DNA from: an uncultured Magnetospirillum sp.
Lineage (GTDB): Bacteria > Pseudomonadota > Alphaproteobacteria > Rhodospirillales > Magnetospirillaceae
Assembly (NCBI RefSeq): GCF_903853455.1
Contig: NZ_CAINTR010000191.1
Span: forward strand, 1-33,795
Direction: 5' to 3'
DNA length: 33,795 nucleotides
The first letter of the stretch is position 1. Each line of letters begins with the position of its first letter. The notes under the pieces were generated by a model that saw nothing but the letters and a program-made list of their open reading frames with translations, did no database searches and had not been told where the DNA came from. The position numbers and the translations under genes were made by a program. Below are positions 1 to 33,795 of the stretch, piece after piece.

Positions 1-22
1 ACCCTCGACGCCGTCAGGCTGG

Positions 23-42
23 AACGGCCCCATGGGGCCGTT
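23..42. repeat. Short perfect hairpin, possibly a weak terminator of an upstream gene
   Basis: Nine-base arms AACGGCCCC and GGGGCCGTT are separated by only two bases, followed by a single extra T. It could end a gene lying before the window, but the missing T-tract makes rho-independent termination doubtful. It sits just before a larger inverted repeat. Confidence 0.4.
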
Positions 43-55
43 TGTCATGCCGCCG

Positions 56-114
56 CCCGCTGGGGCCGGTCTCCATTCGGGGCTCCGCCCCTCCTTACGT
101 CCGGCCCCAGCGGG
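56..114. repeat. Large inverted repeat with nested hairpin
   Basis: A perfect 14-base inverted repeat: CCCGCTGGGGCCGG at 56-69 and CCGGCCCCAGCGGG at 101-114. The loop contains a second small hairpin, GGGGC at 79-83 and GCCCC at 87-91. The structure lies directly upstream of a collar-protein gene that has lost a clear start, so it may belong to a mobile-element end or a REP-like element. Its identity is not established. Confidence 0.6.
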
Positions 115-122
115 CAATCATA

Positions 123-166
123 CCGGCCATCATAGTTGTCGCTCAACCGGCCAAGATAATTGTCGG
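123..166. repeat. Two imperfect 24-bp tandem repeats
   Basis: The unit CCGGCCA(N2)ATA(N)TTGTCG occurs at 123 and again at 147, a period of 24 bases with about three differences over the first 19. Repeated short motifs of this kind occur at the ends of some insertion sequences (the IS21 family is one example recalled), but no transposase is visible here. The repeats abut the region where the following gene should start. Confidence 0.55.
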
Positions 167-178
167 CGGCGAATAGCC

Positions 179-716
179 TATATCGGTCAAATCATGCTGT
201 TCGCCGGCCCCTATCAGGTGCAAGACTGGGTTCCCTGCGATGGCCGCCTGCTGAACGTCAACGACTACGCCGCCTTGTTCGCCATTTTGGGAACGACCTA
301 TGGCGGCAATGGAGTTACCACCTTCGGGATTCCCGACCTGCGAAGCCGCCTGGCGGTGGGTGCCGGTCATGGACCCAACTTGACGATCCGTGCCCTCGGC
401 CAGACGGGCGGCGCGGAGACCGTCACCCTGACCACGGCCACCATGCGAGCCCCACACCCATCCGGTCTATGCCAGCGGAGCACAGGCGACCGCCAACTCG
501 CCCGACGGAAACCTTCCCGCCAGCGTCCCCGCCAATCACATTTTCTACCTTGATCCGCCCAACCCGGTTCCGGCTGGGGTGACCCTTACCCCCACGCCAC
601 TGGGGGCAAGCACGGTCACCGCGCTCGGAGGAAATACCCCCCATGACAACGGGATGCCGAGTCTTGCGATCAACTATCAGATGTGCACCGTCGGACTTTT
701 CCCAGTGCAGTCGTAA
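179..716 (+). pseudogene. Tail-collar-domain protein, frameshifted
   Basis: The translation matches the phage tail collar domain family, typified by a GQIMLFAG start, WxxCDGRLL, an LGTTYGGNGxxTFxxPDLRxR block and a GAGHGPN turn. The reading frame is intact to MRAPHP near 446-458. The expected MPxHTHPVY continuation is then in another frame and runs on to NYQMCTVGLFPVQS and a stop at 714-716. One extra base around 446-452 explains the break. No ATG with a ribosome site precedes residue YIGQ at 179; a TTG at 160 reads into a different frame, so the 5' end may be damaged too. The family is linked to phage-tail-like fibres or surface proteins. It is probably a decaying paralogue of the intact gene that follows; a single sequencing error remains possible. 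Confidence 0.7.
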
Positions 717-743
717 CCGTCCCCCAGAGAGGAGTTAACCCCC

Positions 744-1349
744 ATGGACACTTTCATCGGTGAAATCCGGGCCTTTCCCTATTCTTTTGTCCCCCTCCAT
801 TGGCTTCCCTGCGATGGCCGGTCCCTCCAGCAACAGGCATACGCCCCCCTGCACGCCGTCATCGGGCAGAACTTCGGCGGAAGCGGCACGTCCTTCAACT
901 TGCCGAACCTGACTGGACGGGCCCCCATCGGCATGGGCCAAGGCCCCGGCCTCACGGCCTATACGATTGGCAATACCCAAGGCGAGGAAACGGTCCAATT
1001 TGCCTCGCTGAGCCAGATGCCCCTCCACACCCACACCCTCAGTACCCTCATCATGGGCTACGCCAAATCCCCAACCAGCTTCAAGGCCTCCCCGACCGCC
1101 AACACGTCGTGGCTGTCGCGCTACACCGACATCACGGCCCCCACCACTCCGGTCACCTACTCGACCTATAATCCTTTAACCTCGCCGACACCGCCCCCCC
1201 CGACCAACCCGGTCGCCATGAACCCCGGCATGATGGGACCTGACGTCGGCGCCTTGAATACCCCACACTCCAATATGCAGCCCTACCTCGCCTTCCGCTT
1301 CTGCATTTGCGCGGAGGAAGGCATATTCCCCGTGAGGGCCGGCAGCTGA
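744..1349 (+). CDS. Tail-collar-domain protein
   Basis: A 201-residue protein of the phage tail collar domain family. Visible hallmarks are FIGEIRAF at the N-terminus, WLPCDGRSL near residue 25, the FGGSGTSFNLPNL block, RAPIGMGQGPGL, the conserved MPLHTHTL segment and a C-terminal MQPYLAFRFCICAEEGIFP. The middle is rich in Pro, Ser and Thr, as is usual for these proteins. An AGAGGAG ribosome site lies about ten bases before the ATG. It is a tandem paralogue of the broken gene just upstream, and a GNAT acetyltransferase gene follows with almost no gap. Members of this family occur in bacterial chromosomes outside prophages, often in tandem, and their role there is poorly known. Confidence 0.85.
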   Translation: MDTFIGEIRAFPYSFVPLHWLPCDGRSLQQQAYAPLHAVIGQNFGGSGTSFNLPNLTGRAPIGMGQGPGLTAYTIGNTQGEETVQFASLSQMPLHTHTLSTLIMGYAKSPTSFKASPTANTSWLSRYTDITAPTTPVTYSTYNPLTSPTPPPPTNPVAMNPGMMGPDVGALNTPHSNMQPYLAFRFCICAEEGIFPVRAGS

Positions 1350-1354
1350 CCGCC

Positions 1355-1867
1355 TTGGCCTTGTCCCGCTTCGAATGCCCCGCGCCGCTTGCGGCGCGGG
1401 GTTTCAGCCTCCATGCCGAGGCGGCGGCGGACACGGATTTCCTGCGGCGGCTGTTCGTCTGGCAACGCTGGGGCGAAATGGCGCCGCTGCCCTGGGACGA
1501 CGCCCAGAAGGTGGCCCTGCTCGAATCCCAGTTCAGCCTGCAACAACGCCAATATGCCAGCCAGTATCCCGGGGTCCAATTCCTGGTCCTGGCCGAAGCC
1601 GGCGGGCCGGTGGGACGGCTTTATCTGGCCGAACTGGACCGCGAAATACGGATCGTCGACGTGCTTTTCCACCCGGAACGGCGCGGCCAAGGCATCGGCG
1701 CCGCCCTCCTGGCCGGCGTCCAGGACCGTGCGGCGGAACGAGGATTGGGCGTGTCCCTGCACGTGGACAAGACCAACCCGGCGCTGAGACTCTACCGGCG
1801 GCTGGGCTTTCTGATCACCGCCGACACCGGCATTTCCTGGTGCATGGAGTGGCGGGCTGCGCTTTAG
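1355..1867 (+). CDS. GNAT-family N-acetyltransferase
   Basis: A GCN5-related N-acetyltransferase of about 170 residues. The acetyl-CoA binding motif A is clear as VDVLFHPERRGQGIGAALL, followed by the motif B pattern NPALRLYRRLGF near the C-terminus. The start is uncertain: no ATG exists, TTG codons at 1355 and 1361 are possible, and a good GGAGGAAGG ribosome-like site at 1312-1320 would favour a non-standard start inside the end of the collar gene. The close spacing suggests co-transcription with the collar gene. The substrate cannot be read from the sequence; a role acting on the collar protein or another surface protein is inference only. It ends three bases from the convergent sulfotransferase gene. 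Confidence 0.8.
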   Translation: MALSRFECPAPLAARGFSLHAEAAADTDFLRRLFVWQRWGEMAPLPWDDAQKVALLESQFSLQQRQYASQYPGVQFLVLAEAGGPVGRLYLAELDREIRIVDVLFHPERRGQGIGAALLAGVQDRAAERGLGVSLHVDKTNPALRLYRRLGFLITADTGISWCMEWRAAL

Positions 1868-1870
1868 ACC

Positions 1871-2698
1871 CTATCGCTCGTAGCTGAGCCGGGTCAGAAC
1901 CGCGCCGTGGTCCGCGACGACGCGCGCCGCCTGCGCCTGGCTCAGCCCCTCGCGCCAGGCGCCGGAGCGTCCCTGACGGAAGAAGCGCTCCATGCCGTCG
2001 GGCTTTTCGCTGAAGCCGCCCGAGGCCTCGGCCGCCTGCAACGCCTCGAAGCGGCACGCCGCCACCGCCCGCGTGATCGATTCCGGGGCGGCCGCCAGTC
2101 CCAGGAACGCCGCCAGCCGGGTGGTTTCGCCCAGTGGATCGGCCATCAGATCCTCGTAGCGCAGCAGCAGCACCGGCACCGCCGTCTGGTCCAGCCAGGA
2201 CGTCACGTTCTCCGACCACGAGCCCATGACCTGCTCCGTCTGCGACCGGAAGCCCCGGATCGACCGCCCGAGGATGAAGCCCGGCCGCCCCATGCGCGCA
2301 ATCGCCTCGTCCACCGAGACGTTCATGTGGTCCCCCCAGGATGGGGCCACGTCGCGGGGGTCGCGGACGACATAGACCGCCCCCGTGGCGACGTCGGGGG
2401 GAAACAGCCGGGGGTCATGGCAATCATGGACCTTGAGGCAGAGCGGCCCCGTGCCGCCCGTCGCCGCCCATTCGCGGCTGGCGACGGGGCGAATCCGGGC
2501 CAGTTCGTCCGGGGTCAGGTCCTCGGTCGGAATGTCCAGCACCTCCTCGAGCCAGGCCCGCGAGGAGCCACTGGGGCAAATCCGGCCCAGCGCGGCCAGA
2601 TCGGGAGCGGCGGCACCGGTGAGAAGGCTGGCGACGAGGCAGCGCACCCAGGTGTTGCCCGATTTGGGGTAGGAGGCGATCCAGAACAGCCCGCTCAT
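1871..2698 (-). CDS. PAPS-dependent sulfotransferase
   Basis: A 275-residue sulfotransferase-domain protein. Residues 10-17 (YPKSGNTW) are the 5'-phosphosulfate-binding loop. VVRDPRDVAPSWGDH is the 3'-phosphate-binding segment, and the RYEDLMADP motif is typical of the family. The enzyme would transfer sulfate from PAPS to a hydroxyl or amine. The start codon overlaps the stop of the HPr-kinase-like gene as ATGA, so the two are translationally coupled, with the B2-like protease gene first in the same operon. The acceptor is unknown: a ribosomally made peptide (by context) or a sugar of the neighbouring polysaccharide are the two reasonable options. The open frame continues far upstream of this start, but that part lies over the kinase gene and is not real. 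Confidence 0.85.
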   Translation of the reverse strand: MSGLFWIASYPKSGNTWVRCLVASLLTGAAAPDLAALGRICPSGSSRAWLEEVLDIPTEDLTPDELARIRPVASREWAATGGTGPLCLKVHDCHDPRLFPPDVATGAVYVVRDPRDVAPSWGDHMNVSVDEAIARMGRPGFILGRSIRGFRSQTEQVMGSWSENVTSWLDQTAVPVLLLRYEDLMADPLGETTRLAAFLGLAAAPESITRAVAACRFEALQAAEASGGFSEKPDGMERFFRQGRSGAWREGLSQAQAARVVADHGAVLTRLSYER

Positions 2699-3600
2699 GA
2701 TGGGAACGCCTCTTCGATCAGCGCCGCCGCCGCCACCAGGGTGTCGAAGCGCTTGGGCCGCTCCAGGCGATAGACCGGCACCGCGCGCGCGATGGCGGCG
2801 GCCTGGGCGAACAGGCCCGCCTGCCGTCCGAGATGGAGCGCCACGCGCGGCCGGAACACGAAGCCTTGCAGCAGCGGAACCGCCGCCGCCGCCGACACCG
2901 CCGACAGCACCGGCCCGGGGCCTTCGCGCAGGACCACGACGCCGCCCAACGGGCCGGGCGCCGGATCGAAGCCGGCGTCCGGGCGCAGGTCGTACTTCTC
3001 CATGTCTTCCCGCACGCGCGGCAGGCCCGAGGCGTCGACGCCCAGCGCGTCCATGGTGTCGCGCCACAGTTTCAGGCGGGGAAAGGCGGGCAGCACCTCG
3101 GCGCCCGCCCCCGGCAGCATCCGCAGCACCGTCACGTCGTCGGACAACAGCCCATGGCCGCGCCGGGTCAGTTCCAGGGCCAGCGTCGACTTGCCGATCC
3201 CGGTATGCCCCGCCACCGCCACCATGCGCCCGCCGATCCGCAGGCTGGCGGCATGCAGCGGGAACAGGCCCCGCTGATGGCACAGAAAGCCAAGCCCCGA
3301 CCCCAGGAGAAACAGGCGCCAGGCCTCCGTCGCCTCCCGCCGCAGGATATCCACCGTAATCGTGGTGCCGCCCTGAACCAGGATACGGACCAATCCCTCG
3401 ATGCGAAGCAGGACCGATCCGTCGGTGCCGACCATGCGGTACGTCCCCGGCAACGCGACGGATTCCAGCCGGTCGGGCACCGGCCCATGGATGACGGTCA
3501 CATCCGGAAGGGCGTCGGCCGGGCCGATCCAGGGTCGTAACTCCGGCAGCGGCAGATCGCTTCGCACCCGCCAGCCGCAGAGCTGGTAATCCTCGGTCAT
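2695..3600 (-). CDS. HPr-kinase-like protein
   Basis: A 301-residue protein related to HPr serine kinase/phosphorylase. A P-loop GHTGIGKST sits at residues 131-139 and an acidic LLSDDV segment near 150, the usual order in this family, preceded by a region ending HAASLRIGGR. The classical HPr target and the PTS are not visible nearby. Homologues in lasso-peptide clusters phosphorylate the C-terminus of the precursor peptide, and related proteins also sit in polysaccharide loci. The start at 3600 was chosen because GGGGAAG lies six bases upstream; an in-frame ATG at 3606 would be too close to it. The gene lies 31 bases after the B2-like gene and its stop overlaps the sulfotransferase start. Confidence 0.75.
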   Translation of the reverse strand: MTEDYQLCGWRVRSDLPLPELRPWIGPADALPDVTVIHGPVPDRLESVALPGTYRMVGTDGSVLLRIEGLVRILVQGGTTITVDILRREATEAWRLFLLGSGLGFLCHQRGLFPLHAASLRIGGRMVAVAGHTGIGKSTLALELTRRGHGLLSDDVTVLRMLPGAGAEVLPAFPRLKLWRDTMDALGVDASGLPRVREDMEKYDLRPDAGFDPAPGPLGGVVVLREGPGPVLSAVSAAAAVPLLQGFVFRPRVALHLGRQAGLFAQAAAIARAVPVYRLERPKRFDTLVAAAALIEEAFPS

Positions 3601-3631
3601 GGACATCTTCCCCAGGGCAGCGGCGGCAAAG

Positions 3632-4084
3632 CTAGCATCGGGACGGGGAGCGGTAAATCGCCACCTGGGTGTACTCGTCCGCCTCGGCGGCACCGGTGAC
3701 CGCGACCTCGGCGCTGGAGCACCAAGCATGGGCCGTCAGTTCCCCCTCCTTGGAGCGGGCTAGGCCGAAATGGATTTCGACCGGCAGCCCCCGGCGCCGC
3801 AGCATGGACGACGCCGCCACCGCCTGCTGCAGGCAGACCGCCCTCAGCGGCAGCCTTCGAGCCGCCCGCGCCACCGCCCGGCCGATCAACCGGGCTTCGG
3901 CGCCATCGTCGCGTCCGGCGGTCTCCGGCGGAAGGTCGAGGCGCAATCCGTGCCAGCGCATGGCCACCCGGAAGGGCAGCGCCGCCAGGGCAAGCCGGGC
4001 CAGCGCCAGGGCAAGCACCGCCTCGATCAGAAGGCGGCGCTCGGCGCCTGGCATGGCCAACACGCGGCGAATGGAACGTCTCAT
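3632..4084 (-). CDS. Lasso-peptide-biosynthesis B2-like protein (transglutaminase-fold protease)
   Basis: A 150-residue protein resembling the lasso peptide B2 / transglutaminase-like family. The N-terminus carries a Leu/Ala-rich helix. The catalytic region shows RAVCLQQA with Cys84, then RRRGLPVEIHFGL and AHAW with His119, ending in YTQVAIYR. In lasso systems B2 removes the leader peptide together with the PqqD-like B1 protein. The third catalytic residue (Asp) is not clear here. The ATG at 4084 has a GAGGAT ribosome site upstream. It is the first gene of a minus-strand operon with the HPr-kinase-like and sulfotransferase genes. No precursor peptide or B1 gene was found between 3600 and 4250, so its target is unknown. 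Confidence 0.75.
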   Translation of the reverse strand: MRRSIRRVLAMPGAERRLLIEAVLALALARLALAALPFRVAMRWHGLRLDLPPETAGRDDGAEARLIGRAVARAARRLPLRAVCLQQAVAASSMLRRRGLPVEIHFGLARSKEGELTAHAWCSSAEVAVTGAAEADEYTQVAIYRSPSRC

Positions 4085-4134
4085 GCCGATATCCTCGGTT
4101 CACCCGCAACCAACAGGGGCGAAGACCGTGTTCA

Positions 4135-4163
4135 AGGCTAGCGACCCCGCCGACAAAGATCAA
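4135..4163 (-). promoter_or_regulatory. Possible promoter for the B2-HprK-sulfotransferase operon
   Basis: On the minus strand TTGATC (4163-4158) and TAGCCT (4140-4135) are 17 bases apart, upstream of the B2-like gene. The match to the sigma-70 consensus is only moderate. The 163-base gap 4085-4247 separates two divergent genes and should hold promoters for both. Confidence 0.3.
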
Positions 4164-4247
4164 GCCGACCACCGCCTTCGCGGGAAAAGGGTGGTGCCAA
4201 TCATCCCCACTGCCGCTAGCATGCCGGAACCATCGACGGGGACCGGC

Positions 4248-6302
4248 ATGATCACTCAGGGAATTGGCGGCAGGGAGTTCGGCGCCTTCGCGTGTCATGT
4301 GGCCGCTTTCGCCGGGCGTCGGCTGTGGGCCGTGGCCCTGCTGGGCATAGCGGCGGCGGGAGCCGAGGGACTGGGGCTGGTGATGCTGGCCCCCCTCCTC
4401 GGCCATCTCGGTATCGCCGGGTCCGGGCAGTGGGTACCGGCCGCGCTGGGCTTGGGAGCCGCCCTGGCCACCTATGTGACGCTGGTGGCGGCCGCCGCGT
4501 TGGTCGTCGCCACCCGCGCCGTCGCCGTGGCAAGGCTGCGCTTCAACTACATGGACGATTTGCGACGACGGGTGCAGGCCGCGCTGTTGTCCATGGAGTG
4601 GCGAAGCTTCAGCCGCCTGCGCGCCTCCGACGCAGCACACATCATGACCACCGAGATCCAGCGCTCGGCCCAAGGTCTGGACTTCCTGCTGCGGCTCGGT
4701 GGTTGGACAGTGGAGATTCTCACGCTCATGGCGGTCGCCTTGCATCTTTCCCCCGCCATGACCGCGCTTTGTCTGGGGCTGGCAGCCCTCGGCGCCGTGC
4801 TGAGCCGTCCGCTGAACCGGCGGGTCCATGCCATGGGCCGTCAAACCGGCGAGGCCATGCGGGCCTTGCACGGCGACATGACCGATGATTTGGCGGGAAT
4901 GCGGTTGCTGCGCGGCCTCGGCCTGGAGACCGAGCGGCAGGCACGGCTGGAGGCGCGGCTGGAGGCGGTTCACCGTAGCCAACTGGCCTCCCAGCGCTGG
5001 GCCGCCCACAGCAGGGCGGCCCAGCAGGTTGTCGCGGCCATGGTCGCCGCCCTGGCGGTGTGGTTTTCAGTAAGGGTGCTGGACAACGCCCTGGCCGACA
5101 CCCTCGTCCTGCTGGCGGCCTTGGCCCGGCTGGTGACGACGACGCTGCGGTTCCAGGACGCCTGGCGGATGGTGCTGAACACCCTGCCCGCCCATGCCGC
5201 CGTCACCGCCTTCCTCGACCAATGCCTGGCCGCCGCCGAGCCGGCCGCCCCGGACGGCGTGACCGACACGCCCCCGCCGGAGTTGAACCGGGGCGTCGAA
5301 CTGGACGACGTGGTCTTTCGCTACGGCCAGGACGGGCCGCCGGCCCTCTCCCACCTCAGCGCCCATATCCCGGCCCGAGCCGTCACCGCGGTGGTGGGAT
5401 CGTCGGGAGCGGGAAAGTCCACCTTGGCCGATCTGCTGTCCGGGCTGGTGGAAGCCAATGGCGGCAGGGTGCTGGTCGACGGGGTGCCACTGGCCGGGGC
5501 GGCGCGCAGGGCCTGGCGGCGGCAGGTGGGCTATGTCCCCCAGGACTGCATCTTGTTCCACGACACCATTCGCGCCAATCTGACCCTGGGAGCGCCAGAA
5601 GCCGGGGATGCGGCGCTATGGTCGGCGCTCGACACCGCCGCCGCCGGCGATTTCGTCCGCGCCCAGCCCCGGGGATTGGACACCATGGTCGGTGACCATG
5701 GCAGCCAGTTCTCCGGCGGCCAGCGCCAACGCCTATGGGCCGCGTCCCCAAGGCGTGGGCCGTTACGGCTGCTGGCCACCGGGCGGCTGGTGGAACGCAA
5801 GAACGTCGATACCCTGCTGGCGGCGCTGGCCCGCCTGCCGGCCCGATGCGAGGTGGTGCTGCGCGTCGGCGGCGATGGCCCCCACCGCGTCCGGCTGGAG
5901 CGGCTGGTCGCCGAGTTGGGGCTGGACAGCAAGGTGGAGTTCGCCGGGTTCATCCAGCCCGACCGCCTGCCCGAGCATCTGGCCTGGGCGGATGTCTACG
6001 CCTTTCCCACAACCCGCGAAGTCTGGGGGATCGTCCTCAACGAGGCGCTGGCCGGGGGGCTGTACGCCCTGGCCTCCACCGATGCCGGCGCCAGCCACGA
6101 CCTGATCGACGAGGGCAACGGCCACCTGCTCGACCCACGCGACCCGGCGGCCTGGACCGCCGCCATCACCCGTTGTGCGGCCGAGCGGGACAGCCTGCGC
6201 CAGGGCCGGTGGGAGCGGGCGGAAGCCGCCATGCGCTTCGACACGGCGGTGATGGCGCCACGGTTCGTGGCGGCCCTTCAATCAGCCGTCGGTCCGTCCT
6301 AG
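4248..6302 (+). CDS. Chimeric ORF: truncated ABC exporter fused to GT4 glycosyltransferase C-terminal domain
   Basis: A 684-residue reading frame made of two unrelated parts. Residues 1 to about 495 are an exporter-type ABC protein: membrane helices, then an ATPase domain with Walker A GSSGAGKST near 384, the Q-loop YVPQDCILFHDT and the signature FSGGQRQRL near 489. Right after this the Walker B, D-loop and H-loop are missing. From about residue 498 the sequence becomes the nucleotide-sugar-binding half of a GT-B glycosyltransferase family 4 protein (LLATGRLVERKNVDTLL, the EVWGIVLNEAL acidic motif), without its N-terminal acceptor half. The join lies near 5735-5755. Neither half should be active. 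A deletion that happened to keep frame is the simplest reading; an assembly join is possible. The start at 4248 has GGGGA upstream; an ATG at 4221 is an alternative. Confidence 0.8.
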   Translation: MITQGIGGREFGAFACHVAAFAGRRLWAVALLGIAAAGAEGLGLVMLAPLLGHLGIAGSGQWVPAALGLGAALATYVTLVAAAALVVATRAVAVARLRFNYMDDLRRRVQAALLSMEWRSFSRLRASDAAHIMTTEIQRSAQGLDFLLRLGGWTVEILTLMAVALHLSPAMTALCLGLAALGAVLSRPLNRRVHAMGRQTGEAMRALHGDMTDDLAGMRLLRGLGLETERQARLEARLEAVHRSQLASQRWAAHSRAAQQVVAAMVAALAVWFSVRVLDNALADTLVLLAALARLVTTTLRFQDAWRMVLNTLPAHAAVTAFLDQCLAAAEPAAPDGVTDTPPPELNRGVELDDVVFRYGQDGPPALSHLSAHIPARAVTAVVGSSGAGKSTLADLLSGLVEANGGRVLVDGVPLAGAARRAWRRQVGYVPQDCILFHDTIRANLTLGAPEAGDAALWSALDTAAAGDFVRAQPRGLDTMVGDHGSQFSGGQRQRLWAASPRRGPLRLLATGRLVERKNVDTLLAALARLPARCEVVLRVGGDGPHRVRLERLVAELGLDSKVEFAGFIQPDRLPEHLAWADVYAFPTTREVWGIVLNEALAGGLYALASTDAGASHDLIDEGNGHLLDPRDPAAWTAAITRCAAERDSLRQGRWERAEAAMRFDTAVMAPRFVAALQSAVGPS

Positions 6303-7256
6303 ACGGACCTGGGTCTCGATCCAGGAATAGGTCTGGGCCAACCCCTGACGCAGCGGCATGGACGGCGCCCAGCCCAGCTGTTGGGAAATCAGGGTGTTGT
6401 GGGAACAGCGCCCGCGCACGCCCAGCGGGCCGGGAACATGGCGCTTTCCCACGCGCTTTCCCGCCAATTCAGCCACCATGTCCACCAACTGGTTGATGGT
6501 CACCATCTCCTCCGAGCCGATATTGACCGGACCGGCGAAATCGGAGCGGGTCAGGCGCAGGGTGGCGTCCAGGCACTCCTCGACAAAAAGAAAGCTGCGG
6601 GTCTGGCAACCATCGCCCCAGACCTCGATCTCGCCGCCGTCCTCGGCCATGGCGACCTTGCGGCAAATGGCCGCCGGCGACTTCTCGCGGCCGTCGTTCC
6701 ACGATCCTTGCGGCCCGAAGATGTTGTGGTAGCGGCCGATATGGCACGGCAGACCGAAATTGCGGGCGTAGGCCATGAACAGCCGCTCGCTGAACAACTT
6801 CTCCCAGCCGTAATCGCTGTCCGGGTTGGCGGGATAGGCGGTATCCTCGCGGCAATCGGGGTGGTCGGGATCGGTCTGATTGTACTCGGGATAGATGCAG
6901 GCCGAGGAGGAATAGAAGATGCTGCCGGCTCCAAAGCGGCGACAGCACTCCAACACGTTGAGATTGATGCCGGCCGAATTCTGCATGATGACGGCATCGT
7001 TCTCGCCGGTGAAGACGTACCCAGCCCCCCCCATGTCGGCGGCCAGTTGGTAAACCTCGTCGAAACGCTGGTCGAGAATCTGGCGGCAGAGGGATTGCTC
7101 GTGAAGATCGCCGATGACGAATTCGTCGGCCTCGCACACATCATAACGGGGATGTTTGAGATCGACCCCCCGGACCCAGGCTCCCTCGGCCTTGAGGCGG
7201 CGAACCAGATGCCCGCCGATGAATCCGCCCGCCCCCAGCACCAGAATTCGCTTCAT
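6282..7256 (-). CDS. GDP-mannose 3,5-epimerase-like SDR epimerase
   Basis: A 324-residue extended short-chain dehydrogenase. GAGGFIG at residues 8-14 binds NAD(P), and Tyr149 and Lys153 form the YxxxK pair. Three features point to the GDP-mannose 3,5-epimerase branch: the DMGGAGYVFTG segment, SSACIYPE with Cys120, and GREKSPAAICRK with Lys192, the last two corresponding to the catalytic Cys and Lys of that enzyme. The expected reaction converts GDP-D-mannose to GDP-L-galactose or GDP-L-gulose, a precursor for the exopolysaccharide encoded here. AGGAT lies about ten bases before the ATG. The 3' end overlaps the convergent ABC-GT chimera by 21 bases. Confidence 0.8.
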   Translation of the reverse strand: MKRILVLGAGGFIGGHLVRRLKAEGAWVRGVDLKHPRYDVCEADEFVIGDLHEQSLCRQILDQRFDEVYQLAADMGGAGYVFTGENDAVIMQNSAGINLNVLECCRRFGAGSIFYSSSACIYPEYNQTDPDHPDCREDTAYPANPDSDYGWEKLFSERLFMAYARNFGLPCHIGRYHNIFGPQGSWNDGREKSPAAICRKVAMAEDGGEIEVWGDGCQTRSFLFVEECLDATLRLTRSDFAGPVNIGSEEMVTINQLVDMVAELAGKRVGKRHVPGPLGVRGRCSHNTLISQQLGWAPSMPLRQGLAQTYSWIETQVRLGRTDG

Positions 7257-7303
7257 TCTTCAAGATATCCTGTGACCGCAAACACTCGCTATCGGCGATC
7301 CGC

Positions 7304-7332
7304 AGATTATCGTATTACATCTGACGGGGCAA
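7304..7332 (-). promoter_or_regulatory. Possible promoter for the epimerase gene
   Basis: On the minus strand TTGCCC (7332-7327) and TAATCT (7309-7304) are separated by 17 bases in the divergent gap 7257-7365, which is AT-richer than its surroundings. The -10 match is weak. Confidence 0.25.
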
Positions 7333-7365
7333 ATCGTCTTGCGTCCCAAACAGGCGGGGAGTGAG

Positions 7366-8577
7366 GTGAAGAGCCACAAGATCGCCGTGCACGACTACGC
7401 CGGCCACACCTTTCAGGTTCAGCTCAGCCGCTGGCTCGCCGCCCGGGGCCATCAGGTGCTGCACCTTTATTCCGCCGACGTGGAGACGCCGCGCGGCCGG
7501 CTGTCGCCCGCCGCCACCGATCCCGCCGGCTTCACGGTGGAGTCCGTCACCACCGGCCGGCGCCTGGACAAATACGCCCTGGTCCGGCGCTGGCTGCAGG
7601 AGCGGGCCTATGCCCGGGTCCTGGCCGAGCGGATCGAGGCCTTCGCCCCCGACGTGGTGCTTTCGGCCAACGCTCCGCCGGCGGTCCAGGCCCGGCTGGC
7701 CGCCCGGCTGCGGACGCGGCGCATCCCCCTGGTCTGCTGGGTCCAGGACATCTTCACCCTCGGAGCCGCCAAGCTGGCGGAATCCTGGCCGCCGCCGTTG
7801 CGTCGAGCCGCCCTGTGGGCCCTGGGACGGGTGGAGTTCGGGACCATGCGCCGGGCCGCCGGCCTGGTGGCCATCTCGCCCGACTTCCTCTCCATCCTGG
7901 CCCGCCACGGCGTTCGCCATCCCGCCGCCACGGTGATCGAGAACTGGGCGCCCGCCGACGAGATCCGGCCCGACACCAAGGACAACGACTGGGCCCGGCG
8001 GCACGGCTTGGCCGATTGCTTCTGCTTCCTCTATTCCGGCACCCTGGGAATGAAGCACAATCCCGGCCATCTGGCCGAGCTGGCCCGGACGTTCCGCGAC
8101 GACCCCGCCACCAAGGTGGTGGTGGTCAGCCAGGGATTGGGGCGGCGATGGCTGGAGGAGGTCAAGGCCGCCGAGGGCCTCGACCGACTGATCCTGCTGG
8201 ACTTCCAGCCCTTCGAGAGCCTGCCGCAGGTGCTGGCCAGCGCCGACGTCACCGTGGTGCTGCTGGAGGAATTCGCCGGCGTCCTGTCGGTGCCGTCCAA
8301 GGTCTACAGCTCGTTCTGCGCCCGGCGACCGCTGCTGGCGGCGATGCCGGCGAGCAACCGGGCGGCGCGCCTGATCGAGGAGACCGGGGCCGGGCTATGC
8401 GTGCCGCCCCAAGATGGGGCCGCCTTCGTGGCGGCGGCCCGGCGGCTGCGCCTTGATGCGGCCCTCCGCCATCAGATGGCCGCCCGTCAGGCCGACCATG
8501 CCGCGACCGCCTTCGACATCGAGCTTATCGGTCGGCGTTTTCTCGACGTGCTTGACGCCGCCGTAACGGCCGGCTGA
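7366..8577 (+). CDS. GT4-family glycosyltransferase (WcaI/WbuB-like)
   Basis: A 403-residue GT-B fold glycosyltransferase. The N-terminal half has the GHxxxVQLSRWLAARGHQV start and WVQDIFTLGAAKL, seen in enzymes related to colanic-acid WcaI and WbuB. The C-terminal half has CFLYSGTLGMKHNP, VVVVSQGLG and LPQVLASADVTVVLLEEF, ending with SKVYSSFCARRPLLA and TGAGLCVPP. It would add a sugar to a lipid-linked polysaccharide intermediate at the inner face of the membrane. A GTG start at 7366 was chosen because GGGGAG lies just upstream; a TTG at 7339 lacks this. The last 53 bases overlap the end of the convergent nucleotidyltransferase gene. Confidence 0.85.
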   Translation: MKSHKIAVHDYAGHTFQVQLSRWLAARGHQVLHLYSADVETPRGRLSPAATDPAGFTVESVTTGRRLDKYALVRRWLQERAYARVLAERIEAFAPDVVLSANAPPAVQARLAARLRTRRIPLVCWVQDIFTLGAAKLAESWPPPLRRAALWALGRVEFGTMRRAAGLVAISPDFLSILARHGVRHPAATVIENWAPADEIRPDTKDNDWARRHGLADCFCFLYSGTLGMKHNPGHLAELARTFRDDPATKVVVVSQGLGRRWLEEVKAAEGLDRLILLDFQPFESLPQVLASADVTVVLLEEFAGVLSVPSKVYSSFCARRPLLAAMPASNRAARLIEETGAGLCVPPQDGAAFVAAARRLRLDAALRHQMAARQADHAATAFDIELIGRRFLDVLDAAVTAG

Positions 8578-9694
8578 GGATTCGCCCCAGACGAATGGCG
8601 GGATAAAGCCAAGCCAACGGCCACGGCAACGCCACCACCCCATGGTCGCGGTGAGTAGGCCGCAACGCCGCCGCCGCCACCACCGCCCGCGCCCGCCAAC
8701 CCCGGCGCAGACCCAGATGCCACATCAGATAGCGCGCGCCGCCCATGCCATAGAGTGCCTCGCGGTCGTTGAGGGGGGGAACCGTCCACACCCGCGCCAG
8801 GGCCGATGACGCCCGCTCGGCCATGGACATCAGCCGGGACCGCCGGGCCAGGGCAGCAGGCAGCGGGGCACTCAGCAGGTTGCGGGCCAGCACCGTCGCC
8901 AGCGCCACCATCCGCTCCAGTCCCGTGGCCTCGGCCAGTTCCATCACCCGCTCCCAGTCAATCCCGGGAGCGGCCATGGCCTGGGCGAAATCGGCCACCC
9001 AGAACAGCCGCGCCCACAGATGACGCGTCCCGTGCCAGGCGAGATAGACCAGCAGCGGTTCCAAGGCGGGGCTCTGAACCGGATGGCCGGCGATGTCGAC
9101 CTGGGTGCGGCTACCCCACAGATCGAGGCGATCCTGGGGAAAGTCGTCGAACAGACGCCCCAGATGCCAGTGCAGTTCCACCCAGTGATGGAGCTCGGCA
9201 TGCCTCAATTCGATTTCGCCCTTGGCCAGATCGAAGGGATAAACCGGCCGGTAGTCCTCGGCCTCCAAGCAGGCCAAGGCCCGCTCCACCGACTCGGGAC
9301 GGACCAGCAGGTCCAGGTCCCGCGACGGCCGCAACCCGCCGGTGCGCAGCATGGCGGCCAGGGTCGGTCCCTTGAACGCCAGATAATCCACCTCCCCGGC
9401 TTCAAGAGCCTTGGCCAGCCGGACCAGCTCGGCCGCCCGGGTCATTCCCCTCAGCCGCGCCCGCCGCACCATCCCGAGCAGCCGGTCACGCATGGCCTCG
9501 GGCATCGCGCCGGCCTCGGGAATCGGCATTCCCGCTTCCGCCGCCGCTCGGTGATGGGCCACCACCCCCAGCCATGCCTCCCACTCCACACCCGGGGGCG
9601 GCATCCGCCCCCGGCCAGCCAGGATCTCCAGCACCGACCCGATTTCCGGCGGCAACTGGTCCGGACGGAGGCCCTTGCCGGCAAAGCGGCTCAT
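8525..9694 (-). CDS. Nucleotidyltransferase-family protein (NTP_transf_5 type)
   Basis: A 389-residue protein of the uncharacterized nucleotidyltransferase family found in polysaccharide and lasso-peptide loci. The core signature is YLAFKGPTLAAML followed by RPSRDLDLLV, with the catalytic-type Asp pair. A conserved ELHWHL and a WVADFAQA segment follow. The C-terminal tail is Arg-rich. In one described lasso peptide system such a protein adds nucleotides to a phosphorylated peptide; in polysaccharide loci the role is unknown. The start overlaps the stop of the O-antigen ligase gene (ATGA). The same frame is open much further upstream, but that part is a shadow of the ligase gene. Confidence 0.8.
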   Translation of the reverse strand: MSRFAGKGLRPDQLPPEIGSVLEILAGRGRMPPPGVEWEAWLGVVAHHRAAAEAGMPIPEAGAMPEAMRDRLLGMVRRARLRGMTRAAELVRLAKALEAGEVDYLAFKGPTLAAMLRTGGLRPSRDLDLLVRPESVERALACLEAEDYRPVYPFDLAKGEIELRHAELHHWVELHWHLGRLFDDFPQDRLDLWGSRTQVDIAGHPVQSPALEPLLVYLAWHGTRHLWARLFWVADFAQAMAAPGIDWERVMELAEATGLERMVALATVLARNLLSAPLPAALARRSRLMSMAERASSALARVWTVPPLNDREALYGMGGARYLMWHLGLRRGWRARAVVAAAALRPTHRDHGVVALPWPLAWLYPAIRLGRILSRPLRRRQARRENADR

Positions 9695-10905
9695 CGTGGA
9701 ACGAGCGGTGTCGGAGACGGTGCCACCTCGGCCATGCCGGCGAAGGTGATCAGGAAGAACACGGCCGACAGAGGGTTGCCGGCATTGACCGCCCGGCCCT
9801 CGAAAATCCCATAGACCCAGTACACCACCACCGCCGTCACCAAGGTGGTGGCGGCGTTGCGCTGGCCCTGCCGGAACAGCCGACGGCCGTGCATCAGGCA
9901 TATGGCCGAAAACGCCGTGAACCCCAGCAAACCCAGCAGGCCGGTGTCGGCAAGAAGGATCAGGACCATGTTGTGGGCATAGGTGCCCATGCCCAACACC
10001 TCGGTATGCTGGCCGTAGCCAACGCCAAACAATAGGTTCTCGGTCCACAGGTTCCAGGTGGCCTTCCACAATTCGGTGCGGTCGGTGAAGCCGCTGTCCA
10101 GGCCGCGATTGCTGTCGTCGATCATCAGGACTTCGTCTTGCAGGAACTCCAGCGCCGAAGTGCTGCGGGCCATGTAGACAAGCACCAGCAGGCCAGCCAT
10201 CCCCAGCATCAGGATCGCCCGCTTCCGTTCCGGAGTGAGCGGGCCGGACAGACGGCCCAGGCAGGCGCACAGCACCGCCGCCGCGATGCTCAGCAGTCCG
10301 GCCCGCGATTCCACCACCAGGGAAATGCCGAAGGCGGCGGCGAAGACCAGCCCCATCAGGGCGGTGCGCCGTATGCCCACCGCCGCCACGCCCATGACCG
10401 TCCCCATCAGGCCGATATAATTGGGATGCAGGTTGATGCCTTCGAAATCGAACGAATTGCGCCGGTCCAGCAGGGCCTCGAGCAGGTCTCCTTCCGCCGC
10501 TTCGTGCAGCACGATGATCGCCGCCACTCCCATCCACAGGATCATCTGATTGAACATGCTCCGCGAGCTTTCCTCCAGGGGAGAGGACAGGACCAGCGGC
10601 GCGAATACGGCATAGCAGGCGATCACCACCAGATTTTCCAACCGCGGATCCTCGGGACGGTTGACCAGGGTGCTGAGCAGGATGGGCACCACCAGCAGCA
10701 AACTGGTCAAGCCGATGCGCCCCAAGGCCGCCAGGTTCAGCCGTTCGAAGGAACCGGCCGCCACCAGCAAGGTAAGACAGCCGATCAAGGCGCCGTACAC
10801 CAGACGCCAGTCCTCTCCCATCATCATCAGGACCGGGATCACGGAAATGGCCGCCGCCACGAGGGTGCGCGAGACCAGAAGAACGGGGGGGGATTGAGCG
10901 GTCAT
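9691..10905 (-). CDS. O-antigen ligase / Wzy-type polymerase family membrane protein
   Basis: A 404-residue polytopic membrane protein with about ten or more hydrophobic segments. Conserved points of the Wzy_C family are the ESRAGLLSIAA segment near the middle and LLFGVGYGQHTEVLGMGTYAHNM, with the GxGxGxH and HN pattern in the periplasmic loop. This family polymerizes repeat units or ligates glycans to a lipid in the periplasm. A GGAGG ribosome site precedes the ATG. Its start overlaps the stop of a 25-codon ORF and its end overlaps the nucleotidyltransferase start, so it is inside a tightly coupled minus-strand operon. A second, IS-interrupted member of the family lies at 12883-15731. Confidence 0.85.
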   Translation of the reverse strand: MTAQSPPVLLVSRTLVAAAISVIPVLMMMGEDWRLVYGALIGCLTLLVAAGSFERLNLAALGRIGLTSLLLVVPILLSTLVNRPEDPRLENLVVIACYAVFAPLVLSSPLEESSRSMFNQMILWMGVAAIIVLHEAAEGDLLEALLDRRNSFDFEGINLHPNYIGLMGTVMGVAAVGIRRTALMGLVFAAAFGISLVVESRAGLLSIAAAVLCACLGRLSGPLTPERKRAILMLGMAGLLVLVYMARSTSALEFLQDEVLMIDDSNRGLDSGFTDRTELWKATWNLWTENLLFGVGYGQHTEVLGMGTYAHNMVLILLADTGLLGLLGFTAFSAICLMHGRRLFRQGQRNAATTLVTAVVVYWVYGIFEGRAVNAGNPLSAVFFLITFAGMAEVAPSPTPLVPR

Positions 10906-10975
10906 CGCGCCGCCTCCGCCAGCAACCAGTCCCGCCCCCTCAACCAGGAGGCGGGCGGAAAACGACGAGGTTCGT

Positions 10976-10979
<4 letters not shown>
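10902..10979 (-). CDS. 25-residue translationally coupled ORF
   Basis: A tiny ORF between asnB and the ligase gene. Its ATG overlaps the asnB stop (ATGA) and its TGA overlaps the ligase ATG (ATGA). A strong AGGAGGTGG ribosome site lies inside the end of asnB at the right distance. The peptide begins MNEPRRFPPASWLRGRDW and is basic with two Trp residues. It does not look like a lasso precursor: no leader Thr-Gly pattern and no ring Asp/Glu after a Gly. It may be a coupling peptide that carries ribosomes from asnB to the ligase gene, a remnant of a longer protein, or a functional small protein. No family was recognised. Confidence 0.5.
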
Positions 10980-12805
<1,826 letters not shown>

Positions 12806-13338
12806 GGCGACGTCTCCTCCATGGCACCTTCACCGGATGAACCTTTCCAGGGTAAGCTGCCACGACCGAAGGATACAAGAAGGTGGCGCCGGTGACCGGT
12901 AGCGTGAACTCCCTGTTTTTTCGCTGCCTTCTGGCGGTGGTGGTCTTGGCACCGCTGCCCCTGGCCTGCAATCGGCCATGGAGTTGGAGCCTGCTGGCCT
13001 TGCTGGTGGGTGGGTTGCTGACGGCTTGGGGCGGGGCCGCCCTTGCCGGTCGAGCCCGCGTTCCCATGTCGCTGGAGCGGCTGCGTCTGGTGATGATCCC
13101 CTTCGCCCTGGCCCTGGCCTGGGCCTGGCTGCAAAGCCGGCCCTGGCTGCCGCCGGCCTGGACCCATCCCATCTGGAGCGAAAGCGCCACGACCTTGGGG
13201 GGAGACGTCGCCGCCACCATCTCCATCGCCCCCGACCGCACCATGACGGCACTGATGCGCCTGGCCTGTTATGGCGGCGTCTTTCTGCTGGCGGCGCAAC
13301 TGGGCCGGGACCGGGCGCGGGCCCATGAGGGCCTGGTG

Positions 13339-13341
13339 GTC
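13339..13341. repeat. Target-site duplication, left copy (GTC)
   Basis: GTC directly before the left end of the element, matched by GTC at 14802-14804 directly after the right end. Removing one copy plus the element restores the ligase reading frame. Confidence 0.85.
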
Positions 13342-13372
13342 TGAGGTGGCCCCCGTATTTTGGACACATGGA

Positions 13373-13388
13373 TAAGAGAGAGTCCCGC
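13373..13388. repeat. Subterminal inverted repeat of the IS, left copy
   Basis: TAAGAGAGAGTCCCGC is perfectly repeated in inverse orientation at 14746-14761. It lies about 30 bases inside the left end and overlaps the region before orfA, so it could be a second transposase binding site or affect orfA expression. Confidence 0.75.
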
Positions 13389-13420
13389 TCCAATAAGTGG
13401 CAGAATCACAGGAGCAGGAC

Positions 13421-13708
13421 ATGGGCCAGGTTCGCAAGAAGCACAATTCCGAATTCAAGGCGAAGGTTGCCATTGCGGCCTTGAAGGGAGACACGACGAT
13501 TGCCGAATTGTCGAGTAGGTACGGCGTGCATGCCAGCCAAATCCATGCGTGGAAGAAGGCCCTGCTGGATGGGGCGGGGACGCTGTTCGGGGTCGGCAAG
13601 CCGTCGTTCTCGGACAAGTGCGACGAAGCCAAGTTGGCGGAGCTGTACGCGAAAATCGGCGAGCTGACGGTGGAGCGGGATTTTTTGCAACGGAGGCCAA
13701 AGCTATGA
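13421..13708 (+). CDS. IS3-family transposase OrfA
   Basis: A 95-residue helix-turn-helix protein starting at an ATG preceded by AGGAG; an in-frame GTG at 13397 has no such site. KKHNSEFKAKVAIAALKG, the recognition helix region ELSSRYGVHASQIHAWKK and the C-terminal ERDFL leucine-zipper end are typical of IS3-family OrfA, which binds the element ends. Its stop codon overlaps an ATG of orfB, and a slippery heptamer at 13681-13687 should allow a -1 shift to give the OrfAB fusion transposase. Confidence 0.9.
   Translation: MGQVRKKHNSEFKAKVAIAALKGDTTIAELSSRYGVHASQIHAWKKALLDGAGTLFGVGKPSFSDKCDEAKLAELYAKIGELTVERDFLQRRPKL
13681..13687 (+). promoter_or_regulatory. Programmed -1 frameshift site
   Basis: In the orfA frame the heptamer reads T_TTT_TTG, a classic slippery pattern. 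A -1 slip continues into the orfB frame as FFATEAKAM. It sits eight codons before the orfA stop, the normal place for IS3-family frameshifting. Confidence 0.75.
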
Positions 13709-14736
13709 GGCGCCCGGCGCGGCTGTCCATGGTCAATCGTAGGCACCCGTCGCTATCGGTCGTGCGTCAGTGTCGGTTGCTCGATCTGGCGCGCTCGTCG
13801 GTTTATTATCGGCCAGTGCCGATGGCCCCCGCCGACCTTGCGCTGATGCGGCGCATCGACGAGCAGTACCTGAAGACGCCGTTCATCGGCTCTCGGCGGA
13901 TGGTGGAGATGCTGGAGCGTCAGGGGCATCCAACAAATCGCAAGCGCGTGCAGCGGATGATGCGGCTAATGGGAATACAAGCAATTTACCAGAAGCCTAA
14001 TACCAGCAAAAAACACCCTGACCATGAGATATTTCCGTACCTACTGCGCAACGTTATTATCGACCGCGTAAATCATGTTTGGTGCGCTGACATAACCTAT
14101 ATTCCGATGCGAAGCGGCTTTCTATATCTAGTCGCCATCATGGACTGGGCAAGCCGAATGGTATTGGCGTGGCGGCTGTCCAATACAATGGATGCCGACT
14201 TCTGCGTTGAGGCTCTGGAGGAGGCGATTTCCCGGCATGGTCGCCCCGAAATTTTCAACACCGACCAAGGAAGCCAGTTCACCGGCCACGACTTCACCGG
14301 CGTGCTGAAGCGCGAAGGCATCAAGATCAGCATGGATGGCAAAGGCCGCTTCATGGACAACATCTTCATCGAACGCCTATGGCGGAGCGTGAAGTACGAG
14401 GAGGTGTTCATCAAGGCATACGCAACGGTGGCCGAGGCGCGGGCCGGGATCGGCAACTATTTGGCGTTCTATAACAATGAGCGGCCGCACCAAGCACTGG
14501 GCTACCGCACGCCGCGCGAAACGTTCGAGGGCGGCCTGTGGATATGTGGACGATCGGCTTCGCCGAACGACTGCGCTTCCCCCGTGTTCCCGGCCAAGAC
14601 CGGAAAAACGGGGAAATGCTCGCCTTCGCCCACATCTCCACAGGCCCAACAACAGCAGCCAAAGGTTTATATAAATGGATTTGAAAAGGTGGTAGAAAGT
14701 AAGCAGATGCCGCCCGCTGTGCGGGTGGTCGCGTAG
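13705..14736 (+). CDS. IS3-family transposase OrfB (DDE integrase domain)
   Basis: The catalytic part of the transposase, normally made as OrfAB by frameshifting at 13681-13687. If translated alone it starts at the ATG at 13705, which overlaps the orfA stop (ATGA). The first part is an HTH-like region (SVVRQCRLLDLARSSVYY). The DDE core follows: Asp in VWCADITYIP, Asp in NTDQGSQFT and Glu in FIERLWRSVKYEE, with YNNERPHQALGYRTP after it. About 60 Pro/Ser/Gln-rich residues extend past the usual core end. All three catalytic residues are present and no frameshift is visible, so the element may be active. Confidence 0.9.
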   Translation: MRRPARLSMVNRRHPSLSVVRQCRLLDLARSSVYYRPVPMAPADLALMRRIDEQYLKTPFIGSRRMVEMLERQGHPTNRKRVQRMMRLMGIQAIYQKPNTSKKHPDHEIFPYLLRNVIIDRVNHVWCADITYIPMRSGFLYLVAIMDWASRMVLAWRLSNTMDADFCVEALEEAISRHGRPEIFNTDQGSQFTGHDFTGVLKREGIKISMDGKGRFMDNIFIERLWRSVKYEEVFIKAYATVAEARAGIGNYLAFYNNERPHQALGYRTPRETFEGGLWICGRSASPNDCASPVFPAKTGKTGKCSPSPTSPQAQQQQPKVYINGFEKVVESKQMPPAVRVVA

Positions 14737-14745
14737 AAGACCCAG

Positions 14746-14761
14746 GCGGGACTCTCTCTTA
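14746..14761. repeat. Subterminal inverted repeat of the IS, right copy
   Basis: GCGGGACTCTCTCTTA, the exact inverse of 13373-13388, located just after the orfB stop and about 40 bases inside the right end. Confidence 0.75.
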
Positions 14762-15715
14762 ACTCCGCCTCCCCGCTGTCCAAGCGACGGGGTCCACCTC
14801 AGTCATGGCCCTGGCCGGGATCGCCTATGCCTGCTATGGCCTCTTCGCCCATTTCGACGGCGGCGAGAAAATCCTTTGGCTGGATAAGTGGGCCTATATC
14901 GGCGATCTCAGCTCCACCTTCGTCAATCGCAACGCCTACGCCGCCTATGCCGGGCTGGGCATGGTGTGCTGCCTCGCCCTGTTTGCCAAGGGCTTCGGAC
15001 GTTCGGTGCGCGGACGCGGCGCCATGGTCCAGGACCGGGCCGAGGCGCTGGTGGTGGAGGCGCTGCCTTATCTGGGCGGCGCCGGCATCCTGGCCACCGC
15101 CCTGGTGCTGACCCATTCCCGGGCCGGTCTGGCCGCCACCGCTTTCGGCGTGACGGCATTGATGGCGGGACTGGCGGTCAGCCGCATGATCACCGCCCGC
15201 CTGGCCGTCGGCCTGCTGATCATCGTCACGGTCCTGGGGCTGGTGGTGCTGGTCGCCAGCGGCGACGGAGTCTTCCTGCGCCTGGCCAATGCCGGCATCA
15301 CCGACGGCGAGCGTGGCGCCATCTACGCCCTGACCCTGGCCGGAATCGGCGACGCCCCCTGGAGCGGGTTCGGGTTGGGCGCGTTCGAACCGGCCTTCGC
15401 CCTTTACCGGGATGCCTCCGTCACCGTTCCCGCCATTGTCGATTACGCCCACGGCGTCCATCTCGAGATTCTGTTCGACCTGGGACTTCCCGCCACCCTG
15501 GCGCTGTATTTCGCCCTGGCTTGGGTGGTCCTGGCCTGCGCCGCCGGGTTGACCCGCCGTCGCCGCGATCAGGTCTATCCCGCCGTGGCCCTGGCCTCGG
15601 CGATATTGCTGGGGGTCCACGGCCTGGTGGATTTCAGCGTCCAGATGCCGGCGGTGGCGGTTACCTTGGCCCTGCTGCTGGGCATCGGCTTCGCCCAATC
15701 CTTCAGCACCGCGGC

Positions 15716-16573
15716 TCACCGCTCGTCCTGAACATCGGGGCGACGACACAGCAGCAGCGGCTGCCAATCGCCGTCGCCGGTCATCAGTTGGAGGGGAACC
15801 AGGCCGGCCCGCTCGACCATGTCGCGCATGACGGCTTCGTCATAGGCGACGGCGGCCGTGGGTTGATCCAAGGATTCCACCCGGGCCCGGCCCATGACAT
15901 GCCGGAAGCTGTGGCGCCCCCCCAAGGTGGGCGGCGGATAATCCAGGCAGAAGAAGGTGATGGCCACCAGACCACCCGGCCGCAGCAACCGCGCCGCCTC
16001 GCGCAGATAGTTGTCGGCCTCGGCTTCGAGCAGATGGGTGAACAGCGACATGGCCAGGATGAAGTCCACGCTGGCCGACGGTTCGGGGATGACGAAAGCC
16101 TCAGCCGCCGGCGCCGCCGGCCGATAGGACGAACTGCCGTGGCTTGAACGGTGGAAGACGAAGCGCCGGTCGAAATGGGCGGCGCACCAGTCCAGGGCCT
16201 CCTCGTCGATATCCACGCCGATGTAGCGACCGCGAAAGCGCGGCCCCTTGTAATTCAGGTCGCGAAGCCATTGGGCATAGCGGCCGCACCCCGAACCCAG
16301 GTCGAGAATGGTGGACTCGAATCCGCACCAGCCTTCGGCCAGGGCGGTGGCCCAGAACCCGGCGGTCTGGATCTGATGGGCGACGTGATTGGCGAAAAGG
16401 CGGTTGCCGACCCCGACCCGGACACGGAGATGATTGGGCGGCAGCCGCCGCAATTCGCGGAACATCAGGCGCGGCAGCAGATCGAACAGATCCAGGCCCC
16501 AGCGGACGAGAGGGTGATAGGTCAGCTTCGAAACCGAGGGAATGAAGCGACGGACCCACGCCTCCAACGTCAT
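15716..16573 (-). CDS. Class I SAM-dependent methyltransferase
   Basis: A 285-residue methyltransferase. Motif I is ILDLGSGCGRYAQWL near residue 90, followed by GRYIGVDIDEEALDWC (motif II acidic position), VDFILAMSLFTHLL and LREAARLLRPGGLVAITFF (post-motifs). It resembles methyltransferases in exopolysaccharide loci that methylate a sugar, but the acceptor cannot be read. The ATG overlaps the stop of the upstream one-TM protein gene (ATGA). Its end overlaps the convergent split ligase gene by 16 bases. Confidence 0.8.
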   Translation of the reverse strand: MTLEAWVRRFIPSVSKLTYHPLVRWGLDLFDLLPRLMFRELRRLPPNHLRVRVGVGNRLFANHVAHQIQTAGFWATALAEGWCGFESTILDLGSGCGRYAQWLRDLNYKGPRFRGRYIGVDIDEEALDWCAAHFDRRFVFHRSSHGSSSYRPAAPAAEAFVIPEPSASVDFILAMSLFTHLLEAEADNYLREAARLLRPGGLVAITFFCLDYPPPTLGGRHSFRHVMGRARVESLDQPTAAVAYDEAVMRDMVERAGLVPLQLMTGDGDWQPLLLCRRPDVQDER

Positions 16574-17292
16574 CGTCCGGACCCGCCGGGCCGGCGCGCG
16601 TCCCCCTTGTCGTCAGCGGTGGGAAACGGCCCGGCATGGCGGACCAGGGCCGCCACGTTGGGATCGCCCATCAGCCCGATGACCTGGTCGGACGACACCA
16701 CCATGGCCAGACGAACCGAACGCTCGACCATCTCCCGCGTCTCGGCATCCATCACCGGAAGCAGCGTTCCGGCCAGACTCAGCCGCGACTGGATCAGGTG
16801 CGGCTCGGCAGGACCGACCAGCAAGGACATGCGCAACGACCGCAAGGCGGCGGTCGGGTCGCCCATTTGCTGGTTCAGCCATGCGCGGTGCAGCCACCAC
16901 CGCGCCTCGCCCGGCGAAGTGGCCAGAGCATTGTCCAGGGCGACAAGGGCCTCGGCCAGCAGACGGCGACGCTCGGCCGCGTCGAGGGTGATATCGGCCT
17001 GTCGCGCCAGCAGATAGCCGCGGGTGGCCTCGCTATCCGCATCACGCAGCCAATGGGGCAGTGCGCCCAGCCCCCGCGCCGCCGCGCCAATTTCCGAGGC
17101 GACGGGGGGGATGGCGCCTCCACGCAGGCCGTCGGCGAATTGGTGGCCGTCCATGGCCAGGACAGCGTTGCCCAGACGGGGAAGGGCCAGGGCAAGGATC
17201 AGGACGCCGAGCAGGGCCAGGGGAACCGCCGCGCTCCGGTGATTGGGAAGTCTGGTCGCAGGCTGGGGCGACGAGGGCGCCTCAATCGCCAT
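16570..17292 (-). CDS. Single-TM protein of the exopolysaccharide operon
   Basis: A 240-residue protein, no confident family. Residues about 20-37 form one hydrophobic helix (AVPLALLGVLILALALP). The remainder is predicted periplasmic, helical and Ala/Leu/Arg-rich, with tetratricopeptide-like spacing (AERRRLLAEALVALDNALATSPGEARWWLHRAWLNQQMGD, given here only as the location of the pattern near residues 110-150). The ATG at 17292 overlaps the end of the Wzc-like gene by 11 bases, and the stop overlaps the methyltransferase start. Position suggests a membrane-anchored accessory factor of polysaccharide assembly. An upstream in-frame ATG at 17349 lies deep in the kinase gene and is unlikely. Confidence 0.6.
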   Translation of the reverse strand: MAIEAPSSPQPATRLPNHRSAAVPLALLGVLILALALPRLGNAVLAMDGHQFADGLRGGAIPPVASEIGAAARGLGALPHWLRDADSEATRGYLLARQADITLDAAERRRLLAEALVALDNALATSPGEARWWLHRAWLNQQMGDPTAALRSLRMSLLVGPAEPHLIQSRLSLAGTLLPVMDAETREMVERSVRLAMVVSSDQVIGLMGDPNVAALVRHAGPFPTADDKGDARRPGGSGR

Positions 17293-19537
17293 AATATTCC
17301 TTGTAGCGGCCGTAATACTGCCCGTAATCGCCATAGGCGTAGCGGGCATGCTTACGCTGGTTCACCTGGGTCAGCACCACGCCGTGGGGCTGCACATGGG
17401 CCTCACGCAACAGCTTCATGCCGTTGCGGATGGCGTCGCGAGGGGTGTGGTTCCACTTGACCAGGTAGAGGACGCAATCGGCGCAACGCGCCAGGATGCG
17501 GGCGTCCGACACCGCCAGCACCGGCGGCGAATCGAAGATGATCCGGTCGTAATGGCCGGACAGCGTCCGGACCAGCGCCTCGATCTGCTGTTCGTTGATC
17601 AGGTCGGCCACATGGTCCATGCGGCCGGCGGGGATGAAATCGACCCCCTCGATCACCTGGGACTGGACGACCTCGGCCGGGGCGGCCTCGCCGGCCAGGA
17701 TCTGGGCCAGGCCGCGATCCCCGTTGACGCCCAGGGCGACGTCGAGGCGAGGACGGTGCAAATCGCCGTCCACCAGCACCACCCGTTCACCGGATTTGGC
17801 CAGCACCCCGGCCAGGCAGAGGGTGACGAAGGTCTTGCCCTCCTTGGGGACCGACGAGGTGACGGCCAACACCCGCGGCCGTTCCGTCGCGTCTCCCACA
17901 TCCAAGGTGACACGGAGACTGCGGATGGAATCGGCCAGGGCCGAACGGGGATGGAGTGCCAAATCCTCGGCCAGGGTGGCGGCGCGGTTGCGATGGATCG
18001 GAACCATGGCCAACACCGGCAGGCGGGTGAGTTCCTCGGCCTCGTCCGACGAACGGATGGCGTTGTCCAGGCGATCCAGCAGGAAGATCATGACCACGCC
18101 GATCACCAAGCCCGCCATGGTGGCCAGCGACAGGATCTGGAGGCGGTGAGGTTCCGAAGGTTGGGCCGGGATGGTGGCGGGCGAGATGATACGGGCATTG
18201 GCCCGCTGAACCTTTTCCTGCTCGGCGTCACGCTTGAAGCGGGCCAGGAACGATTCGTACAGCGAGCGGCTGGCCTCGGCCTGACGCTCCAGTTCCCGCA
18301 GCCGGATTTCCGCCCCGCTGGCCGTGTTGGTCTGGCGCTGCAGGTTGTCCACCTCGCGCTCGAGAGTCCGCACACCGGCCTGCCCGACCTCCACCTCGTT
18401 GGCGATGGAAATGGCGATCTTTTCGATTTCGTGGGCAATCTTGGTCCGCAACTCGGTCAAATCGGCGCGAGAGGCGATGATCTTGGGATGGCGTTCGCCA
18501 TAGGTGCGCGACGCCTCGGACATCTCACGCAGCAGGACGGTCTCCTGCTCGCGCAAGCGCTGGATCAACTGCGACTGCAAAACGTCGACGGCGGTTTCCA
18601 CATTGCCTTGCGAGCGGATGAGCGAACGGATCTGATCCAGGCGGGCCTGCTTCTGGGCCAGTTCGGTACGAGCCACCACCAGACGGGAACTCAGTTCCGA
18701 CAATTGCTGGTCGGTCATGGTGCCTGCGCGTTCGCCGGACCGCTCGTTCCGGCGCCGCAGGTTGTTGGCGGCGCGATATTGCTCGGAGGCGGTCTCGGCG
18801 ACGCTGACGTCGCGGCGAAGCACTTCCAGCCGGTCCCCCAGCCAGCCGGTGACGCGGCGGGCATCCTCAAAGCCCGCCTCCAGCCGGTCGGTCACATAGA
18901 GCTCCGCCAGGGTGTTGGCGATCTTGGCCGCCTTCTCGCGGTCTTCCGAGATGAAGGACAGGTTGACCACGAAAGCCCGACGCTGGGTCAAGACCTTGAA
19001 ATTGCGTTTGAACACCTGGGTGATCCGGGCCAGGGCGATTTCCTCGCGCGCGGCGGAGGAGACCGCTTCCCTCTCGCCCTCGGCGGTGGCGCGGGCGATC
19101 CAGGCCAGGGGGTTGACCGCCCCCAGGATGCTTTCCAGGGCCTTGGGCTTGCGCAGCTTGGTATTGAACTCGGGGTCTTCCGCCAGCCCGAGCTTTTCGA
19201 TGGCCTTGCGAACGATCACGTTCGAGGACATGACCTCGGCCTCGGTCAACACCGTCCCCTCGGTCAGGCGAACCCGGCCGCTGGTGCGATCATAGAAGGC
19301 CTCGGTGGCTTCCGGCCCCTCGATTATGATTTTGACGTCGGCGGTGTAGCGCGGCGTGGCCTGGGCCAGATACAACACGGTCGGGATGAGAACCAGAAGC
19401 CAGCAGGCCAGCAGCAGATGCTTGCCCCGCCATACCACCCGCCATGCCCACCGGGCGCGTTCGCGTATGTCGGCCACGACTTTGGCGGACAAGGCCGCCT
19501 TGGCCGATTCCACACTCAAATCCACGCCCTTCCTCAC
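17282..19537 (-). CDS. Wzc/GumC-type polysaccharide co-polymerase with BY-kinase domain
   Basis: A 751-residue inner-membrane protein controlling exopolysaccharide chain length and export. A TM helix lies near residues 37-57, followed by a Wzz-type periplasmic region with long coiled coils (about 200-450) and a second TM near 465-490. The cytoplasmic bacterial tyrosine kinase domain has Walker A SSVPKEGKT near 558, Walker A' VVLVDGDLHRP and Walker B IIFDSPP. The C-terminus holds a run of Tyr residues (YAYGDYGQYYGRYKEYYGD), the usual autophosphorylation cluster. The GTG start overlaps the stop of the outer-membrane barrel gene (GTGA); a later GTG at 19525 also fits a GAGGAAGG site. Confidence 0.9.
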   Translation of the reverse strand: MRKGVDLSVESAKAALSAKVVADIRERARWAWRVVWRGKHLLLACWLLVLIPTVLYLAQATPRYTADVKIIIEGPEATEAFYDRTSGRVRLTEGTVLTEAEVMSSNVIVRKAIEKLGLAEDPEFNTKLRKPKALESILGAVNPLAWIARATAEGEREAVSSAAREEIALARITQVFKRNFKVLTQRRAFVVNLSFISEDREKAAKIANTLAELYVTDRLEAGFEDARRVTGWLGDRLEVLRRDVSVAETASEQYRAANNLRRRNERSGERAGTMTDQQLSELSSRLVVARTELAQKQARLDQIRSLIRSQGNVETAVDVLQSQLIQRLREQETVLLREMSEASRTYGERHPKIIASRADLTELRTKIAHEIEKIAISIANEVEVGQAGVRTLEREVDNLQRQTNTASGAEIRLRELERQAEASRSLYESFLARFKRDAEQEKVQRANARIISPATIPAQPSEPHRLQILSLATMAGLVIGVVMIFLLDRLDNAIRSSDEAEELTRLPVLAMVPIHRNRAATLAEDLALHPRSALADSIRSLRVTLDVGDATERPRVLAVTSSVPKEGKTFVTLCLAGVLAKSGERVVLVDGDLHRPRLDVALGVNGDRGLAQILAGEAAPAEVVQSQVIEGVDFIPAGRMDHVADLINEQQIEALVRTLSGHYDRIIFDSPPVLAVSDARILARCADCVLYLVKWNHTPRDAIRNGMKLLREAHVQPHGVVLTQVNQRKHARYAYGDYGQYYGRYKEYYGD

Positions 19538-20907
19538 AAACGTAGGCCGAGCCGCATCATGACCAGGGTCTGATCGAAATCGGACGAACCGATCTGAGAG
19601 CGCTTGAACTTCTGCGCCACCTCGCCGGAGAAGTAGGCCTCGGGAACCAGCACATAGGTGCCCTTCAGCCGCCAGTCATAGGTATAGGCCTCTTTCTGGA
19701 TCCCTTCATATTGGTCGAAGGTCACCCCGCCGGAGGCGGTCAGAATGATGTTGCGCTCGAGCTCGTGACGGATCAGGAGCGAGGCTGCGGTCTCGACCAT
19801 GCCGCCGACGAGATCGGTGGTGGTCTCCTTCACCGAACGCTCGAGGGCGGGAACCACCAGGGTCAGCTTGTCCGGGGTCCAGTTGAACTGTGACCGGAAC
19901 GACACGCCCGAGGGGTTGGAGAACGCCCCGGTTTTGTAGTTCTGCTCCATGTAGCCGACCAGGAAGTCACCTCGGATCAGCTGACTGATATCGACGCCGA
20001 TGCCGGCCTGCGCGCTGTAGCCCTCGCTGTCGCGGTTCAGCCCCTTGCTGTTGGGGACGTTGTCGTAGCGATGCATGTTCTCGGAGTACTGCATCAGGGC
20101 GTAATAGCTGGGGAAAATCTCGTACCCGACTCGGCCGGTGGCGGCGCCTTCCCACCGATCACGATCCCGGTTCTGGACGACAGTCCCACTGGTGGTGGTG
20201 ACGTTGTCGAATTCGTTGCGGTCGGCGGTCACTTCGACGGAATACAGGAAGTTGCCTACGGTGTTCTTGGCCGAGGTCCGGGAGTTCAAGCCGCGAGTCT
20301 GGGTCGGCGTCTTGCCCTTGGCCTCGTCCGGGCTGCTACGATCCTCGCTGCGGCTGAACAGATTGACGAACATCCCGAGTTCGGCCGTCTTCGTCACGTC
20401 GATGCGGCCGTCGGCCGCCAAGTTGCCGTCCAGATGGTTGTCGCGGGTGAAGCTGTGATACATGAACTGCTCGGCCTTGCCGTAGAAGTTCAGGGAGTGG
20501 GTGTCGAACCGCGATTGCAGCCGGAATTCAGGCGCCACGCTGGAAATGAAGTCGGCCTTGGCCGAACGGTTCTCGGCGTAGACATTGGTGTTCAAAGCCT
20601 CGCCGAACTCGATTGCCGGCAGCAGCAGAAACTCGCCCAGGTCGATGCCCTTGGGCTGGTACGCGTCGATGGTGCGATCCGCGTCGTGCACGCCGGTGGG
20701 ATCGTCCTGGGGCCGTGGCTCGGCGGTCAGGGGGGCGGCGTCGTGCTGACGACGGGGATCGAGCACGCCGCCCGGCTTCACCGTATCCTGGGCGACGCCC
20801 ACCGAGGAGACGAACATGCCGCCGACGACGATGGATGCGCCGATGATTCGAGCCAACGACAGGGGGCGAGCCGAGAAAGCGCCGGACCGAAGAGAATGGG
20901 ATATCAT
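19534..20907 (-). CDS. Outer-membrane beta-barrel protein of the exopolysaccharide locus
   Basis: A 457-residue protein with a Sec signal peptide: a basic start, hydrophobic IIGASIVVGGMFVSSVG and a cleavage site after GVA near residue 39. The mature part shows alternating beta-strand patterns with many aromatic and charged residues and ends in an amphipathic strand (LVMMRLGLRL), as in outer-membrane barrels found next to Wza/Wzc genes of alphaproteobacteria. It may help secretion or anchoring of the polysaccharide. The ATG has AAGGTGG upstream. The downstream Wzc-like gene is coupled through a GTGA overlap. The gap 20908-21028 before it should hold a promoter, but no convincing -35/-10 pair was seen. 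Confidence 0.75.
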   Translation of the reverse strand: MISHSLRSGAFSARPLSLARIIGASIVVGGMFVSSVGVAQDTVKPGGVLDPRRQHDAAPLTAEPRPQDDPTGVHDADRTIDAYQPKGIDLGEFLLLPAIEFGEALNTNVYAENRSAKADFISSVAPEFRLQSRFDTHSLNFYGKAEQFMYHSFTRDNHLDGNLAADGRIDVTKTAELGMFVNLFSRSEDRSSPDEAKGKTPTQTRGLNSRTSAKNTVGNFLYSVEVTADRNEFDNVTTTSGTVVQNRDRDRWEGAATGRVGYEIFPSYYALMQYSENMHRYDNVPNSKGLNRDSEGYSAQAGIGVDISQLIRGDFLVGYMEQNYKTGAFSNPSGVSFRSQFNWTPDKLTLVVPALERSVKETTTDLVGGMVETAASLLIRHELERNIILTASGGVTFDQYEGIQKEAYTYDWRLKGTYVLVPEAYFSGEVAQKFKRSQIGSSDFDQTLVMMRLGLRL

Positions 20908-21028
20908 GCCGCCACCTTATGCCCTGATAAAGCCGAACAGCCCCGCACCGAAGCCTATTGGTTGAACTACTACCATTTCCGCCCACTGTTGACTAGGGGG
21001 ATTGCGCAGCATGTCCCGGCCGAGGCGC

Positions 21029-21823
21029 TCAACTGCCGCCGGCCTGGAGAATGCGCCGCTGGTCGCCCCAAAACACCGCCGCCGACAAGCGCCCCGAGGC
21101 ATAGGCGCCGGTGTCGAGTCCGACGCGGTTGGGTAGCAGTTCCGGTTGGTCCACGATGGTGTGGCCGTGAACGATCACCTTGCCATGGTGCCGGGTCGAG
21201 CCCAGGAACGGCTCGCGGATCCACAGCAAGTCCTCGACCTTCTGGCTCTCGATGGCCCGGCCGGGGCGGATGCCGGCATGGACGAAGGCGTAACCGTCGA
21301 TGACCACCATGGGCTTCAGCGCCTTGACGAAAGCCAGATGATGGGGCGGCAGCGCCTCGGCGAAGCGGTCGCGCAGTTCGCGCAGACGGCCGGGGGCACG
21401 ACTGCCGCTGGAGGCGCGGACGCCGTAGGAGGCCAGGGTTTCCAGGCCTCCGAACTCCAGCCAGATGCCGCCGGGAGCGGGATTGGCAAGGAATTCGAGC
21501 ATGGCCGCCTCGTGGTTTCCCACCAGGAAGTGACAGCGAAAGCCGGGCGGTGGCTGACGGCTCAGCAATTCGATAACGCCGCGGCTGTCGGCCCCCCGGT
21601 CCACGTAATCGCCGAGGAAGACCAGGTCGGGGGGAACAGGGCTGTCGGCAAGGGACTGAGCGTCGGCGGCGATGAGGTCCAGCAACTGGCGCAGCAGGCC
21701 GATCTCGCCGTGAATGTCGCCGATGGCGTAGACCCTGGCGCCCTCGGCAAGCCGTCCCGCCGGAGACCCAGCCTCGACTCGGGGGCCGCCGATCAGGTCG
21801 CGCAACATGGTCCAAAATCGCAT
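21029..21823 (-). CDS. PP2A-type metallophosphoesterase
   Basis: A 264-residue calcineurin-like phosphatase with all metal-binding signatures in order: YAIGDIHGE near residue 33, VFLGDYVDRG near 68, VGNHE near 98, then FVHAGIRP and VIVHGHT. Such serine/threonine or tyrosine phosphatases often occur in exopolysaccharide loci and may reverse phosphorylation of the Wzc-like kinase, but the substrate is not shown here. The first ATG (21823) is used; a second at 21808 is an alternative. It is divergent from the Wza-like gene. Confidence 0.8.
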   Translation of the reverse strand: MRFWTMLRDLIGGPRVEAGSPAGRLAEGARVYAIGDIHGEIGLLRQLLDLIAADAQSLADSPVPPDLVFLGDYVDRGADSRGVIELLSRQPPPGFRCHFLVGNHEAAMLEFLANPAPGGIWLEFGGLETLASYGVRASSGSRAPGRLRELRDRFAEALPPHHLAFVKALKPMVVIDGYAFVHAGIRPGRAIESQKVEDLLWIREPFLGSTRHHGKVIVHGHTIVDQPELLPNRVGLDTGAYASGRLSAAVFWGDQRRILQAGGS

Positions 21824-21849
21824 CTGTGGCGCTATCCTTGATGATCCCG

Positions 21850-21878
21850 TTGCCTTCGTGGGCCTTCCTCGGTTAACT
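21850..21878 (+). promoter_or_regulatory. Possible promoter for the Wza-like gene
   Basis: TTGCCT (21850-21855) and TTAACT (21873-21878) are 17 bases apart in the divergent gap between the phosphatase and wza-like genes. The match is moderate. Confidence 0.3.
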
Positions 21879-21922
21879 CATGCAACGGTTGGAGTCCAAT
21901 CGAAAAGGGAGTTCCGAGGGCC

Positions 21923-22519
21923 ATGGGCGTTTACAACGAGTTGGGATCGCTGCGGCGCACGCTGGCCGCTTTCGCCGTTTCGGGTTTCTTGCTGGCGGGG
22001 TGTACCATCGGCAGCATCCCGGCCGAGGAGGCTCCCATGGTGGTGCTTGCCCCGGGCGAAGGATCGCTGCTGGAGGCCGGCACGAGACTCCGCATCATCG
22101 TCTTCAACGAAACCAACCTGTCCGGCGAGTTCGTGGTCGACACCTCGGGCAACGTGTCGCTGCCGCTGCTGGGCAACATCCCCGCCGCCGGCACCAACGC
22201 CAAGACCCTGTCCACCCGCATCGAGGACGGGCTCAAAAGGGACGGCTACATGCGCGAGCCCCGCGTCGCCGTCGAGATCATGAGCTTCCGGCCGTTCTAC
22301 GTGCTGGGCGAAGTCAAGCTGCCGGGAGAGTTCATCTACACCAACGGCATGACCGCGCTGAGCGCCGTGGCCCGGGCCGGCGGTTACGACTATCGCGCCC
22401 GCCAAGGCTCCATGGTGCTGAGCCGTATCGTCGATGGCGTCCAGAAGGACTACCTGGCCAACGAGCGGACGCCGATCCTGCCGGGCGACGTCATCAAGGT
22501 GCTCGAAAGAAGGTTCTGA
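21923..22519 (+). CDS. Wza-like polysaccharide export lipoprotein
   Basis: A 198-residue lipoprotein. The signal ends in the lipobox LAGC with Cys27, the lipidated residue. The Poly_export domain follows (LEAGTRLRIIVFNETNLSGEFVVDTSGNVSLPLLGNI), then one SLBB domain (FYVLGEVKLPGEFIYTNGMT). It is at the short end of the family, with a single SLBB. It would form the periplasmic/outer-membrane export channel working with the Wzc-like kinase and the barrel protein. GGGAG lies a little upstream of the ATG. The last 26 bases overlap the convergent flippase gene. Confidence 0.9.
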   Translation: MGVYNELGSLRRTLAAFAVSGFLLAGCTIGSIPAEEAPMVVLAPGEGSLLEAGTRLRIIVFNETNLSGEFVVDTSGNVSLPLLGNIPAAGTNAKTLSTRIEDGLKRDGYMREPRVAVEIMSFRPFYVLGEVKLPGEFIYTNGMTALSAVARAGGYDYRARQGSMVLSRIVDGVQKDYLANERTPILPGDVIKVLERRF

Positions 22520-23984
22520 GGGCAGTGAAGCCCGGCAGCCTCAAAAGCCGCCCCGCCAGGGCATAGGTCACAAGCACCGCCGCCGCCGTCGCCATGGCGC
22601 GCGGCACTCCGGGGGCCAAGAGACCGTCGGCCGCCACCACCAGACCGGCAAGGCCCGAGACCGCCGCCGCCGCCAGCAACGACGGCAATGGCAAGGCCAA
22701 GGCCGCCGCGCCCTGGACACGGGCGGCCTTGGCGACCACCAGCGCGGTCTGGGCGGTGGTCGCCGCCGCATAAGCGAGAACGATCCCCCCGGGGCCGCCG
22801 ATCCGGGCCCACCACAGGGCGAGGCCGGCATGGAGGATGGCGGCGGCCATGCCCGAACCGACATTGAACCGGTCGTGCCCGGCCAGTTGCAGCCATTTCA
22901 TCAAGGGGGTGCTCAGCAGGAAATAGCCGCTGGCCAGGTAGAACAGCAGCAGCAGCCCCGACACCGCCCGCGAGTCTTCCAGGGTGAAGCGCCCCCGCTG
23001 GAACAGGATGGCCACGATGTCCTGGTTGGCCGCCAGCAGCACCATGAGTACAGGCAGGCCCACCACCAAGGCGGGATAGATCATGGCCCCCGCCGGCGGC
23101 GGCCGCCGCTCTCCGCCCTCGGCCGCGCTGGCCATGGCACCGGTGAATTGACCGGCGGCGATGGCCGCCGGCAAGGCCCCCACCAGCGGCGCCACCGAAC
23201 GGGCCATGGCGATGGCGGAGATGGCCCCCTCGCCCGCCAGGGACGCCGCCGCCCGCTCCACCACCAAAATCAGGTTATGGGGCAGGTTTCCTCCGGCGAC
23301 CAGGGCCAAGCCGCGCAGCGAAGCCGCCAGCGTGCGGCCGGTCACCGTCCCACCCGGCCATGGGCGGGCGTGACGGTGCGCCATGACCAGCAGGAAGACA
23401 TCGACCAGGGCGGCTCCGGCCAAGGCGGTCTCCACCAATCCCTCGGCGTCGCAACGGCCGAGGGCGACCAGGGCCAGGGCCTGGACGGCCCCGGCGACGT
23501 TGACCATGGCGGAGCGCAGAATGCCGGCGGCGGCACGCCCACGGCCAATGAGGATGGCGGCCAGCACATGGCCGGTCAGCAGCAGCGGGAGCAGGGCCGA
23601 GGAAAGAACCTGCAACCCCGCCGCCCGGGCATGCCATGCGGCCTCCTTGCCAGGCGCCAGCACCACCACCAGCGGCGCCGCGCAACCGGCCATCAGCCCC
23701 CACAGGCCAAGGCAGGCGGCGCCATAGGCCACTAGGTCGGCATTGAGTCCGTGGCGGGGATCCTCGGCGGCGATGGTGCGCAGCCCCACCACCATGAACG
23801 AATCGCCCAGCAGCGCCGCCAACAGCAGCGGGGCGGCCACCACCACGAAATAGGTGTCGGCCTCGCCCCCCACTCCCAAGGCGAAGGCCAGCGCCGCCAT
23901 GAAGACGGCGGCGGCTCCCTTGTCCAGGATCATGCCGAGGATGAAAAGAAGGGAATGGCGGCGCATGTGAGGCCGCCCGATCAT
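22494..23984 (-). CDS. MurJ/MviN-type lipid-linked oligosaccharide flippase
   Basis: A 496-residue membrane protein with roughly 12-14 hydrophobic segments. The motif ILFQRGRFTLEDS matches the conserved MurJ-family sequence, and GNLPHNLILVVERAAAS also fits the fold. In this setting it likely flips the lipid-linked repeat unit, acting as a Wzx equivalent rather than as the housekeeping lipid II flippase. The ATG at 23984 was chosen because it overlaps the stop of the VanZ-like gene (ATGA); an ATG at 23966 is the alternative. The 3' end overlaps the Wza-like gene by 26 bases. Confidence 0.8.
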   Translation of the reverse strand: MIGRPHMRRHSLLFILGMILDKGAAAVFMAALAFALGVGGEADTYFVVVAAPLLLAALLGDSFMVVGLRTIAAEDPRHGLNADLVAYGAACLGLWGLMAGCAAPLVVVLAPGKEAAWHARAAGLQVLSSALLPLLLTGHVLAAILIGRGRAAAGILRSAMVNVAGAVQALALVALGRCDAEGLVETALAGAALVDVFLLVMAHRHARPWPGGTVTGRTLAASLRGLALVAGGNLPHNLILVVERAAASLAGEGAISAIAMARSVAPLVGALPAAIAAGQFTGAMASAAEGGERRPPPAGAMIYPALVVGLPVLMVLLAANQDIVAILFQRGRFTLEDSRAVSGLLLLFYLASGYFLLSTPLMKWLQLAGHDRFNVGSGMAAAILHAGLALWWARIGGPGGIVLAYAAATTAQTALVVAKAARVQGAAALALPLPSLLAAAAVSGLAGLVVAADGLLAPGVPRAMATAAAVLVTYALAGRLLRLPGFTALRTFFRAP

Positions 23985-24331
23985 CGCGGCACCACGCGCA
24001 GCCCCAGAAGCCCCACCCCCGCCCCCAGCAGATTGAAGGCGGCATCCCCCCACGACCCGCTGCGTTCAGGGACCAGATTTTGCAGCAGTTCCATGCCGCC
24101 GCCGAAGGCGACCGCCACCGCCACCGCCACCCAGAGCGGCCACGACCGGGGCAACGCCTGGGCCAAGCAGAAGCACAGCACGCCATAGGCGCCGAGATGG
24201 ACCAGCTTGTCGAAACCAAAGTTCCCCGGCGGCGCCAGGGCGGGATGCAGCGAACCGACGACTCCACAGACCAGCACCACCACGGTCAAAATAGTGAAGT
24301 TCCGCCGACGGCGGCCGGTCTTGTCGGTCAT
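23981..24331 (-). CDS. VanZ-like membrane protein
   Basis: A 116-residue protein with about four hydrophobic segments. The VanZ-family pattern is visible: FDKLVHLGAYGVLCF, then GGGMELLQNLVPERSGSWGDAAFNLLGAGVG. Function of this family is not settled; members occur in polysaccharide and glycopeptide-resistance loci. The start overlaps the stop of the FkbM-GT4 gene (ATGA) and the stop overlaps the flippase start, so all three are coupled. Confidence 0.75.
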   Translation of the reverse strand: MTDKTGRRRRNFTILTVVVLVCGVVGSLHPALAPPGNFGFDKLVHLGAYGVLCFCLAQALPRSWPLWVAVAVAVAFGGGMELLQNLVPERSGSWGDAAFNLLGAGVGLLGLRVVPR

Positions 24332-26268
24332 GGCGTCATCTCCGGGGGAATCTCCGCGCCGTCGAGGACGTGGCGGTACAGGGCCAAATGCCGCGCCACC
24401 GCCGCCTCGATGGAATGGTGGGCGGCGGCATGGGTGCGAACCCGTTCGGCCCAACGCCGCCGTTCCTCGGGCGGACAGTCAAGACACCGCCGAAGGCCGG
24501 CGACCATGGCGGCCACGTCGCCCACCGCCACCACCGCCACCCCCAGCCCTTCGGTGACCTCGCGCACATTGCCCACGTCGGTGGCCACCAGGGGCAGGCC
24601 GGCGGCCAGGGCCTGGAGCACCACGATGGGCGCCGCCTCGGTATGGGAGGGAAACAGCAGGGCGTCGAAGCGCTCCAGCCAGTCCGGCACGTCGGTGCGA
24701 TAGCCCACAAGGTGGATATGGGAGCCGAGACCGGCCTCGGCGATGGCGGCATCAAGACGGGCGGCGAAGGCCTCGTGGCCGGGCAGGACCTTGCCCACCA
24801 TGACGCCTTGTGCGGGGACGCCCTCGGCCCGCAGCGCCTTTATGGCGGCCACGAAGTCCAGGCCGCCCTTGGGTTCCACCAGATTGCTGACGAAGCCGAT
24901 CACCGGCCGGCCGGGAGGCAACGCCACCGCCGGTTCCCCACTCGGCCCACGGGCGGGAATGGGCGGCGGCAACACCATGCGGACCCGAGCGCCCAGGCCA
25001 TAGCGGCGACTGACCGCGCGGCTGGCCACCACAAGGGAGATGCCAGGATGACGCAGCAACGGCCGCGCCAGGGCGACGAAGGCGTCGGGCACCAGGGTGT
25101 CGTTCCAGTGCCAAACCACCGGCACCCCCGCCCACAGGCCGCCGAGCACCGGCCCCAGATTGGTGATGCCGTTGACGTGCAGCAGGTCGAAGGCCTCGGC
25201 CCCGATCAGGTGCTGGACCCGCCAGGCCTGGAACGGCAGGTCGAGGACGAATTTCATCGCCGCCCCCAGCCGGCGCCGCAGCGGCGACAGAACCAGCCGC
25301 CGCTGGGGAAAGGCCCGACGGGCGAGGAAGGCCTCGAAATCGACATCATGGTCGTCGGAGGGGAAAAGTACGGTGGTATCGACGCCGTGGGGCCGCAAGG
25401 CCTCGCCCACCTCCACCAGCCGCCATTGGGCACCGCCGAAATGGGCGCGATGCACGGCGTTCAGCACCTTGATCCGGGGCCTCCCGGCCTCCCCTTGCCG
25501 GAACAGCAGGTCGGCCTGGACACAACGGCCATGGTCGCGGCAGGTCTGGCCGATTCCGGCCAGGGTGAAACCGTATCCAGCCAAGGCGGCCACCACCTCG
25601 CCGGCCAGAGGCTGACCGCCGTAAAACGGCTCGAACGAGACTTCGACCAGCACGTAGGCGAAGCGGTCCAGCACCCCTTCGGCACCACGCAGCACCGCCA
25701 ATTCACCGCCCTGGACATCCAGCTTCAGCAGCGCCGGCCCGGTGATGGCCTCGGCTGTCACCATCCGGTCCAGCCGCTCCACCGTCACCTCGTCCATCGC
25801 CTCCAGGCCGGTGTGGGGGGCGTAGCGCTCCTGGCGCCGGGTGATGGGCAGCAGCGAGGAATTATCGTCGGCGCGGGAGCGGTGGAACGGCCGCCGGCCG
25901 CCGGCTTCGGCCAGGGCGACACGGCTGAGGCGAACAAGAGGGTCGTCGAAAAACAACCGTTCGAAGGTGTCGGCGGCGCCCTCGCCGGGTTCGAAGGCGT
26001 GGATGCGCACCCGAGGAAACAAGGTGCGGGCCAGCAGGCTGAACTGGCCCCGGTTGGCGCCGACGTCGTAGATCTCGGCCAGATCGAGAGAGCGCAGCAA
26101 CGCCCGGCTTTCCAGGGTGGGGAACACCCCCAGGGGCACGCCCCGGCGGAAGCCGGGATTGGCCAGACTCGCCGCCAGCTTGACGCCACGCCGCCCCCAG
26201 CGGGCCATCCTCGCGCCGAGGCTCACGGCCCGTCTCGCGTCAAGGGGGCTGGTCGGGAAGCGTTCCAT
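24328..26268 (-). CDS. FkbM-family methyltransferase fused to GT4 glycosyltransferase
   Basis: A 646-residue two-domain protein. Residues about 50-260 form an FkbM-type SAM methyltransferase: IYDVGANRGQFSLLAR, VRIHAFEPGEG, ALLKLDVQGGELAVLRGA and YVLVEVSFEPFYGG. From about residue 275 a GT-B glycosyltransferase starts with IKVLNAVHRAHFGGAQWRL and continues with FDLLHVNGITNLGP, IGFVSNLVEPKGGLDFV and FPSHTEAAPIVVLQALAAGLPLVATDVG. Both domains look complete, unlike the ABC-GT chimera, so this is probably a working bifunctional enzyme that adds and O-methylates a sugar. The ATG at 26268 has no clear ribosome site; an upstream extension to 26415 looks non-coding. First gene of a coupled minus-strand operon with the VanZ-like and flippase genes. 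Confidence 0.8.
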   Translation of the reverse strand: MERFPTSPLDARRAVSLGARMARWGRRGVKLAASLANPGFRRGVPLGVFPTLESRALLRSLDLAEIYDVGANRGQFSLLARTLFPRVRIHAFEPGEGAADTFERLFFDDPLVRLSRVALAEAGGRRPFHRSRADDNSSLLPITRRQERYAPHTGLEAMDEVTVERLDRMVTAEAITGPALLKLDVQGGELAVLRGAEGVLDRFAYVLVEVSFEPFYGGQPLAGEVVAALAGYGFTLAGIGQTCRDHGRCVQADLLFRQGEAGRPRIKVLNAVHRAHFGGAQWRLVEVGEALRPHGVDTTVLFPSDDHDVDFEAFLARRAFPQRRLVLSPLRRRLGAAMKFVLDLPFQAWRVQHLIGAEAFDLLHVNGITNLGPVLGGLWAGVPVVWHWNDTLVPDAFVALARPLLRHPGISLVVASRAVSRRYGLGARVRMVLPPPIPARGPSGEPAVALPPGRPVIGFVSNLVEPKGGLDFVAAIKALRAEGVPAQGVMVGKVLPGHEAFAARLDAAIAEAGLGSHIHLVGYRTDVPDWLERFDALLFPSHTEAAPIVVLQALAAGLPLVATDVGNVREVTEGLGVAVVAVGDVAAMVAGLRRCLDCPPEERRRWAERVRTHAAAHHSIEAAVARHLALYRHVLDGAEIPPEMTP

Positions 26269-26377
26269 GGGGGCTGGGTCATCAAGCGTCGCCGAACAGA
26301 GGCATGAGCACCGAAGTATCGCGTCGATTGCAGGCAACGGCAAGCGGCGTCGCCGCTCCGCCTGGTCCGCTTTCAAT

Positions 26378-26406
26378 TTGAGCGGTCGGAAGGAATGCGA
26401 TATAGA
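26378..26406 (+). promoter_or_regulatory. Probable sigma-70 promoter for the methyltransferase gene
   Basis: TTGAGC (26378-26383) and TATAGA (26401-26406) have an ideal 17-base spacer and lie about 35 bases before the ATG of the plus-strand gene, in the 173-base divergent gap 26269-26441. Confidence 0.5.
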
Positions 26407-26441
26407 CCCGGCCATTGCTCTTGCGGAAGGGGCGCCGCGAC

Positions 26442-27326
26442 ATGGCCGGTTGGGACGGGTTCAAGGCCGGGCTGCGCAAGATGCCGGGCTTTGGCGTCCT
26501 GCGCTTCATGGTCCATCTGGCGCGGGGCGGCGACGCGCGCGGCCTGGCGCTGCTGCGCCTGCGGCCCCGGGACAATCTGTTCCAGCCCTATCCCAACACT
26601 TGGCCGGACCGCTATCCCGACCTTTTCCGGGCGGTCCGCGAGCGGGTCGGCGACGGCGACGGCCGTCGCATCCTGTCGTTCGGCTGCTCCACCGGCGAGG
26701 AGGTGTTCACGCTCCGCCGCCATTTTGCCCGGGCCGCCATCACCGGCCTCGACATCAACCCCTACAACATCGCGCTATGCCGTGCCCGCGCCCTGTGGCG
26801 GCGGCAAGCCATGTTGGATTTCAGGGTCGCCGGGTCCGCCGAACGGGAGTGCGACGCCAGCTATGACGCCATCTTCGCCATGGCGGTGTTCCGCCATGGC
26901 GACCTCAATCTCTCGCCGCCGCCGCAACGCTGCGACCATCGTCTTCGCTTCGCCGATTTCGAAACCACCGTCGCCGATCTGAGCCGCTGCCTGAAGCCGG
27001 GGGGCGTGCTGGTCTTGGCCCATTGCCACTTCCGCCTCGGCGACACCGCCTCGGCGGGAAATTTCGCCTCCCTTCAACGGTGGGACAGCGGCCTTGCCCA
27101 ACCGCTCTACGGCCGAGACAACCGCCTTCTCGCCAAAGCCGCCGGCGACGAGGGCATTTTCATCAAGATCGAATGCCCCTCCCCCGTGGATGGCTCCAGG
27201 TTGGCCTACGAGAGCGGCGTTGATCGGTTTCGATCAACCCATTTTGGCATCAGTCCGGCCAGCGGCGGTGGAGCCACAGCCACTGCCCCGGCTGGGCCCG
27301 GACCCAGCGTTCGACGGTGGCGTTGA
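26442..27326 (+). CDS. Class I SAM-dependent methyltransferase
   Basis: A 294-residue protein. ILSFGCSTGEEVFTLRRHF near residue 72 resembles the motif of CheR-like and related methyltransferases, followed by ITGLDINPYNIALCRARA, YDAIFAMAVFRHGD and DLSRCLKPGGVLVLAHCHFR. The acceptor is unknown. ATG 26442 is preceded by GGAAGGGG; a TTG at 26415 is an alternative. The last 77 bases run antisense through the conserved WLHRRW end of the convergent acyltransferase gene and encode a Gly/Ala/Pro-rich tail, so the original stop may have been lost. Confidence 0.75.
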   Translation: MAGWDGFKAGLRKMPGFGVLRFMVHLARGGDARGLALLRLRPRDNLFQPYPNTWPDRYPDLFRAVRERVGDGDGRRILSFGCSTGEEVFTLRRHFARAAITGLDINPYNIALCRARALWRRQAMLDFRVAGSAERECDASYDAIFAMAVFRHGDLNLSPPPQRCDHRLRFADFETTVADLSRCLKPGGVLVLAHCHFRLGDTASAGNFASLQRWDSGLAQPLYGRDNRLLAKAAGDEGIFIKIECPSPVDGSRLAYESGVDRFRSTHFGISPASGGGATATAPAGPGPSVRRWR

Positions 27327-28227
27327 CGTGGACCATGACGTCATGGACGTCCTGCTGGTGGTCGCCGCTGTCGGGCAAGGGAATGGGCGGTTCCAGGGTG
27401 GCGCGGAAATAAGCGCCGCCGAGGCGTTCGATCCGCCCGGCGACGATGGGGCAGCGGAATTTGAGAGCGAGACGCGCCACCGCCGGAGCGGTCATGGCGT
27501 CCCGGCCCATGAAGGGCACGGCAATGCCGTCATTCATCTTCTGGTCCACCAGCATGCCCACATGGCCGCCGTCGCGCATCACCTCGACCATGCGCCGGGC
27601 CCCCTCGGCTCCCTTGGGAATGAAGCTCTCGGCCGCCACGCCGCGTCCTTTGCGGAAAAGCGTTTCGACCCAGGGATTGTTGGCCGCCCGGTAGACCACA
27701 TGCACCGGCAATCCCAACCGGGCGGCAATCGCCCCCGACAATTCCCAGCCGCCGAAATGGGCCGAAACGAGAAAGCCGGGCCGGCCGTCGTCGCGAAGAG
27801 CGGCGACATGGTGACCGCCGACGATGTCCAGCCGCTCGGCCGCGATGCGTTTCAGATGGGGAAACTCGGCCACCACACGCCCGACATTATCCCAGACCTG
27901 GGTGAGAATGGCCGAGATCTCCCCGGCCTCCTTCTCGGGAAAAGCGCGCTGCAAATTGTGCCGCGCCTTGCGGCTGACCTTGAGGAGAGGGCCGATGCGA
28001 CGCCCTACCCAGCCGCCAAGGGCCGAGGCGACATCCAGCGGCAAGATGGCGAACAGTCCCCAGGCCAGGTAGACCCCGCCCGCCTCGGCGCATTGGCCGA
28101 GGATGCGGCGGCTGAAGATCCTTGCCGGAGCGCGGCGGGGTGCGACGCCCATTTCGACGTCAACAATCGGCTTGCCGCCGTCAACCGGTCCGGCGTCCCG
28201 ACCCTCGGCTCGTAAAGACTGGTCCAT
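27250..28227 (-). CDS. LpxL/HtrB-type lipid A late acyltransferase
   Basis: A 325-residue inner-membrane acyltransferase. The catalytic HX4E motif is SAHFGGWELSG. YRAANNPWVETLFRKGRG, FIPKGAEGARRMVEVMRDGG, GMLVDQKMNDGIAVPFMGRDAMT and the C-terminal QPGQWLWLHRRW are all typical. It adds a secondary acyl chain to lipid A or a related lipid. The ATG at 28227 was chosen because the family-like sequence starts soon after it; the open frame continues upstream to 28488 without family character. It is transcribed away from recA. Confidence 0.85.
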   Translation of the reverse strand: MDQSLRAEGRDAGPVDGGKPIVDVEMGVAPRRAPARIFSRRILGQCAEAGGVYLAWGLFAILPLDVASALGGWVGRRIGPLLKVSRKARHNLQRAFPEKEAGEISAILTQVWDNVGRVVAEFPHLKRIAAERLDIVGGHHVAALRDDGRPGFLVSAHFGGWELSGAIAARLGLPVHVVYRAANNPWVETLFRKGRGVAAESFIPKGAEGARRMVEVMRDGGHVGMLVDQKMNDGIAVPFMGRDAMTAPAVARLALKFRCPIVAGRIERLGGAYFRATLEPPIPLPDSGDHQQDVHDVMVHVNATVERWVRAQPGQWLWLHRRWPD

Positions 28228-28244
28228 GGCACGCTCCGGCTTTC

Positions 28245-28266
28245 GGGCGGGAGCACGTACCCGCCC
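28245..28266. repeat. Hairpin upstream of the acyltransferase gene
   Basis: GGGCGGG (28245-28251) and CCCGCCC (28260-28266) form a perfect seven-base stem with an eight-base loop, about 20 bases upstream of the acyltransferase start, in its probable untranslated leader. No T-tract follows on either strand. Confidence 0.45.
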
Positions 28267-28393
28267 TCCCTTACAGGGGGAGGACGGGGAATCTCTCGGT
28301 CGGCCACGCCTGGGAAACCCTGCGACCGATCGGAGGAGCCTATATCTCGGAGCGCGCCCCGTCCACCGGCTCGACCTCGCCAATAAGAGGTAG

Positions 28394-28504
28394 ACCCTAT
28401 GGAGGGCCAAAGAAGCGCTGTCGTTGCTGTTCATCGGCCTGGTCGGCCAGGGCTTGCGCAACAGGTTCAAGACGATGGAGGGGCACACGCCGCAAACACA
28501 ATGA
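28394..28504 (+). pseudogene. Possible C-terminal remnant of a regulator (TetR-like?)
   Basis: An open stretch of 36 codons without a start, directly after a stop at 28391. It encodes AKEALSLLFIGLVGQGLRNRF and a short tail, which looks like the last amphipathic helix of a TetR-type regulator. The evidence is only sequence character, so chance is possible. The rest of the 376-base gap 28228-28603 holds a hairpin next to the acyltransferase gene and the recA control region. Confidence 0.25.
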
Positions 28505-28518
28505 GAACAAAAGCGAAC
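28505..28518 (+). promoter_or_regulatory. Possible LexA (SOS) operator of recA
   Basis: Two GAAC half-sites (28505 and 28515) upstream of recA resemble the alphaproteobacterial LexA direct repeat GTTC-N7-GTTC read on the other strand, but the spacer here is six bases, one short. It lies just upstream of the likely recA -35 box. A further GAAC is at 28536. Confidence 0.4.
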
Positions 28519-28525
28519 ATTCCGC

Positions 28526-28553
28526 TTGTGTTCCGGAACGGATGGTGTACTTT
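28526..28553 (+). promoter_or_regulatory. Probable recA promoter
   Basis: TTGTGT (28526-28531) and TACTTT (28548-28553) with a 16-base spacer, about 50 bases before the recA start codon. The neighbouring GAAC repeats would place a LexA-type operator over or beside the -35 region. Confidence 0.5.
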
Positions 28554-28603
28554 ATTGCTCATTGCATGACCGCCCGGTTCGGGATAGATGAAGGGGAACT
28601 GCC

Positions 28604-29686
28604 ATGTCGCAGGCTGCATTGCGTCTCGTGGACAAGGACACCATGGATAGACAGAAGGCACTGGAAGCCGCCGTCAGCCAGATTGAGCGGGCGTTCGGCA
28701 AGGGCTCCATCATGAAGCTGGGCCAGAAGGACTCGGTGGTGGAGGTCGAAACCGTCTCCACCGGTTCGCTCGGCCTCGACATCGCGCTCGGGATCGGCGG
28801 CGTGCCGCGCGGCCGTATCATCGAGGTCTACGGGCCGGAAAGCTCGGGCAAGACCACGCTGGCGCTGCACATCATCGCCGAAGCCCAGAAGAAGGGCGGC
28901 ACCTGCGCCTTCGTCGACGCCGAACACGCCCTGGACCCGTCCTATGCCCGCAAGCTGGGGGTCAATCTGGGCGAGCTGCTGATCAGCCAGCCCGATGCCG
29001 GCGAACAGGCCCTGGAGATCACCGACACCCTGGTGCGCTCCGGCGCCATCGACGTGCTGGTGATCGACTCGGTGGCGGCCCTGGTGCCGCGCGCCGAGTT
29101 GGAAGGCGAGATGGGCGACAACCACATGGGCCTGCATGCCCGCCTGATGAGTCAGGCGCTGCGCAAGCTGACCGGCTCGGTGTCCAAGTCCAAGACCATC
29201 GTCATCTTCATCAACCAGATCCGCATGAAGATCGGCGTGATGTTCGGCAACCCGGAAACCACCACCGGCGGCAACGCGCTGAAGTTCTACGCCTCGGTGC
29301 GCATGGAAATCCGCCGGGTCGGCGCCATCAAGGACCGCGACGAGGTGGTGGGCAACCAGACCCGCGTCAAGGTGGTCAAGAACAAGCTGGCGCCGCCGTT
29401 CAAGGTGGTCGACTTCGACATCATGTATGGCGAGGGCGTCTCCAAGATGGGCGAGCTGATCGACCTGGGGGTCAAGGCCAATGTGGTGGAGAAGTCGGGG
29501 GCTTGGTTCTCCTACAACTCGACCCGCATCGGCCAGGGCCGTGAAAACGCCAAGACCTATCTCAAGGAACACCCCGAGATGGCGGCCGAGATCGAAGGCG
29601 CCATCCGCCAGAACGCCGGGCTGATCTCCGACGCCCTGGCCGCCGGCCCCGGCGACCTGGACGGCGCCCCGGTCGAGGAAGAATAG
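28604..29686 (+). CDS. recA: Recombinase RecA
   Basis: A 360-residue RecA, full length. Walker [13 protein letters not shown] lies near residue 73, then [37 protein letters not shown] (Walker B region), the L2 and DNA-binding segment ending in [29 protein letters not shown] and an acidic tail ending VEEE. It forms the ATP-dependent filament on single-stranded DNA for recombinational repair and triggers LexA self-cleavage. AAGGGGA lies before the ATG. A promoter and possible SOS box precede it and a strong terminator follows, so it is a single-gene unit. Confidence 0.98.
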
Positions 29687-29716
29687 CCAACCCGTCCGTG
29701 CCGAAATCCGACCCGA

Positions 29717-29745
29717 CCCCGCCATCGCCCGATGGCGGGGTTTTT
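29717..29745 (+). terminator. Rho-independent terminator of recA
   Basis: An 11-base perfect stem (CCCCGCCATCG with CGATGGCGGGG), a two-base loop and five T residues, 31 bases after the recA stop. Confidence 0.92.
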
Positions 29746-29808
29746 CGTGGGCGGTTGGTGAAGCGGTTCACAGACGCCCCCCTGCCCTTCGCTGCACCAT
29801 CCACCCGA

Positions 29809-29838
29809 TTGAAACGGCTGCCCCAGAAGGGGTATGCT
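29809..29838 (+). promoter_or_regulatory. Possible promoter of the flagellin gene
   Basis: TTGAAA (29809-29814) and TATGCT (29833-29838) with an 18-base spacer, about 25 bases before the ATG. It looks like a sigma-70 promoter; no clear sigma-28 or sigma-54 flagellar promoter was found in 29746-29861. Confidence 0.4.
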
Positions 29839-29861
29839 GAAGACACGGCAGAAAGACGAGT

Positions 29862-30674
29862 ATGGCCATGACCCTGTCCCCCATCGCCTCCGCCACCTCG
29901 GCCCTGAATTCCATCCAGAGCAATCAGGCGCTCCAGGATGCCAATCTCCAGCGCCTGACCACCGGCCGCTCGGTCAACTCGCCGTCCGACAACGCCCAGG
30001 CCTTCGTCCTCGCCCAGGGGCTGCTGGATCGCTCCGCCACCCTGTCGGATGTGGGGGCCAGCATCGGCCAGGGAGTCGGCGCGCTGCAGGCCGCCAGCAA
30101 CGGCATCGACGCCATCTCCAGCGTGGTGAACCAGTTGAAGGGACTGGCGCAACAGGCGCTGTCCAGCACCGACCCCACCCAGCAGACCAACCTGCAGAAC
30201 CAGTTCAACAGCCTGGCCGGCCAGATCGACAGCCTGGCCGCCGATTCCTCCTATAACGGCGTCAACCTGATCGCCGCCAATCCCGGCAGCCTAACCATCT
30301 CCGGGGCCGGCACCACCATCACCGGCGCCGCCGCCGACAGCGCGTCGCTGGGGATCGGGGCCGCCGCCGGCTGGGCCGGCTCCACCGCCAACATCCAGGC
30401 CAGCATCGATTCGCTGAACCAGGCCACCGCCACCCTGCGCAGCCAGTCCGCCGACCTGGGCGATAACGCCGCCCAGCTTCAGATCACCGCCAGCTTCGTG
30501 CAAAGCCAAAGCGCCATCGCCGCCGACGGCGCCAGCAAGCTGACCAGCGCCGACCTCGCCACCGCCGCCGCCAACGTCCAGTCGGCCAACACCTACCGCC
30601 AGCTCGGTCTGGCGGCGTTGCGCAACGCCAACCAAAGCCAGGAGGCCATCCTCGGCCTCTTCACCCAGCGCTGA
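29862..30674 (+). CDS. Short flagellin-family protein
   Basis: A 270-residue flagellin-like protein. The N-terminal D0/D1 helices (SALNSIQSNQALQDANLQRLTTGRSVNSPSDN, beginning near residue 13) and the C-terminal half (NVQSANTYRQLGLAALRNANQSQEAILGLF) are both present, so it could enter a filament through the flagellar export apparatus. The variable centre is short and Gly/Ala/Ser/Thr-rich. ATG at 29862 and 29868 are both possible starts. No other flagellar genes are in view; it may be a minor or specialised flagellin. Confidence 0.8.
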   Translation: MAMTLSPIASATSALNSIQSNQALQDANLQRLTTGRSVNSPSDNAQAFVLAQGLLDRSATLSDVGASIGQGVGALQAASNGIDAISSVVNQLKGLAQQALSSTDPTQQTNLQNQFNSLAGQIDSLAADSSYNGVNLIAANPGSLTISGAGTTITGAAADSASLGIGAAAGWAGSTANIQASIDSLNQATATLRSQSADLGDNAAQLQITASFVQSQSAIAADGASKLTSADLATAAANVQSANTYRQLGLAALRNANQSQEAILGLFTQR

Positions 30675-30691
30675 GCGCGCCTGGACTGCGG

Positions 30692-30720
30692 TTGTTTAAC
30701 TTCACCACATAATGTATATG
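30692..30720 (+). promoter_or_regulatory. Possible promoter downstream of the flagellin gene
   Basis: TTGTTT (30692-30697) and TATATG (30715-30720) with a 17-base spacer in an AT-rich patch, about 60 bases before the small Cys-containing ORF at 30781. Confidence 0.35.
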
Positions 30721-30780
30721 TCTGCGCGTTGAACGGCCATGCGTGGGGTGGCAAGGTGACCTCGTGAACACGATGACGAG

Positions 30781-30978
30781 GTGGCCATGCTGACCTGCTT
30801 GATGGTACTCGGGAAGGCCTCGTCGGCTTTCGCCAGTGGCGACGGCGGCAAGGGACAGGACCTGTTGTCGTCGGTGGTGAATTGCGACAAGAAGCATGTC
30901 TGCCATTCGCGCAAGATGTGCGCCACCGCCACCATGGGGGTCATCAAGGGAGCGGTCGGCGTTTCGGATCAGGCCTGA
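30781..30978 (+). CDS. Hypothetical 65-residue Cys-containing ORF
   Basis: A GTG-started ORF (or ATG at 30787). The first 20 residues are mildly hydrophobic (LTCLMVLGKASSAFA), possibly a signal or the inside of one, and the rest contains NCDKKHVCHSRKMC with three cysteines. No family was recognised and no good ribosome site was seen. A possible promoter lies upstream. It may be real, a fragment or chance. Confidence 0.3.
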   Translation: MAMLTCLMVLGKASSAFASGDGGKGQDLLSSVVNCDKKHVCHSRKMCATATMGVIKGAVGVSDQA

Positions 30979-31017
30979 CTCCACCGCCCCCGACCAATAT
31001 GTCGGGTCAGGGTTGCG

Positions 31018-31045
31018 GGTTTCAGGCTTTCATTGTTCTGAAACC
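31018..31045. repeat. Inverted repeat before the zinc-ribbon gene
   Basis: GGTTTCAG (31018-31025) and CTGAAACC (31038-31045) form an eight-base perfect dyad with a 12-base loop, 36 bases upstream of the start codon. It could be an operator or leader hairpin. Confidence 0.45.
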
Positions 31046-31081
31046 AATGTAATCCTGTTCGGCTCACTCAAGGGGGTGTTC

Positions 31082-31264
31082 ATGGCTTTGCCCAACGCTG
31101 TACTCGATTGCCCGCACTGCAAGGAATCCGGCAAGCACCGCATCCACTCCTACGGCGACGGCACCGCCGTGGTCTGGTGCGGCTCCTGCCACAATCCGCG
31201 TGAACTCTTGCTGTCGCAGTTGCATTCCCAGGCGCCGCGCCGCGCCCCCGAAGCCGCCGAGTAG
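31082..31264 (+). CDS. Small zinc-ribbon-like protein
   Basis: A 60-residue protein with two Cys pairs, CPHC near residue 10 and CGSC near 33, spaced like a zinc ribbon, joined by a short beta-rich segment (HRIHSYGDGTAVVWCG). AAGGGGGTG lies just before the ATG. No function can be assigned; proteins of this type are often nucleic-acid or protein binding. It ends five bases from the convergent HD-GYP gene. Confidence 0.65.
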   Translation: MALPNAVLDCPHCKESGKHRIHSYGDGTAVVWCGSCHNPRELLLSQLHSQAPRRAPEAAE

Positions 31265-31269
31265 CCGGA

Positions 31270-32313
31270 TTACAGATCGGGCTGGCTGTCGTCGTCCATG
31301 ACGGTGACGCCCTTTTCCGCCACCACGTCGAGGCAGGCCTGGACCACCGCCGGGTCGTAACGGGTTCCGGAATGGTCCCGCAGTTCGGCCGTGGCGATGT
31401 CCATTCCCAGCGCCGGCCGGTAGGGCCGATGCGAGCTGATGGCCTCGAACACGTCGGCCACCGCCAGAATGCGCGACTCCAGCAAGATCTCGTCGCCCTT
31501 GAGCCCCTGGGGATAGCCGGTTCCGTCCAACCGCTCGTGGTGCTGCCGGATCATGTCGGCGACCGGCCAGGGGAACTCGATGTCGCGCATGATCTCCCAC
31601 CCCATCTGGGGGTGCATGCGGATGACCTTGTGGACCTCGATCGAAAGCTTGCCCGGACGGCTGAGAAACTCGGCCGGCACGTGAATCTTGCCGATGTCGT
31701 GAACCAGCCCGCCGGTCCGCAGCCCTTCGATCGTATCCTCGGACAGTCCCAGCCGATGGCCGATGGCCACCGCCAACTGCGCCACCCGCCGCTGATGGCC
31801 GGTGGTATAGGGATCGCGCATCTCCAGGGTCAGCGACAGCGAGCGCACCGTTTGCAGCAGAACCCGCCGCAGCCGGTTGGCCGCCTGCCGGCGCTCCTCC
31901 TCCATGGCCTTGCGCTCGATGGCGTACAAGATGGTGCGGCGAATCAGGGTGCCGTCGCCCTGGCCTTTGACCAAATAGTCCTGGCAGCCGTGCTGCAACG
32001 CCATCAGCCCCATGGCCTCGTCGTCGAAACCGGTGCAGATGACGATGGGCAGGAAGGGCGCCGCCGCCCTGATCCTCTCCACGGTGGCGATGCCCTGGCC
32101 ATCGGGCAGCGACAGGTCCAGCAACACCGCGTCGGGGGGATGATCGGCGATGGCATCGACGGCGGCGGCCAGGGTTTCGGCCTTGGCGCAGCGGAATCCG
32201 CCGACCTCCGCCAGCATCAATTCGACGAGACGGGCATCGGCCGGATTGTCTTCGACGATGAGAAGGTTGATCGACGCGGACCGCAAATCGGCCAAGTGAG
32301 GGTCTCGGGTCAT
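31270..32313 (-). CDS. Response regulator with HD-GYP phosphodiesterase domain
   Basis: A 347-residue two-domain protein. The receiver domain has LLIVEDNPAD near residue 17, the phospho-acceptor Asp in AVLLDLSLPDGQG and DYLVKG with the conserved Lys. The HD-GYP domain has TGHQRRVAQLA, LVHDIGKIHVP (HD pair), RMHPQMGWEIM and HHERLDGTGYPQGL (GYP). It should hydrolyse c-di-GMP, controlled by phosphorylation from an unseen histidine kinase. The ATG at 32313 has GGGGGGTAG eight bases upstream; a TTG at 32319 lacks this spacing. c-di-GMP control of motility or of the polysaccharide is a reasonable inference. Confidence 0.92.
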   Translation of the reverse strand: MTRDPHLADLRSASINLLIVEDNPADARLVELMLAEVGGFRCAKAETLAAAVDAIADHPPDAVLLDLSLPDGQGIATVERIRAAAPFLPIVICTGFDDEAMGLMALQHGCQDYLVKGQGDGTLIRRTILYAIERKAMEEERRQAANRLRRVLLQTVRSLSLTLEMRDPYTTGHQRRVAQLAVAIGHRLGLSEDTIEGLRTGGLVHDIGKIHVPAEFLSRPGKLSIEVHKVIRMHPQMGWEIMRDIEFPWPVADMIRQHHERLDGTGYPQGLKGDEILLESRILAVADVFEAISSHRPYRPALGMDIATAELRDHSGTRYDPAVVQACLDVVAEKGVTVMDDDSQPDL

Positions 32314-32702
32314 ATACAAAACTACCCCCCGCCCAGACTGGGACCTCGGGCGAACACCTTAGGACTGAACAATTTGTGACATAATATGGCGAGGATGTTA
32401 ACCCCCCTCGGCCGCGCCCCAGACCTGTGATTTCAACGCTACACCTTAAGCATAGGCTATCCGTCAAAAATGCCCCAAGAATGAATACTTTATCACCTCT
32501 TTCCACCCGATAACATTGAATGAATTCTGCGACTTAATCGTCTATTGCTAGATTCAAAAGCTACGCCATAAAGATCCTTTATCGCGGCTTCACCATGAGA
32601 TAACATCGTATGCCTTAGGTAATATACTGGGGGTTATAAGCGACAAACAATGTCGCGCCCCTCGGTACGGGCGTTTGCATTGAAGACTTAGGGAGATCGG
32701 TC
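32314..32702. other. AT-rich divergent control region
   Basis: A 389-base gap between the HD-GYP regulator and the chemoreceptor. It is much AT-richer than the rest of the window and holds several short repeats (listed separately). Plausible plus-strand -10 sequences are TATACT near 32625 and CATAAA near 32567, none with a convincing -35. Hairpins GCGAC/GTCGC (32640-32656) and CGCCC/GGGCG (32656-32673) lie in the leader of the chemoreceptor gene. Confidence 0.6.
32488..32606. repeat. Two copies of a TTATC...GATAACAT dyad
   Basis: CTTTATC-N14-GATAACAT at 32488-32516 recurs as CTTTATC-N15-GATAACAT at 32577-32606. Within each copy TTATC and GATAA are inverted relative to each other, so each is a possible hairpin or operator. 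Between them ATAAAG-ATC-CTTTAT (32568-32582) forms another perfect dyad that overlaps the second copy. Confidence 0.5.
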
Positions 32703-33795
32703 ATGGGCGGACTCAAACTCGGCATCGGTGGGAAAATCTGGTCGCTGGTGGGGCTGATGGTCGTCGGATTGACGCTGCTGGTGGCGGAAGGGCTGCTGTC
32801 CACCCGCCAGACCATGGTGGAAGACCGTCGCCACGCCTTGAAACAACAGGTGGAGACCGCCGTCAGCCTCGCCGTCGCCTATCAGGGCCGCGCCGCCAAG
32901 GGAGAAATCACCGACGATGCCGCCAGGGCGCTGGCCATGGACGCCATCCGGGCGCTGCGCTATGGCAACAACGAGTATTTCGTACTCATTGATCAGCACT
33001 ACGTCACCATCATGCATCCGTTGCGGGCCGACCTGAACGGCAAGGACATGTCGCAGGCCAAGGACCCCAACGGGGTCTATTTCGCCCGCGATCAGGTCGA
33101 TATCGCCAACCGCGACGGCAGCGGTTACGTCGCCTATCAATTCCCCCGGGTCAAGGACCAGCCGCCGGTGCCGAAACTGGGCTACGCGCAGGCGTTCAGG
33201 CCTTGGGGGTGGACCGTTCTGAGCGGCGTCTATATCGACGACATCGACGAAGCATTCCACGACAAGGTCATCGATGTCAGCCTGAAGGCGCTGCTGGTCC
33301 TGGCCCTGGCGGCGGTGCTGGGAAGTTTGATCGCCCGCTCCATCACCAAGCCCCTGGCCCGACTGGTCCAGCGCATGGGCGCCCTGGCCACCGGCGACAC
33401 CGGCCAGCAGGTCGAAGACACCGAGCGGCGGGACGAAATGGGCGAACTGGCCCGCGCCATGGAGGTGTTCCGGGGCAATTCCCTCGAAAACAAGCGGCTG
33501 CTGGACGAGCAGGAGAGCCTGAAGCAGACCGCCGCCGAAGAACGCCACCGCGTGCTGCGCGACATGGCGACCGGGCTGGAGACGCGGGTCAAGGGCGCGG
33601 TGGAGGCCATGAGCCGGGTGGGCGAACGGCTGAACGGCGCCTCGGTCGCCATGAGCCGCACCGCCGAGCAGACCTCGCAGCAGACCACCGCCGTGGTCGC
33701 CGCCACCGAGCAGACCTCCTCCAACGTCCAGACCGTCGCCTCGGCGGCGGAGGAACTGAGCGCCTCGGGCGGCGAGATCGGGCGTCAGGTGGCCC
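32703..33795 (+). CDS. Methyl-accepting chemotaxis protein with Cache domain (partial, 3' end outside)
   Basis: The first 364 residues of a chemoreceptor. A TM helix lies near residues 10-30. The periplasmic part (about 35-190) shows the single-Cache pattern: YGNNEYFVLIDQHYVTIMHPLRADLNGKDMS, then DGSGYVAYQFPR and GWTVLSGVYIDDID. A second TM near 200 is followed by a HAMP domain with SITKPLARLVQRMGALATGD and a repeated region up to AMEVFR. The signalling domain begins with AEQTSQQTTAVVAATEQTSSNVQTVASAAEEL and is cut by the window end. AGGGAGA precedes the ATG. It would sense a small organic ligand and signal to CheA. Confidence 0.93.
   Translation, partial: MGGLKLGIGGKIWSLVGLMVVGLTLLVAEGLLSTRQTMVEDRRHALKQQVETAVSLAVAYQGRAAKGEITDDAARALAMDAIRALRYGNNEYFVLIDQHYVTIMHPLRADLNGKDMSQAKDPNGVYFARDQVDIANRDGSGYVAYQFPRVKDQPPVPKLGYAQAFRPWGWTVLSGVYIDDIDEAFHDKVIDVSLKALLVLALAAVLGSLIARSITKPLARLVQRMGALATGDTGQQVEDTERRDEMGELARAMEVFRGNSLENKRLLDEQESLKQTAAEERHRVLRDMATGLETRVKGAVEAMSRVGERLNGASVAMSRTAEQTSQQTTAVVAATEQTSSNVQTVASAAEELSASGGEIGRQVA

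Follow-up and report, generated by a model that had tools for sequence, protein, structure and literature searches.

Genes of the window

The window, by which we mean the whole 33,795-nucleotide stretch of DNA analyzed here (G000:C191:1-33795), belongs to a genome assembled as 5.18 Mb in 223 contigs. Three minus-strand genes between positions 1871 and 4084 encode a PAPS-type sulfotransferase (ST), an HPr-kinase-like protein (K), and a B2-type leader peptidase (B2), in agreement with the position, strand, and families reported in the first-pass annotation. These and the other relevant features are listed below, with comparisons to the complete related genome G039 where available.

1–172, no strand: insertion-sequence end at the contig start, repeated in the same genome; boundary set from 12 other copies
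173–716, plus: tail-collar gene tcB, broken (PF07484, 81.7 bits on window positions 2–553)
744–1349, plus: tail-collar gene tcA (PF07484, 69.1 bits, cut-off 24)
1307–1867, plus: GNAT acetyltransferase gene, start codon uncertain (PF00583, 52.9 bits, cut-off 20.7)
1871–2698, minus: PAPS-type sulfotransferase gene, ST (PF00685, 89 bits, cut-off 22; 58% to the G039 copy)
2695–3606, minus: HPr-kinase-like gene, K (PF07475, 33.2 bits; 58% to the G039 copy)
3632–4084, minus: B2-type leader peptidase gene, B2 (NF033537, 79.4 bits, cut-off 33; PF13471, 88 bits)
4248–5735, plus: exporter-type ABC gene, truncated just beyond the signature motif (47% to the G039 ABC gene)
5736–6302, plus: in-frame fusion partner of the ABC gene, the C-terminal half of a GT4 glycosyltransferase gene (PF00534, 92.7 bits, ORF residues 698–840)
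8525–9694, minus: NTP_transf_5 gene, N (PF14907, 159 bits, cut-off 31.2)
9691–10905: O-antigen-ligase family gene (PF04932, profile match)
26415–27326, plus: methyltransferase gene (PF08241, 40.7 bits; 50% to the G039 fusion)

The three minus-strand genes are tightly packed, with 25 bases separating the end of the B2 gene from the start of the K gene and a 4-bp overlap between the end of the latter and the start of the ST gene. B2 is the sole match to PF13471 returned by a profile search of its genome. Its residues Cys84 and His119, to which the earlier annotation had drawn attention, are invariant in 47 of 47 aligned B2 sequences, and its predicted structure has a model pLDDT of 90.8; the Cys and His expected of a protease triad are thus retained. 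The family match of K is marginal, falling just below the PF07475 cut-off (33.2 against 33.3 bits). Nevertheless, K carries the His-Lys-Asp-Asp residues described for lasso kinases in the available passages of PMC9266682, the positions (His118, Lys139, Asp156, and Asp157) being assigned in the present alignment (A1), where all four are invariant in 11 of 11 sequences. On the HPr kinase/phosphorylase model, K scores far below the cut-off (TIGR00679, 33 bits over residues 117–163, cut-off 240), and its membership in an HPr-rel-A/B cassette was rejected (TIGR04352 and TIGR04355, 30.3 and 31.7 bits, respectively, cut-off 200).

Several neighboring genes also have counterparts in related loci. The GNAT protein is 51% to the GNAT adjoining a trio of tail-collar genes in G039, and the NTP_transf_5 family recurs near related cassettes. 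The methyltransferase gene lies 22 kb from B2 in the window, whereas in G039 a member of its family forms a fusion with B2. Matches to this family were found in six of 103 scanned sources (L029, L037, L041, L080, L211, and the window), all of which have cassette genes; however, four of the six had served to build the model, which leaves L080 and L211 as the independent cases. The encoded protein may be a further tailoring enzyme. The gene at 10976–12805 was considered as a lasso cyclase gene and rejected, its best model being that of ordinary Asn synthase (415.5 bits over 267.1), although its 292.2 bits on the lasso cyclase model, below the cut-off of 525, exceed the 250.7 bits of the cyclase-like gene described below.

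Contig C170, related cassettes, and the candidate precursor

As the first-pass annotation had observed, neither a precursor nor a PqqD gene is found in the window. Candidates for both are present on another contig of the same genome, C170, which came to light in genus-wide searches for PqqD and the G039 cyclase-like protein; the earlier suggestion that the precursor and B1 might lie elsewhere is supported by this contig. Its gene order is insertion-sequence end, tail-collar gene tcC, a 52-aa ORF, a cyclase-like gene, and a PqqD/B1 gene. The PqqD gene is the only match to PF05402 in the genome (60.8 bits, cut-off 23.4), and its best NCBIfam model is lasso_PqqD, at 64.9 bits under a cut-off of 80. 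The neighboring gene scores 250.7 bits on the lasso cyclase model NF033535 (cut-off 525) versus 133.2 bits on Asn synthase, and its product is 63% identical to the cyclase-like protein of the G039 cassette. We take this gene as the candidate for the cyclase on three grounds: its best-scoring model is the lasso cyclase, it follows the precursor ORF, and it is similar to the G039 gene.

Within the family, 14 of 55 genomes have a B2 relative, that of G033 being weak and stop-containing, and nine of 17 genomes of the genus, including the present one, have a relative of K, in some cases only as a short Walker-region match. The fullest cassette is that of G039 (4,967,148 bases), where approximately 11 kb accommodate K, ST, an unassigned gene, GNAT and a tail-collar trio, together with a precursor-like ORF, cyclase-like and PqqD genes, B2 fused to a methyltransferase, and an ABC gene of full length. 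G021 (4,365,796 bases) likewise carries the cassette; other genomes hold subsets of its genes in other orders. The search of relatives proposed in the first-pass annotation thus recovered B2, HprK, and ST genes beside a PqqD gene, a lasso-cyclase-like gene, and a precursor with a W..P motif and a C-terminal Ser, in G039 with an intact ABC gene; orthologous cassettes do neighbor both precursor and B1 genes. Among 85 sources mapped, K matches reach at least 120 bits in 48, of which 23 also contain ST. K and ST are adjacent and on the same strand in 22 of the 23 ST loci, most of which have B1, B2, or cyclase matches nearby. In Proteobacteria, then, the K-ST gene pair travels with lasso-type genes.

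The 52-aa ORF on C170 (L075:1233-1391) has the features of a kinase-type lasso precursor, namely a W..P leader, Thr at position -2, Asp8 in the core, and a C-terminal Ser. The predicted core lacks Tyr, and its residue 1 would be Thr, which is unusual for lasso peptides. The sequence matches no family model, including that of paeninodin (NF033524, cut-off 27), on which the G039 and G021 precursors score 12.7 and 12.1 bits, respectively.

To survey precursors more broadly, we took 20 cyclase-like genes scoring at least 550 bits and sought a small ORF with the W..P motif on the same strand within 600 bases upstream. Eighteen loci were testable, since L039 has no upstream sequence and the L176 precursor is identical to that of L086. 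Such an ORF was present in 17 of the 18, the miss being L080, where the candidate flanks the cyclase gene on its opposite side; these counts come from related, non-independent loci, with threshold and motif chosen after ten of the 18 had been seen. The nearest ORF ends in Ser in 16 of the 17 cases, the exception (L036) ending in Asp; extra motif-bearing ORFs located farther off in some loci were left uncounted. By comparison, a C-terminal Ser occurs in 63 of 510 small ORFs that carry the motif at other positions of these loci and in 762 of 7983 among all small ORFs. The eight loci outside the discovery set (L080, L086, L174, L175, L177, L178, L179, and L212) gave an ORF in seven cases, all seven ending in Ser. 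When the threshold was lowered to at least 300 bits, any W..P ORF was found in the zone for only 25 of 56 cyclase-like genes, some of these ORFs being implausible.

The resulting table comprises 20 proteobacterial precursors (those of the 17 loci plus L080). Nineteen end in Ser, none has a Tyr after the W..P motif, and 13 combine Thr(-2) with an acidic residue at positions 7–9; the remaining seven offer no such option, one of them (L036) lying outside the range scanned. Further candidates, next to less similar cyclases, were not tabulated; those of L183, L091, and L093 have a C-terminal Ser, those of L112 and L123 a C-terminal Thr, and that of L186 a C-terminal Val, while that of L084 has no acidic core residue. 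Tyr is present in the Sphingomonadales candidate precursors L081 and L083. Bacillota loci that came up in the same search carry precursors of 51.5 and 59.3 bits on the paeninodin model (cut-off 27) that bear the W..P motif and a C-terminal Ser, providing a positive control.

Proposed pathway and alternative readings

The gene content, family matches, and recurring precursor pattern described above are best read as those of a kinase-type lasso peptide biosynthetic cluster, and the three minus-strand genes are probably its tailoring part. The first-pass proposal, namely that these genes form the tailoring half of a lasso-type system for a peptide bearing phosphate and/or sulfate, finds support in the gene sets of relatives and in C170, and the formerly orphan trio can be assigned to a definable cluster whose precursor is testable. 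By analogy with characterized systems, the PqqD-like B1 would bind the 52-aa precursor via its W..P leader, and K would phosphorylate the C-terminal Ser of the linear precursor. Removal of the leader by B2 would occur after Thr(-2)-Ala(-1), with the cyclase-like protein linking residue 1 to Asp8 and an ABC protein exporting the product. ST may add a sulfate, probably on a Ser/Thr or on the modified C-terminus, since the predicted core is devoid of Tyr; Tyr is ruled out as a target for this predicted core only. The available literature passages describe no sulfated lasso peptide, so the target of ST is a guess. While the gene sets can be read directly from the assemblies, we infer the adjacency of the two contigs, the topology of the product, and its sulfation. 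Because G039 is a complete genome with all of the parts, it makes this chemistry testable. The [M+H]+ calculated for the dehydrated core is 1455.598 in G039 (1535.565 when phosphorylated, 1535.555 when sulfated, and 1615.521 when both groups are present) and 1502.672 in this strain, so that the phosphate and sulfate forms would be 9.5 mDa apart.

In this strain, the cluster itself looks damaged: the exporter is truncated and one tail-collar gene is broken. A divergent exporter-type ABC gene is indeed present, as first annotated, but it is incomplete and glycosyltransferase-fused. Its ORF resembles ABC exporters only to approximately nucleotide 5735 and then runs in frame into the C-terminal half of the glycosyltransferase, which is not itself part of the peptide system. 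It aligns with the full-length G039 ABC protein up to residue 534 of 620 at 47% identity; the next best match to the latter in the genome reaches only 32%, and an intact exporter (D) was not found there. An insertion sequence also interrupts the 5' end of tcB, inside which there is a frame change, and both contigs begin with insertion-sequence ends. Production or export of the peptide may therefore fail here. Quite possibly, the locus is a decaying remnant: an insertion sequence would have disrupted a tail-collar gene and split the locus, and a deletion would have joined the exporter gene to the glycosyltransferase gene, leaving no exported product. However, the reading frames of ST, K, B2, the precursor, the cyclase, and PqqD are all open, and the ABC-glycosyltransferase fusion could be either a true deletion or an assembly join. 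Such decay would be compatible with a kinase-type lasso peptide pathway as the best explanation for the cassettes of relatives.

A second question concerns topology. The product could be a macrolactam or another non-threaded RiPP rather than a true lasso peptide, as might be suggested by the small, hydrophilic cores, which lack obvious bulky plug residues, and by the score of the cyclase-like protein, which is far under the lasso cyclase cut-off. Nonetheless, the lasso cyclase is still the best-matching model for this protein, and the kinase, B1, and B2 resemble their lasso-system counterparts; we regard a non-threaded product as possible but rather doubtful.

The lasso-type reading also draws on the relationship between C170 and the window, which were likely, although not certainly, neighbors at one time. 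Window bases 1–172 have at least 34 matches in the genome (40 of 72 candidates scored) and C170 bases 1–137, also an insertion-sequence end, at least 35 (40 candidates scored), many of them at contig ends in both cases. Because their motif and copy number are similar, the two would represent the two ends of one element. Of the three PF07484 matches in the genome, the window end carries two and the C170 end the third; in G039, the three tail-collar genes are contiguous. Moreover, a start codon located 23 bp beyond tcC is followed directly by the insertion sequence on C170, and on the window side the sequence is taken up again within the first codons of tcB. Alternatively, the contigs could represent separate loci, each ending at a different insertion-sequence copy. 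The large copy number of each end permits many pairings, and no exact target-site duplication of 4–10 bp is common to the two ends, leaving adjacency by a simple single insertion unproven; among the compared insertion-sequence copies, only one 6-base and one 9-base pairing appeared, so that no single duplication length stands out. The split of the collar trio and the fit of the two gene ends nevertheless render separate loci unlikely, and a pattern search for an alternative partner of C170 returned only an unrelated contig. More generally, genes that appear to be missing from a fragmented assembly may sit just across an insertion sequence.

Finally, action of ST, and perhaps K, on an exopolysaccharide of the neighboring genes instead of a peptide is improbable: an O-antigen-ligase family gene does lie at 9691–10905, and polysaccharide genes like those of the window (gene names assigned in the present analysis) adjoin the cassette in L029, L030/L079, and L032, but K and ST are paired in nearly all ST loci, mostly near B1, B2, or cyclase matches, the precursor C-terminal Ser is conserved, and we know of no role for K or B2 on sugars. 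The PF00685 match of ST does not by itself discriminate between sugar and other acceptors.

Relation to known clusters and the tail-collar module

The locus is a variant of known kinase-type lasso clusters. Among the closest systems is SyanA/SyanK from Sphingobium yanoikuyae, a proteobacterial system in which an HPr-kinase homolog, accompanied by lasso genes, acts on a precursor with a C-terminal Ser (passages of PMC8498205 and PMC9266682). Compared by these descriptions, the present cluster adds an overlapping ST gene, a collar trio with GNAT, and possibly a methyltransferase. The kinase, cyclase, B1, B2, N, and ABC genes, the W..P leader, and the C-terminal Ser are also shared with the paeninodin family (PadeA/K/C/B1/B2/D) and with pseudomycoidin, whose cluster includes N. 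Unlike paeninodin-family precursors, however, the present one is unmatched by NF033524, and those of G039 and G021 fall below its cut-off; furthermore, the eight Bacillota kinase loci on our tree have neither a sulfotransferase nor a collar trio. A putative sulfotransferase gene does occur beside lasso genes in some Firmicutes clusters, as a passage of PMC8498205 notes, whereas here the ST gene is tied to a kinase gene and found in Proteobacteria. The literature passages retrieved describe neither a sulfated lasso peptide nor a product of such a sulfotransferase. For magnetospirilla, a passage of PMC8262917 mentions a putative lasso peptide of Magnetospirillum gryphiswaldense predicted by antiSMASH, with no gene-level description; the class itself is thus not new. 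The less expected parts are the kinase-sulfotransferase pairing in Proteobacteria and the link to tail-collar genes.

This link places a collar module of so far no known function beside lasso-type genes. No paper in the collection searched connects tail-collar proteins to lasso peptides or to PqqD, and none pairs the tail-collar domain with the microcystin-dependent protein. Cassette loci of magnetospirilla-like genomes and Sphingomonadales contain three collar genes, in most cases accompanied by GNAT, and cassette loci of Chitinophagaceae (L099 and L103) have the collar module without a sulfotransferase. Two or more collar genes are present in 10 of 23 ST loci versus two of 25 other kinase loci (Fisher p 0.007). 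Independent pairs on the kinase tree gave no support for a collar-ST association, which was therefore dropped in favor of co-location alone; on the same tree, the collar label needs five changes, at least four of them by well-supported branches. In addition, among 18 further stretches, the module with GNAT stands alone in seven (L204-L209 and L218, some of them short contigs), and four (L211-L214) have cassette genes. Since the collar genes and GNAT also occur without cassette genes, the module is not dedicated to the peptide system.

Any role of the collar proteins and GNAT in the peptide system is guesswork. One speculative and unlikely scenario is that they are working partners of a sulfated, phosphorylated lasso-type peptide, with the collars carrying, displaying, or receiving it. 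If true, a phage-tail-like surface fiber and a RiPP would form one system common to magnetospirilla-like, Sphingomonadales, and Chitinophagaceae genomes. The C-terminal Ser of collar proteins was also considered as a kinase target and rejected, as none of the three G039 collars ends in Ser. Across the collar rows, a C-terminal Ser is found in nine of 48 cassette-linked and 0 of 40 stand-alone sequences, a count that skipped four of 52 linked and two of 42 stand-alone rows as too long or weak and in which L213 and L214 appear to be near-copies.

Genes adjoining the cassettes

In the related genome G021, a gene for a 2OG-Fe(II) oxygenase (PF13640, 62.7 bits) lies after that of the B2 leader peptidase, and its product is a possible candidate for a hydroxylating tailoring enzyme. 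In the cassette locus of G039 (L029), B2 is found fused to a methyltransferase, whose family also occurs, unfused, in the window (26415-27326). A further protein family, of about 250-280 aa, adjoins the cassettes; searches of Pfam and NCBIfam with its L029 member returned no match.

L030 10200-10988: 2OG-Fe(II) oxygenase
L029 12733-13965: methyltransferase-B2 fusion
L029 6869-7618, L040 6994-7842, L084 near 8874: family of about 250-280 aa

Modules combining a tail-collar (PF07484) trio with a GNAT acetyltransferase also stand alone, without nearby cassette genes, in stretches (L204-L209, L218) from the same bacterial family as the window.

Contig ends and junctions

Insertion sequence ends, present in at least 34-35 copies, were located at the following positions, and many contigs of the same genome stop at such ends.

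Window 1-172: insertion sequence end
L075 (contig C170, same genome) 1-137: insertion sequence end

At window 5712-5760, a truncated ABC exporter runs on in frame into a GT4 glycosyltransferase's C-terminal half; this fusion either stems from a deletion or was created when the contig was assembled. Among the polysaccharide genes, reading the sequence by eye suggests a transposase-like ORF (window 13549-14736).
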